Origin: Pseudomonadota bacterium
GTDB lineage: Bacteria; Pseudomonadota; Gammaproteobacteria; Burkholderiales; Gallionellaceae
Direction of reading: 5' to 3'
DNA length: 64,000 bases
NCBI GenBank assembly: GCA_021787435.1
Contig: JAJYLY010000005.1
Coordinates: 124,001 to 188,000 of the forward strand
The first letter of the stretch is position 1, and every line of letters begins with the position of its first letter. Shown here piece after piece: positions 1 through 64,000 of this stretch. The translations under genes were made by a program, and so were the position numbers. The notes beneath the pieces were generated by a model that was not told where the DNA came from, did not search any database, and saw nothing but the letters and a program-made list of their open reading frames with translations.

Positions 1-296
1 GGCGTGCCGGACGCACTGCTGTTCGCCATGGTCGAGCCATCGCTGGTGCTGCGGCTGCCGACAGTGGATTCAGCCACTATGATAGTGACCGTATCACCCA
101 CATTGCGCGCCCGCACGTCTTCAAAAAGAGGATGATCGGTAACGCCGGAATGAAAGATTGCGCCATCGGCCGGCATGATCACAGGCGGGATGACGGGCTT
201 GGCCGTCATCGGCTGCTTGATGCTGGTCGGCGGTACGTAAGTATTGCAGCCAGCCAAAAGGAAACAGAAGACAGCCGAAAAGAAAACTGTTCGCAT
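1..296 (-). CDS. flgH: Flagellar L-ring protein FlgH, N-terminal part (cut by window edge)
   Basis: FlgH is the outer-membrane lipoprotein that forms the L ring around the flagellar rod. The visible 98 residues start MRTVFFSAVFCFLLAGC, a lipoprotein signal with lipobox LLAGC. They continue into the FlgH core: 'GAIFHSGVTDHPLFEDVRARNVGDTV' and then 'IIVAEST'. I chose the ATG at 296, 26 bases after the flgG stop, because it gives the signal peptide directly. The gene is the last visible member of flgBCDEFGH and is truncated only by the window edge. Confidence 0.88.
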   Translation of the reverse strand, partial: MRTVFFSAVFCFLLAGCNTYVPPTSIKQPMTAKPVIPPVIMPADGAIFHSGVTDHPLFEDVRARNVGDTVTIIVAESTVGSRSTSDGSTMANSSASGT

Positions 297-322
297 GTTC
301 CGATTCGCTTGGCTAGCGCACA

Positions 323-1105
323 TTACATCTGCTCCAGTTTCTGTAGCATCTGATCCGATGCGGTGATGGCTTTCGAATTAATCTCGTAGGCGCGTTGCGT
401 CGCGATCATGTTGACCATCTCCTCGACCACGTTGACGTTGGATGTTTCCACATAATTCTGATTCACGGTGCCGCTGCCATTGGTTCCCGGTACCGTCGTG
501 CTAGGCAGGCCGGATGAGGCCGTTTCTTGATAAAGATTCTGCCCCATGCTCATAAGTCCCGTCGGATTGACGAAAGTCGCCAGCTGCAGGCTGCCTATCT
601 GAACGGGTACAGCGACACCCGGCTGGGTGACCGACACCACGCCATCCTGGCCTATGGTGATCGTGAGCGCATTGGGAGGAATGGTCAGCGCAGGCTGCAC
701 TGCAAAGCCGCTGGAAGTCACGAGCTGCCCCTGCGCATTCTCCTGAAAGGAGCCATCCCGGGTATAGGAAATCGTGCCATCCGGCATCAGCACCTGGAAA
801 AAGCCAGCGCCCTGAATGGCCACATCCAGGCTGTTGCCCGTCTGTTGCAGATTCCCCTGTGTGAATATCCGCTCCGCAGCCACCGGGCGCACGCCGGTGC
901 CGATCTGCAAGCCCGATGGCAACTGGGTCTGCTGGGAAGACTGCGCACCCGGCTGCCGGATCGTCTGGTACAGCAAATCCTCGAACACCGCACGCGAGCG
1001 CTTGAACCCATTGGTGCTCACGTTCGCGAGATTATTGGCTATCGTATCCATCTGAACCTGTTGCGCGTCCAAACCCGTTTGGGCAATCCACAAGGAACGT
1101 ATCAT
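323..1105 (-). CDS. flgG: Flagellar distal rod protein FlgG
   Basis: FlgG builds the distal rod of the flagellar basal body. The 260-residue product has the usual family length. Its N terminus, [16 protein letters not shown] then [16 protein letters not shown], is the flagellar rod/hook signature. The C terminus, [19 protein letters not shown] then [11 protein letters not shown], is the matching helical motif. Both ends form the coiled D0 domain that packs in the axial structure. It lies between flgF (57-base gap) and flgH on the same strand, the standard rod operon order. The protein is exported by the flagellar type III apparatus and has no signal peptide. Confidence 0.97.
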
Positions 1106-1162
1106 TTTTAGCTCCAGCCTTTAGCCATCGTTAATCAAATCTGTGCAAATCTCTGCCGCACA

Positions 1163-1900
1163 TCAGATGCCCATGATGGTGCTGGCTTGTTTGGCGTCAT
1201 TGTCCGCCGTGGTCAACATCTTCATCTGCATATCGAATTTGCGAGAGAGTGAAATCATGTTCACCAGCGCATTGACGGTATTCACATTGCTGCCCTCAAT
1301 ATTGTCCGGCACGATCTGTGTATTGGGATCGACAGGAGCATTCGCTCCACTTTTCAGGCGAAACAAGCCATCAGCACCGCGTTCAAGCTGACCCTCTGGA
1401 GGATTGACCAGCTTCAGCGTATCGATCACGGTGATACCGTCCGCCAGTGATCCGTCGGGGATCGTCGAGATCGTGCCATCATAGGCAAACGTGATCTGGG
1501 AAGTCGGCGGGATGTTGATCGGGCCGGATGATCCGATCACATTTAATCCCGTGCTGGTTTTCAACAACCCATCAGCTCCGATCTGCAGGCTGCCATTGCG
1601 GGTATAAGCCTCTTTGCCATCGGGCCCCTGGACCGCTATCCACCCTTTTCCGTTGACGGCTATGTCCAAATCGCGCCCGGTCGGCTGCAAACCTGCCGGC
1701 GAAAAATTCGTCCCCATGGTCGAATCCACAACGAAAGTGCGAGTTGGCAACCCTGCACCCATCAGAGGTACGGCGCGGAAAGTATTCATCACGGCGCGAA
1801 AACCAGGCGTGCTCACATTGGCAAGATTCTCCGACACCGACGCCTGCTGCTCGAGAACCTGGGAGGCACCCGTCATCGCGGTATAAATTAATTTGTCCAT
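1163..1900 (-). CDS. flgF: Flagellar proximal rod protein FlgF
   Basis: FlgF is a rod protein at the proximal part of the flagellar rod. The 245-residue product begins MDKLIYTAMTGASQVLEQQ and carries ENLANVSTPGFRA near the N terminus. It ends with NVNTVNALVNMISLSRKFDMQMKML, both typical of the family. It sits between flgE (32 bases upstream) and flgG, as in most flg operons. The length is normal for FlgF. No export signal is expected, because the flagellar type III system secretes it. Confidence 0.96.
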   Translation of the reverse strand: MDKLIYTAMTGASQVLEQQASVSENLANVSTPGFRAVMNTFRAVPLMGAGLPTRTFVVDSTMGTNFSPAGLQPTGRDLDIAVNGKGWIAVQGPDGKEAYTRNGSLQIGADGLLKTSTGLNVIGSSGPINIPPTSQITFAYDGTISTIPDGSLADGITVIDTLKLVNPPEGQLERGADGLFRLKSGANAPVDPNTQIVPDNIEGSNVNTVNALVNMISLSRKFDMQMKMLTTADNDAKQASTIMGI

Positions 1901-1932
1901 GACATACTCCTGACTTGCTCGCCCGTTTCAAC

Positions 1933-3399
1933 TTATCGCAGATTCACGACAGTCTGCATCAGCGTATCTTCTGTCTTGATGGTCTGAGCATTGGCTTGAT
2001 ATACACGCTGCGCGGTAATCATGTTCACAAGCGCGGCGGTCAGATCCACATTGGAGTCCTCGGTTGCCGAGGATTGCAGTGTACCTAGGCCTCCGGTACC
2101 TGGTGGGCCAACCAGCGGGTTGCCCGATGCAGCTGTCTGCACCCAGGAGTTATTGCCTATGTCCTGCAACCCCTGTACACCGGTAAAATTGGCCAGCACG
2201 ATCTGCCCTAGCGAACGTGTCTGGCCATTTGAATAACGTCCAATGATCGTGCCATCCTGGCTGGTGCTGGTCGAATTGAGCTGACCCGACGCATAGCCGT
2301 TCTGGGTCAGGGTATTCACCGCAAAAGGACTGCCGTACTGGGTCGTTCCAGCCGTCGGAGAGTTGAAATCGAAAGTGATGGCCTGGGTCGTCGACACCGA
2401 CGTGGAATTGGGAAACAGCGGTGAGGAAGTGATCGCGCCAAGCGGCGTACTGGCGGGCGAGGTGGAAGACAGTGCGCCCAGGGAATTGAAAGTAAGCGTC
2501 GCCAGCGACGTACCCGCAGCCGGAACCGGATTTCCATCGACCGTGAGGTAAGTGTTCCAGTTCGACGATGGCGCATTGGTCGTGGCAGCCCCAGAGACGG
2601 CAACTGTAGACGCCGGCGTGACCGTCAGCGTTGTACCATTGGCAGCAACTCCAGTAATCGTATAAGTCACTCCCGACAGCGTTACCGTATTACCGACGGA
2701 CAAGCCCGCCGTTGAGCTGACTGTCATCGTGTTGCTAGTTGCGGGTAACGAACCGGTGCCAACGGTCGTCACAGGCTGCCGTGCAAAATACACCGTTGCA
2801 ACATGGGATGCCCCCAAGCTGTCGTACACCGTCATCGACGTCGAGTTGGTATAGGAAGTCGGATCAGTGGGACTGAACGTAGCCGTTGTCGGGACAGGAG
2901 CAGCCGAGCTCAGATTCACCCCTACTGTAGAAGTAGAAGATGCCTGGGGCTGTATGTTTGCTGGATTGATCTGCAGCGGCACAGGTGCTCCACCCAGAAT
3001 CACGCCCGCCGCATTCGGCAGATAGCCGTTGACTTTGTCACCCTGCGCGTTGACCAGGAATCCATTTTTATCCATGTGAAACTGTCCGTTTCGGCTGTAA
3101 AGCGTCGCACCGGCCGTATTACTCAACTGAAAAAATCCCGGACCACTGATCGCGGTATCCAGCGGATTGGTGGTCGTGGTGATATTGCCCTGCGTGAACT
3201 GCTGCGCGATATTAGAAATAGCTACGCCCGTACCGACTGATACCGAACTGGCCCCTGCCAGTGAAGCGGCAAACATGTCGGCAAATTGCGCTGTAGACTG
3301 CTTGAAACCCACCGTGCTAGCGTTGGCCACATTATTGCCTATCGCGCTAAGACTGCTGCTGGCAGCGCTCAATCCGCTTAAGCCTTGTTCAAAACTCAT
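1933..3399 (-). CDS. flgE: Flagellar hook protein FlgE
   Basis: FlgE polymerises into the hook that joins rod and filament. The 488-residue product starts MSFEQGLSGLSAASSSLSAI with NNVANASTVGFKQS. It ends with SNVDLTAALVNMITAQRVYQANAQTIKTED, the two D0/D1 motifs. The middle (about residues 150-360) is rich in Ser, Thr, Pro and Ala. It includes a repeat-like stretch (about 205-275, TVSSTAGLSVGNTVTLSG region), so this surface-exposed part is longer than in compact enteric FlgE of about 400 residues. The gene lies directly after flgD (14 bases), which encodes its capping protein. Confidence 0.96.
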   Translation of the reverse strand: MSFEQGLSGLSAASSSLSAIGNNVANASTVGFKQSTAQFADMFAASLAGASSVSVGTGVAISNIAQQFTQGNITTTTNPLDTAISGPGFFQLSNTAGATLYSRNGQFHMDKNGFLVNAQGDKVNGYLPNAAGVILGGAPVPLQINPANIQPQASSTSTVGVNLSSAAPVPTTATFSPTDPTSYTNSTSMTVYDSLGASHVATVYFARQPVTTVGTGSLPATSNTMTVSSTAGLSVGNTVTLSGVTYTITGVAANGTTLTVTPASTVAVSGAATTNAPSSNWNTYLTVDGNPVPAAGTSLATLTFNSLGALSSTSPASTPLGAITSSPLFPNSTSVSTTQAITFDFNSPTAGTTQYGSPFAVNTLTQNGYASGQLNSTSTSQDGTIIGRYSNGQTRSLGQIVLANFTGVQGLQDIGNNSWVQTAASGNPLVGPPGTGGLGTLQSSATEDSNVDLTAALVNMITAQRVYQANAQTIKTEDTLMQTVVNLR

Positions 3400-3413
3400 G
3401 GCATCCTCCGAAA

Positions 3414-4103
3414 TTAAAGAATTTGTTGAACTTGGGTCAACGCGACATTTTGCAGCGACCCGACCCCCAGGGTCAGCCCTGTTGCACCCTGAGTCACGCT
3501 GTTGACCACGCCATATTGCAGGGTGTTCGCTGCGACCGCGCTGCCCGACATCGATGCTTCAACCTTGAACGTATAACTGCCCGAAGGCACCGCATTTCCA
3601 TAACTGTCTGTGCCGTTCCACTGCCAGTCGGAAACACCCGTCGGTTGCGCCCCCAGATTCAGCGTATTCACAAGGGCGCCCGAGCCATCGTAAATGGAAA
3701 CCTTCGTGCTGTCCGAAGGACCAGACAACAAGAAGCCGCCCAAGCCAGAACCATTTGCCAGATCCACACCGCTACCCGGCACCAGCACGCCATGACCTAT
3801 CATGCTCGCCGCCTGCACGGTCTGGTTCGGCGTCATGCTGGCACTCAACGCCTGCAGCGTGGCATTCAGCTGATTGATACCGCTCACCGTATTGATCTGC
3901 GCCATCTGCGAGGTCATCTGTGCATTGTCCATCGGATTGAGCGGGTCCTGATTCTTCAGTTGTGTGACCAACAGGGTCATGAATTGATCCTGCATTGCAG
4001 CAGTCGATGAATTCGAAGTCGTTGCAGCGGCCGCTGAAGATGCACCGCCGTTCAGCGCTGCAAAAACGGCTGCCGAATTAGCAGGTTGCGCAGGACTTAC
4101 CAT
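3414..4103 (-). CDS. flgD: Flagellar hook-capping scaffold protein FlgD
   Basis: FlgD caps the growing hook and is needed for FlgE assembly. The 229-residue product has a Ser/Ala-rich start. It then has the conserved helical core DQFMTLLVTQLKNQDPLNPMDNAQMTSQMAQ (about residues 38-68), the family hallmark. A C-terminal immunoglobulin-like FlgD/tudor region follows (about 120-200; 'DWQWNGTDSYGNAVPSGSY'). It sits between flgC and flgE with short gaps. Length and order are ordinary. Confidence 0.96.
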   Translation of the reverse strand: MVSPAQPANSAAVFAALNGGASSAAAATTSNSSTAAMQDQFMTLLVTQLKNQDPLNPMDNAQMTSQMAQINTVSGINQLNATLQALSASMTPNQTVQAASMIGHGVLVPGSGVDLANGSGLGGFLLSGPSDSTKVSIYDGSGALVNTLNLGAQPTGVSDWQWNGTDSYGNAVPSGSYTFKVEASMSGSAVAANTLQYGVVNSVTQGATGLTLGVGSLQNVALTQVQQIL

Positions 4104-4129
4104 GATATTTCTCCTTTGGTATGGTGCTG

Positions 4130-4534
4130 TTATGCACCAATGGTCAATGTCTTCAACAACAGCGCCTTGGACGTGTTCAACACATCCACATTGTTCTGAT
4201 AGGAACGGGAAGCAGAGATCATGTTCACCATCTCGTCCACCACATTCACATTGGGCATGGCCACATAACCCTTCGCATCGGCCAGCGGATGATTGGGGTC
4301 ATAGACCAGCTTCATCGGCGCCGTACTTTCGGCCACTGACGCAACTTTTACTCCTTGCGCATCCGGGCTGCCCATCGGGGTCGCGGCAAACACCACTTCC
4401 TTTGCACGATAAGGCTTTCCGTCTGAACTGGTGGTGCTGTCGACGTTCGCCAGATTGCTCGCCACCGCATTCAAGCGCTGCGATTGCGCAGCCATGCCGG
4501 AACCTGCAATATTGAAAACATTAAACAATGACAT
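4130..4534 (-). CDS. flgC: Flagellar proximal rod protein FlgC
   Basis: FlgC is a short rod subunit next to the MS ring. The 134-residue product begins [20 protein letters not shown] followed by [15 protein letters not shown]. It ends [36 protein letters not shown]. Both motifs are typical of rod proteins of this size. It follows flgB by 18 bases in the operon. A Shine-Dalgarno-like AGGAGAG precedes the ATG. Confidence 0.96.
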
Positions 4535-4552
4535 GAAACTCTCCTTTGTCGG

Positions 4553-4957
4553 TTAAGGTTGCAAAGCCGCCGTCAAGTCCTTGAACTGACTCACGACGAA
4601 GCTTACGCCAACCTCGTAGCGCAACGCATTGTCAGTCGCTTGGGCACGTTCCACATCCATATTCACCGTATTTCCGTCAGCGCTGGGCTGATCCGGTATG
4701 CGATAGAGCACGGGCGCGCCCATGATCTGCCCGCCGGCACTTCCATCAAGGTGCGCTGATGAACTCGTCGTCATCGCCAATGCCTGAGTCGAACCTGACA
4801 ACGCATGCTGCAGCGCACTAGCAAAATCAATATCTCTGGCCTTATAACCCGGCGTATCGGCATTTGCCACATTGGAAGCCAGCAGTTCTTGGCGCGCGCC
4901 GCGCAAGCTCAAAGCCAGCTGATTGAAACGCAGTGCATCGTCCAATTTATTGATCAT
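4553..4957 (-). CDS. flgB: Flagellar rod protein FlgB, first gene of the flgBCDEFGH operon
   Basis: FlgB is a proximal rod subunit. The 134-residue protein begins MINKLDDALRFNQLALSLRG, with ELLASNVANADTPGYKARDIDF as the rod signature. It ends with ALRYEVGVSFVVSQFKDLTAAL. It is the first gene of the minus-strand rod/hook operon and is divergent from flgA. The 139-base gap to flgA should hold the operon promoter. Since FlhDC is encoded in this window, a class II (FlhDC plus sigma-70) promoter is expected from family knowledge. I could not define the hexamers with confidence. Confidence 0.95.
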   Translation of the reverse strand: MINKLDDALRFNQLALSLRGARQELLASNVANADTPGYKARDIDFASALQHALSGSTQALAMTTSSSAHLDGSAGGQIMGAPVLYRIPDQPSADGNTVNMDVERAQATDNALRYEVGVSFVVSQFKDLTAALQP

Positions 4958-5105
4958 CTCGTACCTCGAGGCTTACAACTATCATTGAGATACATCATAA
5001 GATGCAATGCAAGATTGTTATCTGCCGATTAAAGGCAGCTTTCCCCCTCAATTCCCGGTTATCCCGCACTTCCCATAATGGCTCGCGACAAGCACAATGT
5101 CGGTC

Positions 5106-5780
5106 ATGAAAAAAATGCTGTTAACCGCCTGTCTCTTCTTGCACTGCGCCTTCTCCTTTGCTCAGCAGGAGCATGCTGCCCTGAAAGATACGGTCACGGC
5201 CTTCATCAGGCAGCAAACAGCCGACTTGCCGGGCAAGGTCACCTTCAGCGTTGAAGCCATAGATCCTCGACTCGTGTTGGAGAACTGCAGCAAAATGGAA
5301 GCGTTTCTGCCGATCGGCGGCCAGCTCATAGGACGTGTTTCAGTCGGTGTACGCTGTCTTGATGCAAAGAGCTGGCGCATTTTCATCCCGGTGCAGATCA
5401 AAATCACGCGCGACCTCATCATCAGTGCAAGGCCGCTTTCATCCGGACAGGTCGTGCGCGCCGGAGATATTGCAAGACAGAGCACAGAAATCATGCAGGA
5501 TGTCGGCATCACGGATGAAAAACGGGTGCTCGGCAAGGTGCTGCGCTATAGTATCTCGGCAGGCTCCATCATAAGACCGGAAATGCTGCGCGCCGCTTAT
5601 AGCGTCAAGCAGGGGCAATCAGTACAGATCATAGCCCGAGGCGGTGGATTCACGCTCAGCAATACGGGCGTAGCACTCAACAATGCCGGCGCTGGCGAGA
5701 GCGTCCAGGTTCGCATCGGATCAGGACGCGTGATCAGCGGCAATGCAACCGAGGAAGGCTCGGTCGAGATCAATCCCTGA
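5106..5780 (+). CDS. flgA: Flagellar P-ring chaperone FlgA
   Basis: FlgA is the periplasmic chaperone for assembly of the P ring (FlgI). The product has a cleavable signal (MKKMLLTACLFLHCAFSFAQ). A SAF domain follows in the second half ('LSSGQVVRAGDI', 'GKVLRYSISAGSIIRPEML', 'VKQGQSVQIIARGGGFTLS') and the usual C terminus. I prefer the ATG at 5106 because it places the KK charge at the signal start; an in-frame ATG at 5097 would add three residues. It is divergent from flgB. Its 3' end overlaps by 11 bases the end of the convergent PLP-enzyme gene. Confidence 0.93.
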   Translation: MKKMLLTACLFLHCAFSFAQQEHAALKDTVTAFIRQQTADLPGKVTFSVEAIDPRLVLENCSKMEAFLPIGGQLIGRVSVGVRCLDAKSWRIFIPVQIKITRDLIISARPLSSGQVVRAGDIARQSTEIMQDVGITDEKRVLGKVLRYSISAGSIIRPEMLRAAYSVKQGQSVQIIARGGGFTLSNTGVALNNAGAGESVQVRIGSGRVISGNATEEGSVEINP

Positions 5781-7092
5781 TCCGGTCGACAAGCCATGCT
5801 GTCTTTTCCAATACCGCCAGCGCATCATCTTTCAGCTTGTCCATGCCTTTGGGAAGAATTGCATCACTGATCAGTCTTGCGCTCAAGGTAAAGCGTAATG
5901 CGCTCACACCCTTGCCTATGGCAACCGGTTGCCCCAACTGGCAGCGCCGTCCATCGATCACATCCATGTCTGACAACTGCAGCAGGCTATAGACGCGCTG
6001 CGTTTCTTCACGCGTGAGCGGCCTGTCTTTGCGATGATAAAGTACAAAAGAGAAAATGCTAGGCAGCCTATCCCAGCTTTCTTCCGTTAACAGTGGTCTG
6101 CGATCTAAAAGCGGCTCGGGCAACAACTCGAACCTCTGATCTTCTGCCAGACGCTGCCGCACAACCTGTGCAAAATTTTCCATGATGCGTATGACCTGAG
6201 ATTGCTCCAGCGCGCAAAAGCGCCGATGTTCAACCAGCGCGGCTTCCCAGCGCAACAGCAAGCCCAGGTCTTTGCAGTCTTCCACCCTTTGTGCATATCC
6301 TTCAGGAAGCATGAGTGCCGCCGAAAATGCGGGGCCGGTAAGAAACTTCGATCCTGTGATCGCAACCATGAAATCCTGTCTGAGATAGGCGCGCAACGTA
6401 GCGGGTGCGATTCGGAACTGGCAGGCATCGACCAGCACGCTGAATTTTTCCGAATAGCGCTGGGATAGCGCTATCGCACAGGAAATGCTAGGCGCTATCA
6501 TCCCCGTCTTGGACTGGTCCACCATGACCAGCAACACATGATGCCCAAGCGCCACAGCCGCCTCGACCAGGGCAACCACCTCCGCATCGATTTTTTCAGA
6601 TGTGCGCGGCATGCCATCAGCTGCCCTAAGCGACACCGCGTTGATCTGCGGATGATGGCAAGATATCGCGGCACGCACACCGCTGCCCGTCTCGGACTCC
6701 TCCACCATCACTACGGAAAGCGGTGCCAAGCCCGAAAGATGCTGCACAGCCAGAGCATGTGCATCGGTTCCCGAAGGAACAAATGCCAACTGAACGTTGA
6801 GATCAGAATTATCGGACAGCAATTCCTGCCGGATGCGCTGCCATGACAGCTCAAGCGTATCAGTTCTATCCAACAAGCGTTCGCGCAGCCTGGCAGCCGC
6901 CGCGTAGCCTGACTGAGAGATCACCGATGCCGTGGAAGACCCGAAGGCCAGCTGCTCAGGATCGGGCCGCGGTGGACAACCGTATTTGTTAAGGCCTGTT
7001 AAGTGATCGAGCGCGATGCGCGCATCATCACCTGCGACCAGCAGCGCTTCAATGCCGGGCAAATCCCGCACCTTAAGCGCCCTGTTTGGCAT
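5770..7092 (-). CDS. PLP-dependent fold type I enzyme (third gene of a biosynthetic-looking cassette)
   Basis: The 440-residue protein has aminotransferase/cysteine-desulfurase-like features. VPSGTD (about 106-110) would be a phosphate-binding loop. VLVDACQFRI has Asp222, the residue expected to pair with the pyridine nitrogen. TGSKFLTGPAF has Lys249, the probable Schiff-base lysine. The substrate cannot be read from sequence. The reading frame is open up to 7182, but I chose the ATG at 7092 because it leaves only a 20-base overlap with the ATP-grasp gene. The extra upstream stretch is Cys/Met-rich, as expected of shadow sequence. It is the last gene of a three-gene operon and converges on flgA. 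A decarboxylase, aminotransferase or lyase role is possible; the specific reaction is unknown. Confidence 0.75.
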   Translation of the reverse strand: MPNRALKVRDLPGIEALLVAGDDARIALDHLTGLNKYGCPPRPDPEQLAFGSSTASVISQSGYAAAARLRERLLDRTDTLELSWQRIRQELLSDNSDLNVQLAFVPSGTDAHALAVQHLSGLAPLSVVMVEESETGSGVRAAISCHHPQINAVSLRAADGMPRTSEKIDAEVVALVEAAVALGHHVLLVMVDQSKTGMIAPSISCAIALSQRYSEKFSVLVDACQFRIAPATLRAYLRQDFMVAITGSKFLTGPAFSAALMLPEGYAQRVEDCKDLGLLLRWEAALVEHRRFCALEQSQVIRIMENFAQVVRQRLAEDQRFELLPEPLLDRRPLLTEESWDRLPSIFSFVLYHRKDRPLTREETQRVYSLLQLSDMDVIDGRRCQLGQPVAIGKGVSALRFTLSARLISDAILPKGMDKLKDDALAVLEKTAWLVDRIRD

Positions 7093-8272
7093 CAAGCAGC
7101 ATCTGGTAAAATGCATCGAAAACGCGGCGCATCGGCTTTTGCTTATAGCCATAGACATCGACGGGATCAAGCGCATGCACAATCATGCAGCTGTCCGCTT
7201 CGAAAATCAACAGGCGTCCGTCTGCCGTCTCCGCACAATCAATCCCCAGATAGTCAAGCCCGATTCTGTCGCCGATCGCCTTGAATGCCTCCGCATGCCT
7301 GACTGCAAAATCCTCGTCAAATTCCGCCATGAAGCGCGCCTCTTCATCTCTTTTCTCGGCGCTGTCCGCCATGCCCGCATTCGCGTAATGTATCATCCAG
7401 TGCGACGAGATGGCCATGTGGCAGATGAAGGGACAACCTGCGATCAGCACGATACGGTATTTTCGGAACAAGCCGTCTGCTTGCCGATAGTCAACAAAGC
7501 GCGATACATAAAATTCGTCGCTGCCCACAGAAGACAGGTAGACTGCGATTCCGCTTGCATCGTCTATCTTCTCCAGCCCATTTCCTGCGTGCGAATCTAC
7601 AGGACGAATGATCACCGGAAAATCCATGCCATCCAGCTTCATCGCGCCAGCCAACCTTACAAGAGTCTCCCTGCCGACCTTCACAGTCTCAGGCATATCA
7701 ATGCCTGGTGCATCCTTCAACAGCAGAGCGCAGTTGTCGCGCGAGAGTGCTGCAATGCGCAACGGGTCGTTGAGCACAGGCACAGGCCATGAAGCGATTG
7801 CCGCCGACACTTTCTTGAGCAAGGGAATATTCTGTTCGGATTCAGCAATCGCAACGAACAACACATCGTGCTCCGGTAAAACGGCAGGCATATCCCTCTC
7901 TTTGGTTATATACACGATATTCAAGGTCACATCTTTCTCCTCGAGCAGACTCTCGATCGGCGAGTTGGCCATCAGATCGCCATCGCTCATGATCATAAGC
8001 AGCCGTATGGCAGATTTGCCTGGAGAAGTACATGCGACCGCATAAATCTGCTGTAATGCCAATGCTTGGCGCTGTATGTTCAAACCCAGCTCGCGATCCC
8101 CTCTCAACTGCAGTATCGTCGAAAGATCCATCAGCGCGCAGGCATCCGCCATTTTGGGATTCCCCCCCGCGCGCGCAATCAGCTGCATGCCAAGGGAGCC
8201 CATATCTGCACCCGATATCGTCATGCGCATCAATCTTGCCAGGCCCATCAGCCCGTCAGCCGGTTCACTCAT
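7073..8272 (-). CDS. ATP-grasp ligase-like protein (second gene of the cassette)
   Basis: The product is about 399 residues. The N-terminal 85 residues look helical and TPR-like ('MDLSTILQLRGDRELGLNIQ'). Then comes an alpha/beta region ('LLMIMSDGDLMANSPIESLL') and a C-terminal ATP-grasp fold. That fold shows 'FPVIIRPVDSHAGNGLEKI' as the nucleotide-binding lobe, 'RKYRIVLI', and the metal/nucleotide end 'YLGIDCAETADGRLLIFEAD'. ATP-grasp enzymes usually join a carboxylate to an amine through an acyl phosphate (family knowledge). With PLP enzymes on both sides, an amide or peptide-like product is inferred. I chose the ATG at 8272, overlapping the decarboxylase end by 8 bases; ATG codons at 8281 and 8311 are alternatives. 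Confidence 0.75.
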   Translation of the reverse strand: MSEPADGLMGLARLMRMTISGADMGSLGMQLIARAGGNPKMADACALMDLSTILQLRGDRELGLNIQRQALALQQIYAVACTSPGKSAIRLLMIMSDGDLMANSPIESLLEEKDVTLNIVYITKERDMPAVLPEHDVLFVAIAESEQNIPLLKKVSAAIASWPVPVLNDPLRIAALSRDNCALLLKDAPGIDMPETVKVGRETLVRLAGAMKLDGMDFPVIIRPVDSHAGNGLEKIDDASGIAVYLSSVGSDEFYVSRFVDYRQADGLFRKYRIVLIAGCPFICHMAISSHWMIHYANAGMADSAEKRDEEARFMAEFDEDFAVRHAEAFKAIGDRIGLDYLGIDCAETADGRLLIFEADSCMIVHALDPVDVYGYKQKPMRRVFDAFYQMLLDAKQGA

Positions 8273-9713
8273 TTCTTTCATCCATCTTCCCAAGCCTTCC
8301 TCCAAAATCAAGCACCGCGTCGATTAATGCATCGATATCACAAAGCTGAGTGCGGTGGTTGACGATAGCCGCGCGTATCGCAAGCCGCCCCTTGATCGTC
8401 GTGGTAGAAGGCGCTGCTATGCCTGACTCCTGAAGAGCCACGACAATGTCCGCGTTGATCTGATCGCTTCCGCGATAACAGAAACACACGATATTCAATG
8501 CCACCGGGGCTAACAATTCAAGCATGGGAGTGGCTTCAATGCGCTGCTTGAGGTGCTGAGCCAGCGCGCAAGTATTCGAAATCACGCGCCCCAGTTTTTC
8601 CGTGCCATACACCATAAGCGTGAACCAGGTTTTCAGCGCCTTGAAACTCCGCGACAGATCCGGGCCAAAATCACAGGGCCAGGGAGAGCCTGCTGCCATA
8701 CCGCGCATCCCACGCTGCAAATACGCAGCAGGCGAGACGAAGGCACTGCGGTGCAGCTCGCCGTCCTTCACCAGCACAAACCCTGCATCGTAAGGTACCT
8801 GCCCCCACTTGTGAAAATCAAAGGCGATGGAATCAGCGCGCTCTATGCCTTTAAGCAAGGCTGCGATATCCGCCGACAACATGCCCAGTGCGCCATAAGC
8901 ACCGTCCACATGCAGCCACAGGCTACGGCGTTTTGCGATATCGGCAATGTCATTCAACGGGTCGATCGCGCCGACATCCACCGTGCCTGCGGTGGCTACG
9001 ATCATGAATGGCTTAAGTCCTGCCGCCCTATCCTGTTCAATCGCCGCATCAAGCGCTTTCACGTCCATCCGGTAGTTTTCATCTTGCGCCACCTTTCGCA
9101 GCGCGGCAGTTCCCAAACCTGCCATATCAAGCGCTTGGGCGATGCTGACATGCGCACTGGCCGAGGCATACACGACAAGGCCATGATCTGAAGGCAAGCC
9201 CGTCTCTCGCACAGCTACGCCCAACAAAGCTGTGCGTGCAACCACCACGCTGATAAAGTTGGCCATGGAAGTGCCCGTCACAAACAGGCCGCTGGCCGTA
9301 TCGGGAAATGCAAACAATTCACGCACCCAGCGCAACAACTGCCGCTCGACTTCCACCGGAATCTGCTCGCGCCCCCCAACATTGGCGTTAAGCCCTGCCG
9401 CAAGCATCTCTGCCATCATGCCGACCGGCGTGCCTGCCCCATGCACCCAACCCATGAAACCGGGATGCGCATTGCCTATCGCATAGGGCAGCACATCCTG
9501 CATGAAAATCGCATGCGCAGCCGCCAGATCGCCGGCACTTTTCGGCACAGGCTGCTGAAATACGCCACGAACCTCAGGTGGTATCGTTTGCCAGACGGGT
9601 CTGTTGCGCAATTTCTCAGTGTAATCGAGTATGTCATCGAGCATGCGATGACTCTGTAGTCGAAAACCCTGCCAGTCTTCAGGATCCAACGTCTCCCCGA
9701 ATGTTTCCAACAT
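8265..9713 (-). CDS. PLP-dependent group II-type amino acid decarboxylase (first gene of the cassette)
   Basis: The 482-residue product matches the glutamate/tyrosine/aromatic amino acid decarboxylase family. It has NAHPGFMGWVHGAGTP (about 81-96), an aromatic-stacking His (H188, 'ASASAHVSIAQAL'), Asp270 in LHVDGAYGAL and the PLP lysine K302 in DFHKWGQVPYDAG. These residues suggest an active enzyme that decarboxylates an amino acid to an amine. The substrate is unknown. The start at 9713 is supported by GGAGAG five bases upstream; the frame is open to 9749. It is divergent from flgM and begins an overlapping three-gene unit. Confidence 0.85.
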   Translation of the reverse strand: MLETFGETLDPEDWQGFRLQSHRMLDDILDYTEKLRNRPVWQTIPPEVRGVFQQPVPKSAGDLAAAHAIFMQDVLPYAIGNAHPGFMGWVHGAGTPVGMMAEMLAAGLNANVGGREQIPVEVERQLLRWVRELFAFPDTASGLFVTGTSMANFISVVVARTALLGVAVRETGLPSDHGLVVYASASAHVSIAQALDMAGLGTAALRKVAQDENYRMDVKALDAAIEQDRAAGLKPFMIVATAGTVDVGAIDPLNDIADIAKRRSLWLHVDGAYGALGMLSADIAALLKGIERADSIAFDFHKWGQVPYDAGFVLVKDGELHRSAFVSPAAYLQRGMRGMAAGSPWPCDFGPDLSRSFKALKTWFTLMVYGTEKLGRVISNTCALAQHLKQRIEATPMLELLAPVALNIVCFCYRGSDQINADIVVALQESGIAAPSTTTIKGRLAIRAAIVNHRTQLCDIDALIDAVLDFGGRLGKMDERNE

Positions 9714-9812
9714 ATTCTCTCCACGAATCCTTAGCCCGAAGATTAACACACCGCACCTTTCCTGTTGTCGAGAACAGCGTGCAAAATGGGTTCTTATTCG
9801 TCAGCCTCTGTT

Positions 9813-9841
9813 AAAATAAAAGCTTGAACAAATAATGCCAA
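9813..9841 (-). promoter_or_regulatory. Possible sigma-70 promoter for the PLP/ATP-grasp cassette
   Basis: On the minus strand TTGGCA (9836-9841) and TATTTT (9813-9818) are separated by 17 bases. They lie about 100 bases upstream of the decarboxylase start. The -35 element lies within 15 bases of the divergent sigma-28 promoter of flgM. The two transcription units could therefore interfere with or influence each other. The call rests only on hexamer similarity and spacing. Confidence 0.4.
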
Positions 9842-9848
9842 ATAATGC

Positions 9849-9875
9849 TAAAGTTTCCTCAATACTTTCCGATAT
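9849..9875 (+). promoter_or_regulatory. Sigma-28 (FliA) promoter upstream of flgM
   Basis: TAAAGTTT (9849-9856), an 11-base spacer and TCCGATAT (9868-9875) match the sigma-28 consensus TAAAGTTT-N11-GCCGATAA at almost every position. It lies 44 bases upstream of the flgM start. flgM is commonly expressed from a FliA promoter, and FliA is encoded in this window. Confidence 0.8.
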
Positions 9876-9918
9876 AGTTAGCAACGTCCCGAATAATCGC
9901 CAGAGCAAGAGGTTCATC

Positions 9919-10218
9919 ATGAAAATCGAAAAGCCATCCAATACACCCGGCACCGGCGTGCCTAACATTGGAACTGCGCGCGCAGCGAAGACTAGCCCGG
10001 CGCCGCAACAGTCTGGCACCAGCGTCTCGCTGGGTTCGACTGCGGCTCAGCTTGGCGGCATGCAGACGAGCATGGCGAATACGCCCGTCGTGGATGCAAA
10101 CAAGGTCGCTCAAATCAAGCAGGCCATCAGCAATGGCAGTTTCAGGGTCAATTCGGGCGTTGTCGCAGATCGCCTGATTCAGTCCGTGCATGACCTGATC
10201 AAAAACAGTCAGGCATGA
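9919..10218 (+). CDS. flgM: Anti-sigma-28 factor FlgM
   Basis: FlgM holds FliA inactive until the hook is complete and is then exported. The 99-residue protein starts MKIEKPSNTPGTGVPNIG, a flexible and polar N-terminal half. It ends in the helical sigma-binding region 'VDANKVAQIKQAISNGSFRVNSGVVADRLIQSVHDL', a very clear FlgM signature. I chose 9919 rather than the in-frame ATG at 9835, because the upstream sequence contains the sigma-28 promoter and an AGAGG ribosome site precedes 9919. It overlaps flgN by four bases. Confidence 0.95.
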   Translation: MKIEKPSNTPGTGVPNIGTARAAKTSPAPQQSGTSVSLGSTAAQLGGMQTSMANTPVVDANKVAQIKQAISNGSFRVNSGVVADRLIQSVHDLIKNSQA

Positions 10219-10685
10219 CGCAGCTTGCAAACCTCCTGGCTGCGCTGACGGAGGAGCACACAGCCCTTTCAAATTTTGTCGCCCTCCTGCAACAGGAACA
10301 GAGGATGTTGACGGAAAACAGCATCGATACGCTATTCACGCTCGCAGAACAGAAATCGACACATGCTGCAAACATCAACCAGATTGCACAAACGCGTCAC
10401 CGCCTGCTGCAAGCCTTGATCCCCGAACTTACTGCAGCCCATATACTTGACTGGCTGCAACTCAACAGCAAAGAAGGCCTGAAATTATGGCAGGACATAC
10501 GCCTTCTTGCCGATCAGGCCAGTGAATTAAACCGCATCAATGGCGAACTGATACAGATAAAGCTTCGACACAATCAACAACTGCTCGGGGCATTGAGTCT
10601 TGCGGTCAATCAGGCTAATCTTTATGGTCCAAACGGACAAACCAGCTTTTCGACAGGCACTGGCAGATCGCTCGGCCAGGGTTAG
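10215..10685 (+). CDS. flgN: Flagellar export chaperone FlgN
   Basis: FlgN is the cytoplasmic chaperone for the hook-filament junction proteins FlgK and FlgL. The 156-residue product is all-helical ('LLAALTEEHTALSNFVALLQQEQRML', 'TRHRLLQALIPEL'). It has the typical FlgN leucine/glutamine-rich coiled-coil pattern and length. Translation is probably coupled to flgM through an ATGA overlap. Its stop overlaps the convergent motD stop by four bases, so the two transcripts meet tail to tail with no terminator between them. Confidence 0.88.
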   Translation: MTQLANLLAALTEEHTALSNFVALLQQEQRMLTENSIDTLFTLAEQKSTHAANINQIAQTRHRLLQALIPELTAAHILDWLQLNSKEGLKLWQDIRLLADQASELNRINGELIQIKLRHNQQLLGALSLAVNQANLYGPNGQTSFSTGTGRSLGQG

Positions 10686-11467
10686 TTGACGGTATCCCGC
10701 GCAGGCACTGCGGAATCCTGAGAATTCTGATTGCTCCGGTCAAACTGCGGTGACAGTATCGTAATCGAAACCCGTCGATTCTGAGCGCGATGATCTGGCG
10801 TATCATTGGGCACGATGGGCTGGTTCGCCGCCATACCGACCGCCGTCATGCGCTTTTCAGGCACACCGAATGCAGCCAGTGTCCTGACCACGCTGCCGGC
10901 ACGCCCCGAAGACAATTCCCAGTTGGAGGGAAACTGCGCATTCTTGATCGGCACATTGTCCGTATGCCCTTCCACTTCGACGGACCGATTCTCCTGTTTC
11001 AACACCTCAGCCAGCTTCTGCAGCGTTTCCTTTGCATTGCCCTGCAACTTATCATCGCCCTCACCGAACAGGGCGCTGGCACGGATGTCGATCTCCACGC
11101 CGCGCGCGGTTTGATGTATGCCGACGAGTCCTTGGGCAATCTGCGATTCCATCGCTTTTTGGAAACTCTCGTCCACAGCCTTCATCTGCTCCCTTATCTT
11201 GCGCTGCTGTGCTGCCAAACGCGCATCCCGCGTATTCACCAGTGCTTTCAATGACGGTTGATTGGCGATGGCAGGTGATGAATTGGCGCGCTGACTGAAG
11301 GCTACGCTCAGCGAATTGCTGAAGCTTTTGTATTTTTCCTCATTGACTGAGGAAATCGCATACATCACCACGAAGAAGGCAAACAGCAGCGTGACAAAGT
11401 CAGCATAGGAGATCAACCAGCGATCGTGATTATCGTGCTCTTCCCGTTTGCGTCGGATCACCATCAT
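10682..11467 (-). CDS. motD: Flagellar motor stator protein MotD (second MotB-type)
   Basis: MotD is the peptidoglycan-anchoring stator subunit of the second motor set (MotCD). The 261-residue protein has a cytoplasmic start (MMVIRRKREEHDNHDRW). One membrane helix follows with the proton-carrying aspartate motif 'WLISYADFVTLLFAFFVVMYAISS'. It ends in a C-terminal OmpA-like domain ('SVEVEGHTDNVPIKNAQFPSNWELSSGRA', 'RMTAVGMAANQPIVPNDTPDHRAQNRRVSI'). The gene starts on the motC stop codon (overlapping ATGATG). In pseudomonads motCD likewise lies near fliA and fleN. A separate motAB pair is encoded at 30,730-32,626. Confidence 0.92.
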   Translation of the reverse strand: MMVIRRKREEHDNHDRWLISYADFVTLLFAFFVVMYAISSVNEEKYKSFSNSLSVAFSQRANSSPAIANQPSLKALVNTRDARLAAQQRKIREQMKAVDESFQKAMESQIAQGLVGIHQTARGVEIDIRASALFGEGDDKLQGNAKETLQKLAEVLKQENRSVEVEGHTDNVPIKNAQFPSNWELSSGRAGSVVRTLAAFGVPEKRMTAVGMAANQPIVPNDTPDHRAQNRRVSITILSPQFDRSNQNSQDSAVPARDTVN

Positions 11468-12210
11468 TGATCCAGGTAACTTTGCAATTTAAATTCGATG
11501 TAGCGGGGATTCTCACCGTTTGCAATCGAACCAAGCCCATCGAGTATCATACTGCGCAATTGCGTCTGCTGCATTATGATACCCTTCAACTTGTTGGCGA
11601 CCGGCAGGAAGAAAAGATTTGCAAACGCCACGCCGTAAATGGTTGCGACAAAGGCAACTGCAATTCCGCCGCCAAGTTTGCTAGGTTCAGACAGATTCTG
11701 CATCACATGCATCAATCCCAACACAGCGCCGATAATGCCTATGGTGGGTGAATAGCCTGCAGCTGCCTCCCATACTCTTGCCGACTGCCAGCGCAACTGC
11801 TCCCACGAGTTTATGTCGATTTCCAGTACTTCGCGGATTTTCTCCGCGCTATGGCCATCCACCAGCAACTGCACGCCTTTTCTCAGAAAAGGATCGGCGA
11901 TATCCGGAATATACTGTTCTAACGCCAGCATCCCATCCTTGCGCGCCAGCGCCCCCCATGAAGTCAATTGATCAATCGATTCAAGACCTGAAAGTTTGGG
12001 TGAGACAAACGCCCAACTGGTCATTTCGACGGCCATCAAGAAAGTTTTTCTTGAACTTTGCACCATCACCGCACCCAGCGTGCCGAAAAAAACGATCAGA
12101 AAAGCGGTTCCCTGAAACAGAATGGAAAGATTGCTCCCCTCTATGACTTGCGAAAGCAAAATGCCAGTCAAGGCAACCAGCAAACCCAACAGGGTCAATC
12201 TATCCATCAA
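11464..12210 (-). CDS. motC: Flagellar motor stator protein MotC (second MotA-type)
   Basis: MotC is the MotA-like ring subunit that couples ion flow to rotor torque. The 248-residue product has four predicted membrane helices. The first is 'LTLLGLLVALTGILLSQVIEG' and the last pair is near 'GYSPTIGIIGAVLGLMHVMQ' and 'GGGIAVAFVATIYGVAFANLFFLPV'. A cytoplasmic loop carries charged torque residues ('FLRKGVQLLVDGHSAEKIREVLEIDI'). It overlaps fliA upstream and motD downstream by four bases each, so it is translationally coupled on both sides. Confidence 0.93.
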   Translation of the reverse strand: MMDRLTLLGLLVALTGILLSQVIEGSNLSILFQGTAFLIVFFGTLGAVMVQSSRKTFLMAVEMTSWAFVSPKLSGLESIDQLTSWGALARKDGMLALEQYIPDIADPFLRKGVQLLVDGHSAEKIREVLEIDINSWEQLRWQSARVWEAAAGYSPTIGIIGAVLGLMHVMQNLSEPSKLGGGIAVAFVATIYGVAFANLFFLPVANKLKGIIMQQTQLRSMILDGLGSIANGENPRYIEFKLQSYLDQ

Positions 12211-12917
12211 TAACCTTTCAATGCAGCGCGCAGGCGCGCCACAGCCTGACTGTGCAACTGAGAAATGCGTGACTCGCTGACTCCGAATACCTCGCCGACT
12301 TCGCGCAAATTCATTTCCTGCTCATAGATCATACCCATCAGCATGCGCTCGCGTTCAGGCAAAAGATCGATCGCCCGGATCAGTTCAGCCTTGAAACGCT
12401 CATCCTGGAGCAATGCCTGCGGATCGCAATCGTTGGAAAATTCGAATCGTTCGAAGAAATCATCGTGATCTTCGTCTTGGAAGTCCTCGTAGTAGATCAG
12501 TTGCGCGCCACGTGCCTCCTGCAACATCTGCTGATATTCAGCTAGGCTGACACCCAGTTCGCGGGCGATCTCGGTTTCGTTCGCGGCGCGGCCGAGCTTT
12601 TGCTGCAAACGGCTGACTGACAATTCGATGCGTCGCATATCGCGCCGCAAACCGCGCGGCAACCAATCCGCACTGCGCAACTCATCCAGCATCGCTCCGC
12701 GTATGCGCTGCGTTGCATAAGTCTCAAACTGGGCGCCGTGTATCTCGTCGTAACGGTTTGCCGCATCCAGCAACCCCATCATGCCGGCCTGAATGATGTC
12801 GTCGATCTGCACACTATAGGGTAACCGGCTCATCATTTGGTGAGCCAGACGCTTTACCATCGGGGCATAATCCCGCATGCACTGATCTTTATCCTGCAAT
12901 CCAGATGCGTTATACAT
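12207..12917 (-). CDS. fliA: Flagellar sigma factor FliA (sigma-28)
   Basis: FliA directs late flagellar and chemotaxis transcription. The 236-residue protein contains region 2 ('YAPMVKRLAHQMMSRLPYSVQIDDIIQAGMMGLLDAANRYDE', 'FETYATQRIRGAMLDELRSADWLPR'). It also has region 3, and region 4 with a helix-turn-helix ('MNLREVGEVFGVSESRISQLHSQAVARLR'). The gene precedes motC with a four-base overlap and follows flhG. Its partner FlgM is encoded nearby, and at least two promoters in this window match its consensus. Confidence 0.97.
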   Translation of the reverse strand: MYNASGLQDKDQCMRDYAPMVKRLAHQMMSRLPYSVQIDDIIQAGMMGLLDAANRYDEIHGAQFETYATQRIRGAMLDELRSADWLPRGLRRDMRRIELSVSRLQQKLGRAANETEIARELGVSLAEYQQMLQEARGAQLIYYEDFQDEDHDDFFERFEFSNDCDPQALLQDERFKAELIRAIDLLPERERMLMGMIYEQEMNLREVGEVFGVSESRISQLHSQAVARLRAALKGY

Positions 12918-12989
12918 AGTTGCTATTCATAAATCGTAGATCAATTTATATCCAGATCGCATTGTCCGGCAAATGAGTGCGGCTCACAA

Positions 12990-13916
12990 CTACGCCGGCT
13001 GCTGGCACTTTAACTGCCCGATCAGATTTTTCATCATTTGCGCGATGCCGCCTCGCATTCCCTCCTGCTGCATCGTCATGTTCAACACGCTTTGCGATAG
13101 CGCCATGCAGGATTTGGCAGAGGCGGCAGCAGGGAAAGCCTCCACCACGGCCCGGCCCAATTGCGTCGAACGCTTCCATTTATCATCTTTAGGAATGTAA
13201 CCCATATACTCAAGCCGAGCAGCAAGTTTCATTCTCGCCACTTTTTCAATATTCCCGAACACCAGCCTTGCCGTCTGTTCATCGGCAACCTTGTTCACCA
13301 CGATTTCGAAACGCAACCTAGCATTCTCCAGCGCAAGCCGCTTGATCAGCGCATAGCTCTGCGTGATGCCATTCGAGGTCGCATCCATCACCACCAGCAA
13401 CCTGACGCCTGATGCCTGGCCGGATGAGACAACCTTCGGTTCTTCCAGCATCGCCGCATCGATCAGCATCACATCCACTCCATTCCCCGCTTCAAGCAAA
13501 ATGCTTTCTAGGCGCTGCTGCTCGGATGCATTCAACTTTGGTAACGCGCGCATCAATTTTGCCATGGGTAAAATTGCACACCCATTAGCGCTGATGACCG
13601 CATCCACAAGCTGGCAACGTCTTTGTATCACATCCAACAGATCATATCGCACGAGCAATCCCAGACTGTCCGTCAGGTTATTCGGCGCGGGGTTTTCATC
13701 CAGTATCAGCACATCACGACCTGCACTGCTCAAGGCTGTGGCCATATTGAGCGTCACGCTGCTGCGTCCAACACCCCGTTTTCCAGCCACCAGCGTGATG
13801 ATTTGGCTTTGGTTGCACACCAGCAAACGGCGCAAGCCTTCAGCCTGATCATCCACACCCAGCCTCCGCGATACCGTTTTCCCAGATACTGCCAGCGTTT
13901 CGACATCAAAGTGCAC
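12990..13916 (-). CDS. flhG: MinD-like ATPase FlhG (FleN), flagellar number regulator
   Basis: FlhG/FleN is a ParA/MinD-family ATPase that limits flagellar number and opposes FlhF. The 308-residue product has the deviant Walker A 'VAGKRGVGRSSVTLN', Walker-type 'DVLILDENPAPNNLTDSLGL' and 'GVDVMLIDAAM'. The N terminus 'VDDQAEGLRRLL' resembles the FlhG DQAxxLR motif that contacts FlhF. The very C terminus is somewhat divergent and Lys/Gln-rich, without an obvious MinD-type amphipathic helix. It overlaps flhF by 11 bases and precedes fliA. Confidence 0.9.
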   Translation of the reverse strand: MHFDVETLAVSGKTVSRRLGVDDQAEGLRRLLVCNQSQIITLVAGKRGVGRSSVTLNMATALSSAGRDVLILDENPAPNNLTDSLGLLVRYDLLDVIQRRCQLVDAVISANGCAILPMAKLMRALPKLNASEQQRLESILLEAGNGVDVMLIDAAMLEEPKVVSSGQASGVRLLVVMDATSNGITQSYALIKRLALENARLRFEIVVNKVADEQTARLVFGNIEKVARMKLAARLEYMGYIPKDDKWKRSTQLGRAVVEAFPAAASAKSCMALSQSVLNMTMQQEGMRGGIAQMMKNLIGQLKCQQPA

Positions 13917-15186
13917 AGTACACCTCGCTATTCACGCCAGCCATGACCAGCGGAAAGTCCATCTCATCAAGAGCATATGGCGATTTCTCTTCCACCGGCT
14001 TGAACGCACGGTGCAACAATACATCGATATTGACCGGATGCAGATCTTCCGGCACCCGCTGCCCGTTTGCCATAAAGCACATCATCAGACGGTGGCGCAC
14101 CACCACATCGAGCAATGCGCCAAGATTGACTGCCTCATCGAGCTTGGTCGCAATGCAGCCTATCACCTTGCTGTTGTGATACATGCGCACCACGTCTTCC
14201 AAAGTATCCCCGCTGCTGGTTGCATTAAGCACCAGCAAACGCGCAACATCCGCCTCGTCAAACATTTCATTCTGTTCTGACACACGCTCGTCGCGCTGCC
14301 CCATGCCTACCGTATCGATCAGCACCAGATGTTTGTGGCGTAATGCGGCAAGCGTCAGGCGCAAATCATCAGCCCCCTTCACCGCATGCACCGTCACGCC
14401 CAGGATCTTGCCGTAAATCTTGAGCTGTTCGTAAGCGCCTATGCGGTAGCTATCCGTGGTCAGCAGCGCAACTTTATCTGCGCCATAACGCACTACCGCG
14501 CGCGCTGCAAGCTTAGCAGTCGTTGTCGTCTTCCCGACACCGGTAGGCCCTATCAGCGCATAAGAACCTCCTTTTGAAACGATGTCATCGTCGGCTTTCG
14601 CAACGCGCACATTGCGCTTTAACACCTGCTTTATCCAAAGCTCGCCCTTCTCGTCGCCGCAAGGCAATTTGTCCATCAACTGGCGGGCAAGCAACGTGCT
14701 GAAGCCGGCATTGAGCATGCGGCGCAACAGGGTTGCACGCTGCGGGTCACGCTGTTGCACATTGTTCCAGGACAGGGTCTCAATCTGCTTTTGCAACTTG
14801 CTGTGCATGGACTTTATCTCGCCAAGCAGCAATGATTCCGGAGGCCGGTCCTCATTCCTTTGAACAGGCTTTACTATCGGCTTTTCGATGACAGGCTTTA
14901 CCTGTTCGGCCGTCTGCGCTGCTATATTTTCAAACAGCACATTCTCGACCGACAGTTTCTCAACTGCGCGCGCTACCCTTTGAGGTGCATAATTGGCCTT
15001 GCCAGTCTCAAAACGGCTGACTGCCGAACCTGACAGTTGCGCGACATCCTCGCTGTTCATCGCGACGATCTCGACACCCTGCGAGGTTGCGCGATTCGAC
15101 AGGATGACGGCCTCCTCGCCCAGCTCATTGCGAATTTCCCTTAACGCCTCGCGTGCGGTTGCCGCGATATATTTCCTTATGTTCAT
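13906..15186 (-). CDS. flhF: Signal-recognition-type GTPase FlhF
   Basis: FlhF is an SRP-family GTPase that sets the position of polar flagella. The 426-residue protein has the B domain (about 1-130, 'MNIRKYIAATAREALREIRNELGEEAVILSNR'), an N domain, and a G domain. The G domain shows 'ALIGPTGVGKTTTTAKLAARAV' (P loop), 'VALLTTDSYRIGAYEQLKIYGKILGV', 'HLVLIDTVGMGQRD' and 'GCIATKLDEAVNLGALLDV'. The TKLD nucleotide-specificity motif is intact. The start codon overlaps the flhA stop (ATGA). The presence of FlhF together with FlhDC suggests a polar flagellum under an enteric-type master regulator. Confidence 0.96.
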   Translation of the reverse strand: MNIRKYIAATAREALREIRNELGEEAVILSNRATSQGVEIVAMNSEDVAQLSGSAVSRFETGKANYAPQRVARAVEKLSVENVLFENIAAQTAEQVKPVIEKPIVKPVQRNEDRPPESLLLGEIKSMHSKLQKQIETLSWNNVQQRDPQRATLLRRMLNAGFSTLLARQLMDKLPCGDEKGELWIKQVLKRNVRVAKADDDIVSKGGSYALIGPTGVGKTTTTAKLAARAVVRYGADKVALLTTDSYRIGAYEQLKIYGKILGVTVHAVKGADDLRLTLAALRHKHLVLIDTVGMGQRDERVSEQNEMFDEADVARLLVLNATSSGDTLEDVVRMYHNSKVIGCIATKLDEAVNLGALLDVVVRHRLMMCFMANGQRVPEDLHPVNIDVLLHRAFKPVEEKSPYALDEMDFPLVMAGVNSEVYCAL

Positions 15187-17264
15187 GCATTTCCCCCTAC
15201 CAATGAGGTCACCCTTATGGTCTTAAAGTCCGGTACTTCATCGTGCGAAATCACCCTCAAATTCGGTACTGCGCGTTTCAAAAAACGCGCTAGCAGATCG
15301 CGCAATTGCGCGGGGACCAGCATCACCGTGGGCAGCCCCATTTGTTCCTGACGCGCTACTGCAGCGCGCGACTCATTGAGCACTGTGTCAGCAAGCCCCG
15401 GCTCTATGCCGATGCCGTTCTGGCTTGCCTGTATGGCCTGCATCAATATATGTTCGAGCTCCTTGTCCATGCCGATCACCTGCAATTCCTGCGCGGCGGG
15501 ATAAAACTGCTGCACGATGGCAGGGCCCAGCGCCACGCGCACCAGCGAAGTCAACTGCAAGGCATCCGGTATGCGCTGTGCATTATCTGCAAGTGTTTCC
15601 ACTATGGTGCGCATGTCGCGTATATGCATGCCTTCATCCAACAGATTTTGCAACACTTTCTGAACCGTGCCCAGAGGCAGTGTCTTGGGCACCAGATCTT
15701 CAACCAGCTTGGGAGCAATCTTGGCCAGGTGGTCGAGCAGCTGTTGCACTTCCTGGCGTCCCAGCAATTCAGCCGCACGGGTATTGAGCAGATTGCTTAG
15801 ATGGGTTGCGACTACCGTGCTGGGATCGACCACGGTATAGCCCATGATCTGCGCCTGTTCGCGAAGGCCGGCATCGATCCATACCGCAGGCAGACCGAAG
15901 GCCGGATCGCGAGTTGCCGTGCCTGCAAGCGGGCCTGTCACACTGCCTGGATTGATTGCCAGAAACTGCTGCGGATAGGCTTCCCCGCTGCCGATTTCCA
16001 CACCTTTCAACGTTATGCGATATGCATTGGGACGCAGCTCGAGATTGTCGCGAATATGCACAGGCGGCGGCAAAAACCCGATATCCTGCGTAAATTTTTT
16101 GCGTATCCCCTTGATTCTGCGCAGCAGGTCGCCATCCTGCGCCTTGTCGACTAGCGTGATCAGACGATATCCCACTTCCAGACCGAGCACATCCACCTGC
16201 GCGACATCTTCCCAGCTAGCATCGGCCGCTTCCGCAATCAATGGACCTGCAGCCACTTCCGTCTGTACCTGTGACGCTGCCTGTTCGGATTTTTTCGCCA
16301 GATAATAAGCCAGCCACAACATGCCGAAAGAGAGCAAAAGAAACGGGAAATGCGGCATGCCGGGTATGATGCCCAACAAGCCGACAATCGCGGCAGTCAG
16401 CATGATGATCTGTGGCTGCTTGAACAGTTGCCCAACCATTTGCTCGCCGATGTTTTGCTCTGTGGCCACGCGGCTCACCACGACACCTGCTGCGGTGGAG
16501 ATCACCAGTGCGGGAATCTGTGCCACAAGGCCATCGCCGATCGCAAGCAGGGTGTAATTCTTAGCTGCCGTTGCAATATCCATGTTGTGCTGAAGCACGC
16601 CGACAACCAGGCCGCCGATCAGATTGATGAACATGATGAGTATGCCGGCTACTGCATCGCCCCGCACAAACTTGGAAGCACCGTCCATCGCTCCGTAAAA
16701 GTCCGCCTCCTGGCCGATTTCGGCACGCCTCTGCCGCGCCATATCTTCACCGATCAGACCCGCATTCAGATCCGCATCGATCGCCATCTGTTTGCCCGGC
16801 ATCGCATCCAGCGTGAAGCGTGCGCCAACTTCCGCGATGCGTCCCGCTCCCTTGGTGATGACCATGAAGTTGATCACCACCAATATCGCAAACACCACGA
16901 TACCTACTGCGTAATTGCCTCCCACCAGAAAATGCCCAAAAGAGTCAATTACTTTGCCTGCCGCATCGGGTCCCGTATGGCCTTGCAGCAGCACCACCCG
17001 GGTCGATGCCACGTTCAACGACAGGCGCAGCAAAGTGGTGATCAACAATATGGTAGGAAAGGACAGGAAATCCAGCGCCTTGTGAGTGTTCATGCTGATG
17101 AGCAGCACCATCACGGCCACAGAAATGTTGAAGGTAAACAGAATGTCCAGCAGCATAGGCGGCAATGGCAGCACCATCATCGCCAGTATCATCACGATCA
17201 GCATAGGACCTGCCAAACCGCGCAGCTTCAAGTTCCTTTTAAACAATTCCAATATCTGATTCAT
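15183..17264 (-). CDS. flhA: Flagellar type III export gate protein FlhA
   Basis: FlhA forms the nonameric ring of the flagellar export gate. The protein is about 693 residues. Eight membrane helices occupy the first 330 residues ('LAGPMLIVMILAMMVLPLPPMLLDILFTFNI' onward). They include the FHIPEP-type signature 'RIAEVGARFTLDAMPGKQMAIDADLNAGLI'. A cytoplasmic C domain binds chaperone-substrate complexes. I chose the ATG at 17264 (MNQILELFKRNLKLRG). The frame is open to 17381, but that stretch is made of inverted repeats and resembles no FlhA N terminus; an ATG at 17267 is equivalent. Confidence 0.95.
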   Translation of the reverse strand: MNQILELFKRNLKLRGLAGPMLIVMILAMMVLPLPPMLLDILFTFNISVAVMVLLISMNTHKALDFLSFPTILLITTLLRLSLNVASTRVVLLQGHTGPDAAGKVIDSFGHFLVGGNYAVGIVVFAILVVINFMVITKGAGRIAEVGARFTLDAMPGKQMAIDADLNAGLIGEDMARQRRAEIGQEADFYGAMDGASKFVRGDAVAGILIMFINLIGGLVVGVLQHNMDIATAAKNYTLLAIGDGLVAQIPALVISTAAGVVVSRVATEQNIGEQMVGQLFKQPQIIMLTAAIVGLLGIIPGMPHFPFLLLSFGMLWLAYYLAKKSEQAASQVQTEVAAGPLIAEAADASWEDVAQVDVLGLEVGYRLITLVDKAQDGDLLRRIKGIRKKFTQDIGFLPPPVHIRDNLELRPNAYRITLKGVEIGSGEAYPQQFLAINPGSVTGPLAGTATRDPAFGLPAVWIDAGLREQAQIMGYTVVDPSTVVATHLSNLLNTRAAELLGRQEVQQLLDHLAKIAPKLVEDLVPKTLPLGTVQKVLQNLLDEGMHIRDMRTIVETLADNAQRIPDALQLTSLVRVALGPAIVQQFYPAAQELQVIGMDKELEHILMQAIQASQNGIGIEPGLADTVLNESRAAVARQEQMGLPTVMLVPAQLRDLLARFLKRAVPNLRVISHDEVPDFKTIRVTSLVGGNA

Positions 17265-17276
17265 CATGCAAGCCCC

Positions 17277-17391
17277 AACGGGCATGGCAACAACCCCGTC
17301 CTTGATAATAAAACGTGCCATGCCCGTTTCCCTCGGCCCAACCATCTCCCAGAGGGAGATGGATCGACCGCCCTTTCCCATTCCGAGGGAA
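17277..17391. repeat. Two adjacent inverted repeats filling the flhB-flhA gap
   Basis: First, AACGGGCATGGCA (17277-17289) is the perfect complement of TGCCATGCCCGTT (17316-17328), 13-base arms around a 26-base loop. Second, TTCCCTCGG (17328-17336) pairs with CCGAGGGAA (17383-17391). Inside it is a perfect nine-base stem, CCATCTCCC/GGGAGATGG, with a three-base loop (17342-17362). The element would be transcribed as the flhA leader. It may be a dispersed palindromic element, an RNA processing or attenuation structure, or both. It has no U-rich tail like a standard terminator. Confidence 0.8.
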
Positions 17392-17433
17392 CGTTGAATA
17401 GCGGAAGTAGGACAAACAAGTCGCTACGCGATA

Positions 17434-18579
17434 TCATGTTAACGTTTCACTGGCTGGATCAAGCTCAACAGGCACAGGCAGTCTGTCCGGCTGCAAGGGA
17501 CGCTCTCCTCCTTCTACCTGATAGCGTTTCAATTGATATACATAAGCCAGCACCTCTGCGACTGCGGTATACAAGGCCTCGGGGATAGATTCTCCGATAT
17601 CAGTGTGTTTGTGCAGCGCACGCGCTAGTGGTGGGGCTTCAAGTATCGGCACATGATTTTCCACTGCAATCTCGCGTATGCGCTGAGCAATCAGGCTGGA
17701 GCCTTTGGCAACCACGATGGGTGCGCGCATGCCGTTTTCGCTGTACTTGAGCGCGACAGAATAATGCGTCGGGTTAGTCACCACCACATCCGCTGTCGGG
17801 ATCGCGGACATCATGCGCCGCCTTGCTGCCTCGCGTTGCATGCTGCGTATGCGGGACTTGGTCTGCGGATTCCCGTCCGTCTCCTTGGACTCCTGGCGCA
17901 CTTCCTCTTTGGTCATCATCATCTTTTTGTTGTGCGCATGAAGCTGGAATGGGACATCAACAGCGACGATCAAGAGCATCCCACCGACGATGGCTAAAAA
18001 ACTTCCAGCCACCAGATATCCCATTTGCCCAATCGCAGCCGAAATGGATAGTGTGGCCAATTGCAGCGCATCACCCAAATGGCGCCACATGACCCAGACC
18101 GCAACGCCGCCAACGACAATCGCCTTGCCGAATGCCTTAAACAGTTCCACCAGTGCATTCGTGGAAAACATGCGCGCTATGCCTGCTGCAGGATTCATGC
18201 GCGAGAATTGGGGGATCAACGCCTCGGTGCTGAACAGCCAGCCATTCAGAAACAGCGGAGAAACCAGCGCTGTCAACAGCATCAGCGCCAGCACAGGCGC
18301 AAAGGTGATCAGCGCGCTGACGGACAAGTCATAAAGGTGCGGGATCAGAAGCTCTGGCCTGAAAACCAGTTCCCTGTTAATCGTCATTCCGTCATGTAGC
18401 AGCTTCACCATCTGCGCGTTGAGATGCGCTCCCATGAACCAGAGCGCGGCACCACCTGCCAGCAGGATGGAAAACGTAGAAAGCTCATGAGAACGCGCGA
18501 CCTGACCTTTCTCTCTTGCCTGGTCAAGTCGCCGCTGCGAGGGTTGTTCTGTTTTTTCTAGATCGCTGTCTTCTGCCAT
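17434..18579 (-). CDS. flhB: Flagellar type III export switch protein FlhB
   Basis: FlhB is the export gate component that switches substrate specificity after hook completion. The 381-residue protein begins MAEDSDLEKTEQPSQRRLDQAREKGQVARSHEL, the family N-terminal signature, and has four membrane helices to about residue 210. The autocleavage site NPTH is present in 'IPTADVVVTNPTHYSVALKY'. The C-terminal cytoplasmic domain is complete. It is the first gene of the flhB-flhA-flhF-flhG-fliA-motC-motD series. Confidence 0.97.
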   Translation of the reverse strand: MAEDSDLEKTEQPSQRRLDQAREKGQVARSHELSTFSILLAGGAALWFMGAHLNAQMVKLLHDGMTINRELVFRPELLIPHLYDLSVSALITFAPVLALMLLTALVSPLFLNGWLFSTEALIPQFSRMNPAAGIARMFSTNALVELFKAFGKAIVVGGVAVWVMWRHLGDALQLATLSISAAIGQMGYLVAGSFLAIVGGMLLIVAVDVPFQLHAHNKKMMMTKEEVRQESKETDGNPQTKSRIRSMQREAARRRMMSAIPTADVVVTNPTHYSVALKYSENGMRAPIVVAKGSSLIAQRIREIAVENHVPILEAPPLARALHKHTDIGESIPEALYTAVAEVLAYVYQLKRYQVEGGERPLQPDRLPVPVELDPASETLT

Positions 18580-18669
18580 GATGAACTCTGCCGATATGAC
18601 AGACTATACGCAAAAGCACAGTTTTTAATTGCACGAATAAAGGGGAATTTATCTAGCTACTCAGAACAT

Positions 18670-18940
18670 TCAGAGTAAATCCGGATGAAACACCAGATCA
18701 TACGGAAAGCGGATGACACCAAGTTTCAGGCTTTTCATCAGCCTATCCATGCTCAGGCACATTGAGGCAGGCCATCACTTCAGAACCACTGCCAAGGTAT
18801 TTCAGGTTATCGCATACACTCAGCAAATGACCAATGAAGCACCATGCTTGCGCCTCGTTCTCCTCATCATTTCCTGCTCCATTTCCTCGCCCTATACAGG
18901 CATCAAAAGCAGCAGGTTTTTCACTTAACCGCTTATTCAA
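18670..18940 (-). pseudogene. Unrecognised broken small ORF between flhB and cheB
   Basis: A frame from 18940 gives a 65-residue peptide that includes 'AWCFIGHLLSVCDNLKYLG' and 'VMACLNVPEHG', then stops at a TAG. One frame over, immediately downstream, the sequence reads 'MDRLMKSLKLGVIRFPYDL' and on to a stop at 18670. The second part looks protein-like, so a single frameshift in a gene of about 88 codons is plausible. I do not recognise the family. It occupies most of the 380-base gap before flhB. It could also be chance open frame. Confidence 0.3.
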
Positions 18941-18959
18941 ATTTCCGAGGACAGATCTA

Positions 18960-20081
18960 TTAAAATTTATCTAATAAACCCTTAAACCCGATTGGCTTTT
19001 CGTTGTAGCGTGCCAGATAATCCAGCGTATGGCGGGCAATGCCCTGCAAGGGGATGACCTCACAGGCACCGCCTACTGCAATCGCTTCCCTAGGCATGCC
19101 GAATACCACACAGCTGGCCTCATCCTGAGCTATTGTATAGGAGCCCGCCTGCCGCATCTCAAGCATACCCTGCGCACCATCTTTGCCCATGCCGGTGAGT
19201 ATGATACCCAGCGCATTAGCGCCTGCCACGTTGGCGGCTGAACGGAACAGCACATCTACCGAAGGACGGTGCCGGTTCACCGGATGCCCTTGGCTCAGTT
19301 CAGTCATGTAGTTTGCTCCGCTGCGCCGCAGCAGAAGATGCGAATGCCCCGGAGCAATATAGGCGTGACCCGGCAGTATCCGTTCGTTGTGTTCTGCTTC
19401 CTTGACTGAAATCTTGCACAGGCTGTCCAGTCTGTCGGCAAATGACTTGGTGAATACTTCGGGCATGTGCTGTGTAATCAGTATGCCTGGCACATCGGCA
19501 GGCATATGCGTCAGCACTTCCTTGAGCGCTTCTGTTCCACCAGTCGATGCGCCAATGATGATCAATTTTTCTGTCGACGAGAATCGTCCAGCCACACTCG
19601 GCAGTATCGCATCTGCACTAAACCCCTCTGAAATGAGCGCAGCAGAAACTGTCTTGCGCACTTTAACCTGGGAAGCTGCGCGTATCTTGTCGATGATCTC
19701 GCCGGCATACTCTTCCTTGCCGCGCGTGATATACATCTTTGGCTTGGATACGAAATCCACTGCACCCAGTACTAGCGCGCGGAAAGTGATGTCTGAACCG
19801 CGCTCTGTCAAAGTGGAGACCATCACCACAGGCATCGGGCGCAGCCGCATCAGTTTTTCCAGAAAATCCAGCCCGTCCATCCTTGGCATTTCCACATCCA
19901 GCATCAACACGTCGGGGTTTAATGACTTGATCATCTCGAGTGCCACCAGCGGATCGGGTGCAGCACTCACGCACTCCATATCGGTTTCGCGATTGATCAA
20001 CTTCTTCATCACGCTGCGTATCAGCGCAGAATCATCGATCACCAGCACCCTGATTTTTCGATTTCCCATAGCCCTATTCAT
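18960..20081 (-). CDS. cheB: Chemotaxis methylesterase CheB
   Basis: CheB removes methyl groups from chemoreceptors when phosphorylated by CheA. The 373-residue product has a receiver domain ('[19 protein letters not shown]', phosphoacceptor Asp in '[19 protein letters not shown]'), a linker, and the CheB esterase domain. The esterase catalytic motifs are '[16 protein letters not shown]' (Ser), '[17 protein letters not shown]' (His) and '[19 protein letters not shown]' (Asp). It follows the broken cheD by six bases. An internal ATG four codons in is an alternative start. Confidence 0.96.
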
Positions 20082-20087
20082 CCCGCA

Positions 20088-20720
20088 TCAATCAAACAAC
20101 TCCAAATCTCCGCCCAGATCAGAATAACGCAGTCGCGAGCTGGATTCGTTCTCCCTGTTGATGATCGTATCGTTATGCACCTGCTTCAGCTTCTTCTCGC
20201 GCACCCTTCCGGTGTCGGGGAAAAAATACACTTTGCGCTGATAAATATCGAGCATATCCTGAGCGGCAAGATGCATTTTTTCTGCCTTGAGAAATTTCAA
20301 AAAAAATTTGCTTTGCGCTCTCCGGAATTGGATACCGTAAAACCCCGTAATAAGCCCCCGCCGCCAAACACCTTTACCTTGAGATTGCTGAATTCTGCGC
20401 CCACTTTAAGCAACTGGTTGATAAATATCTCCATCGCATAAGAAGTGCCATAACACGCCGACTCGTCTAGCGGATTGCTCTAGTCTTTCCCGCTGTCGGG
20501 CAACATGAAATGATTCATGCCTCCTATTCCGCTGACCATATCACGTATGCAGGCACACACAGGAACACATCACCGTCACGAGCAGCATGCTGCGCAACGT
20601 GACATAATATTCTCCGGGCATGATTCTAGTCGCTTCAATATCATGTTCATTGTCAAAATACAGATTGGGCGCCAGCAGCTCTTCAAAACTGTGATCAGCC
20701 ACGAGATATTGCCTGCGCAT
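20088..20720 (-). pseudogene. cheD: Broken chemoreceptor deamidase gene cheD
   Basis: CheD deamidates glutamines in chemoreceptors. Three frames together give almost a full CheD. One gives 'NLYFDNEHDIEATRIMPGEYYV'. The next gives 'ACIRDMVSGIGGMNHFMLPDSGKD', 'SYAMEIFINQLLKVGAEF', 'VKVFGGGGLLRGFTVSNSGER'. The last gives 'MLDIYQRKVYFFPDTGRV'. I see three lesions. A frameshift lies near 20,550-20,560 and runs into a TGA. A TAG lies in frame at 20480-20482. A frameshift lies in an eight-base A/T run at 20299-20306. The start overlaps cheR by 26 bases, and no intact copy is in the window. Sequencing error could explain the homopolymer lesion but not the TAG. Confidence 0.85.
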
Positions 20721-21579
20721 TATTGATGGGATGTGCTTTTGCAAGCTCATAAATCGTCTTGCCGCGTAACCTGAACAAGTGCGCGGCATGATGAAAGCTT
20801 TCCGAATGACCAGCAAACAACAATCCGTCCGGTTGCAACAGCGGTGCGTATCGTTGCAATATCTTGCGCTGCGTTTCTTTGTCGAAATAGATCATCACAT
20901 TGCGGCAAAATATCGCATCCAAGGGACCTCTCACCAGCCAGTCAGCATCAAGCAGATTCACCCGACGGAACGTGATCATCGCGCGCAGTTCCGGCCTCAC
21001 CCGCACGAAATCCGATTGTGCACCCGATCCTTTCAGAAAAAAACGCTTGATCACATCGGCTGAAAGCTTCTCGACCCGCTCCATCGGATAGACACCTTCT
21101 TCAGCCTTGGCCAGCACGTTCGTATCGATGTCAGTGGCAAGTATCGTCACGGGAGGAGTGAAGCTGCCAAAGGCATCGACCATGGTCATTGCCATCGAAT
21201 AGGGCTCCTCGCCAGTTGATGATGCTGAACACCAAAGCGCGATGGGATGTCTCCCCTTGTGTCTGGTCACATGCTCGGCCAGCAGCGGAAAGTGATGCGG
21301 CTCCCTAAAAAACGAGGTCAGGTTGGTGGTCAGCGAGTTTGCAAATGCTTCCCACTCGCCTTTGTTGCTGCTCTCGAGCAAAGCAAGATAGTCCTTGAAA
21401 TTGTTGATGCCCGTCGCCCTCAGGCGGCGTGCCAGACGACTATACACCATATCCTGCTTGGAGGCATTGAGCGAAATACCGGCATGATCGTAGATCAATT
21501 TCCGTACCCGTTCAAAGTCCTTGGCCGTGAACATAAATTCGCGTTCGTGTCCGGCGCTGGATTTAAGATTTATGGTCAT
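20695..21579 (-). CDS. cheR: Chemotaxis protein methyltransferase CheR
   Basis: CheR methylates glutamates on chemoreceptors using S-adenosylmethionine. The 294-residue protein has an N-terminal helical domain ('FERVRKLIYDHAGISLNASKQDMVYSRLARRLR'). A Rossmann-like catalytic domain follows, with 'IALWCSASSTGEEPYSMAMTMVD', 'VTILATDIDTNVLAKAEEGVYP', 'DAIFCRNVMIYFDKETQRKIL' and 'LLFAGHSES'. The NxMIYF and GHSE motifs are intact. It has no C-terminal pentapeptide-binding extension beyond the standard domain. It lies upstream of cheD and cheB. Confidence 0.96.
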   Translation of the reverse strand: MTINLKSSAGHEREFMFTAKDFERVRKLIYDHAGISLNASKQDMVYSRLARRLRATGINNFKDYLALLESSNKGEWEAFANSLTTNLTSFFREPHHFPLLAEHVTRHKGRHPIALWCSASSTGEEPYSMAMTMVDAFGSFTPPVTILATDIDTNVLAKAEEGVYPMERVEKLSADVIKRFFLKGSGAQSDFVRVRPELRAMITFRRVNLLDADWLVRGPLDAIFCRNVMIYFDKETQRKILQRYAPLLQPDGLLFAGHSESFHHAAHLFRLRGKTIYELAKAHPINNAQAISRG

Positions 21580-21615
21580 AACTTCCCTTTATTAGCCTTC
21601 AAAATTCGTGAATCT

Positions 21616-21656
21616 GGATTCAGAATTAAGCTAATAATTGCTATTAAACTGAATCC
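21616..21656. repeat. Short inverted repeat upstream of cheR
   Basis: GGATTCAG (21616-21623) and CTGAATCC (21649-21656) are perfect eight-base complements separated by 25 A/T-rich bases. They lie just upstream of the cheR start and downstream of the broken chemoreceptor. Similar GGATT...AATCC arms occur in the gap before the 27,748-28,692 cheV, suggesting a small dispersed element. There is no U-rich tail. Confidence 0.55.
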
Positions 21657-21663
21657 TGTATCC

Positions 21664-22008
21664 TCAACCCTGACTCCAGCTAGCAGATATCTTCTTCACC
21701 AGCTTCTTATGAACCGGCATGGCAATTTTCAGCGAGGCCTGTGCTTTCACGTTCGCAGCCAGACTGAACATCGCAACCGATGCGGATAGACTCTGCGCCT
21801 GCTATTCCGGGGATTCGGCAGCAGCGGCAGCCTCTTCAACCAGCGCCGCGTTCTGCTGGGTGACTTCATCCATCTGCGTAATCGCAAGATTCACCAGCTC
21901 TATACCCGCACTCTGTTCAACCGAAGCCATCGTAATCTCAGACATGATGTCGGTCATACGATTAAGGCCGGTTGTCAATAATGGATGCCAACGGGTTCAT
22001 GGGTAATT
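21664..22008 (-). pseudogene. C-terminal fragment of a methyl-accepting chemotaxis protein
   Basis: The minus strand encodes '[23 protein letters not shown]', '[25 protein letters not shown]'. This is the conserved end of a chemoreceptor signalling domain. A TAG after 'AAAAAESPE' (near 21,802) interrupts it, and a tail ending in VHKKLVKKISAS-type sequence runs to a stop at 21664. The front part of the gene is missing, and an IS3-like remnant lies directly upstream. The fragment therefore appears to be the 3' end of a receptor gene destroyed by insertion or deletion. It has no start and is not expected to function. Confidence 0.85.
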
Positions 22009-22015
22009 CCCCATT

Positions 22016-22455
22016 TTTAGTTGGGGTCAGAAATAAAGCTGGTTAAGAAAACCAGCTTCTGTTTCGGGGTAACGCCACCGAGCGCCATGTGCAGGCGTCT
22101 GTGATTGTAGGTCCACATCCACTTTGTTGCATATTCCTGCTCCTCGCCGATCATAATGGCTTAACCAGTCGTAACGTACCGTACGGTTGTAACGTTCAAT
22201 ATATGCGCTCTACTGTGGATTGTCAGGCTGAATATGATTCAGCCGAATAGCGTGCCGCTCTGCCCAATTCTTCAGCGTACCGCTGATGTATTCCGGCCCA
22301 TTATCGCTGCAAATGGATATCGGCTTACCGCGTCATTCGATGACCTGATGCAGTGAACGCACCTCTTGATCTACCAGCAGCGAGAAATAAACATCAATCG
22401 CCAGCGATTCCCGGTTGAATTCGTCAATCAGATTGAACAGCCAGTAATTAACAAG
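22016..22455 (-). mobile_element. Remnant of an IS3-family transposase (orfB, integrase core)
   Basis: Read on the minus strand, this stretch translates to 'WLFNLIDEFNRESLAIDVYFSLL', 'VRSLHQVIE', 'RGKPISICSDNGPEYISGTLKNWAE', 'IRLNHIQPDNPQ' and 'AYIERYNRTVRYDWLSHYD'. A frame-shifted end 'HGARWRYPETEAGF' follows. The D..N..E-type rve integrase motifs of IS3-family OrfB (DNGPEY, and the catalytic Glu in YIERYNR) are recognisable. In-frame stops replace conserved residues: TGA after VIE and TAG after NPQ. The 5' half including orfA is absent. The right edge carries GGGGTCAGAAATAAAG, typical of the end of such elements. Confidence 0.85.
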
Positions 22456-22492
22456 GAAATTTTCTAATTTGTTAACAAACGATTCATTACGC

Positions 22493-23614
22493 TCAATTCC
22501 TGCTCCCTGCCATAGCTATCCGTTCCAGTCCAGAAAGCACCTCCATACTCGCAGCCTCCAGCTTTGCTACCAGCTCCATGCCCTGCAAGACTTCATCGTC
22601 ACGGAAAGCAGCTACAGCATCCCGCCCATGTTGGTGAAATGCCTGATGCGGATTGGCGATCGCCGTGTATCCATCCAGTTTGGAAAAATAATCCCGGCCC
22701 TCGCCCTCGAAGTACCACTTGCCCAGACGGCACGCGGTATGAGATACGAAACTGTCGGCAGTGCGATCGGAAATCCCCATGAACACCTTGTATATTTCAA
22801 ACTTGTAGAGAATATGGTCTATCTTGGTCACCTCGATGAAACTGCGCAGCGCCGCCGCAGAAACGCTGCATTCCATCTGCTGGGACAATTCCATCACCTG
22901 CTTCATGCTGCCCATCACGGAGCCTACATCGCCGCCGAACTGTTGCGATTTTTCTGCTAGGCCTTCCATTTGCACCTTGGCCTGTTCCGTCTCCCCTTGG
23001 ATCGCAGTCACAATCGTTGAGATTTCGCTGGTCGCATTGGCAGTGCGCTCCGCAAGCTTCCTCACCTCATCTGCCACCACCGCAAACCCTCTGCCCTGTT
23101 CACCCGCGCGTGCAGCCTCGATTGCCGCATTCAATGCTAAAAGATTGGTCTGATCGGCAATCTCCTTGATCAGCTTCACAATATTGCCTATCTGAGCGGC
23201 ACGCACGGTGAGACTCTGCACATTCCGCGAGGATTTCAGCGTATCGTCTGACATCACCCCCAGCGTTTCTGCAAGCTGCTCGATCGCTTCCCGGTTGGCT
23301 GCGGAAATGTTGGCCGCATCAATGGCATGTAGTTTTTCTGCATTCAATGCGCCGGCAGCTGCAACTTGCGAGTTCTGCAACGCGTTGAAGGAATCTCCGA
23401 AATTTTGCATGTTGCTGTATATCTGCCTTGCAATCTCCACATCCTTTTTTGCCGACTGCATCTCTGCATGCAATCCCTCGCGCGTACTCGCGGCTTCGGC
23501 CAGGGCGCGTCGCAGACTCGCCGCTTCCTGTTCAGATTGAGCAAGTTTCTCCTGCGCCCCTTTGAGCTCTTGCCTTAATTTCCTACCAAACACCTTACCC
23601 TCCCGATTCAACAA
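22493..23614 (-). CDS. Soluble chemoreceptor with C-terminal zinc-binding CZB domain
   Basis: The 373-residue protein has no membrane helix. Residues 10-65 form a coiled coil. About 70-250 is a short methyl-accepting signalling domain with the tip '[40 protein letters not shown]'. The end is a chemoreceptor zinc-binding (CZB) domain with ligand pattern His267 ([13 protein letters not shown]), Cys295 (TACRLGKWY), His323 and His327 ([10 protein letters not shown]). CZB receptors sense zinc-linked or hypochlorous-acid cues, and some also regulate c-di-GMP enzymes (family knowledge). It lies 26 bases downstream of cheA. Confidence 0.9.
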
Positions 23615-23640
23615 TCCAGCAGCTTATAATTTTTATATTT

Positions 23641-25467
23641 CTAACCACGCACGTCGCTAAGCAATTCCTTGATGTCGAGGATGAGCACGATGTCTCCCTC
23701 GCTGGACATCGTAACGCCTGCCACCCCTTTCGGGCGGAAAGTATCCAGCGACTTGATCACCACATCGTCGTGGCCTGCAAAACCATCAGCCGACAGGATG
23801 AAACTGCTGCTGCCGAATTGCATCAGCACGCCCACTTCCGGCTCTTTGTCTGAGGTGCTCCAGCCGATCAACTGCGCCAATGGCAGAACCGGCAATACTT
23901 CGCCCCGCACCACCATGGTTGCCCTGCCTGATATCTTCTGTAATTGACCGGGCGAGACGGAGAGGATTTCCCGCACCATGGACAATGGCACCGCAAACGA
24001 CTGATCACCCAGACGCAGTATCAGCACCGGCAGGATCGCCAGCGTCAACGGTAGTGAAATGGTGAACACGCAACCTTTTCCGGGTACCGAATTGATATTG
24101 ATCGAACCGTTGAGTTTCTGGATATTGGTCTTGACCACATCCATCCCGACACCGCGTCCGGACACGCTGGAAATTTCATCCTTGGTGGAAAATCCCGGCA
24201 GGAAGATCAATTCCAGACATTGGTTCTCGTCCAGCGTATTGGCCACTTCAGGGGAAATAATGCCTTTTTCAATGGCCTTGTTGCGGATGACTTCCGGACG
24301 CATTCCGCGACCATCATCTGCGATCGTGATGAGGATGTGATCCCCTTCATGGCGCGCGCTTAATTCCACGAGACTTTTTTCAGGCTTGCCGGCAGCCTGT
24401 CGGCCTTCCATGGTTTCAACACCGTGATCGACTGCATTTCGCACCAGATGAACCAAAGGATCATTCAGATCCTCAATCATGGTTTTGTCCATCTCGGTCT
24501 CTTCACCTGAGAGTACCAGTTCCACATCTTTACCCAGCGAACGCGCTAGATCGCGCGCTAGACGCGGATACTTTTTGAACAGCCGCCCTATCGGTTGCAT
24601 ACGCGTCTTCATCACCGCATTTTGCAAGTTCACCACCAGCATATCCAGCTGTGTCACTGCCTGATCCAACTCTCGCAGCGTATCCGTATCATTCCGTCCT
24701 TGCAGGATGTCGGAACGAAGATGATTGAGACGGTTTTTGGTAAGCCCTATCTCGCCAGACAAGTTCAGCACTTGGTCCAGACGCTCAGTATCCACCCTGA
24801 TCGTGGTTTCCTTGGCTTCCTTGGCAGGCACGTCGCCATCGCGGCGTCCTATTGTCGCACCGGGAACATCATCGCTACGCCTGCCAAATGCCTTCTTGGT
24901 CGATTCTTCCTCAGACACGGCCACGGCAATTTTTTCGGGGTCTCTAACCACACCCGCCGCTTCAACGATATCGCTCCCTGTCAATGCCGTATAAAGCGCA
25001 TTCCAATCCACCCCATCTACAGAGGGTACTGCAGATTCAGCCGCACTCGACGGCAACGCTTCTTTGACGACCGCCTTTCCCGCCAGTGCCGATTTCAGAT
25101 TCTCCAGTATGTGCGAAGGTGCTGTCTGGGGTTGCTGACTTTGCTGCAGCGAACCGAACATTTTCTTCACTTCGGCTGTTGCGGCAAAAATCACATCCAT
25201 CAGTTCAGCACTCAGAATCAGATCGCGGTTGCGCAATTTATCGAACAGATTTTCAGTCAGGTGGCAAAGCGTGACTAGTTCAGTCGCATTGAGGAATCCT
25301 GCACCGCCCTTGATCGTATGAAAGCCGCGGAACACCTCATTAAGCAGACCGTTATCACCGGGGCGCCTTTCCAGCTCCATCAACTTGCTGTCCACGTCAG
25401 ACAACATCTCGCCCGCTTCAAGCAAGAAATCGCTCAACAGCTCTTCCATGCCAGCAAAATCGTTCAT
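23641..25467 (-). CDS. cheA: Chemotaxis histidine kinase CheA
   Basis: CheA phosphorylates CheY, CheB and CheV under chemoreceptor control. The 608-residue protein has an HPt domain with phosphorylated His50 ('VFRGFHTIKGGAGFL'). A linker follows, then a dimerisation domain, a HATPase domain ('DPLVHLVRNAVDHGVE', 'IADDGRGM', 'GRGVGMDVVKTNIQKLNG') and a C-terminal CheW-like domain. A separate P2 domain for CheY/CheB binding is not evident; the linker (about 110-215) is short and variable. It is preceded by cheZ and followed by the CZB receptor. Confidence 0.96.
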   Translation of the reverse strand: MNDFAGMEELLSDFLLEAGEMLSDVDSKLMELERRPGDNGLLNEVFRGFHTIKGGAGFLNATELVTLCHLTENLFDKLRNRDLILSAELMDVIFAATAEVKKMFGSLQQSQQPQTAPSHILENLKSALAGKAVVKEALPSSAAESAVPSVDGVDWNALYTALTGSDIVEAAGVVRDPEKIAVAVSEEESTKKAFGRRSDDVPGATIGRRDGDVPAKEAKETTIRVDTERLDQVLNLSGEIGLTKNRLNHLRSDILQGRNDTDTLRELDQAVTQLDMLVVNLQNAVMKTRMQPIGRLFKKYPRLARDLARSLGKDVELVLSGEETEMDKTMIEDLNDPLVHLVRNAVDHGVETMEGRQAAGKPEKSLVELSARHEGDHILITIADDGRGMRPEVIRNKAIEKGIISPEVANTLDENQCLELIFLPGFSTKDEISSVSGRGVGMDVVKTNIQKLNGSININSVPGKGCVFTISLPLTLAILPVLILRLGDQSFAVPLSMVREILSVSPGQLQKISGRATMVVRGEVLPVLPLAQLIGWSTSDKEPEVGVLMQFGSSSFILSADGFAGHDDVVIKSLDTFRPKGVAGVTMSSEGDIVLILDIKELLSDVRG

Positions 25468-25479
25468 TTTTTACCCCAG

Positions 25480-25563
25480 TCCATAGTTATTAGTCGTTAG
25501 TTTTTAGTTAGTGGAGTCGCTTCGCGACTTTAAATAATAACTAACAACTAGCACCTAACGCCT
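25480..25563. repeat. Imperfect inverted repeat in the cheZ-cheA gap
   Basis: The 100-base gap is an imperfect hairpin. The core AGTCGC-TTC-GCGACT (25515-25529) is perfect. The flanks, rich in TTAGTTAG on one side and CTAAC on the other, extend it in both directions. There is no U tract on the minus side to make it a terminator. A related ATTAGTCGT-type stretch recurs in the motB-motA gap (about 31,708-31,765). This suggests a small dispersed non-coding element. Confidence 0.6.
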
Positions 25564-25567
25564 GCTT

Positions 25568-26314
25568 CTAAAACCCCAGGCTTTCTAGCAAATCATCCAC
25601 CTGATCCTGACTTGTCACGACATTCCGCCCATTCGGATTGACCACAGGCCCATTCAACAATCCCGTATCAAACTCGGCCTTTACCGAAGGCGGCGCATTA
25701 TCAAGCAACAATGTCAACAACTGATTCTCCATTTGCTGGGTCACTTCTATGATCTTCTTGATGACCTGGCCGGTCAGATCCTGGAAATCCTGGGCCATGA
25801 TAATTTCCATCAAATAGGCGCTGGTCATCTTGGTCTGTTTGGGTACGATGTCCAGAAATGCCTGAGTTTGCATCACCAGTATCTTGAACTGCTCCACGCT
25901 TAACTTCTTGTCAAACAACAAAGCCCACTGCCCCCCCAGACGATGCGCCTCCACTTCCATGTTCTGCATCAGGGGTTGTGCTGCTTCTGACGCATTGAGC
26001 ACGCGCTCTGCAGCCTGTTGCGTCAACGTGGCGACATAATTGAGGCGATCTCGCGCATCAGGAATGGATGCGGTTGCTTTCTCGATCTCTTTGTTTAAGC
26101 CAAGCTCCCTCAAGGTATCGTGCAGAGTTCGCGTCATCTGGCCCAACTGATTCAAAACGCTGTCTGCAGAATTGGCGGTCAAACTACCGGGCGTTCTGGC
26201 CACCACTGCCCCGAATGTGGGTTCGGTTTGCTCCTCTTGAGCATTCGCTGCGACAATGCTGTCAAACAGCGACTCAAGGTCGTCGCTTTCCTGGATTGCA
26301 GTATTGGTAGCCAT
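25568..26314 (-). CDS. cheZ: CheY-P phosphatase CheZ
   Basis: CheZ dephosphorylates CheY-P and resets the motor signal. The product is about 248 residues and all-helical. It has the long hairpin with the catalytic motif region 'LMEIIMAQDFQDLTGQVIKKIIEV', where the Gln in DFQDLTGQ is the catalytic glutamine. It ends with the CheY-docking peptide 'SQDQVDDLLESLGF'. The ATG at 26314 is preferred; a GTG at 26326 that overlaps the cheY stop is the alternative. It follows cheY directly. Confidence 0.94.
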   Translation of the reverse strand: MATNTAIQESDDLESLFDSIVAANAQEEQTEPTFGAVVARTPGSLTANSADSVLNQLGQMTRTLHDTLRELGLNKEIEKATASIPDARDRLNYVATLTQQAAERVLNASEAAQPLMQNMEVEAHRLGGQWALLFDKKLSVEQFKILVMQTQAFLDIVPKQTKMTSAYLMEIIMAQDFQDLTGQVIKKIIEVTQQMENQLLTLLLDNAPPSVKAEFDTGLLNGPVVNPNGRNVVTSQDQVDDLLESLGF

Positions 26315-26322
26315 GTCAGTTC

Positions 26323-26712
26323 TCACTTATTCATGTTTTGAAATATTTTTTTCAACTTCTCATCTAACGTGGCTGCCGTGAAGGGCTTGACCACATAACC
26401 CGAAGCACCCGCCTGAGCTGCCTCGATGATATTTTCGCGTTTTGCTTCAGCCGTCACCATCAATACCGGCAGGGATTTCAACTTCGCGTCCGCGCGTATT
26501 TCCTTCAACAACTCTATCCCCGTCATGTTCGGCATATTCCAGTCCGACACGACAAAATCAAACGTATCGGAACGCAGCTTCTTCAATGCATCGACGCCAT
26601 CCTCAGCCTCCTGCACATTGACAAAACCCAATTCCTTCAAAAGATTTCTCACGATGCGCCGCATCGTTGAAAAATCATCTACCACCAAAAACCGCGTGCT
26701 CTCAATACCCAT
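26323..26712 (-). CDS. cheY: Chemotaxis response regulator CheY
   Basis: CheY carries the phosphoryl signal from CheA to the flagellar switch. The 129-residue receiver domain has the acidic pocket D12/D13 ('[13 protein letters not shown]'), the phosphoacceptor D57 ('[12 protein letters not shown]'), the conserved Thr/Ala ('[13 protein letters not shown]') and the Lys near the end ('[12 protein letters not shown]'). No output domain is attached. It lies between a cheV and cheZ with almost no spacing. Confidence 0.97.
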
Positions 26713-26721
26713 ACCAATCTC

Positions 26722-27669
26722 CTAAGTCAATAACGGCCTTAGCGTTGTTGACAACACAATCGAATCGAATTTCGACACATAATAATCAACCCCGACGCGC
26801 CTACCCATCGCGCGATTTGCATCGGACGACAGGGAAGAATGCATCACGACCGGGATGCCATCGAAACGATGATCCGCCTTGATATTCTGGGTCAATACAT
26901 AACCATCCATTTCAGGCATCTCAGCGTCGGTGAGTATAACCTGTATCTGATCATGCAACGATACACCGGCGCTGTGTGCCGCATCCGCCATGGTCTTGAG
27001 CCTGTCCCATGCCTCGCGTCCGCTGTTTGCCTGGATGTGCTTGACCCCCATCTTGTCCAGCACTTCGGTAATCTTGCGGCGAGCGATTGTAGAATCATCG
27101 GCGAAAAACACGCATAAATCGTGACCCGACTCGATCGGCTCGACATTGCCCACGATCGCTTCGCCAAATGCGTTTGATAAAATCTGCTCAACATCCAGCA
27201 AGGATACCAGCGTGCCATCCGGCAACTCAGTGATCGCCGTGATCAGCGCCCCCTTGTCAGACAACATGCCTTCGGCAGGGCGCACCTTGTCCCAGTCCAC
27301 CCTTATGATGCGATCCACGCCTTCAACCAGGAAACCCAAAATATGCGTGCTATATTCGGCCACCATCATGGTCTGATGCGGTGTTGAGGGAGACAAACCC
27401 ATGAACTCAGCCAGATTCAGCACAGGCATCACATGCCCGCGCAATGAAACGATGCCGTCTACACCATGTGGCATGTTCGGTGTGCGGGTGATTTTACCGA
27501 CCTGACTCACTTCCTTGACCTTAAACACATTGATGCCAAACTTTTCATCGCTGCCTAGGCTGAACAACAGGATCTCCATCTTGTTGGTGCCGGCCAGACT
27601 GATTCTGGCATCAATATGATCGAGTAAACCATCCTCAGCACTACCCACCATTTCTTCTGAATATGACAT
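26722..27669 (-). CDS. cheV: CheV-type coupling protein with receiver domain
   Basis: CheV joins a CheW-like coupling domain to a receiver domain, so it can replace CheW and also act in adaptation. The 315-residue product has 'EILLFSLGSDEKFGINVFKVKEV', 'VDGIVSLRGHVMPVLNLAEFMG' (CheW domain, about 30-165). It then has a receiver with 'CVFFADDSTIARRKITEVL' and phosphoacceptor 'ILTDAEMPEMDGYVLTQNI'. It is one of two adjacent paralogues; no standalone cheW lies in the window. Confidence 0.95.
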   Translation of the reverse strand: MSYSEEMVGSAEDGLLDHIDARISLAGTNKMEILLFSLGSDEKFGINVFKVKEVSQVGKITRTPNMPHGVDGIVSLRGHVMPVLNLAEFMGLSPSTPHQTMMVAEYSTHILGFLVEGVDRIIRVDWDKVRPAEGMLSDKGALITAITELPDGTLVSLLDVEQILSNAFGEAIVGNVEPIESGHDLCVFFADDSTIARRKITEVLDKMGVKHIQANSGREAWDRLKTMADAAHSAGVSLHDQIQVILTDAEMPEMDGYVLTQNIKADHRFDGIPVVMHSSLSSDANRAMGRRVGVDYYVSKFDSIVLSTTLRPLLT

Positions 27670-27747
27670 TTAAAACTCCTTGGTTACCCGCGGATTGAGG
27701 GTCGAACCGAAACAGCGAAACGATTTATCTCAATCTCCAATGCTCAC

Positions 27748-28692
27748 TTACATCAGCAGTCTTGCTAGGGTTTGCGACAGCTTTTGCGGTTCAAATTTCG
27801 GCACATACTCATCCACGCCGACGGTTTTGCCAAGTTGATGGTTGGACTTGCTGGACAAGGACGAATGCATCAGCACCGGTATGCCGGTAAAGCGTTTGTC
27901 TTCCTTCACCTTGCGTGTCAGCATGTATCCGTCCATCTCGGGCATTTCAACATCGGTCAGGATTAGCTGCACCATGTCTATAAGCGGCGTATTGGTGCTT
28001 TCGGCATAGGATGCCATCTTCGACAGCTCCTCCCAGGCCTGACGCCCGTTCATCGCAGAAATATGTTTCACACCCATCGCATCAAGTGTACGAGAAATCT
28101 GGTTGCGCGCCACAGCAGAGTCATCTGCAAAAAATACGGTGCAGTTTTCACGGCCCAGCGGCTTGACCGCATTGAATATCATCTCATCCGCGCTGAACTG
28201 GCCGGTCTCGGCCAACACTTTTTCCACATCTATCATCATCACTAGGCGCTTGTCCTTGAGTTCGGTGATAGCAGTGACCAGTCCTCCCATATCCGCCACC
28301 AGCATGGCCGGCGGCACACGCATCGCCGACCAGTCAAGTCGCAAAATATTATCTACCGCCCGGACCAGAAAGCCCTGAGTGTGCCCGTTGTATTCCGTGA
28401 CAATCATGATCTCAGGTTTTCCGTCTGTCACCAGGCCAATATATTTCGCCAGATCGATGACAGGCACCAGCGCCCCGCGCAAACTGACCATCCCCTCGAC
28501 CGCAGGCGGCATTTCGGGTGCGCGCGTAATGTCCGGAATACGCATGACTTCGCGCACCTTGAACACATTGATGCCAAAGGTCTCCTCTCGCTGGGTGCGC
28601 GAATCTACGCCCAGCGAAAACATCAGTATCTCCAGCTTGTTGGTACCGGCCAATTTGGTTCTGCCATCAATACTCTTTAACAGATCAGACAT
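27748..28692 (-). CDS. cheV: Second CheV-type coupling protein
   Basis: This 314-residue paralogue of the neighbouring CheV has the same plan. The CheW domain ('EILMFSLGVDSRTQREETFGINVFKVREV', 'VEGMVSLRGALVPVIDLAKYIG') is followed by a receiver ('CTVFFADDSAVARNQISRTL', 'ILTDVEMPEMDGYMLTRKV'). The two are clearly related but diverged, so the duplication is not recent. It lies just downstream of the membrane chemoreceptor gene. The 86-base gap holds an inverted repeat. Confidence 0.94.
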   Translation of the reverse strand: MSDLLKSIDGRTKLAGTNKLEILMFSLGVDSRTQREETFGINVFKVREVMRIPDITRAPEMPPAVEGMVSLRGALVPVIDLAKYIGLVTDGKPEIMIVTEYNGHTQGFLVRAVDNILRLDWSAMRVPPAMLVADMGGLVTAITELKDKRLVMMIDVEKVLAETGQFSADEMIFNAVKPLGRENCTVFFADDSAVARNQISRTLDAMGVKHISAMNGRQAWEELSKMASYAESTNTPLIDMVQLILTDVEMPEMDGYMLTRKVKEDKRFTGIPVLMHSSLSSKSNHQLGKTVGVDEYVPKFEPQKLSQTLARLLM

Positions 28693-28712
28693 TTGTTTCT
28701 CCCAATTAGGAT

Positions 28713-28778
28713 CGAGGATTGGAGATCGAGCCTACAGCAACGCTACGAATTCTCTCCACCTTAAATTCTCAATCCTCG
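28713..28778. repeat. Inverted repeat between the chemoreceptor and cheV genes
   Basis: CGAGGATTG (28713-28721) and CAATCCTCG (28770-28778) are perfect nine-base complements separated by 48 bases. The other cheV-cheV gap (about 27,690-27,745) has a similar, more degenerate arrangement: GGATTGAGGGTCGAACC versus GGATTGGAGATCGAGCC. The two look like diverged copies of one element. It is not a recognisable terminator. Confidence 0.6.
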
Positions 28779-30431
28779 TTAAACCTTGAACCTCTGCACT
28801 ACATCCTGCAGCTCACGCGCCAGTTGCTCCAGACGCACGATCTGCTCCGCATTCGATTCCACTGCAGCATGACTCTCCTCCGACATCTGCGCGATTTTCT
28901 CCACATTGCGCGCAATCTCGTTACTCGCCACGCTTTGCTCTTTCACCGATGAAGCAATATCGTTCACCCCAGCGCTCGACTGCTCAACCAGCGCACCTGC
29001 CTCGGTCAACACCGCTGAAACACGTTCGACCTGTTCCTGTGTCGCCTGCAAGGATTGCAGACCTTGCTGCACCGTCGCTTCCACATCATTCGATTTCTGG
29101 TTCAGCGAACTCGTCACACGGTCAATCTCGCCTGCCGACTGCGCAGATTTCTCAGCTAGCTTCCTCACCTCATCCGCCACCACAGCAAACCCCCTGCCCT
29201 GCTCACCCGCACGCGCCGCCTCGATCGCCGCATTCAGCGCCAGCAAATTCGTCTGATCAGCAATATCCTTGACCTGCTGGGTCATACCCGCTATCGCGCG
29301 CGTGCTCTCGATAAATTCCACAACCGACGATGCAATCAGCCTCACCGCTTCTTGGACTCGCTCTATTTCCCCTACCATGCTCGCCACATTCTGGTTGCCC
29401 AGCCGGGTCTGCTGCAAACTCTTCTCCGACAACTTGCGCACATCTTCCGTATTGCTTGCCACCGAACTGATGCTCACCGTGATCTCTTCCACCGCAGCCG
29501 CAGTCGAAGCTGCAGCCTCGCTCTGCGCTTGTGAACCATGCTCAATCTGAGAAGATGAAGCGGACAGGCTGGCCGCAGTACTGGATACAGTACCGGCGCT
29601 GTTATTCACTTGTCGAATGATGTCGGCAAACCCGCCTATCAAGGCGTTAAACGCGCTTGCCGCCTGGCCCACTTCATCATTACCATGCACCGTGACACGC
29701 CGTGAGAGATCGCCATCCGCCGCCGTGTGGCTCATTACATCGCGCATATCGCCGGTGGAACGGGAGACTCCGCTGATGATCGAATAACCCAATCCCGTAG
29801 CAACCGCGAGCATCAGCATCACACCGACAACCAGAACCAGCTCCGAATTGTGCGCCGTCGCCATCGCAACCTCATACCCTTGTTTTGCTGCCCGGTCTTC
29901 ATATTCAGCCTCAGTACTGCCCTTATCTATCAGCTTTTTCAACAGCGGGTTTATTTTGCTGCTCAACAGAACATTCAATTCCTTGTAATTGCCATTCTTG
30001 ATCGCCTGCACAGAAGGCAGGATGGCCTCATTGACATAAGTTTCGCGCGCTTCCTTAAAAGCCTTCAGAGCAGCTTTGCCCTCATCGCTATGAGTGTCCT
30101 TTTCAAGCTCGGCAAAATATCCCTCTGTCTTAGGCAGGCTGGCAGCGATGTCATCCAAATGACGGCTAACCGGATGATCCTGCAACTTCGCCACCTCTGA
30201 TTCGGGATCATGTTGCGCTGCTCGCAACACGCTAGAGCGATCATCTGCCACAGCATACATTGCCTTGTTGATCGTCCTAATCAGGTTTATGTGCTCGACC
30301 GCGATCACTTCTGTCTGATTTTGAAGACTGGCCAGTCCTCTGAAGGCCAAGGCTGCGATTATCACTGCAATCACCATCACCACAAACAGCAGAAGATTCA
30401 ACCTCGACTTGATTGTCATATTATTCAACAT
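28779..30431 (-). CDS. Membrane-bound methyl-accepting chemotaxis protein
   Basis: The protein is about 550 residues. A short cytoplasmic tail and first membrane helix ('[20 protein letters not shown]') precede a periplasmic four-helix-bundle-type sensor domain of about 155 residues. A second helix ('[22 protein letters not shown]'), a HAMP domain, and a signalling domain with tip '[42 protein letters not shown]' follow. The start at 30431 is chosen because an ideal GGGGAGAG lies directly upstream. The frame is open to 30452. A sigma-28 promoter precedes it. The ligand is unknown. Confidence 0.93.
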
Positions 30432-30520
30432 GCTCTCCCCGCTTTTTTGCAACCAAGATTACCTTCGGCATTCAACAACCATTTCAAGAACCTAAGCATC
30501 GTTTATGAAGCGTAGGTACT

Positions 30521-30547
30521 GTAACGGCAAAATATAAAATTTCTTTA
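30521..30547 (-). promoter_or_regulatory. Sigma-28 (FliA) promoter for the chemoreceptor/chemotaxis genes
   Basis: On the minus strand TAAAGAAA (30540-30547), an 11-base spacer and GCCGTTAC (30521-30528) closely match the FliA consensus TAAAGTTT-N11-GCCGATAA. It lies about 90 bases upstream of the chemoreceptor start at 30431. It is probably the promoter for the chemoreceptor, cheV, cheV, cheY, cheZ, cheA run. The remaining part of the 277-base gap behind motB shows no gene. Confidence 0.75.
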
Positions 30548-30729
30548 GGAGAATAGTGAAATGAAACTCTGTCAATTCGTTGAATTGATGCATCATGCGG
30601 GCAAACGATAGTTCGATGCATTGAAAGCATGTAGACGAGGCACACTCCCTCGTTGCAGCAGACGAAAATTACACAAAATAGGACAGTGGCAACATAAAGG
30701 CTGCCGCATAAACGCCAGCATCTGCCAGC

Positions 30730-31698
30730 TTATTGAGTGGAACGAGACGTTGCCGGCAACCCCTGCACCCCATTGTCGATGGCTTGCTTGACACTTTGAT
30801 CTTTTCCATCGGCATCAACGCCGACGGTTCCTCCGTCGTGAGTAGCCGCTTCTTCTGTCTTTTTATTCATGACGATCAGGCTGATTCTGCGGTTTCTCGG
30901 GTCCAGTGGATCATTCTTGTTAAACAATACGGCCGAAGCCAATCCGACCACTCGCACAATCTTGTCGTCATTCATCCCACCTGCCAGCAACTCACGACGC
31001 GTGGCATTCGCCCTATCAGCAGACAATTCCCAGTTGCTGTATCCCTTATCGTCCCCTCCATATGGTGCAGCATCGGTATGACCCGAGATACTCACCTTGT
31101 TGGGCACATCATTGAGCACTTGGCCTATCGCTCGCAATATCTCCTGGGTATAGGGTTCAAGTTGCGCACTTCCGCTCTGAAACATCGGACGGTTCTGATC
31201 ATCCACGATCTGGATGCGCAAACCTTCGCTGGTCATATCAAGCAGAATCTGATTTTTGAATTTTTTGAGCTTGTCATTATTATTGATCGCCATTTCGATC
31301 GTGGCTTTCAATCCCTTGAGTTTCTCGAGCTCAACACGTCTGATTTCCTCTGCCGCATCCTTAATATTGATAACTTTCTTCTCGGAAGGCAGTTCGCCTT
31401 CCTTGATTTGACCTGAACTGCGCGTCAAATCCTTTCCGCCGCCCTTGATGATGCTGGAACTGTCACCGCTGCCCGACCCTCCCATTAAAGCCACTTTGAG
31501 CGGTGTCTTGAAATAGTTGGCAATACCGGACAGATCGCCTTTCGTTGTCGACCCCAACAGCCACATCAGCAGAAAAAAAGCCATCATCGCCGTGACAAAA
31601 TCTGCATAGGCGATTTTCCACGCACCGCCGTGATGACCACCCACCACCTTTTTGATGCGCTTTATGACGATAGGTCGCTTATTTTTATCTTCAGCCAT
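30730..31698 (-). CDS. motB: Flagellar motor stator protein MotB
   Basis: MotB anchors the stator to peptidoglycan and carries the proton-binding aspartate. The 322-residue product has the signature 'GGAWKIAYADFVTAMMAFFLLMWLLGS'. Its C-terminal OmpA-like domain contains 'KVSISGHTDAAPYGGDDKGYSNWELSADRANATRRELL' and 'NDPLDPRNRRISLIV'. The Asp in YADF is the ion-carrying residue. It follows motA by 73 bases, and the gap carries a short repeat-like sequence. Confidence 0.96.
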   Translation of the reverse strand: MAEDKNKRPIVIKRIKKVVGGHHGGAWKIAYADFVTAMMAFFLLMWLLGSTTKGDLSGIANYFKTPLKVALMGGSGSGDSSSIIKGGGKDLTRSSGQIKEGELPSEKKVINIKDAAEEIRRVELEKLKGLKATIEMAINNNDKLKKFKNQILLDMTSEGLRIQIVDDQNRPMFQSGSAQLEPYTQEILRAIGQVLNDVPNKVSISGHTDAAPYGGDDKGYSNWELSADRANATRRELLAGGMNDDKIVRVVGLASAVLFNKNDPLDPRNRRISLIVMNKKTEEAATHDGGTVGVDADGKDQSVKQAIDNGVQGLPATSRSTQ

Positions 31699-31771
31699 GT
31701 TTTACAGTCGTTAATCATTAGTCGTCAGCACTGGTAACTAGCAGCCAAAGACTAGCGACCACAGCTGCCTT

Positions 31772-32626
31772 TTAGCGCTTTTGCTTGACATGCGCCTCCA
31801 AATCGGCGAAGTTTGGCCTGTCTCCAGAACTCAGCGCCTTGCGACCGAACTCAACGGCCATCGCAGGCGCATAACCGTTCAGATTCGCCAGCAGCGTCAC
31901 CTTGATGGTCTGAAATATCTTCCCATCTTCATCGGCCTTCTGCTCCAGCAAACCCGCCAATGGCCCCACAAAACCGTAAGCAAGCAAGATTCCCAAGAAA
32001 GTGCCCACCAGCGCATGCGCGATCAGCATACCGAGCTCCGAAGGAGGTATGCCCACCGATTCCATGGTATGTACCACGCCCATCACCGCCGCAACAATGC
32101 CGAATGCCGGCATCCCGTCAGCCAGTTTCGCAATCGCATGCGATGAAACCAATGCTTCGTGATGATGCGTCTCAAGCTCGACATCCATCAGATTCTCTAT
32201 CTCCATCGCATTGAGATTTCCACTGACCATGATGCGCAGATAATCCGTCATGAATTCCACCACATGGTGATCCGCCAATATCTTAGGGTACTTGGAAAAA
32301 ACGGGACTCTCAGCAGGATTCTCGACATCCCCCTCGATCGACATCAACCCTTCCTTGCGCACCTTGGTCAACATGTCATACATCAGAGCCATCAATTCCA
32401 TATAGGTATCTTTGGTATACTTCGCCCCCTTCAACAGACTTGGCAAGTCCTTCATGGTGGCCTTGATCGTTACCATGTTGTTGCCCACGAAGAAAGCCCC
32501 CATTGCGCCGCCAAAAATCATCAGCAATTCAATTGGTTGCCATAATGCTCCCAGGTGCCCTCCTGCCAGCGCGAAGCCGCCGAAAATCGCCCCCAGCACC
32601 ACGACATAACCTATGATCACTAACAT
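31772..32626 (-). CDS. motA: Flagellar motor stator protein MotA
   Basis: MotA is the torque-generating ring of the stator. The 284-residue protein has four membrane helices: one at the N terminus ('LVIIGYVVVLGAIFGGFALAGG'), one near 'IELLMIFGGAMGAFFVGNNM', and a C-terminal pair ('GMPAFGIVAAVMGVVHTM', 'LIAHALVGTFLGILLAYGFVGPL'). A cytoplasmic loop includes 'MLTKVRKEGLMSIEGDVENP', where the torque arginine region is found in enteric MotA. It follows flhC after a terminator-like hairpin. Confidence 0.96.
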   Translation of the reverse strand: MLVIIGYVVVLGAIFGGFALAGGHLGALWQPIELLMIFGGAMGAFFVGNNMVTIKATMKDLPSLLKGAKYTKDTYMELMALMYDMLTKVRKEGLMSIEGDVENPAESPVFSKYPKILADHHVVEFMTDYLRIMVSGNLNAMEIENLMDVELETHHHEALVSSHAIAKLADGMPAFGIVAAVMGVVHTMESVGIPPSELGMLIAHALVGTFLGILLAYGFVGPLAGLLEQKADEDGKIFQTIKVTLLANLNGYAPAMAVEFGRKALSSGDRPNFADLEAHVKQKR

Positions 32627-32663
32627 GCAGCACTCCCCAAATATATTTCTGCTAACGCATTTT

Positions 32664-32700
32664 AAAACAAAAACAGCCAGACAAGGCGTGCCTTGCGGCT
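32664..32700 (-). terminator. Rho-independent terminator between flhC and motA
   Basis: On the minus strand AGCC-GCAAGGC-AC-GCCTTG-TCT-GGCT folds into a strong stem (palindrome CAAGGC..GCCTTG at 32682-32695). TGTTTTTGTTTT follows immediately. It lies about 155 bases after the flhC stop and 38 bases before motA. motAB therefore either relies on read-through, or is transcribed from a promoter that runs across this hairpin. Confidence 0.75.
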
Positions 32701-32721
32701 CATGAGGCGTTATTTATTCAC

Positions 32722-32747
32722 TTAACGGCTTGCCGGCAAGATACTTA
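32722..32747 (-). promoter_or_regulatory. Possible sigma-28 promoter upstream of motA
   Basis: On the minus strand TAAGTATC (32740-32747), a 10-base spacer and GCCGTTAA (32722-32729) resemble the FliA consensus, with the spacer one base short. The spacer contains the perfect palindrome CTTGCCGGCAAG (32729-32740). The site lies about 95 bases upstream of motA, with the strong hairpin in between. The match is weaker than the two other sigma-28 sites. Confidence 0.4.
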
Positions 32748-32855
32748 ACTGCGATATGCTGTTTGTTAATTTGAAAAATGATAGACACATCCGCACTGAC
32801 AGATGCCTAACTCAGGGAACTCGTGATTAAAAATGAATATCGATTGACCTGCCAA

Positions 32856-33410
32856 TCAGACTGCCGGCTCAACAGACTCCATAGACTTTATTTTGGCGTT
32901 CGTTTTTCCGGCACGGGCAGGTGGATGACAAATGCCGCATATGTAATTGTTGTGCAATTCATTGGTATGCGTGACAAACTGACCCGCACATTCACGACAT
33001 GGAACGAGCTGCATCATTCCCGCATTGAAAAAGCGCACCAGAAACCAAGCTCTGGTAATGCTCAGCACGACTTCACCTTCTTCGATGCCCTGCACCTGAT
33101 CCAGATATAAATGATATGCAGAAATCAGGGCTTGCACCCCATTAACCCCTGCATTCTTGACGATGAATTGGTACACGCCCATGAACAGCGAGGAATGTAT
33201 GTTCGGCTGCCAACTAATGAACCAGTCCGTCGAATAAGGCAGCATGCCCTTGGAAGGCGATTCCCCCTTGACTTCTTTGTAAAGCTTGAGCAAACGCTCA
33301 CGGCTTAGCGTCGTTTCTTCCTGCAGAACCTGCAAACGGGCACCCATCACAATCAGATCGGTAGCGATTTTAACCTGCTGCGCCTCACCCAATACTGTCT
33401 TGGCTGACAT
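32856..33410 (-). CDS. flhC: Flagellar master regulator subunit FlhC
   Basis: FlhC binds with FlhD as the FlhD4C2 activator of class II flagellar operons. The 184-residue protein has the family plan. The zinc cluster shows CRECAGQF and CGICHPP (two CxxC pairs), and 'SSLFMGVYQFIVKNAGVNGVQALISAYHLYLDQ' is characteristic. It follows flhD by 13 bases. It is followed by the terminator-like hairpin and motA. Confidence 0.97.
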   Translation of the reverse strand: MSAKTVLGEAQQVKIATDLIVMGARLQVLQEETTLSRERLLKLYKEVKGESPSKGMLPYSTDWFISWQPNIHSSLFMGVYQFIVKNAGVNGVQALISAYHLYLDQVQGIEEGEVVLSITRAWFLVRFFNAGMMQLVPCRECAGQFVTHTNELHNNYICGICHPPARAGKTNAKIKSMESVEPAV

Positions 33411-33423
33411 GTCGTTCTCCCGC

Positions 33424-33747
33424 TCAGACTGCGGCAGCTTCTTCGATACTCTGGGCAGACATTAAAATTGCCGCATGCATTTGCGCCATCATGCGGCTCT
33501 TGCTATAGTCGGTAACCATATTCAGCAGAATATTTTCGTCAAAACGGAAGCTGCACAACAACATATTGCAACTGGCCATCTTGAGCACCTGAGCCGGAGC
33601 AAGCCCTCCGATCAGATCAACCAGCTCTTGGCTCAACCCCAGACGGAAAATTGCGGCAGATTTATCCTGCTTAATCATTTCCCGGGCCAGCATCAGGTAG
33701 GTCAGATTTAAATCCCGGATTCCTTCTTGCAATTGCGCGGTGTTCAT
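33424..33747 (-). CDS. flhD: Flagellar master regulator subunit FlhD
   Basis: FlhD forms the core of the FlhD4C2 activator. The 107-residue all-helical protein has 'IRDLNLTYLMLAREMIKQDKSAAIFRLGLSQELVDLIGGL' and 'CNMLLCSFRFDENILLNMV', which match the family. It is the first gene of flhDC. The 394-base upstream region carries clear repeats likely to be regulator sites (see the entry at 33884). Confidence 0.96.
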   Translation of the reverse strand: MNTAQLQEGIRDLNLTYLMLAREMIKQDKSAAIFRLGLSQELVDLIGGLAPAQVLKMASCNMLLCSFRFDENILLNMVTDYSKSRMMAQMHAAILMSAQSIEEAAAV

Positions 33748-33883
33748 GAATTTTCCCTTGTATAGAAGCCCAGAACATGACCTTTGCTCAACTGCGCCGG
33801 TAATATCCTAAAGACATATCGTTGCGACGACTGCATTGTGCGCAAACAGAAGGAAAATTCAAATCAGAAGCAGACTAATTATT

Positions 33884-33926
33884 TTGTAGGGAATGGCGCA
33901 TGAATTTGTAGGAATATCGCCTACAA
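33884..33926. promoter_or_regulatory. Direct and inverted repeats upstream of flhD, possible operator
   Basis: TTGTAGG occurs at 33884-33890 and again at 33906-33912, exactly 22 bases apart (two helical turns). The second copy pairs with CCTACAA at 33920-33926 as a seven-base inverted repeat. The unit TAGGAATATCGCCTA looks like the RcsAB-type box found upstream of flhDC in enterics, but with one extra base. No Rcs genes are in the window. The remainder of the 394-base flhD upstream region (33,748-34,141) is A/T-rich with no ORF. No hexamer pair was convincing enough to call. Confidence 0.5.
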
Positions 33927-33959
33927 AGCAAAACACTCCAGCTCACAAGTGAACTGGAG
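33925..33959 (-). terminator. Hairpin with U-rich tail downstream of mqo
   Basis: On the minus strand CTCCAG-T-TCAC/GTGA-G-CTGGAG (33936-33959) is a stem with a short loop, followed by TGTTTTGCTTTG. It lies about 180 bases after the mqo stop and would separate mqo transcription from flhDC. The tail is interrupted by G and C. The hairpin adjoins the repeats upstream of flhD and could instead be part of that control region. Confidence 0.5.
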
Positions 33960-34141
33960 AACATTGCGAAGCGTATATTTGCGAGGGATCAAACGAACAC
34001 TCTTAATGGTAGTTATCGACGGTGTTTTAAAAAACTTTAGGCTTTTCTCAAAAGATTTATTTGATTAAAAGCAATAAGTTAAAAAACAAGTGCGATTTTT
34101 TTGGAAAAACTACTGATTTTTTATAATGAAAGGGGGGTGCT

Positions 34142-35635
34142 TTAGCCGACCCGTCGGGTAAGACCGAGTGTGGTCTGGTTTTTCTCCCGGACAAGGCGAA
34201 GCAATGCCTGATTTTCGTCCAAAGATTCACCATAGGACGGGATCATATTTTTCAGTTTTCTATGCCAGTCAAAACCTTGCATGCGCGACTTAAAGCAGCG
34301 TTCGATGACATTCAGCATGGCCTGAACCGAAATCGAAGCGCCTGGCGATGCACCTAGCAGTGCCGCCAACGTGCCATCCTTGGCGGCAACGATCTCGGTA
34401 CCAAACTCCAAACGCCCGCCTTTGACATTGCACCCTTTGATGATCTGCACACGCTGCCCGGCTGATGCCAGCGTCCAGTCTTCCTCTCTTGCATCCGCAT
34501 AAAATTCCCGCAAACTTGCCACGCGGTCCTTGTGCGACCTGAATGCCTCAGTGATGAGATAACGGGTCAGGTCAAGATTGTCCCGAGCGACGGAAAGCAT
34601 GGGCTTGAGGTTGTTTGATCTTAATGATGAAAAAAGATCGAGCACCGAACCCTCTTTCAGAAATTTGCTGGTAATACTGGCAAAAGGGCCGAACAGCAAG
34701 GCCGGTTCCCCATCTATCATTCGGGTATCGAGATGCGGAACAGACATCGGCGGCGCACCCGTTGGTGCCTTGCCGTAGACTTTGCTTTCATGTCGGCTTA
34801 CAACATCGGGATTTTTGCAGATCAGCCATTGCCCGCTAACCGGAAAACCGCCATAACCAGCGCTCTCAGGAATCCCAGATTTTTGCAGTAGCGGCAAAGC
34901 CCCGCCTCCAGCACCGAGAAACACGAAATCCGCGGCGACCGTTTTGCTTTGCTTGGTATGATTATCCCTGATGCGCACATGCCAGCTTGCATCAGGATAT
35001 TGCTTCATGCTGGTGACCGTATGGGAAAGCTTAAGCTCAAAATTCGGGAATTTGGTCATCGCCTTGACCAGTTTGTGCGTCAACACACCGAAGTCAACAT
35101 CGGTTCCGTGCTTAACCTGCGTGCCTGCAACCCTTTGCAACGGATCGCGCCGCTCCATCACCAGGGGCATCCATTTTTTCAATACCGCATGGTCTTCGCT
35201 GTACTCCATCTCCTTAAACAGATGATGGGCATGTAAGGCCTCATATCGCTGACGCAGAAACGCCACATTCTGCTCCCCCCAGACGAAGCTTTGATGACAA
35301 ATCGGATTGATGAATTTTTCTGGTGAAGACAGCATGCCGTTTTCGACCAGATATGACCAGAACTCCAGGGACACTTCATAAGCTGCATTTATCGCCAGCG
35401 CGCGACTGATGTCCATTGATCCGTCCGCGCGTTGCTGGGTGTAATTCAGTTCGCAATATCCGGCATGCCCAGTTCCCGCATTATTTAACGCGTGCGAGCT
35501 CTCATTGGCCACGCGGCTCAAGCGCTCCACCATCACGACAGTCAATGACGGATCCAGCAACAGCAGCAACTGGCCCAGTGTGGCGCTCATCACGCCAGCG
35601 CCCACCAGCAACACATCCACTTTTTTTATAGTCAT
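34142..35635 (-). CDS. mqo: Malate:quinone oxidoreductase
   Basis: Mqo oxidises malate to oxaloacetate with FAD and passes electrons to membrane quinone. The 497-residue protein has the N-terminal FAD-binding motif 'VDVLLVGAGVMSATLGQLL'. Family motifs follow, such as 'NNAGTGHAGYCELNYT', 'QSFVWGEQNVAFLRQRYEAL', 'VFLGAGGGALPLLQKSGIPE' and 'LGASPGASISVQAML'. The length is normal. Its ATG immediately follows the rlmD stop codon, so the two may be translated in coupling. Confidence 0.95.
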   Translation of the reverse strand: MTIKKVDVLLVGAGVMSATLGQLLLLLDPSLTVVMVERLSRVANESSHALNNAGTGHAGYCELNYTQQRADGSMDISRALAINAAYEVSLEFWSYLVENGMLSSPEKFINPICHQSFVWGEQNVAFLRQRYEALHAHHLFKEMEYSEDHAVLKKWMPLVMERRDPLQRVAGTQVKHGTDVDFGVLTHKLVKAMTKFPNFELKLSHTVTSMKQYPDASWHVRIRDNHTKQSKTVAADFVFLGAGGGALPLLQKSGIPESAGYGGFPVSGQWLICKNPDVVSRHESKVYGKAPTGAPPMSVPHLDTRMIDGEPALLFGPFASITSKFLKEGSVLDLFSSLRSNNLKPMLSVARDNLDLTRYLITEAFRSHKDRVASLREFYADAREEDWTLASAGQRVQIIKGCNVKGGRLEFGTEIVAAKDGTLAALLGASPGASISVQAMLNVIERCFKSRMQGFDWHRKLKNMIPSYGESLDENQALLRLVREKNQTTLGLTRRVG

Positions 35636-36967
35636 CTACACCCCGAAACTTTGCACGGCCTTCGCCTTTTCAAACAACGCAATAGATTCGACATGCGAGG
35701 TTTGCGGAAACATGTTCATCACCCCTGCCGATTTCAGCACATAACCTCTTTGTACCAGTTCTGCCGCATCGCGTGCCAGCGTGGCCGGATTACAGCTCAC
35801 ATAAACGATGCGTCTCGGCGCAATCTCCGGCGTGATGGATTTCACGAGTTCCATCGCGCCGTCACGAGGCGGGTCGATCAGCCATTTATCAAATCGGCCC
35901 AAGCTGGCAAGTTTCGCCTCGTCCATTTCAAACAAGTTCATGGACGAAAACTCCACATTAACTGACAAATCGTTACTCTTGGCATTTTGCGCCGCGCGCT
36001 TGGTGAGGGCATCGCTGCCTTCAACGCCTAGCACCCTTGCCCCGCTGCGGGCGATGGGCAGGGTGAAATTGCCTAGGCCGCAGAAAAAATCGACAATTCT
36101 CTCATTTGGCTGGGGATCTAGCAGACGCAGGGCACGACTTACCATCACGCGGTTAAGCTTGCTGTTCACCTGGGTGAATTCACCGGGTGCGAATGGCATG
36201 GTAATGTTGAACTCCGGCAGACTGTATGTCAAAGCAGGTGCATCAAGCGGATGAAACGGAACTATGGTTTCCGGCCCTTTGGCTTGCAGCCAGAACTGAA
36301 TATGGTGCTGATCGGCAAATGCGCGCAGTGCGGCTTCGTCCACGTTTGAAAGCGGCGCCATGACACGCAACACCAGCACATCAACATGCTCTCCCGCCGC
36401 CACTTCGATTTGCGGCAGTTTGTCGCGTATCGACAAACCTTCTATCAGCCGCCCAAGCGGCGTGATCAGCGCGGCTATCCTGGGGGTCAGAATTTCACAG
36501 TTTTGCATATCAGCGACAAAGCTGCTGCGCCTTTCATGAAACCCGACTAGCGTTTTTCCCTTCTTGATCACATACTTGACTGAGAGGCGTGCACGTTCGC
36601 GATATCCCCAGCTTTTCCCATAGATCGCAGGCAGCATGTTTTCAGGCTTGATGCGTCCAATGCGTTCAAGGCTGTCTTCTAAAATGCGCTGCTTCACCGC
36701 GACCTGCACGCGCGCATCGAGATGCTGCATGGAACAGCCCCCGCACACGCCAAAATGCGCACACTTTGGCGCCACACGGATGAAAGCCGCACGATGAAGC
36801 TCGGTCATTTGCGCCTGTTCATAAGAGGCCTTCTTGCGGTACGAAGCGTAACTCACGATCTCGCCCGTCAATGCGCCCTCGATGAAGATCACCTTGCCAT
36901 CCGCATGCGCGATGCCGCGCCCTTCCTGATCCAGCGACTCTATGGTCACCTTGTTGCTTGTCATCAT
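35636..36967 (-). CDS. rlmD: 23S rRNA m5U1939 methyltransferase RlmD (RumA)
   Basis: RlmD makes 5-methyluridine at 23S position 1939. The product is about 443 residues: a TRAM domain, an iron-sulfur cluster motif ('[16 protein letters not shown]' with 'MQNCEIL'), and a SAM methyltransferase domain. The last part has '[17 protein letters not shown]', 'LIDPPRDGA' and the catalytic cysteine in '[13 protein letters not shown]'. I chose the ATG at 36967 (one at 36964 is equivalent). The frame is open to 37030, but that overlaps the upstream exonuclease gene. Confidence 0.94.
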
Positions 36968-37004
36968 GTCAATTCCAGTTTCTGCGTCTCGCAAGCGCTC
37001 AATC

Positions 37005-37778
37005 CTAAGCCCAGGCAGCCAGGAACTCATCCCAGTGCGGCAAATGAAGTTTAACTAGTTCGCTTCTTACCAGATCGCACTCTTTTCTGTAACCATCCCG
37101 ACTCAAGTGGCCGCGCATCATCTGAAAGCGCAGATACACAAGATAGGTATTCACCACATCGGTTTCGCAGTAGTTACGTATTTCACCCAGCCTTCCCTGT
37201 TGGAAGGATTCCCACACTTGGCTGCCATCCTTGCCAAGCTTGCCGGGGAAGCCCATCAATCTGGCCATGTCATCTAGAGGCGCATTGGCGCGCCCGGTGT
37301 ACATCGCAAGCAAATCCATCAGATCGAGATGGCGTAGATGATAGCGGCTGATGTAATTATTCCATTTGAAGTCGCGGTCATCCTCGCCCATCTCCCAGTA
37401 GCGCGCGCACTGCACGCTGTGTATCAGTCCGCGATAATGCAGCACTGGCAGATCGAAAGTGCCGCCATTCCAGGATACCAACTGCGGCGTATATTTGTCT
37501 ATGCCATCAAAAAAACGCTGGATCAGACTACCTTCGTTTTCATCCGTCTCACCCAATGACCATACCTTGAAATGATCATCTTCGCGCAACACGCAAGAGA
37601 TCGCCACCACACGCTGCAGATGGTGCTGAAGAAAATCACTGCCGGTTGCCTGACGACGTTGCTGGAAAGCCATTTCCGCCACTTCTGCATCCGCGACACG
37701 CTCATCTAGCCCGTGCAAAATGCGAAGTCCAGCAGTATCCGGAACCGTTTCAATATCAAAAACCAGGGTAGGGGTCAA
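37005..37778 (-). CDS. Predicted DEDD 3'-5' exonuclease (PolB-like exo2 family)
   Basis: The 257-residue protein has the three exonuclease motifs: '[10 protein letters not shown]' (Exo I, Asp and Glu), '[19 protein letters not shown]' (Exo II) and '[18 protein letters not shown]' (Exo III, with Asp and Tyr). It matches the polymerase B-like exonuclease 2 family, which has no polymerase domain. It sits upstream of rlmD. The physiological substrate is not known from sequence. Confidence 0.85.
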
Positions 37779-37823
37779 TCGCTTATCCTTGAACTACTCA
37801 TGCATCAGGCACGAACATGATGC

Positions 37824-38234
37824 TTATTTCTGTATCCAACCGTTATCGCTCATCACCCACCAGCCTCGCTGCGCATGGGCTATCCAGCGCGGAGCAAAAG
37901 CATTACGTATTTCCGATTGCCATTCCGGATGCGCATTGGCATTGGCGATTTCGGCATACAGTGCATCGCGATCCAGATTCTCGGCATTCACCAGCGCATT
38001 GAGATGCTTGCGCGCGGCCAGCGGCACGGAAGCAATATCCCGCAGTACGATCGTGCCGTCCATGTTAAGCCCCACTGCACCGCTGGAATAGTAGGGTAAC
38101 AATTGCGCATGGCGGGCCTGTATACGCGCCTCGACAGCCTTCACACCCGGCGTGTTGACCTCGATGTCCGCCATCGCACATGCATTGAACGACACGACAA
38201 GTGCAAACAGCACAAGATATTTGCGCAGGTTCAT
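37824..38234 (-). CDS. ydbL: YdbL/DUF1318-like periplasmic protein
   Basis: The 136-residue product has a signal peptide (MNLRKYLVLFALVVSFNACAMA). Its mature part, 'NTPGVKAVEARIQARHAQLLPYYSSGAVGLNMDGTIVLRD', is typical of YdbL. In E. coli YdbL works with the lipoprotein YnbE and the AsmA-like protein YdbH, which together form an intermembrane lipid-transport bridge (family knowledge). Its start overlaps the ynbE stop (ATGA), giving a ynbE-ydbL unit. The assignment depends partly on this context. Confidence 0.85.
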   Translation of the reverse strand: MNLRKYLVLFALVVSFNACAMADIEVNTPGVKAVEARIQARHAQLLPYYSSGAVGLNMDGTIVLRDIASVPLAARKHLNALVNAENLDRDALYAEIANANAHPEWQSEIRNAFAPRWIAHAQRGWWVMSDNGWIQK

Positions 38235-38389
38235 TTCGACTCCTTTGCAGTAGGTTTATTAACTGGCTGCCATACCTCATCGATGATCTTGTCCGCCGCT
38301 CTAGTCGCCGATGCTTCCGGAAAGAACACATTGACCGTCTGGCATGCGCCAAGTAAAAACACCATCAAAACGATCCAAACCTTGTTCAT
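38231..38389 (-). CDS. ynbE: YnbE-like small outer-membrane lipoprotein
   Basis: This short gene encodes 52 residues beginning MNKVWIVLMVFLLGACQTV, a lipoprotein signal with lipobox LLGAC. The mature part has 'FFPEASATRAADKIIDEVW', which resembles YnbE. A strong ribosome site (GAAAGGA) precedes the ATG. It begins 18 bases after the large AsmA/cyclase gene and overlaps ydbL by four bases. YnbE polymerises in the periplasm and couples YdbH to the outer membrane in E. coli. It is easily missed because of its size. Confidence 0.85.
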   Translation of the reverse strand: MNKVWIVLMVFLLGACQTVNVFFPEASATRAADKIIDEVWQPVNKPTAKESK

Positions 38390-38407
38390 CGAAGATCCTT
38401 TCAAATG

Positions 38408-41400
38408 CTAATTCGCTACACGCAAGGAGGGGCTGTCGGTGGTGCCTGAAACCTGCAGCATAACAGGAGTCATTCCGCCACGCATCGTCAAATTGGACAA
38501 AACGCGACCGGACAATGCTTGCCCGGCAACCGTGATCGCGCCATTGACTTGGAATACACTGTCGCGGATATTGATTTTGCTGAACCGGTAACTGCCCTTG
38601 GCATAAAGCAATTCACCACTCATTTCGTCGAAATGGGTTCTTCCGCCAGGCAAATTTTCCTGACTGCGCAGGCGGGTGCTTTCCACGATATCGACACCGC
38701 TTATCATTCCTTTTTTGACGTCAAAAATGCCATTGAACAACATCGCATCAGGAAGAGCCGACAGGCTTTCCGCCTGCGCCTGAAAGTGTGCCGTACCATC
38801 CATATCACCGCTCAGCAATTTGTTGATTCTCTTCAGCGGTACGACTTTGGCGATCAATTCACCCTGCACGCGCCAGCCACTGCGCCAGTTTACACGTGCA
38901 TTTCCGGTCAGCATTCCACCCCTAACCCGGCTGTCCAGACCGGTGATGCGCAGCTCGTCACGGCCCAGTTCACCTGTGGCCTTCAAGTCATCAAATACCC
39001 AGTTCGGCAAGAACGGCAGCGCACTGTCGTGAAGCGTGATGGACAAGGCCAGTTTCTGGGCAGCCGCAGCGCTGATATCCAGCCCAAGCTTATGCCCCAA
39101 AGCATTCAAATGCGCTTGAGAAAATTTTCCCGCCGCACTGAAGTTCAGCTCGCCATCCACATCCGACAGGGACATGCCTTCAGTATCGAGCTTTCCCTGC
39201 GCCAGTGTGATGCGCATAATAGGATACTCATGACTGGCTGCCATCTGCTGCAACCAGAAAGAGACTTGCTGCAAGGCAGGCCCCTTAACTTCCACGCCAT
39301 AAAGGTCAAGGCTGGTCACAGGTTTTACTGGCCCGAACATATCCACCAAGGAAAAATTCGCCTGCACCTTGGCCACCTGAATTTGCCTTGCATCGCCGAT
39401 AGATACTTCACTCAATACCAGGCGCGGCGAAGGTAAGAAACGTCCTGACAGACGGCCTATATGCACCGGCTGTTTCAGAGTTGAACTGACTAACTGTTCA
39501 ATGTTTGGCACATAATCCTGCATGGGCAGCAGAAGAGGAACGATAAACAATGCCGAGACAAACAACAACAGCAGTCCCACGATGATTTTCCCCCATGGCA
39601 CGCGATGCTGTTTCGAGATTCGGTATGTCACACTAGGTTGGTTAGGGCGCTGATGGATCGTGCTTTCCGATCTTTCCTTGGCAAGTTTTATCGCCCGCTG
39701 TTCGGCTTCCAGCCATTTTTTTGCCTGCGCATCGGCAAGCTGCACAGCATCGGCGCCCGCATAAGGATCCGTTCCCTCTTCAAGCGCAAGGCTCACATGC
39801 TGCCCCTGACCGACAGGCTCGGTTTCGACAGCTTCTGCTTCGACAACCTCACTTGTCTCCCCTTTTCCAAGCGCCATCGTATCCATGAGCAGTTGCTCTG
39901 CAACATCAGACGGCATAAATTCCACCTGCTGGCTTTGCACCTCACGGGACACATCAGGCACATCAAAAGCCTCAAAATTAAACCCGGCTGACGCATCTGA
40001 TGCTTCATATCCTTGTATCGGGGCAACCTGGTCTGCTCCCTCTTCACCATCGACCAGCTCATACACACGATATTCGCGTCCATGCTTGTCCTGTTTTGAG
40101 CCACGATAGCGAAAAAGATCATCATACTCATTGCTCATGCTGGAGACAAAATCAAAATATGCGCGAGACACGAGGATTTGATCCAAGCCTGCAAAAGTCA
40201 TCACCCGTTGCGCGCTGTTGATGCCATCCCCCAGCATGTTGATCTGCCCGTTCATATCCTTGACCAGACTCACAGGGCCCAGGTGTATGCCAACGCGTAT
40301 CCGCAACTCGGGATAATCGAAATGTTTGTTGGCGATAAGTTTCGTGCGGAAACGTACTGCCGACTCCAACGCATCGGCGGGATGCTGCAAGAATCCAATT
40401 GCAGCCCCATCACCCGTATCCAGTGCAATTCTTTCTCCAGAATCCAGCGATGCTAGGCTGTCAGTCAGCAACTGGTTAAACTGCTGCTTCAACTCCAACT
40501 GTTTGCTATCGGGTTGTTTTGTATATCCCGCGATATCAAAAAACAACACCGCCGCTGTCGTCGTTCTTCTTTCCACGACAGGCACCCCGTTATTGCTTCC
40601 TCTGCTGTCACAACCCGACAACGCGGCCGGAACCATTCTTCTTTCTGTCGAGCTTTTGGGGCTGAACGCCGAATCGCCATTCAGCTCAGAAGTCATCTGA
40701 ATCACCGATTCATTCAGCGCTTGCAAAACGTTTTCCTCGCTGGCCTCATGCTGTGCATTAAGCTTGACAACGGAGGACAACACATCATGCGGCGCAGTTT
40801 CCTGATCAATCTTGATGCGTTCGGCTTCATGTTCAGCCTTGATACGCTCGGCTTCCTGCTCGGCTTCCTGTTCAGCCTTGATACGCTCGGCTTCCTGTTC
40901 AGCCTTGATACGCTCGGCTTCCTGTTCAGCCTTGATACGCTCGGCTTCCTGTTCAGCCTTGATACGCTCGGCTTCCTGTTCGGCTTTGATGCGTAAAGCC
41001 TCTGCTTCCCGTTTTGCCAATGCCTCCGCTTCAGCTTGCGCCTTCAGTTTGGCGACTTCTGCTTCAAGTCTAGCCTTTTCTTCCGCCACTTCGCGTGCGC
41101 GCGCTTCAGCTTCGGCTTTGGCCTGCTCAGCCTCGGCCTTGATTTTTTCTGCCTGCCGTTCCGCTTGAAGACGTGCTGCCTCAGCAGCTTCCCTGGCATG
41201 TCGTTCAGCTGCAAGACGTACTGTTTCCTCATCAGCCGCCTTTTCAGCTTTTGCGCGAAGCGCTGCCTCGCGACGCTCGGCTTTTTCGGCTTCGAGGCGG
41301 ACCCTTTCTTCAGCACGGGCCAGTGCTTGAGCCTCGGCTTGCGCCTTCAACTTGAGCACTTCGGCTGCCAGTTTGTCTTTTTCTTCCGTTATGGCACGCG

Positions 41401-42262
41401 CACGGGCTTGCGCCTCCGCTTTGACTTTTTCTGCATGCTGCTCGGCAAGGCGAGCGGCCTCAACGGCCTCCTTGGCCTGACGGTTCGCTTTGCGACGAGC
41501 GGCTTCCTCTGCAGCCGCTTTTTCGGCTTCTGCACGAAGTGCCGCCTCGCGATGCTCAAGTTTTTCAGCTTCGAGTTTGGCATGCTCTTCAGCACGAGCC
41601 TTAGCCTCTGCCTCAGCAATCGCTCTCAATTTAGCCACTTCGGCTTCCAGCCTGGCTTTCTCTTCAGCCACAACGCGCGCGCGCGCCTTAGCCTCTGCTT
41701 TGATTTTTTCGGCCTGCTGTTCAGCCATACGGGCCATTTCAACAGCCATCTTAGCCTTACGTTCTGCCTCAAGGCGTGCCGCCTCTGCTGCCGCCTTTTC
41801 AACCCTGGCAAGCTCGCGGCCACGCGCTTCCGCGGCTTCAAGTCTAGCTCTTTCTTCCGCTATGCCTGCTTTTTGCTTTAATTCTTCACGCGCTTCATCG
41901 GCAGCCTTCAGCTTGGCTGCCTCCTCTGCCAATGCCGCTTGCGTGGGCACCCTGAAAGCCGCGGTAAAATCCAGTTCTTCCACCGCATTTCCGGATTTTT
42001 TAAGCGGGGCAGGATTCACCAGCTTCGCTGAACGAACAGTGCGCGCCTTGTCCTGTATAAAACCTTCTTTCACCAGCTCAGCAAACATGTCATCCAGCGC
42101 TACGCGCAAGCTGGGTGAAGAACGTTTCTTGATTTCAGCTATCGTGGCAACCCCATCCACCATCAACAGGGCGCGTTTAATATCCTTGGACAAAAGCGCT
42201 GTCCTGCTGCGCGCCTCATCTTCACCAATACTCGTTCTGACAAAAACAATTTTTTCATCCAT
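38408..42262 (-). CDS. Coiled-coil / class III nucleotide cyclase / AsmA-like fusion protein
   Basis: The 1284-residue protein has five parts. Residues 1-75 look like a winged-helix fold ('SKDIKRALLMVDGVATIAEI'). About 100-500 is an Ala/Glu/Lys/Arg coiled coil with nine-residue EAERIKAEQ repeats at 421-497. About 574-745 is a class III cyclase, with metal Asp585 in FFDIAGYT, 'ALDTGDGAAIGF' around Asp627, 'LRIRVGIHLGPV' and Asn691/Arg695 in GINSAQRV. One membrane helix is at 901-922. Residues 925-1284 are AsmA-like ('HIGRLSGRFLPSPRLVLSEVSIG', 'SLDLYGVEVKGP'). The cyclase would be cytoplasmic and the AsmA part periplasmic. ynbE and ydbL follow. I take it as a YdbH-like AsmA protein fused to a cyclase. 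The catalytic product is unverified. Confidence 0.8.
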   Translation of the reverse strand: MDEKIVFVRTSIGEDEARSRTALLSKDIKRALLMVDGVATIAEIKKRSSPSLRVALDDMFAELVKEGFIQDKARTVRSAKLVNPAPLKKSGNAVEELDFTAAFRVPTQAALAEEAAKLKAADEAREELKQKAGIAEERARLEAAEARGRELARVEKAAAEAARLEAERKAKMAVEMARMAEQQAEKIKAEAKARARVVAEEKARLEAEVAKLRAIAEAEAKARAEEHAKLEAEKLEHREAALRAEAEKAAAEEAARRKANRQAKEAVEAARLAEQHAEKVKAEAQARARAITEEKDKLAAEVLKLKAQAEAQALARAEERVRLEAEKAERREAALRAKAEKAADEETVRLAAERHAREAAEAARLQAERQAEKIKAEAEQAKAEAEARAREVAEEKARLEAEVAKLKAQAEAEALAKREAEALRIKAEQEAERIKAEQEAERIKAEQEAERIKAEQEAERIKAEQEAEQEAERIKAEHEAERIKIDQETAPHDVLSSVVKLNAQHEASEENVLQALNESVIQMTSELNGDSAFSPKSSTERRMVPAALSGCDSRGSNNGVPVVERRTTTAAVLFFDIAGYTKQPDSKQLELKQQFNQLLTDSLASLDSGERIALDTGDGAAIGFLQHPADALESAVRFRTKLIANKHFDYPELRIRVGIHLGPVSLVKDMNGQINMLGDGINSAQRVMTFAGLDQILVSRAYFDFVSSMSNEYDDLFRYRGSKQDKHGREYRVYELVDGEEGADQVAPIQGYEASDASAGFNFEAFDVPDVSREVQSQQVEFMPSDVAEQLLMDTMALGKGETSEVVEAEAVETEPVGQGQHVSLALEEGTDPYAGADAVQLADAQAKKWLEAEQRAIKLAKERSESTIHQRPNQPSVTYRISKQHRVPWGKIIVGLLLLFVSALFIVPLLLPMQDYVPNIEQLVSSTLKQPVHIGRLSGRFLPSPRLVLSEVSIGDARQIQVAKVQANFSLVDMFGPVKPVTSLDLYGVEVKGPALQQVSFWLQQMAASHEYPIMRITLAQGKLDTEGMSLSDVDGELNFSAAGKFSQAHLNALGHKLGLDISAAAAQKLALSITLHDSALPFLPNWVFDDLKATGELGRDELRITGLDSRVRGGMLTGNARVNWRSGWRVQGELIAKVVPLKRINKLLSGDMDGTAHFQAQAESLSALPDAMLFNGIFDVKKGMISGVDIVESTRLRSQENLPGGRTHFDEMSGELLYAKGSYRFSKINIRDSVFQVNGAITVAGQALSGRVLSNLTMRGGMTPVMLQVSGTTDSPSLRVAN
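40772..41002. repeat. Tandem 27-base repeat in the cyclase/AsmA gene
   Basis: Eight nine-residue units, plus a four-residue stub, of the type EAERIKAEQ are encoded by near-identical 27-base DNA repeats. The repeated plus-strand motif contains CTTGATACGCTCGGCTTCC. Identity at DNA level is high in the central copies and falls at the ends. Copy number may vary by slippage. It lies in the coiled coil between the N-terminal domain and the cyclase. Confidence 0.9.
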
Positions 42263-42362
42263 GTTTTATTCTAACTGATAGCCGGCATATATTTATATTT
42301 AGAAATAACATTTCCGCCGCAACAGCCTCACCTTATCTGCCAACTTTAAAAAATTCATCTTC

Positions 42363-42391
42363 TTGACAACAGAACAAACGTTCTTTATATT
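42363..42391 (+). promoter_or_regulatory. Consensus promoter with a GAAC-N4-GTTC palindrome in its spacer
   Basis: TTGACA (42363-42368) and TATATT (42386-42391) are separated by 17 bases, close to ideal sigma-70. The perfect palindrome GAACAAACGTTC (42372-42383) lies between them. A repeated half-site, GTTCGTTC, lies downstream at 42401-42408. AGGAA follows as ribosome site for the LexA-like gene. The position is ideal for autorepression. GAAC-N4-GTTC is the Gram-positive SOS box form, not the CTGT-N8-ACAG usual in beta- and gammaproteobacteria. Confidence 0.7.
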
Positions 42392-42423
42392 AAAAAGCAC
42401 GTTCGTTCTCAAAAGGAATTCGC

Positions 42424-43005
42424 ATGACCAAAGACAGCGAGTATCTTAACAAACTTCAGGATTACTATGCCGACTGGAAAAACATCCCATCCTACGCCAA
42501 GTTGTGCGAGGTCTTCGGCATCGCTTCCAAATCGTGGGTGAAAGCCATACTGACACGTCTGGCCGATGCCGATTTCATTGATCGCACGCCGGATGGCGCA
42601 TGGATACCGACACGACAATTTTTCGCACGCCCGCTGGCCGAATCATCCGTTCAGGCCGGCATGCCAGTATCCGTGACAGCCACCCAGGGCGATTTTTTCA
42701 TCATCGACGACATGCTGATCGACACGCCATCTAGGACAACGCTCATCACGGTCAAGGGGGACTCGATGATAGATGCAGGCATACACGACGGTGATGTTGC
42801 CGTAGTGGAAAAGCGCATGACTGCGAACATAGGTGACATCGTGGTTGCAATCGTGGACGACGATTTCACGCTCAAAACACTGGATAGAGAAAATGGCGCT
42901 TTCATACTGCGCCCAGCCAATCCGGCATATCCCGTTATCCGACCGCAGGGCACACTGGAAATATTTGGTGTGCTCATAGGTCTGGTCAGAAAATACAAGA
43001 GGTAA
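42424..43005 (+). CDS. LexA-like self-cleaving repressor
   Basis: The 193-residue protein has an N-terminal winged helix that aligns with the LexA DNA-binding domain ('IPSYAKLCEVFGIASKSWVKAILTRLADADFI'). A C-terminal S24 peptidase domain follows. The cleavage site Ala78-Gly79 (VQAGMPV), catalytic Ser114 (KGDSMIDAG) and Lys151 (DFTLKTL) are all present, so RecA-stimulated autocleavage is likely. It is separated by two bases from the umuD-like gene. It is divergent from the large AsmA/cyclase gene, whose start is 161 bases away. It may be a second, locus-specific LexA like the LexA2 of imu cassettes. Confidence 0.87.
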   Translation: MTKDSEYLNKLQDYYADWKNIPSYAKLCEVFGIASKSWVKAILTRLADADFIDRTPDGAWIPTRQFFARPLAESSVQAGMPVSVTATQGDFFIIDDMLIDTPSRTTLITVKGDSMIDAGIHDGDVAVVEKRMTANIGDIVVAIVDDDFTLKTLDRENGAFILRPANPAYPVIRPQGTLEIFGVLIGLVRKYKR

Positions 43006-43007
43006 AC

Positions 43008-43457
43008 ATGCATCAACAACCATCCCGCCGGGCCCTGCTCTCGATGACCCACCCCAACAAGGAACTGTTTTTTCGCCAGCGCGCACTGCTTCGCCGCACT
43101 GTACCAGCAGGCTTTCCATCGCCTGCCGATGACTATATAGAACAGCGCATCAGCCTGGATGAACATCTGATCAAACGCCGTGAATCGACATTTTTCATGC
43201 GCGTCGCAGGGGACTCCATGCAGGGTCTTGGTATTTTTGACGGCGACCTGCTGGTGGTCGACCGCGCCTTGTCCCCAACCCCGGGTTGCGTGGTAATCGC
43301 CGTGATAGACGGAGAATTCACTGTCAAACAATTGCTCTACTCACCGAATGGCCCCATCCTGCGCGCAGCGCATCCGGACTATCCCGATACACATATCCAA
43401 CCGGAACAGGATTTCACCATCTGGGGTGTGGTCAACTGGAATGTGCACAAACACTGA
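43008..43457 (+). CDS. umuD: UmuD-like S24 peptidase
   Basis: UmuD is cleaved to UmuD' and joins UmuC as DNA polymerase V. The 149-residue product has the expected layout. The cleavage site Ala34-Gly35 lies in 'TVPAGFPSPADDYIEQRISL', with Ser70 ('AGDSMQGLGIFDGD') and Lys107 ('EFTVKQLLY'). All are intact. The partner umuC downstream is decayed, so the protein probably has no local polymerase partner. It is coupled to the LexA-like gene (two-base gap). Confidence 0.92.
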   Translation: MHQQPSRRALLSMTHPNKELFFRQRALLRRTVPAGFPSPADDYIEQRISLDEHLIKRRESTFFMRVAGDSMQGLGIFDGDLLVVDRALSPTPGCVVIAVIDGEFTVKQLLYSPNGPILRAAHPDYPDTHIQPEQDFTIWGVVNWNVHKH

Positions 43458-43728
43458 TTTAACTTACTACCCAAAAAATGTTTCACACGGAGACGCGGAG
43501 AACGAGGAAAAACCAAAAAATATAAATGCAGATCCGCTTTAATGGGATAACTTTAAATAGTTCATTTGAAAATTGGCGCCATTAAAAATTATGCAAGAAT
43601 GATGCTCCAATGGATTTTTGAGATAAACAGATCGGCAATTGTTATAAATATAAGTTTTTTAATTTTTACATATTTCTCCACGTCGCCGCATGAGACCGCC
43701 TTTGAGTATGGGTCCATTAAATAATACA

Positions 43729-44682
43729 ATGAAACGCGCGATCGCGCAGATGGACTGCAACAACTTCTACATCTCCTGCTAGCGATTGTTCCTGCCCGAC
43801 CTTGAAGGCAAACCCGTCGCGGCTCTCTCCAATAATGATGGTTGTATGGTATAGCGCAGAGCAAAACACTGACTAAGCTTGCCAGCCATGTCGCAAAAAA
43901 ATGACTAACAGCGTATGCAATTTCAATGAATTGTTCAACCGTGAACCCAACGCCTTGCTCGACAAAATACAGGCCTGTGAAGTCTGGGGCGGAAGCCACA
44001 GCACCGCTGCAAGCTTGCGTGAAATGCACATCTACACAGCTTTGAATTTAAAAACACAATGGCAAAATACCTGTGCAGAAAATTTAGCGTGACTCTAGAG
44101 CGTATTGTTGCCAAATTCAACGCCACTGCCTGTCAGGAGCTGGATGAGATCACAAGACCCCGTCGGCAGATCGTCTGCTCCCGTTCGTTCGGACTGCCCG
44201 TAACCCAATTGTCGAATATTGAGCATGCCGTCATCAGCTATACCAGCCGCGTTGCCGAGAAGTTGCGACATCAGCATTCGATCGCCACCTGCGTGCAGGT
44301 ATCAATACACAAATCTCTATCAGACATCGCAATATCAGAACGCACTGAACGCTCCTCTGACTTTTCCCATCGATAAAACGAGAGCGCTGTGCCACGCGGC
44401 TTTAAACGGCTTCGCAGGATTTACCGCAGCGGTTATAACTACCAGAAGGCGGAGGTCTTATGGTCCGGCATCACCGCATTCGGCGACAGATCACCTACGC
44501 TGTTCAACGAAGCTCAAACCAGACACCTTGATGGCAACGCTAGACATGATCAACCACCGCATGGGCAGCGGCACGATCAAATTCCTGGGCGAAGGGATCA
44601 GAAAAGACTGGGCGATGAAACGGGGAAATGTATCGCCACGCTTTACGACTGAATTGAACGGGCTGGCCATTGCAAAATCCTG
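43729..44682 (+). pseudogene. umuC: Decayed umuC (translesion polymerase V)
   Basis: UmuC homology is spread over different frames. 'QMDCNNFYISC', a TAG at 43780-43782, then 'RLFLPDLEGKPVAALSNNDGC' is the N terminus. 'DKIQACEVWGGSHSTAASLREMHIYTALNLK' is the helix-hairpin region. 'FSVTLERIVAKFNATACQELDEI', 'RRQIVCSRSFGLPVTQL' and 'YTSRVAEKLRHQHSIATCVQV' come next, then 'LDMINHRMGSGTIKFLGEGIRKDWAMKRGNVSPRF' as the C terminus. Several hundred bases of palm/finger region are missing, and there are at least two frameshifts. The 271 bases between umuD and this remnant show no gene. They contain TTTCACACGGAGACGCGGAGAA-like sequence often seen in dispersed intergenic repeats. Confidence 0.88.
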
Positions 44683-44711
44683 ACCCACTCGCGAAAAATT
44701 CGTGATGCGCA

Positions 44712-44737
44712 ACTGCCAGGGCGCATGGCCCGGCAGT
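44712..44737 (-). terminator. Terminator-like hairpin downstream of efp
   Basis: On the minus strand ACTGCC-GGGC-CATGC-GCCC-T-GGCAGT forms a strong stem with one bulged base. AATTTTTCG follows about ten bases later. It lies 18 bases after the efp stop. It also sits at the junction with the converging umuC remnant. The U run is farther from the stem than usual, so the call is moderate. Confidence 0.55.
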
Positions 44738-44754
44738 CTGCTTATGCCGAAAAA

Positions 44755-45309
44755 TCAGGCGCGTTTTTTGAACTCGTTGGTGCGGGTGTCTATTTCGATC
44801 CTGTCGCCGATCTCGATGAATGCGGCAACCGGCAGCTCGTAACCGCCGTTGATCTTGGCTGGCTTCATCACCTTGCCTGAAGTATCGCCACGCACCGCAG
44901 GCTCGGTGTAGATCACTTCGCGTACGATGGTGTTGGGCAATTCTACCGAGATTGCTTTTTCATTGTAGAACACAACTTCGCATGGCATACCGTCTTCGAT
45001 GTAGTTGATCGCATCGCCCATGGATTCTGCTTCGATCTCGTACTGGTTGTATTCCTCGTCCATGAACACGTACATCGGTTCAGCGAAATAGGAATAAGTG
45101 CATTCCTTGCGATCCAGAATGATCTGATCGAATTTGTCGTCGGCGCTGTAGACCGTTTCCTTGCCTGCGTCCGTCAACAGGTTTTTCATCTTCATTTTGA
45201 CCACCGAGCCGTTACGGCCGGAGCGGCTGTATTCCGCTTTCAGGATCACCATGGGGTCGGTGCCGACCATGATGACGTTGCCTGCGCGAAGTTCCTGTGC
45301 TGTTTTCAT
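44755..45309 (-). CDS. efp: Translation elongation factor P (Arg32 type)
   Basis: EF-P relieves ribosome stalling at proline stretches. The 184-residue protein has the three-domain length. Its loop '[19 protein letters not shown]' carries Arg32, the residue rhamnosylated in the EarP pathway, instead of the Lys34 used by EpmA/B. The upstream earP gene encodes the matching enzyme. The efp start is two bases after the earP stop, so they form a tight pair. Confidence 0.97.
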
Positions 45310-45311
45310 GT

Positions 45312-46451
45312 TTACTGCCCTTCTATTTTGAAGGCGCGCATTGTACCGAGTTCCTGAAAAAAATCCAGCAAATTCAAAGCCAGATTGTTTTTCGACAATT
45401 CGTCAGCCCAAGCCATAGCGCGCCTTTTTAATTCAGCCTGAACGGATGCGAATTCACGCCACGCATAGACCATAGCCCCCCCGTTTCCGTTCCATACCCC
45501 ACACAAATCCTGCATGGCCTGTGCTGCCAGCGGGGAAAGCTCATTGCAGTAAAGAGCGAGGAAAGCCTTCAGCTTGTGCCAGTGCACCTCGTCATGCTGG
45601 GGATATATCTGCCAGACAATTGGCTTGCCTGCCCACTGCGCTCTGACGAAGGAATCCTCACCGCGCACGAAGTTGATGTCGCACGCCCAGAGCAGCTCGT
45701 CGTATTTCTCCTGTTCCACAAAGGGCAGCAAGACAACCTGAAGGTTGCCGAGGGCATATCGCCCGCCACCTTCGCCGAAATAGTTCACCACCTGGGGCAG
45801 GATACGCCCTTGCGGAACAAGGCATAAAACCGGCATATCGCTTTCAGCCCAGGCATCCAACATGCCTTCCAGCGCTGCATTTTCGTAGGAAAACAGGGAT
45901 ATCTTGAGCGTATCTTCTGATGGCACATCCATATTTATCGACTGCCAGAAAGCCTTGAAGCCTTCCTTCAGAAAAGCATCGCGCCGCGCCAGCAGGTCGC
46001 GTTCCAGAATCAGACCGCCGGTTTTCTGAGTAAAGCCCGGAAAGAAAAAATACCGGGTCAATGGCGGGCGTGGGGAAGGCAGCTTGTGACAGCCTTCAAC
46101 CCAGTCTTCGGCAGAAAGATATTCCAAATTGATCCAGGCTTGCGATGCTGCCATCATCGCAAGATAGGGCTCTGGCAATTTACAGGAAAATGTTTCAATC
46201 ACAAGGTCCGCAGGAACAGCCTCCAAAAACGCCACACCCCACAACCGCACTTCCACTTTGCGACAACGTTGCATATCCAGCGCAACATCAACATCGGGAC
46301 ACAGCCTTGCAAGACTTTTCAGGTCATCCACCCACAGCCGCACGGATATATCAAATTCGTTCGCCAACTGACGTGCGAGCCGCCAGCATACGCCGACGTC
46401 TCCGTAGTTGTCGACAACCCTGCAGAAAATGTCGCATGAGAAATGTTTCAT
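45312..46451 (-). CDS. earP: EF-P arginine rhamnosyltransferase EarP
   Basis: EarP attaches rhamnose from dTDP-L-rhamnose to EF-P Arg32. The product is about 379 residues. It begins [33 protein letters not shown], the conserved start with acceptor-side Asp residues. It has '[34 protein letters not shown]', the nucleotide-sugar motif typical of EarP. I chose the ATG at 46451, because the six residues added by the start at 46469 are not conserved. dTDP-rhamnose synthesis genes are not in the window. Confidence 0.96.
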
Positions 46452-46638
46452 TTGTTTGAAGCCCGCCAAACTTTCAGGAAAGGGGTGCAGGACAACCGCT
46501 CAACCTTCGGCTAAACCGTTTATCCCCGAAAAATCACCGCTTATGCATGCTATCCAACCGGCTGTTGGATGAGCAGCTTTCAGCCATTGACGCGACAAAT
46601 TCGAGATCAGAGAATGCAAGCCGTGACACCCCCGAAGC

Positions 46639-46678
46639 CCGCGCTGTTCTGCCCATCCGGAATAGCGCGGCATTTTTT
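46639..46678 (+). terminator. Hairpin with U tract after the aldolase gene (plus-strand orientation)
   Basis: CCGCGCT (46639-46645) and AGCGCGG (46664-46670) form a perfect seven-base stem, extended by TTC/GAA. CATTTTTT follows on the plus strand. No plus-strand gene precedes it. On the minus strand it lies immediately after the aldolase stop but lacks a U tract. It may block antisense transcription or act as a stabilising 3' structure of the aldolase mRNA. Confidence 0.5.
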
Positions 46679-47318
46679 ATTCCCTAGGTTTTCCATAAGT
46701 TGTGAAGCGATTCAGCGCATCGGCAAATTCTTCCGCACTCAACAACATTGGCTCGCCTGCCGCCAGCGTCCGCATGTACAGCTCACTTAAATTCTCAACC
46801 TCTACAGTGTTCTTGAAAGCCTCTGCCAGATCTTTCCCTGCCGCGATCATGCCGTGGTTCGCCAGAAGACAGGCCTTGCGCCCATGGATCGCAAGCAGCG
46901 CATTGTCGGACAAGGCCTGCGTACCAAAGGTCGCATAGTTCGCACAGCGCAGACTGTCTCCGCCCAACAGCGCCAGCATGTAATGAAAGGGCGGGATGTC
47001 GCGTCTCATGCAGGCAAGCGCAGTCGCCGCATTGGAATGCGTATGAACGATCGCACCAAACTCGGTGCGCCCCACATAGATGTCGCGGTGGAACAACCAT
47101 TCGCTGGATGGCTGCCAGCGCCCGCGCGACTCACCCGACAGATGCACGAACACGATATCATCTTCAGTCAGTCCTTCCGCACCGAAACCGGAAGGCGTGA
47201 TGAGAAATCCATTCTCGTATCGCACGCTTAAGTTGCCTGAGCTGCCATGACTAAGCCCCATCGCATCGAGCTTTTTTGTCATGCGCACCAGCTCGGTGCA
47301 AAGTTCTTTCTCGTTCAT
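46677..47318 (-). CDS. Class II aldolase, probable 5-methylthioribulose/5-deoxyribulose-1-phosphate aldolase
   Basis: The 213-residue protein belongs to the zinc-dependent class II aldolase/adducin family ('SHGSSGNLSVRYENGFLITPSGF', 'IVHTHSNAATALACMRRDIPPFHYML', 'LLANHGMIAAGKDLAEAF'). Metal-binding His residues are in HTHS and NHG; a catalytic-type Glu lies in PSSEWLFH. It overlaps mtnA by four bases, with mtnP and apt upstream. That context matches Ald2 of the DHAP shunt, which splits 5-methylthioribulose-1-phosphate or 5-deoxyribulose-1-phosphate to DHAP and an aldehyde. Fuculose-phosphate aldolase or MtnB dehydratase are alternatives. Confidence 0.75.
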   Translation of the reverse strand: MNEKELCTELVRMTKKLDAMGLSHGSSGNLSVRYENGFLITPSGFGAEGLTEDDIVFVHLSGESRGRWQPSSEWLFHRDIYVGRTEFGAIVHTHSNAATALACMRRDIPPFHYMLALLGGDSLRCANYATFGTQALSDNALLAIHGRKACLLANHGMIAAGKDLAEAFKNTVEVENLSELYMRTLAAGEPMLLSAEEFADALNRFTTYGKPRE

Positions 47319-48406
47319 TTTCTCTCCAAAATAAAATGCTCACGAATGGCTCTGGCATCTGCATCCACCAGACCCAGTTCGGTGATCAGCCCCGTCACAA
47401 GACGCGCAGGAGTCACGTCAAAAGCATGGTTCAAGGCAGATGATCCCAAAGGCGTGATACGCATGCGGCGGATTTGTCCATCGTCGCAAAGCCCGGTCAT
47501 ATAGCTCACCTCGTCCTGGGAACGCTCCTCGATCGTAATCTCCGCAACACCGTCCTGCAAGTTTACATCCAGCGTCGGACTCGGCATCGCGACATAGAAC
47601 GGGACTCCATTGTCGGCTGCTGCCAGCGCCTTGAGATATGTGCCTATTTTGTTACACACATCGCCCTTCGTTGTCACGCGGTCTGCCCCCACGATCACCA
47701 TGTCCACTAAAGCTTGCTGCATCAGATGCCCTCCCGCATTGTCCACAATCACGGTATGCGGCACGCCATGCTGCGAGAGCTCCCAGGCGGTGAGACTCGC
47801 CCCTTGGTTGCGTGGACGCGTCTCGTCCACCCACACATGCAGCGGTATGCACGCATCGAATGCTGCATACACGGGTGCCAGAGCGGTCCCCCAATCCACC
47901 GTCGCCAGCCAGCCAGCGTTGCAATGAGTCAAAATATTTACAGTCGCATTTTTGCGCCGATGTATGCCCTTGATAATTTCCAGACCATGCCGTCCGATGG
48001 ATTCGTTGAATTCCACGTCCTCATCCGCAATGCACGATGCCTCATTCCATGCAACAGCGGCTCGTTCCCCTTCCGGCAACGGTGACAGCAACGAACGCAT
48101 GCGCTCCACCGCCCACCTCAGATTGACCGCGGTAGGCCTGGCCTTAACCAGCAGGTCGCAACTTGCCTTAAGCGCCGCATCGGAGGCATGGTGACTCATC
48201 GACAGTGCCACGCCATAGGCCGCTGTCACCCCGATCAGCGGCGCGCCTCGCACCCGCATCTCGCGGATCGCGCGCTCGGCATCGCGCATGTTCTCGAGGC
48301 GCAAAGTCAGGAATTCGTGCGGTAGCCTGGTCTGATCGATGATCTCGACAGCACCGTCGGAAGTTTCCCATATGGTGCGATAAGGTGTACTGTTAACTTT
48401 CATCAA
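47315..48406 (-). CDS. mtnA: S-methyl-5-thioribose-1-phosphate isomerase MtnA
   Basis: MtnA converts methylthioribose-1-phosphate to methylthioribulose-1-phosphate. It also accepts the 5-deoxyribose compound. The 363-residue product has family motifs 'RVRGAPLIGVTAAYGVALSM', 'VNILTHCNAGWLATVDWGTAL' with the catalytic Cys, and 'VIVGADRVTTKGDVCNKIGTYLKALAA' with the catalytic Asp. It overlaps apt and the aldolase by four bases each. Its place in the mtnP-apt-mtnA-aldolase operon confirms the MTA pathway role rather than an eIF2B role. Confidence 0.96.
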   Translation of the reverse strand: MMKVNSTPYRTIWETSDGAVEIIDQTRLPHEFLTLRLENMRDAERAIREMRVRGAPLIGVTAAYGVALSMSHHASDAALKASCDLLVKARPTAVNLRWAVERMRSLLSPLPEGERAAVAWNEASCIADEDVEFNESIGRHGLEIIKGIHRRKNATVNILTHCNAGWLATVDWGTALAPVYAAFDACIPLHVWVDETRPRNQGASLTAWELSQHGVPHTVIVDNAGGHLMQQALVDMVIVGADRVTTKGDVCNKIGTYLKALAAADNGVPFYVAMPSPTLDVNLQDGVAEITIEERSQDEVSYMTGLCDDGQIRRMRITPLGSSALNHAFDVTPARLVTGLITELGLVDADARAIREHFILERK

Positions 48407-48927
48407 TCCCCCTCAAATTCACAAAGTGCGAAAACTTTATGCCCGCGCTTCTCCAGTCTTGCCCGCCCGCCGACATCCGGAAGATCGATCACAAAGCAGC
48501 ATTCAACTACGATGCCGCCCATATCCTCGATCAGCTTCACGGCAGCCTCGGCGGTGCCGCCTGTGGCGATCAAATCGTCCACAAGCAATACGCGCTCGCC
48601 CTTCTGTATCGCGTCCACATGCATCTCGATACGGTCTGTACCGTATTCGAGCTGGTAATCGCGCCCGACCGTTTCGGCAGGCAACTTGCCTCGCTTTCTG
48701 ATAGGAACGAAGCCGACACCCAGCTCGTAAGCGACCGGCGTTCCGACGATGAAGCCGCGCGACTCGATGCCGGCCACCTTGTCAATTTTCAGGCATTTGT
48801 AACGCGCGACGATTTCGTGGATCGTAGTGCGCAAGCCCACCGGATCCTTTAGCAAGGTGGTGATGTCGCGGAACATGATGCCTTGATGCGGATAATGCGG
48901 GACGGTACGGATACGTGATTTGATCAT
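48403..48927 (-). CDS. apt: Adenine phosphoribosyltransferase
   Basis: Apt recycles adenine released by MTA phosphorylase into AMP. The 174-residue protein has the PRPP-binding motif 'RVLLVDDLIATGGTAEAAVKLIEDMG'. Purine-site motifs 'IESRGFIVGTPVAYELGVGFVPIRKRGKLP' and the start 'IRTVPHYPHQGIMFRDITTLLKDP' are also typical. It lies between mtnP (66-base gap, with AGTGG repeats) and mtnA. The grouping links adenine recovery to the MTA salvage genes. Confidence 0.96.
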   Translation of the reverse strand: MIKSRIRTVPHYPHQGIMFRDITTLLKDPVGLRTTIHEIVARYKCLKIDKVAGIESRGFIVGTPVAYELGVGFVPIRKRGKLPAETVGRDYQLEYGTDRIEMHVDAIQKGERVLLVDDLIATGGTAEAAVKLIEDMGGIVVECCFVIDLPDVGGRARLEKRGHKVFALCEFEGD

Positions 48928-48992
48928 GATTGGTAAGTGGTAAATTGTGTGTGGTAAGTGGTGAGTATCTGCAATTTTCGACTGACCACTAA

Positions 48993-49865
48993 CTATTCCC
49001 CACTCACCGTATTTTTAAGCATTCGGCCCGCGACTGCGGACAATTTCTTTGTAATCGCAGGGTCGCGCGCCTCAGGTGCTGTGAGGATCGCATATTGCAA
49101 GGCACTGCGGCATGAACACGCAAAAGCATTTGCATCCCGATACGTAGCCACCTCTTTCACCAGCGCACGCGCCCGGTCGGCATTTGCCACCAGCACTTTC
49201 ACGATCGCATCCACCGTGACGTTGTCGTGATCCGGATGCCAGCAGTCGTAATCCGTCACCATCGCAACCGAGGCATAACACATCTCGGCTTCACGGGCTA
49301 ACTTGGCCTCGGGCATGTTGGTCATACCGATCACGTCGCACTGCCAGTTTCTATAAAGCCTAGATTCGGCGAGCGTGGAAAATTGCATCCCTTCCATCAC
49401 GAGATAAGTGCCGCCCTTCACTGCAGGGATGCCGATACGCACTGCCGCAGCGTAAAGATGCTCGCCCAGCCTGTTGCATACCGGATGCGCCATCGACACA
49501 TGGGCGACTAAGCCCGTACCGAAAAAACTTTTCTCGCGGGCAAAGGTACGGTCTATGAACTGATCAACGATCACAAATGTGCCTGGCGGCAGATCCTCGC
49601 GCAGTGACCCAACCGCACTGATCGAGACGATGTCGGTCACGCCCAGGCGTTTTAATGCATCGATGTTGGCACGGTAGTTTATGTCCGAAGGCGATATGCG
49701 ATGTCCCCGCCCGTGACGCGGTAAAAACGCGAAGGCTTGCCCGGCAAGCTCTGCAAGCAGAACCTCATCGGATGGCTCGCCAAAGGCCGAATCAGCCTTG
49801 ACCCAACGGACATTTTCCAGCCCTTCGATATGGTAGACACCGCTCCCACCGATCACGCCCAACAT
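48993..49865 (-). CDS. mtnP: S-methyl-5'-thioadenosine phosphorylase MtnP
   Basis: MtnP phosphorolyses methylthioadenosine (from polyamine synthesis) to adenine and methylthioribose-1-phosphate. The 290-residue protein begins with 'LGVIGGSGVYHIEGLENV', the phosphate-binding motif. It includes 'FLPRHGRGHRISPSDINYRANIDALKRLGV', 'GTYLVMEGMQFSTLAES' and 'GMTNMPEAKLAREAEMCYASVAMVTDYDCWHPD'. The DYDCW and MTNMPEA motifs are typical of MTAP rather than purine nucleoside phosphorylase. It begins the salvage segment and follows pilZ by two bases. Confidence 0.95.
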   Translation of the reverse strand: MLGVIGGSGVYHIEGLENVRWVKADSAFGEPSDEVLLAELAGQAFAFLPRHGRGHRISPSDINYRANIDALKRLGVTDIVSISAVGSLREDLPPGTFVIVDQFIDRTFAREKSFFGTGLVAHVSMAHPVCNRLGEHLYAAAVRIGIPAVKGGTYLVMEGMQFSTLAESRLYRNWQCDVIGMTNMPEAKLAREAEMCYASVAMVTDYDCWHPDHDNVTVDAIVKVLVANADRARALVKEVATYRDANAFACSCRSALQYAILTAPEARDPAITKKLSAVAGRMLKNTVSGE

Positions 49866-49867
49866 GA

Positions 49868-50782
49868 TTAGCTTTCCAGCATAATAGATTTGTAGATGTA
49901 ATTCTGCAGCACGGTCAGGTCCACGCTCTGCGTCTGGATGAATTCCATGCCGTGCATGTATATCTCGGCTCCTGTCTGGGTATCCAACTCCTGATGCACA
50001 TTGCGTATTATCGCAGAGATCAAAAACACCTGGTTCTCTTCCGCCACCTGCAGGCGCAAATTCATCGACACCGCTTCGCCCACCTTGCCGAACGGCTTAC
50101 CGGCCTGGATGCGAGCCCCTGAAATACTCATGTCCTCGATGATGGCTGAAGCCTTGGCACCAGTTTCCTGTGACTCGATCGAACACACCAGACGCAACTT
50201 GATACGCACTGCGCCGCGCATGTTGATCGACTTGACCTGCGCCGGAAACGCAAGATGCAGGTAAGGGTAAGGTGTCAGACAAACATTGATGACATTGCTG
50301 TTGAACTCATAGGTCTTGGTGCCTGCAAATCCGCGCACCAGAAATCCTGCGCCTTCCTTGATGTAACTCAGCTTCTCGCCCTGCCTTGGGTGGGATACCA
50401 GCACACTGCGCCTGTTCAAGAACCCGATCATCCTTACGAAGTAGCGCTGCTTGTCCGAGAAAATATCCTGCAACTGCACCGTATTGCCTATGCCTATCTT
50501 GAGATCGAGAAGCTCCTCGACCTGAGCAACCGGCATGGATTTTTCCACAGGCCTGGATTGTCCTGAAAGCTCAGGTCTCGCCACATGCCCCAGTCGCACA
50601 CAACTGACGGTGCTTTTCTCGCGGAACAACCCTTTTGAACAAAGGCCATCGATCTGCCGCCGGGTTTCAACCAAAGCTCCTTCGCGCATCAACAGGTTTC
50701 CGGACTTGTCATATACATGCCAAGCCAGCGGTATACCAAGAGGAATGTCTTCATGCTTGACTGGCTGCAACTTGCTGCTCAT
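49868..50782 (-). CDS. PilZ-domain c-di-GMP receptor (YcgR-like two-domain protein)
   Basis: The 304-residue protein has an N-terminal region (about 1-90) with no known motif. A YcgR-type flagellar brake domain follows ('LLDLKIGIGNTVQLQDIFSDKQRYFVRMIGFLNRRSVLVSHP'). The C-terminal PilZ domain shows the RxxxR-type 'INMRGAVRIKLRLVCSIES' and the 'IEDMSISGARIQA' D/NxSxxG motif. The classical RxxxR is weak here (R-V-R/K spacing), but DMSISGA is clear. The ATG at 50782 overlaps the alr stop (ATGA). It may slow flagellar rotation on c-di-GMP binding; the receptor or metabolic link to alr is unclear. Confidence 0.82.
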   Translation of the reverse strand: MSSKLQPVKHEDIPLGIPLAWHVYDKSGNLLMREGALVETRRQIDGLCSKGLFREKSTVSCVRLGHVARPELSGQSRPVEKSMPVAQVEELLDLKIGIGNTVQLQDIFSDKQRYFVRMIGFLNRRSVLVSHPRQGEKLSYIKEGAGFLVRGFAGTKTYEFNSNVINVCLTPYPYLHLAFPAQVKSINMRGAVRIKLRLVCSIESQETGAKASAIIEDMSISGARIQAGKPFGKVGEAVSMNLRLQVAEENQVFLISAIIRNVHQELDTQTGAEIYMHGMEFIQTQSVDLTVLQNYIYKSIMLES

Positions 50783-51849
50783 GGTTTCACCGCTGAAACA
50801 GATACACGAAGCGTCAACGCACACATCAACTCATAACTGATGGTTTCCGCTGCCCTGGCAACTTCTTCAATCGGCATACCCTCTCCCCACAGCGTAACTG
50901 TCGACCCTATCCCTGCCTCATGTAGAGCGCTCAAATCGACGTACAGCATATCCATGGAAATGCGTCCAAGCAACAACGTTTTTTTTCCATCCACCAGTAC
51001 TGGCGTGCCATTCTTCGCATGGCGAGGGTAGCCGTCGGCATAGCCGCAAGCGACGATTCCAATGCGCATCGTCCTATCTGCGCGGTATTTCCCGCCGTAG
51101 CCCACCTCATCGCCCGCATCAAGCTGCTGGATGGCAATGACGCGGCTTTTCAAGGTCATTACGGGCTTCAATCCCAATTGTTCTGCAGACACATCGGCAA
51201 AAGGCGACGAACCATACAGCATGATGCCGGGACGCACCCAGTCGCCATGCGTTGCCGGATAGCGCAGCAACGCTGCAGAATTGGCCAACGACCGAGGCAG
51301 TTGATACTGCGCCGCAATCCGGTTGTAAGTATCTAGTTGTACAGATACGCCGCGCTCGTCATCCGCATTGGCAAAATGCGTCATCAGCGTGATCCCGCGA
51401 ACGGCCCTATGGCTTCGCAATGACTCCATCGCCATCCACACCTGCAAAGGTGAAAATCCCAAGCGATGCATGCCGCTATTGACCTTGAGCCACACATCGA
51501 GCGCTGCGCGTTTAGGATAGGCATCCAGCAGCGCAATCTGCCATTGGCTGTGTATCACACAGGCAAGATCATATTCGGCAACGTTTTCCAGGTCTGCAGC
51601 ATCAAAAAAACCCTCGAGCAACAGGATGGTCTGGCGATAGCCCGCCTCTCTCAACGCGATCGCATCTCTGATATCCAGCAGCGCAAAACCCTCCGCAGAG
51701 GAAAGCGCTTGGGCTGCGCGCATCAATCCATGCCCATAGCCATTTGCCTTGATAACTGCCATGATGCGCGCTGACGTTGCACGGCGCGCGATTTGCAGAT
51801 TGTGTTCCAGCGCATTCTGGTCGATGTGGACTATTATGGGACGCGGCAT
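50779..51849 (-). CDS. alr: Alanine racemase
   Basis: Alr interconverts L- and D-alanine for peptidoglycan. The product is about 356 residues. It starts MPRPIIVHIDQNALEHNLQIAR, with PLP Lys in 'AVIKANGYGHGLMRAAQAL'. It also has 'HRLGF', 'VRPGIMLYGSSPF' and 'VGYGGKYRADRTMRIGIVACGYADGYPRH', where the catalytic Tyr region lies. I prefer the ATG at 51849 because it matches the usual start; an in-frame start at 51900 would add 17 residues. It is divergent from lplT, and pilZ is coupled downstream. Confidence 0.95.
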   Translation of the reverse strand: MPRPIIVHIDQNALEHNLQIARRATSARIMAVIKANGYGHGLMRAAQALSSAEGFALLDIRDAIALREAGYRQTILLLEGFFDAADLENVAEYDLACVIHSQWQIALLDAYPKRAALDVWLKVNSGMHRLGFSPLQVWMAMESLRSHRAVRGITLMTHFANADDERGVSVQLDTYNRIAAQYQLPRSLANSAALLRYPATHGDWVRPGIMLYGSSPFADVSAEQLGLKPVMTLKSRVIAIQQLDAGDEVGYGGKYRADRTMRIGIVACGYADGYPRHAKNGTPVLVDGKKTLLLGRISMDMLYVDLSALHEAGIGSTVTLWGEGMPIEEVARAAETISYELMCALTLRVSVSAVKP

Positions 51850-51945
51850 GAATTGCGAATGATCGCTGAATTTAGATGATGTAATGATAGCAGGGGCCAT
51901 GCTTTCATGATATAAAACACTCTGAATAAATCACACCTGTCTTGA

Positions 51946-53184
51946 ATGAAGCTCGGCTTTTACACTATTCTTGCAGCGCAATTTCTCTCCGCGCTTGCAG
52001 ACAATGCGCTGCTGTTTGCCGCCATCGCCCTTCTGAAGGAGCTGCATGCCCCCTCCTGGCATACGCCTGTCCTGCAGGAAGCCTTCATCTTTTCCTATAT
52101 CGTGCTGGCACCCTTCGTCGGCGCATTCGCTGACTCGCTGCCCAAAGGCCGCGTGATGTTTATCAGCAACAACATAAAGATCACAGGTTGCGTAGCCATG
52201 CTTGCGGGCGTCGACCCGCTGTTGGCTTATGGATTGGTTGGACTGGGCGCTGCGGCTTATTCACCGGCAAAATACGGCATCCTGACCGAGTATCTGCCAC
52301 CTGAAAAACTGGTTCTGGCAAACAGCTGGATGGAAGGGCTTACCGTGCTCGCCATCGTATTGGGTTCTGTCATAGGCGGCACATTGATCAGCCCCTCCAT
52401 TGCCAATCCAATGCTGCAGTGGTGGGACGTGCCTTTCATCGACACCGGGATCGACACCCCCCCAGAGCTTGCCATCACGATCGTCGTCGCGCTGTATTTA
52501 GCCGCTTCCGTGGTCAATCTCTATATTCCCCGCGTGGCCCTCGATCACATACCATTGAGCCGAAACCCTGTTTTTTTGCTCGGCGAATTCTGGCACAACT
52601 TCAAACTGTTATGGAAAGACCCGCTGGGTCGGGTTTCGCTCGCAGTAACCACGCTGTTCTGGGGAACCGGTGCAACGCTGCGCCTGATCGTACTGGGCTG
52701 GTCGGCGCTGGTTCTGCACTACGACATGGCCAGCGGCGCGAAACTGACCGCATGGGTTGCCATCGGCATTGCCATCGGCGCAATGCTGGCAGCTCGGTCT
52801 GTCAAGCTTGAGCACTCGGTCAAGGTATTGCCTATCGGCATCGCAATGGGATTGATGGTGCTGATCATGATACCTGTGACCAACAGCACGCTCGCCACCA
52901 TACTGCTCATCGCCATAGGCGCAATGGGCGGCTATTTCGTGGTCCCCATGAATGCACTGTTGCAGCACCGCGGTCATCTGCTAATGGGATCGGGCAGCTC
53001 CATCTCCGTGCAAAACTTCAACGAGAACTTGAGCATCTTTGTGATGCTGGGACTGTATGCGCTGATGGAAAAGCTGGAGTTGAACATCTACTTCATCATC
53101 ACGGTATTCGGACTGATGCTCTCAGGCATCATGACCGTATTATACAAGCGTCACGGGCACGATCAGGACAGTGGAAAAATCTAG
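51946..53184 (+). CDS. lplT: Lysophospholipid transporter LplT
   Basis: LplT is a major facilitator-type flippase that returns lysophospholipids from the outer to the inner leaflet. The 412-residue product begins 'MKLGFYTILAAQFLSALADNALLFAAIALL'. It has about 12 hydrophobic segments and the conserved 'VLAPFVGAFADSLPKGRVM', 'AAAYSPAKYGILTEYLPPEKLVLANSWMEGLTVLAIVLGSVIGG'. In enterics it pairs with the acyltransferase Aas, which is absent here. Its stop overlaps the convergent GGDEF-EAL gene by four bases. Confidence 0.93.
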   Translation: MKLGFYTILAAQFLSALADNALLFAAIALLKELHAPSWHTPVLQEAFIFSYIVLAPFVGAFADSLPKGRVMFISNNIKITGCVAMLAGVDPLLAYGLVGLGAAAYSPAKYGILTEYLPPEKLVLANSWMEGLTVLAIVLGSVIGGTLISPSIANPMLQWWDVPFIDTGIDTPPELAITIVVALYLAASVVNLYIPRVALDHIPLSRNPVFLLGEFWHNFKLLWKDPLGRVSLAVTTLFWGTGATLRLIVLGWSALVLHYDMASGAKLTAWVAIGIAIGAMLAARSVKLEHSVKVLPIGIAMGLMVLIMIPVTNSTLATILLIAIGAMGGYFVVPMNALLQHRGHLLMGSGSSISVQNFNENLSIFVMLGLYALMEKLELNIYFIITVFGLMLSGIMTVLYKRHGHDQDSGKI

Positions 53185-55748
53185 GATTGCTCAAGCAATT
53201 TCTCGAACTCGTCAAACGGCATGGGCTTACCGAACAAATAACCCTGATAGACATTACAGCCATGCTGTTTGAGGAAGGCCAGCTGATCATCAGTCTCAAC
53301 CCCTTCGGCGATCACATCCAAATCGAAGTTCTGTGCCATATCTATGATGGTCTTCACCATCACGGCATCGTTGGAATCGGTAGCGATATGCCTCACAAAG
53401 CTCTGGTCGATCTTGATCTGGTCAAGCGGTAACTGTTTCAGATAGGATAAAGACGAATAACCCGTACCAAAATCATCCAGAGACAGCTTCACGCCTAACA
53501 CTTTCAGCGCATGCATTTTTGCCACCACGTCGGCCACCTCGACCACATCGGAAAGCACCACACTCTCAGTCAGTTCGAGTTTAAGTCTAGAGGCCTCAAC
53601 CTGGTGGGTGCGCAAAACGGCGGAAACCATTTCGACAAAATCGGCGCGCTTGAATTGCTGTGCACTGACGTTAACCGAAACCGACAGTTTACGGGTCATC
53701 GCATGGCTCTGCCAGATGGCAAGCTGCCCACAAGCCGTATCAAGCACCCATTCCCCTATTTCAAAAATCAACGTGCTCTCCTCGGCCAGCGAAATGAATT
53801 CTCCGGGAAAAATCATCCCGCGCACCGGATGCATCCAGCGCACCAGCGCTTCAGCGCCAGACACCTTAAGATTGCTGTCCATCTGTGCCTGGTAATACAA
53901 GCGCAACTGTCCTCTGGTGATGGCAAACCGCAAATCCCGCTCCAGCACCGCATGCGCTTCCACCGTCTTCTGCATTGCGGGATCGAAGAAACGTACTGTA
54001 TTCTTGCCTGCCGCCTTTGCCTCATACATCGCCATGTCCGAGTGCTTCAACAGCGCGTCGACCGATTCTTCATGGCCGAGATACAGACTTACACCTATGC
54101 TTGGAGAGCTGTGATGTTCGCGGCCGGACAACAGATAGGGACGAGCCAGAATTTCGCGTATTTTCTCTGCAATCAGCGCAATTTTTTCCAGGGCCAGAGT
54201 CGATTTCACATCGACATCTTCTAATAACACGACAAATTCATCGCCGCCAAAACGCGCGACCGTATCTGCATCGCGCACACAGGACTTGATGCGCTCCGCC
54301 ACCTCGACCAGCATCAGATCGCCATAGTCATGCCCCAGCGTATCATTGAGCGTCTTGAAGTTATCCATGTCAAGAAACAACACCGCGCCAAATTGTCGGC
54401 TGCGCTGGGACAATGACAGCGCAAGACTCAGCCTGTCCATCAAGAGCCGCCGATTCGGCAACCCCGTCAGCACATCGTAGAATGCAAGGCTGCGTATTTC
54501 ATCCTCTGCCTCTTTTCTCGCGGCAATCTCTTCATGCAGCTTTGCATTGGATGAATTCAATTCCTGCGTGCGTTCTTCAATGCGGTCTTCAAGCGTGCCA
54601 TATATCCCCTGCAGGTTAACCGCCATGCGGTTGAACGCCTTGGCGAACAACCCCAGCTCACCAAAAGCGGATTCGTCAACACGCTGATCCAAACTGCCCT
54701 TTGCCATCTCATCTGCGGTTCTCGCAAGGTTTTCCAACGGCGCACTGATCTGCCTTGCAAAGTAGTAGGCAAGCAATCCGGACAGAAACAGCAAAGTCAG
54801 CACAAGCTCCAGAGTGACCGTGCGTTGCCGGCTGATCGAGGCAAACACCTCGTCTTCATCCATCTTGACCACCATGGCCCAGTCCAATTCGGGCAAATAG
54901 CGCCAGGCTGACACGACCCGAACGCCGCTGTAATCCTTTTTCACGTTTTCGCCCGACTGACCGAAAATCGCGCCATACATCGGGATATCCCTGCTTTCAT
55001 CGAGTTTCAGCCTGAGCACCTCCCTGCCATCCAGACGGTATCTGAGCGGGGTTGCCATGACAATGTATTCCCCGTCTTTCCTGCCAAATACGGCCTTCCC
55101 GCTCTGACCCAGTCCGATCGCACCGGAGGCCACCTTGAAAAACATTGCATTGCTCAATTGCGCTGCAAGCACCCCCTTGAATTTTCCATTCATCATAACT
55201 GGGGCGGCAATGAATAGCGCGGTATCGTGAGATGGCGCATAGGTATCCTGATGGGAAAACACGGGTTCCAGCGTCATGCGCGCATCGCGGAATACTTCAG
55301 CAAGCTGAGTGTTCCGCCAAGGGCCAGTCAAAAGATTGGTGGCGAAATCGGACTCATGCCTCTGCGTAAAGATGATTTCTCCTTGCGGAGTGATCAGAAA
55401 AATATTGTAGAACACTCCGGACTCTTCCACATATCGGTCAAAATACTGACGCATCAGACCATCTTCGCCAAAATACGCAGCACCGGAACGCTGCGGGTAA
55501 GTCTCCGCCAGCATGCCGATTCCTCTGATCACCGTCGGGCTTTCCGCGAGGAAACGCACATTGCGTTGCCGTTCCGCGAGAAACCCCCTGACCTGCATAA
55601 CTTTTTTGTCCGCCAGTTGGCCCACCCTGCCCAACGCGTCCGCGCGCAGCGTATCCTCATTCTGTCGCAGGTTGAAATAACCCAACAGCGCCAGTGGCAA
55701 CACGGCCACAAGAAAAAACAGCAACAGCAGACGCGTGAAAATTTTCAT
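53181..55748 (-). CDS. Membrane dCache-HAMP-GGDEF-EAL c-di-GMP enzyme
   Basis: The 855-residue protein has a first membrane helix (about 6-26), a periplasmic dCache-like sensor (about 30-305), a second helix (about 311-332), a HAMP region, a coiled coil, GGDEF and EAL. The GGDEF motif is intact (501-505, ARFGGDEF) with an inhibitory RxxD five residues before it (492-495, RDAD). EAL is intact at 633-635 (GAEALVRW), with downstream 'DDFGTGYSSLSYLKQLPLDQIKID'. Both activities are possible. The start overlaps the upstream binding-protein stop (ATGA). Confidence 0.93.
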   Translation of the reverse strand: MKIFTRLLLLFFLVAVLPLALLGYFNLRQNEDTLRADALGRVGQLADKKVMQVRGFLAERQRNVRFLAESPTVIRGIGMLAETYPQRSGAAYFGEDGLMRQYFDRYVEESGVFYNIFLITPQGEIIFTQRHESDFATNLLTGPWRNTQLAEVFRDARMTLEPVFSHQDTYAPSHDTALFIAAPVMMNGKFKGVLAAQLSNAMFFKVASGAIGLGQSGKAVFGRKDGEYIVMATPLRYRLDGREVLRLKLDESRDIPMYGAIFGQSGENVKKDYSGVRVVSAWRYLPELDWAMVVKMDEDEVFASISRQRTVTLELVLTLLFLSGLLAYYFARQISAPLENLARTADEMAKGSLDQRVDESAFGELGLFAKAFNRMAVNLQGIYGTLEDRIEERTQELNSSNAKLHEEIAARKEAEDEIRSLAFYDVLTGLPNRRLLMDRLSLALSLSQRSRQFGAVLFLDMDNFKTLNDTLGHDYGDLMLVEVAERIKSCVRDADTVARFGGDEFVVLLEDVDVKSTLALEKIALIAEKIREILARPYLLSGREHHSSPSIGVSLYLGHEESVDALLKHSDMAMYEAKAAGKNTVRFFDPAMQKTVEAHAVLERDLRFAITRGQLRLYYQAQMDSNLKVSGAEALVRWMHPVRGMIFPGEFISLAEESTLIFEIGEWVLDTACGQLAIWQSHAMTRKLSVSVNVSAQQFKRADFVEMVSAVLRTHQVEASRLKLELTESVVLSDVVEVADVVAKMHALKVLGVKLSLDDFGTGYSSLSYLKQLPLDQIKIDQSFVRHIATDSNDAVMVKTIIDMAQNFDLDVIAEGVETDDQLAFLKQHGCNVYQGYLFGKPMPFDEFEKLLEQS

Positions 55749-56950
55749 CGTTCTTCCCCTTCAATTTTGTCCCGCTCGGCACGGGGAATGAAGAAAGGAT
55801 ATGGACTAGGCCCGATGCTGCGCCCGGATTGCCAGACGATGTCGAACTGTCCATCGGCACGTATACGTCCGATGCGCACCGTTTTCCACAGATGATGCGT
55901 ATCTGCATCCACCGCGACAATGCCCTCTGGCGCATTCATCGTCTGCTTTTCCAATGCCGCCTTGACCACCGGAATGATGTTCGCATTGGCTTCACGCATA
56001 GCATTCACCCAAAGATGCACGCTGATATAGAAAGCCTCCATCGGGTCGTCCAGCACGCGCTGCATCCCGAAGCGATTGTGGAAATGTTCGATGAAAGCGC
56101 GATTCTCATCGCTTTGCACAGACTCGAAATAATTCCAGGCCGCATATTGTCCGGTCATCAAACCTGGCTCCATGGAAGCGAGCTCAGCTTCAGCGATGCT
56201 GCTTGAAAACACCGGGATATCGCTTGCGCGTATGCCTGCTTTTTGCAGCGCTCGAAAAAAATACCGGTTGCTGTCGCCGTTTAGGGTATTGAATACGAAA
56301 TCGGGTCGAACTCTTGCAATCTCTTTTACTACTTGATCTAGGTTGCGGGAGCCAAGATGCACGTAGCGCTCCCCGACCACTTGCCCGTCCAGTGCGAACA
56401 GCTGCTTCTTGATGATCTGATTTGCGATATGCGGAAAGATATAATCAGACCCGATCAGATAGACATGCCTGCCGCGCTGCTGCAACGCCCAGGCTATCAT
56501 GGGGATGATCTGCTGATTGGGCACGGCACCCGTATAGATGATGTCGGGCGACTCTTCCAACCCTTCATACTGCACCGGATAAAAAAGCAGGAGGTGATGT
56601 TTTTCAACAACGGTCTTGACTGCCTTGCGGCAGACGGAAGTCCAACAGCCGAACAGGGCCTGCACCTTGTCCTCTGCAATCAGTTTCTCAGCCCGCCCTG
56701 CACAATAATTTGCGTCCGATCGGCAGTCGCTAACGATCATCTCGATCCTTAAGCCGTTTATCCCGCCTGACAGGTTTGCCTCTTCAACAGCAAGCCGCAC
56801 CGCATCCACCAGCGGCGACTCACTCGCGGCCATGGTGCCTGTCAGCGAGTGCAGCACGCCAATTCTGATGACAGGTGTTTCAGCATGATACTGGCGGTAC
56901 AGAAAAAACAGGACCAGCAGCAAAACCGGGACCAGCAGCCATTTTTTCAA
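55745..56950 (-). CDS. Urea/amide-type periplasmic ligand-binding protein (sensor component)
   Basis: The 401-residue protein has an N-terminal signal or anchor (MKKWLLVPVLLLVLFFLYRQY). A type I periplasmic binding fold of the UrtA/FmdD/AmiC group follows ('IRIGVLHSLTGTMAASESPLVDAVRLAVEEANLSGGING', 'QALFGCWTSVCRKAVKTVVEKHHLLLFYPVQYEG', 'PNQQIIPMIAWALQQRGRHVYLIGSDYIFP'). These proteins usually serve urea or short-chain amide transporters, but no permease or ATPase is here. It overlaps the GGDEF-EAL receptor gene by four bases, so it probably presents a ligand to its periplasmic domain. The ligand is unknown. Confidence 0.85.
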   Translation of the reverse strand: MKKWLLVPVLLLVLFFLYRQYHAETPVIRIGVLHSLTGTMAASESPLVDAVRLAVEEANLSGGINGLRIEMIVSDCRSDANYCAGRAEKLIAEDKVQALFGCWTSVCRKAVKTVVEKHHLLLFYPVQYEGLEESPDIIYTGAVPNQQIIPMIAWALQQRGRHVYLIGSDYIFPHIANQIIKKQLFALDGQVVGERYVHLGSRNLDQVVKEIARVRPDFVFNTLNGDSNRYFFRALQKAGIRASDIPVFSSSIAEAELASMEPGLMTGQYAAWNYFESVQSDENRAFIEHFHNRFGMQRVLDDPMEAFYISVHLWVNAMREANANIIPVVKAALEKQTMNAPEGIVAVDADTHHLWKTVRIGRIRADGQFDIVWQSGRSIGPSPYPFFIPRAERDKIEGEER

Positions 56951-56983
56951 GTCGGCAACTCCTATAGAGTCGATCTCAAAAAT

Positions 56984-57655
56984 TCAACGCGCCACATGCT
57001 CACCTACGGCCTTCACAGCCAGACATAGATCCTGCCATGACTTCGCCTTGTCCAGCGGCGTACGCAACAGATAGGAAGGATGGAAACTAACGATCAGAGG
57101 AATGCCCTTGTACTCATGCACCCGTCCCCGCAGCGAGGCGACAGACGCATCGGTATCCAGCATGGCCGAAGCAGCCGTCCTGCCCAAAGCCACGATGATT
57201 CCGGGCCTGATCAGCTCAATCTGGCGCTTCAAATAAGGAAGACACGCCGCCACTTCGTTAGCATGGGGCTGCCTGTTGTCAGGCGGACGGCACTTGACCA
57301 CGTTGGTGATATACACCTCTTTTCGCCTTAATCCGATGGAAAGCAGCATGTTGTCGAATAACCTGCCCGCATGTCCCACAAAGGGCTCACCCCTTGCATC
57401 TTCTTCGGCGCCCGGACCTTCGCCGACGAACAGCCATTTTGCATTCTCATCGCCGACACCGAATACTGTTTGCGTGCAGCCTGCGCGCAAGCGACACAAT
57501 TCGCAGTCTCTTACTTTTTCCTTAAGTTCGGGCCAAGCCATTGTTTGCAGCCGCACCTCCATATCAGCAGGCGTGGTGGCTACCTTGGGTTGTTCGCGTC
57601 GCACCCATGCCGGATACAGGTTCAGCTCGCGCAACACTGCCTCGCGCCTATCCAT
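56984..57655 (-). CDS. Type 4 uracil-DNA glycosylase (iron-sulfur)
   Basis: The 223-residue protein removes uracil from DNA. It has the cluster cysteines CELCRLRAGC and the pair in 'NVVKCRPPDNRQPHANEVAACLPYL' (16 residues apart). The active motifs are 'LFVGEGPGAEEDARGEPFVGHAGRLFDNML' and 'IVSFHPSYLLRTPLDKAKSW'. The first ~40 residues are extra to the core. It overlaps rimI by eight bases, ending the udg-rimI-tsaB-ispF-ispD string. Confidence 0.92.
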   Translation of the reverse strand: MDRREAVLRELNLYPAWVRREQPKVATTPADMEVRLQTMAWPELKEKVRDCELCRLRAGCTQTVFGVGDENAKWLFVGEGPGAEEDARGEPFVGHAGRLFDNMLLSIGLRRKEVYITNVVKCRPPDNRQPHANEVAACLPYLKRQIELIRPGIIVALGRTAASAMLDTDASVASLRGRVHEYKGIPLIVSFHPSYLLRTPLDKAKSWQDLCLAVKAVGEHVAR

Positions 57656-58112
57656 GCTTCCACTCCGCTGCCTTGCATGTCTGAAAGTCGCACGCCATCA
57701 CTATCGCATCCTCGCTGCCACTGGCATTCCGGTAATAATTGCGCCTCACGCTGACCTCTGCGAATCCGACAAGACGATACAAGGAAATCGCCGCCAGATT
57801 GGATGCTCGCACTTCGAGCAATGCCCGCGGCAGCCCTCTGGCGCATGCGATCTGCAAAACTGCCATGAGCATCTTGCTGCCCATGCCCTTGCGCTGATGT
57901 TCCGCTGCTACGGCCATGTTGAGCAACTCCGCCTCATCAACGCCCGCCATCAACACCGCGTAACTGCAAATCTTTCCGTCACTCTCATCAACATAACACA
58001 GATAGCCGTTATTCAGAGCATCGCAAAAGTTTCCGCGCGTCCACGGATAGTGCTGCACAGCATTTTCGATGGCCAGCACTTCATCCACGTCAGATGCCGT
58101 CATCTTCCTCAT
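57648..58112 (-). CDS. rimI: Ribosomal protein S18 alanine N-acetyltransferase RimI
   Basis: RimI acetylates the N-terminal alanine of ribosomal protein S18. The 154-residue GNAT-fold product has the acetyl-CoA motif 'VAAEHQRKGMGSKMLMAVLQIA'. Conserved 'LLEVRASNLAAISLYRLVGFAEVSVRRNYY' and the start '[29 protein letters not shown]' are typical. It overlaps tsaB by four bases, the common arrangement. Confidence 0.93.
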   Translation of the reverse strand: MRKMTASDVDEVLAIENAVQHYPWTRGNFCDALNNGYLCYVDESDGKICSYAVLMAGVDEAELLNMAVAAEHQRKGMGSKMLMAVLQIACARGLPRALLEVRASNLAAISLYRLVGFAEVSVRRNYYRNASGSEDAIVMACDFQTCKAAEWKHG

Positions 58113-58810
58113 TTGTCGCGCTTTTCAGCGGCCATCTGTTCGCGCTCTGCCGTCTTTAACGCGACCTTATCGCGCAGATAAAAAGGCTGCGCCTGTGCGG
58201 CGTCCAGGCCCAATCCGCCGGCAAATTGCAGCGCGCCAAGCGCCGCGATGTGCTCCGCTCTGGGTACCGCATCGACATCCATGCCGACCAACTGCCCTGC
58301 ATAGCGCTTTTGCAGAATTTCCCGGAACGCAGCAAAGCCGCTGCCTGCACCAAACCACCCGCCGCCAATCACGAAAGGTGCATCTTCAGGTTTGCAAAGA
58401 ACTGGCTCGCAGACTGTCTTCCAGCCTTCTTCTTGCTTTTCATATGCGGCGCAATAGATCTCGCCCATGCGCGCATCCAGCGCCGCAATCACATGAGCAT
58501 GGCCAGAGCCTTCTGCCATCGCAAGCAAGGTAGAGATGTCAGAAACGGGCAAGCACGCTCCCAATGCCAAGCCCTGCGCGACCCCGCAAGCGATGCGCAC
58601 CCCTGTGAACGAACCGGGCCCAGAACCGAAGGCAATGCCGTCCATATCCTGAATCCCGCACCCTGCATCCTGAAGCAAGGCACCCAGCATAGGCATCAGC
58701 ATCTCCGAATGCTTCTGCCCCGCCAGTTCGTTTCGCGAAAGGCTTATCCCGTCCTGCCAGAGGGCAGCCGAGCAATATTGGGTGGAAGTTTCCAGTGCAA
58801 GTATTTTCAT
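58109..58810 (-). CDS. tsaB: tRNA threonylcarbamoyladenosine protein TsaB
   Basis: TsaB helps TsaD and TsaE make t6A37 in ANN-decoding tRNAs. The 233-residue ASKHA-fold protein begins '[21 protein letters not shown]'. It includes '[25 protein letters not shown]', the conserved family motif, and '[15 protein letters not shown]'. It is inactive as an enzyme on its own in known species. It overlaps ispF and rimI by four bases each. Confidence 0.95.
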
Positions 58811-59283
58811 TTATCCACCATCAGCAACACCACAGCCTGCGCCGCGATGCCTTCGCCTCGCCCGGTATAACCCAGATGCTCTGTGGTGGTCGCCTTCACG
58901 TTGACCGCACTTTTCTCTATCCTTAAATCCTCAGCGATGTGCGCTACCATTCTCGGGATATGCGAAGCCATCTTAGGTGCCTGCGCGATAATGGTCGCAT
59001 CCACATTGCTGACCAGATAGCCCTGATTTCTTACCAGATGCAGCACTTCGCGCAGCAGGATACGGCTGTCGATGTTTTTGAACTTCGCATCGCTGTCGGA
59101 AAAGTGCCGCCCTATATCTCCAAGGGCGGCCGCTCCCAGCAGCGCATCGCAGATTGCATGCAGCAGAACATCCGCATCGGAATGCCCTAGCAGCCCTTTT
59201 TCAAACGGGATATCCACCCCTCCAATGATAAGCCGCCTGCCTTCTACCAACTGGTGTACATCAAAACCCTGACCTATGCGCAT
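58807..59283 (-). CDS. ispF: 2-C-methyl-D-erythritol 2,4-cyclodiphosphate synthase IspF
   Basis: IspF makes MEcPP in the MEP isoprenoid pathway. The 158-residue protein has '[26 protein letters not shown]' with zinc ligands Asp/His, '[32 protein letters not shown]' and the C-terminal '[27 protein letters not shown]'. It overlaps ispD by ten bases. The pair encodes consecutive non-adjacent steps of the pathway. Confidence 0.97.
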
Positions 59284-59960
59284 GTCCGCTCCCTCAACAA
59301 CAATTCAGCCAGCCACAAATCCTCCGGATAGGTCACCTTGAAGTTGCTCGCATCCCCAGCCACAAGTTTGGGGCTCAAGCCCATCGCCTCGACTGCCGAT
59401 GCCTCGTCGGTGACCGACTTGCAATGCTGTAGCGCCAGCGTCAACAATTCCAGACGGAACATCTGCGGCGTTTGCGCCTGCCACAAACCTGCTCGGTCTT
59501 CCGTGTGCAGCACACGCTGCTTGTCGTCAGCGCGCTTTATGGTGTCAGCCACCCTCACTGCCAGTATCCCGCCAACAGCATCATCGCGCAGTTCATCTAT
59601 CAGTTTTTGCAAATGCACCTTTGTCAGACAGGGCCTTGCCGCATCGTGCACCAGCACCCAGTCGTCAGGCTCAAGCTCGGATGCGATCAGCCCGTTCAAC
59701 ACCGTGTCGGCGCGCGTTTCTCCTCCGCAATACAGTGTCTGCAGCTTGCCGCCAAAATCCGACCAGTCATAACCTTGAAACAGCGTATCATCGGGCGAGA
59801 GCACCACGAACACGCTTTCGATCTGCTCGCAGTCGCACAGCGTTTTCAGCGCATGATAGAGTATCGGTCTGCCCGCGATGGACAGATATTGCTTGGGCAA
59901 TTCATGTCCCATGCGCGCGCCGAAACCTGCGGCGGGAACCAGAGCGTAAAATGATGTCAT
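59274..59960 (-). CDS. ispD: 2-C-methyl-D-erythritol 4-phosphate cytidylyltransferase IspD
   Basis: IspD joins CTP to methylerythritol phosphate. The 228-residue protein starts '[36 protein letters not shown]', the nucleotide-binding signature. It also has '[11 protein letters not shown]', '[25 protein letters not shown]', '[11 protein letters not shown]' and '[13 protein letters not shown]'. It is the upstream member of the isp pair. A 96-base gap separates it from the divergent S24-like gene. Confidence 0.97.
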
Positions 59961-60056
59961 AAGCGGATTGTAATTGAGCAGCGCGCCCCAAGAAAGGTTC
60001 TATTGGTTTTTCGCCTTCAGACAGGTAGTATTTTACGTAATTACTCGAGAGCACGA

Positions 60057-60425
60057 ATGACGAACGAAAAAATCATCCCGATTGCAGTTGGTGAAACAGA
60101 TTCTGCAAATCAAACTTCCTGCAACGATGCCGAACCTTTTGCGCTGATGGTGCTGGGCGATAGCATGGCACCGGAATTCAATGAGGGCGAAATCATCATC
60201 ATCGAACCTGGCCCCAGGATCATCGCGGGAAGCTATGTGTTGGCCTTTCACGATGAGGAATACGTTTTTCGCCAGTTGATACAGACCGGGAACGGCTGGT
60301 GTCTGCATGCGCTCAATAACAATTATCCCGATGTTCCGGTGATGGACTTGTCGGCGATAAGAGGTATCATCACCCAGAAATCCCGCCCGGGCAGACGCAG
60401 CGCTTCGAAAATTTACATTAGGTGA
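60057..60425 (+). CDS. Short S24/LexA-fold protein without the catalytic lysine
   Basis: The 122-residue protein has only an S24-type fold, with no DNA-binding domain. Ser36 is conserved (VLGDSMAPEFNEGEIIIIEPG). The segment that normally carries the catalytic lysine reads EEYVFRQL, so Arg72 replaces it and self-cleavage is unlikely. The rest ('YPDVPVMDLSAIRGIITQ') matches the family. I chose the ATG at 60057; the open frame to 60003 is less like the family. It has its own strong terminator. Function is unknown. Confidence 0.75.
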   Translation: MTNEKIIPIAVGETDSANQTSCNDAEPFALMVLGDSMAPEFNEGEIIIIEPGPRIIAGSYVLAFHDEEYVFRQLIQTGNGWCLHALNNNYPDVPVMDLSAIRGIITQKSRPGRRSASKIYIR

Positions 60426-60462
60426 TGCGCAATACGTCACCGGACCACCCTTAGACGCAAGG

Positions 60463-60489
60463 CGCAGTCTCCGCCTGAGACTGCGTTTT
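60463..60489 (+). terminator. Strong rho-independent terminator after the S24-like gene
   Basis: CGCAGTCTC (60463-60471), loop CGCCT and GAGACTGCG (60477-60485) form a perfect nine-base stem followed directly by TTTT. It lies about 38 bases after the S24-like stop and isolates it from mfd. A TATAAT -10 element (60497-60502) directly downstream may belong to the mfd promoter; its -35 is weak. Confidence 0.88.
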
Positions 60490-60520
60490 CTAGGTTTATA
60501 ATGAGCGGCTCTATACGCTC

Positions 60521-63500
60521 ATGCAACTTGCCATGCTGTTCACATCAAATCACAACCGCCCGCGCTACACCCACCTTGCCGGTTCGTCCGACGCACTGGC
60601 GCTGGCGCAATATGCCGAAAAAAATGCGCCGCTGGCCGTGATCAGTTCGGATGCACTGGCAGCCCAGAGGCTCGCAGAAGAAATCCGTTTCTTTTCGCCG
60701 GAATTGCGTGTGCATTTCCTGCCCGACTGGGAAACGCTGCCCTATGACCATTTCTCGCCGCACCATGACCTGATCTCCGAACGCCTGTCCACATTGCACC
60801 ACGTCAGAAGCGAATCGTGCGACGTGCTGGTGGTTCCGGTCACGACCGCCCTTTACCCGCTTGCACCTCCCGAATACCTGGCCGCCTTCACTTTTTTTCT
60901 GAAGAAAGGAGAAAGGCTTAACCTGCCGGCCTTGCGCGAACAGATGAGCTTCGCAGGATACAGCCATGTGCAGCAGGTTCTCTCGCCCGGCGAATATTGT
61001 ATCCGGGGCGGAATCATCGATCTTTTCGCGATGGGCAGCGTGTTGCCGTATCGTATCGATCTGTTCGACGACGAAATCGAAACCATCGCGACTTTCGATG
61101 TGGACACTCAGCGCACGTTGTATCCTGTACCCGAGATCCGCCTTTTGCCCGCGCGCGAATTCCCGCTGGATGAAAAAGGTCAGGCTCACTTTCGCCAGAG
61201 CTTCCGCGACCGCTTCGAGGGCGACCCTTCAAAATCCCGCATCTATAAGGAAGTGAGCAAGGGAAACGCGCCTGCCGGCATCGAGTATTATCTGCCGCTG
61301 TTTTTTGACAGTACCGCGACGCTGTTTGACTACCTGCCGAAAAATGCAACCCTTTGCTTACACGGCAACGTGGAGGAAGCAATCCATCAGTTCGGCGTGG
61401 ATGCGGCATCGCGCTACAACCTGCTGCGCGGCGACCCGCAGCATCCGCTGTTGCCCGTCGATGATCTGTTCATGAATGCGGAAGGTTTTTTCATCGCGGC
61501 AAAGGAATTCGCACGGCTGGACATCATCTCCGATTCCGGCAACGCGACACCCTGTGCAACAAGCTCACTTTCAAACATCTCGGTAAACCGCCACGCCGAA
61601 AACCCTACTCAGGCTTTCGCAGACTTCCTGAAAAGCTTTGACGGACGCACACTGCTTTTGGCAGACAGCCTAGGCAGGCGCGAAATCATGTCGGGCTTCC
61701 TGCAGGAATACGGTCTGAAAGCCGATATTTGCGAAGACTACGCAAGCTTTCTGGCAAGCGACAAAAGATTCATGCTCTGCACAGCTCCCGTGCAAAGCGG
61801 CTTTCTGCTGCCGGATGAACATCTGGCAATTGTCACCGAGACGGAGCTCTACGCCTCTCAGCCGCGCAACCGCGCCGCCCGCACAGCAAAAAAGACCAAT
61901 ATCGAAGGCATGTTGCGCGATCTGTCCGAGCTCAAGGTAGGCGACCCGGTGGTGCATGAACAGCACGGCATCGCGCGCTATCAGGGCCTGGTGAATCTGG
62001 ATCTGGGCGAAGGAGAAAACGAATTTCTGCTGCTGGAATATCTGGGCGGCGACAAACTCTACGTTCCTGTTTCCCAGTTGCATGTCATCGGCCGCTACAG
62101 CGGCGGCGCCCAGGATACAGCGCCGCTGCACAAACTGGGCTCAGGCGCGTGGGACAAGGCAAAACGCCGCGCGATGCAACAGGTGCGCGACACCGCTGCC
62201 GAACTTTTAAACATTTACGCACAGCGCGCAACCCGCAAGGGACACGCGTTCAAACTGACCCTGCGCGATTACGAGGAGTTTTCAGCAGGCTTCGGTTTTG
62301 AGGAAACGCCGGACCAGGCCGCCGCGATCAGCGCCGTGATTGACGATCTGCAATCGGGAAAACCGATGGACAGGCTGATCTGCGGCGATGTGGGTTTTGG
62401 CAAGACAGAGGTTGCACTGCGCGCCGCATTCGTCGCGGTGATGGACGGGAAGCAGGTCGCAGTCCTCGTGCCCACCACGCTGCTTGCCGAACAGCATTTC
62501 CAGAATTTCTCCAACCGCTTTGCCGACTGGCCTGTGCGCATCGCGGAGCTGTCTCGCTTCCGCTCTGCCAAGGAGCAGACTCAGGCGTTGAAAGAAATGT
62601 CCGAAGGCAAGCTCGACATCATCATCGGCACCCACAAGCTGATCCAGAAGGGGATCGAGTTTGACAACCTTGGACTGATCATCATCGACGAGGAGCACCG
62701 CTTCGGCGTGCAGCAGAAAGAAAAATTGAAAGCGCTGCGCGCGGAAGTGGATATATTGACGCTCACCGCAACACCCATCCCCAGAACGCTTGCGATGTCG
62801 CTAGAAGGCCTGCGCGATTTTTCCATCATCGCCACCGCCCCGCAGCGGCGATTGTCCATCAAGACTTTCGTGAGTTCTTACAGTCAGGGCGTGATCAGGG
62901 AAGCCGTGCTGCGCGAATTGAAACGCGGCGGCCAGGTGTATTTTTTGCACAACGAGGTGGACACCATCGCCAACATGGCCGAGAAACTCACCGAGCTCTT
63001 GCCCGAAGCGCGCATCCGTGTGGCGCACGGCCAGATGGGCGAGCGCGAACTGGAAGCGGTGATGAAGGACTTTTACCAGCAGCGCTTCAACATCCTGCTT
63101 TGCACCACCATCATCGAAACCGGCATCGATATACCAACGGCCAACACCATCATCATGAACCGCGCCGACCGCTTTGGTCTTGCCCAACTGCACCAGTTAA
63201 GAGGCCGTGTCGGGCGCTCGCACCACCAGGCTTATGCCTATCTGTTGGTCGACAGCCTGGACGGCTTGACAACGCAGGCCAAGAAGCGGCTCGAGGCGAT
63301 ACAAGCGATGGAACAACTGGGCAGCGGATTTTATCTTGCAATGCACGATCTGGAAATCAGGGGAGCCGGCGAAGTGCTGGGAGAATCGCAAAGCGGCGAG
63401 ATGCAGGAAATCGGCTTTTCGCTCTACACCGACATGTTGAATGCAGCAGTTTCTTCCTTGAGGCAGGGCAAAGAACCCGACATGGCGCACCCCCTGGGCG

Positions 63501-63931
63501 TGACGACAGAGATAAACTTGCACAACCCCGCCCTGTTGCCGGATGACTATTGCGGCGACATCCACCAGCGGCTGGTGATTTACAAGCGACTGGCCAACTG
63601 CGCCAGCCAGTCTGATCTCGACGAAATGCAACAGGAGCTGATAGACCGCTTCGGCCTGTTGCCCGAGCCAGCGCAGACGCTGCTCGACTGCCACCGCCTG
63701 CGCATACTGGCAAAGCCGCTGGGTATCAGCAAGGTGGACGCCTCGACAGAGGCGATCCAGATTCAGTTCGTGGAAAATCCACCCATCGACCCGATGAAGA
63801 TCATCAGCCTGATCCAGAGCAAACGACACATCAAGATGATCGGACAGGACAAACTGCGCATCGAGTTAAAATACGAAGACCTGAATCAGCGCGTGCTGGC
63901 GATAAAAAACTTTTTCAATGAATTGAAATGA
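60521..63931 (+). CDS. mfd: Transcription-repair coupling factor Mfd
   Basis: Mfd frees RNA polymerase stalled at lesions and recruits UvrA. The 1136-residue protein has the full layout. A UvrB-like N-terminal region ('LPDWETLPYDHFSPHHDLISERL', 'LSPGEYCIRGGIIDLFAMGS') precedes an RNAP-interaction domain ('DLSELKVGDPVVHEQHGIARYQGLV'). The RecG-like translocase has Walker A 'LICGDVGFGKTEVALRAAFVA', 'IIIDEEHRFGV' (DEEH) and 'QLHQLRGRVGRSHHQAYAYLL'. A C-terminal TRCF domain ends it. Length is normal. The start at 60521 is preferred; an ATG at 60533 is near. Confidence 0.97.
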   Translation: MQLAMLFTSNHNRPRYTHLAGSSDALALAQYAEKNAPLAVISSDALAAQRLAEEIRFFSPELRVHFLPDWETLPYDHFSPHHDLISERLSTLHHVRSESCDVLVVPVTTALYPLAPPEYLAAFTFFLKKGERLNLPALREQMSFAGYSHVQQVLSPGEYCIRGGIIDLFAMGSVLPYRIDLFDDEIETIATFDVDTQRTLYPVPEIRLLPAREFPLDEKGQAHFRQSFRDRFEGDPSKSRIYKEVSKGNAPAGIEYYLPLFFDSTATLFDYLPKNATLCLHGNVEEAIHQFGVDAASRYNLLRGDPQHPLLPVDDLFMNAEGFFIAAKEFARLDIISDSGNATPCATSSLSNISVNRHAENPTQAFADFLKSFDGRTLLLADSLGRREIMSGFLQEYGLKADICEDYASFLASDKRFMLCTAPVQSGFLLPDEHLAIVTETELYASQPRNRAARTAKKTNIEGMLRDLSELKVGDPVVHEQHGIARYQGLVNLDLGEGENEFLLLEYLGGDKLYVPVSQLHVIGRYSGGAQDTAPLHKLGSGAWDKAKRRAMQQVRDTAAELLNIYAQRATRKGHAFKLTLRDYEEFSAGFGFEETPDQAAAISAVIDDLQSGKPMDRLICGDVGFGKTEVALRAAFVAVMDGKQVAVLVPTTLLAEQHFQNFSNRFADWPVRIAELSRFRSAKEQTQALKEMSEGKLDIIIGTHKLIQKGIEFDNLGLIIIDEEHRFGVQQKEKLKALRAEVDILTLTATPIPRTLAMSLEGLRDFSIIATAPQRRLSIKTFVSSYSQGVIREAVLRELKRGGQVYFLHNEVDTIANMAEKLTELLPEARIRVAHGQMGERELEAVMKDFYQQRFNILLCTTIIETGIDIPTANTIIMNRADRFGLAQLHQLRGRVGRSHHQAYAYLLVDSLDGLTTQAKKRLEAIQAMEQLGSGFYLAMHDLEIRGAGEVLGESQSGEMQEIGFSLYTDMLNAAVSSLRQGKEPDMAHPLGVTTEINLHNPALLPDDYCGDIHQRLVIYKRLANCASQSDLDEMQQELIDRFGLLPEPAQTLLDCHRLRILAKPLGISKVDASTEAIQIQFVENPPIDPMKIISLIQSKRHIKMIGQDKLRIELKYEDLNQRVLAIKNFFNELK

Positions 63932-64000
63932 GTTGCAAGATCAACACTCTCCTTGCATCAATCTCATTTGGTTAGAAAGTTATCATCTGGGAATGCGAGA

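Follow-up and report, generated by a model that had tools for sequence, protein, structure and literature searches.

The AsmA-like clan of E. coli includes AsmA, YhdP, TamB and YdbH, which share an N-terminal membrane anchor, a chorein-like start and a beta-groove periplasmic region, the latter with about 120 plus 425-1125 residues (PMC8593681). YdbH also gives its name to the YdbH-YnbE-YdbL system of E. coli (Kumar, Davis, Ruiz 2024, as cited in PMC12977461). Two further groups offer themselves for comparison: class III cyclases with a single membrane helix, and Burkholderiales proteins in which an N-terminal domain (ND), a long helix, a membrane helix (TM) and an AsmA part follow one another. 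Here, we analysed a 64,000-nucleotide stretch of DNA (the window) from an iron-oxidising bacterium of the genus Gallionella, which we use sensu GTDB, including Candidatus Ferrigenium species; this placement follows the organism names attached to related loci.

One gene of the window encodes a protein that resembles the AsmA-like clan in its membrane anchor, chorein-like start, beta-groove periplasmic region and PF05170 match, but differs from it by a large cytoplasmic part made up of a winged-helix-like domain, a long helix and a cyclase. As in the E. coli YdbH-YnbE-YdbL system, this AsmA-clan gene is followed by two genes, one for a lipoprotein at the place of ynbE and then ydbL (DUF1318). 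However, the first gene is AsmA-type and carries a cyclase, the lipoprotein falls outside the Pfam YnbE model, and many other genomes of the genus keep a true ydbH before ynbE-ydbL. The protein is membrane-bound with an extracytoplasmic domain, like the single-helix class III cyclases, among them a stand-alone cyclase of the same genome (G000 C31; cyclase 45% identical). While the latter ends in a PEGA domain, the periplasmic domain of the fusion is AsmA/chorein-like and its cyclase lies between the long helix and the membrane helix. The Burkholderiales ND-long helix-TM-AsmA proteins match the fusion in their N-terminal domain, in the long and membrane helices and in the AsmA part, but 37 of the 39 examined lack the cyclase.

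Domain architecture of the fusion protein

The features of the locus are as follows:

38408-42262, minus strand: cyclase-AsmA fusion gene, 1284 aa, ATG start, intact ORF; PF00211 and PF05170 above cut-off
42008-42262, minus strand: N-terminal domain, residues 1-85, winged-helix-like (AF2 pLDDT 85, pTM 0.71)
40763-41932, minus strand: long charged Ala/Glu/Lys/Arg-rich helical stretch, residues ~111-500, read from the translation
40028-40582, minus strand: class III nucleotidyl cyclase domain, residues 561-745 (PF00211; catalytic Asp, Asp, Asn, Arg)
39542-39595, minus strand: membrane helix, residues 890-907 (hydrophobic in sequence, helical in the AF2 model)
38411-39541, minus strand: AsmA/chorein-like periplasmic part, residues 908-1284, ~377 aa (PF05170, beta-groove-like AF2 model, Foldseek)
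38231-38389, minus strand: YnbE-position lipoprotein, 52 aa (MNKVWIVLMVFLLGACQTVNVFFP...), with lipobox; a family found across the genus shares this position ahead of ydbL
37824-38234, minus strand: ydbL (DUF1318; PF07027, 4.3e-19)
37005-37778, minus strand: PolB-type 3'-5' exonuclease gene (PF10108, 4.4e-96; synteny)
42371-42384, no strand: AGAAC-N4-GTTCT palindrome, perfect; one match in the window versus 0.03 expected
42424-43005, plus strand: LexA-like S24 gene (PF00717, 7e-25), divergent from the fusion

The initial annotation had read the first gene as a cyclase fused to an AsmA-fold periplasmic domain, and this is borne out by Pfam, by the AF2 model and by recurrence of the fusion in Gallionella. 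AsmA (PF05170) matched residues 893-968 with 33.2 bits against a curated cut-off of 29.8. An AF2 model of residues 861-1284, built on an alignment of 31 relatives, reached a mean pLDDT of 83 and a pTM of 0.71; it shows a membrane helix (890-907) and, beyond it, about 24 strands with few helices in a beta-groove-like arrangement. In the PDB, Foldseek ranked the lipid-transfer domain at the N-terminus of Atg2 first for the AsmA part (prob 1.00, E 4.7e-3). Apolipoprotein B, TamAB, Vps13 and Atg2 appeared in VIA-align at Z 6.5-11.3, amid many beta-barrel rows. Vps13 (Z 7.0) and Atg2 (Z 6.5) both scored in the middle range, so that a similarity to their lipid-transfer domains is plausible in kind, at a middling score. 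Rows for porins and VDAC were set aside as general beta-sheet similarity. Structure prediction, which had been suggested as a check for an AsmA fold with a groove, thus yielded an AsmA-type, chorein-like beta groove for this segment.

With about 377 residues, the periplasmic region of the fusion is shorter than that of any E. coli AsmA-like protein (PMC8593681). Judged by this length, the AsmA part would probably not reach across the periplasm. The YdbH-like profile PF11739 found no match in the fusion, and by its sequence profile the periplasmic part is AsmA-type, not YdbH-type. We also rejected the idea that it is a shortened YdbH, because the genome G010 carries both a YdbH and a fusion, the AsmA part of which is 61-63% identical to that of the window.

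Towards the N-terminus, the best PDB matches of the first domain were weak, among them MarR (Z 4.5) and the winged-helix parts found in GATOR1 subunits (Z 8.2), and the domain occurs in 35 of the 39 long AsmA proteins of the order. The charged helical stretch contains AERIKAEQE repeats in the translation and could form either a coiled coil or a single helix.

The cyclase domain was matched by Guanylate_cyc (PF00211) at residues 565-710 (24.2 bits, curated cut-off 21.9). Retention of the metal-binding Asp and the catalytic Asn and Arg had been claimed before, and the alignment confirmed every key residue in the window copy: both metal Asp (FFDIAG, TGDGAA) as well as the transition-state Asn and Arg (GDGINSAQR). 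All four are present in 35 of the 37 Gallionella fusion cyclases, including that of the window; the two degenerate ones are L071 (G010) and L080 (G079). Canonical purine-selecting pairs are Lys/Asp for ATP and Glu/Cys for GTP. By alignment with Ma1120, the fusion cyclase has a non-canonical Leu/Asn pair, each residue conserved in 36 of the 37 copies, and hence neither substrate nor product can be named from the sequence.

Within the window clade, dN/dS by NG86, with dS partly saturated, was 0.033-0.044 for the cyclase, 0.11-0.15 for the AsmA part, ~0.09-0.13 for YdbL, 0.14-0.43 for YnbE, 0.047-0.102 for the exonuclease and 0.070-0.100 for RlmD. The lowest values fall in the cyclase, making it the most constrained part of the fusion protein, and as estimated from these codon comparisons its catalytic residues are under strong purifying selection. 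The closest paralogue of the fusion cyclase is G000 C31 (L178:3800-5128), the stand-alone cyclase-TM-PEGA-like protein of the window's genome, which has 442 aa and is conserved in the genus.

Distribution and origin of the fusion

The ND-cyclase-AsmA order is shared by 36 other Gallionella loci (37 with the window), and an arrangement that recurs in so many genomes cannot be due to chance or misassembly. With the AsmA part as query, 66 of the 76 genomes of the genus gave a match. Among 52 named related loci, 36 encode the cyclase and 15 encode full-length homologues that lack it; a contig end truncates the remaining one. At the level of the order, 75 of 150 genomes matched, with a cyclase in only two (G201, G112) of the 39 long AsmA proteins; G156 and G194, from the same family as G112, also carry a fusion cyclase. 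Outside Gallionella the fusion therefore occurs in two other families (G201; G112, G156, G194). Matches in the class, from 276 sampled genomes, showed neither the N-terminal domain nor a cyclase in the loci read. The cyclase-less parent protein is widespread in Burkholderiales.

In a tree of 23 fusion cyclases and stand-alone cyclases, many of the latter ending in a PEGA-like domain, all 23 fusion copies formed one group apart from the stand-alone ones. Support was 0.996 for joining Gallionella with family f37, that of G112, and 0.196 for adding G201. This grouping suggests, as the simplest reading, one old insertion of the cyclase and several later losses, and horizontal transfer may have contributed to the distribution. 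Separate insertions in each lineage are disfavoured by the tree, with the weakly supported placement of G201 (0.196) as a reservation. The literature searched, the coverage of which is incomplete, contained nothing relevant on cyclase-AsmA proteins; the architecture thus has no description there.

No operon partner was conserved with the order-level relatives: no gene cluster was common to most loci. In five genomes of the order (L141, L161, L164, L170, L171), an HD-type gene lies near a cyclase-less AsmA homologue on the opposite strand; inspected by eye, its product is a possible phosphodiesterase. Several Gallionella have a second AsmA-family gene of ~570-670 aa directly upstream of the fusion and in the same direction (for example L044:4520-6265, L029:10974-12683 and L042:12059-14080).

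Upstream of the window's fusion, the palindrome sits in the 161-bp divergent gap to the LexA-like S24 gene. In one Gallionella subgroup, palindrome and LexA-like gene are conserved together beside the fusion; among the loci examined, 18 have the gene in this place, a number that includes some duplicates. AGAAC-N4-GTTCT may serve as an operator of the LexA type with an effect on the fusion as well. Directly behind the LexA-like gene lies another S24/LexA-like or UmuD-like ORF (43008-43457), and homologous pairs exist at other loci.

The ynbE-ydbL neighbourhood and the loss of ydbH

Downstream, a gap of 18 nt separates the fusion from the lipoprotein gene, a spacing seen in both genomes whose ynbE start was located. 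The ydbL gene overlaps the ynbE-position gene by ATGA and is followed by the exonuclease gene, a neighbourhood conserved in the genus. The interval originally drawn around this gene group, 38231-42262, covers the fusion and the YnbE-position gene, but ydbL falls outside it. Of the two downstream identities proposed at that time, YdbL is secured by PF07027, while YnbE stands by position, lipobox and genus family and not by the YnbE profile PF13617, which the window lipoprotein does not match; only G006 does among 41 genomes. G006 is also the sole genome seen in the genus with a canonical, E. coli-like ydbH-ynbE-ydbL set (L037:5345-8368; PF11739 3e-79, PF13617 5.4e-18), unlike the diverged sets of other Gallionella.

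Most Gallionella with ydbL encode a YdbH of 650-720 residues, then ynbE-ydbL, then the exonuclease and rlmD genes. Over the 76 genomes, YdbL was counted in 36 and the diverged Gallionella YdbH in 25, beside the 66 with the AsmA part of the fusion. The YdbH of G009 matched PF11739 with 31.4 bits (cut-off 26.3) and is ~61% identical to the YdbH of G010, which served as search query. Directly before ynbE-ydbL, the fusion stands only in the window's genome (G000) and in G004, G047 and G073; in other Gallionella, ynbE-ydbL is either located behind a separate YdbH or stands alone, with the fusion elsewhere. Accordingly, ydbL was present in the flanks of three of the 52 named loci (G004, G047, G073) and absent nearby in 49. 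The initial annotation had suggested looking for the fusion together with ynbE/ydbL in other genomes: the fusion itself proved widespread, whereas the linked pair was confined to these three besides the window.

Searched with the YdbH protein of G010, ydbH was absent from G000, G004, G047 and G073. A YdbH hidden elsewhere in the window's genome was sought with PF11739 and the G010 protein, and none was found in an assembly that is 98.6% complete, which leaves a small chance of a copy lying in a gap. In the species tree, these four genomes form one clade (support 1.0) with G010 as sister, and G010 has a ydbH-ynbE-ydbL set and the fusion at a separate place. As in the window, the genes for EF-P and EarP are found close to the fusion in G010, G001, G045 and G079; in G044 they adjoin ydbH. 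The tree and the EF-P/EarP positions would be explained by a recent rearrangement in the ancestor of the four-species clade, in which ydbH was lost and the fusion came to occupy its site. We rejected adjacency to ynbE-ydbL as the ancestral state, since the link exists only in the four sister species. Being derived, it is weak evidence for joint function. Elsewhere in the genus, the loss of ydbH from G059, G060 and G049 is separate from this rearrangement, and these genomes retain ynbE-ydbL flanked by unrelated genes, with the fusion at another place; in G002 neither ydbH nor a fusion was detected.

We then compared the YnbE core, defined as 26 residues from the lipobox Cys (CVTINIYFPAAAAEKAADKIIEEVWQ). 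In ten ydbH-bearing genomes on the tree, mean identity was 97% (minimum 92%) at tree distances of 0.17-0.58. The cores of the window clade, in contrast, are 54-69% identical to that of the sister G010 at distances of 0.22-0.36, 79% identical among themselves, and have the clade-specific form CQTV[ND]VFFP..SA. Those of the orphan lineages without ydbH diverge to a similar degree. As the core is nearly invariant with YdbH and altered without it, it is apparently held fixed by YdbH and changes after the loss of YdbH; drift or a fit to a new partner may account for its state in the window clade. The sharp change of YnbE wherever YdbH is missing provides evidence from natural variation that YdbH holds the YnbE core fixed.

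Candidate roles of the fusion protein

We propose, with about an even chance of being right, that the fusion is an inner-membrane, envelope-sensing cyclase, in which a periplasmic groove controls a dimeric cyclase via the single membrane helix. A Burkholderiales protein composed of a winged-helix-like domain, a long helix, a membrane helix and an AsmA groove would have gained a class III cyclase just inside the membrane. The groove would bind envelope lipids or an envelope partner, and binding would be transmitted through the membrane helix to the cyclase, whose dimerisation the long charged helix may aid; the cyclic nucleotide made would be the output. The genes ynbE-ydbL would have come to lie beside the fusion by the rearrangement that removed ydbH, and joint function would not be required. 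Against sensing, the AsmA part, with the dN/dS given above, evolves faster than expected of a precise sensor. Moreover, loss of the cyclase in 15 full-length Gallionella homologues and its degeneration in two mean that the output is dispensable in some lineages, and the Leu/Asn pair makes cyclase activity and substrate uncertain.

The same losses could point to an AsmA-family envelope-assembly factor on which the cyclase is a secondary regulatory add-on, not the output of AsmA sensing, and would change the protein's own activity or local signalling. The AsmA part and the N-terminal domain are common to nearly all homologues, and the cyclase is absent from 37 of the 39 long order-level proteins as well as from the 15 Gallionella homologues. 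However, the cyclase is the most constrained part in the window clade and the fusion clade looks old, and we regard this explanation as possible but rather doubtful.

The third explanation, which we judge unlikely, is that YdbH was replaced in the window clade. The AsmA part would end in YnbE strands with YdbL as chaperone, and the resulting phospholipid bridge would be coupled to the cyclase, which would report or regulate its state. The four genomes without ydbH discussed above are the sole ones with the fusion directly before ynbE-ydbL; both of these genes are intact there, YdbL with a dN/dS of ~0.09-0.13, and YnbE gained its clade-specific core. In addition, no TamB was found in the window's genome, where YhdP (1298 aa frame) is the only full-length bridge seen; its presence means that YhdP can carry bulk phospholipid transport. 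On the other hand, G059, G060, G049 and G002 demonstrate that ynbE-ydbL can persist without the fusion as a partner, the AsmA part is neither lengthened in the clade nor visibly altered at its C-terminus, and it is not YdbH-type. Its ~377 residues, below any E. coli AsmA-like periplasmic region (PMC8593681), weaken the bridge reading further, and a bridge formed with YnbE is possible but unsupported. The initial annotation's reading as a bridge protein is therefore not supported for a bridge of the YdbH type, given the AsmA instead of YdbH match, the short periplasmic part and a ynbE-ydbL link in four Gallionella species only. That the cyclase-bearing AsmA protein took over the role of YdbH with a re-tooled YnbE and YdbL, as a lipid conduit reporting its state as cyclic nucleotide, appears distinctly unlikely.

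A catalytically silent scaffold or nucleotide sensor, as the Leu/Asn at the purine-selecting positions and the degenerate copies in G010 and G079 might suggest, is very improbable for a domain of which 35 of 37 copies retain the two metal Asp together with Asn and Arg, and which has a dN/dS of 0.03-0.04.

How bacteria sense and adjust the lipid state of their envelope is largely an open question. If the fusion is an envelope-sensing cyclase, a cyclase on an AsmA/chorein-like domain would be a direct link from envelope lipids to a second messenger.
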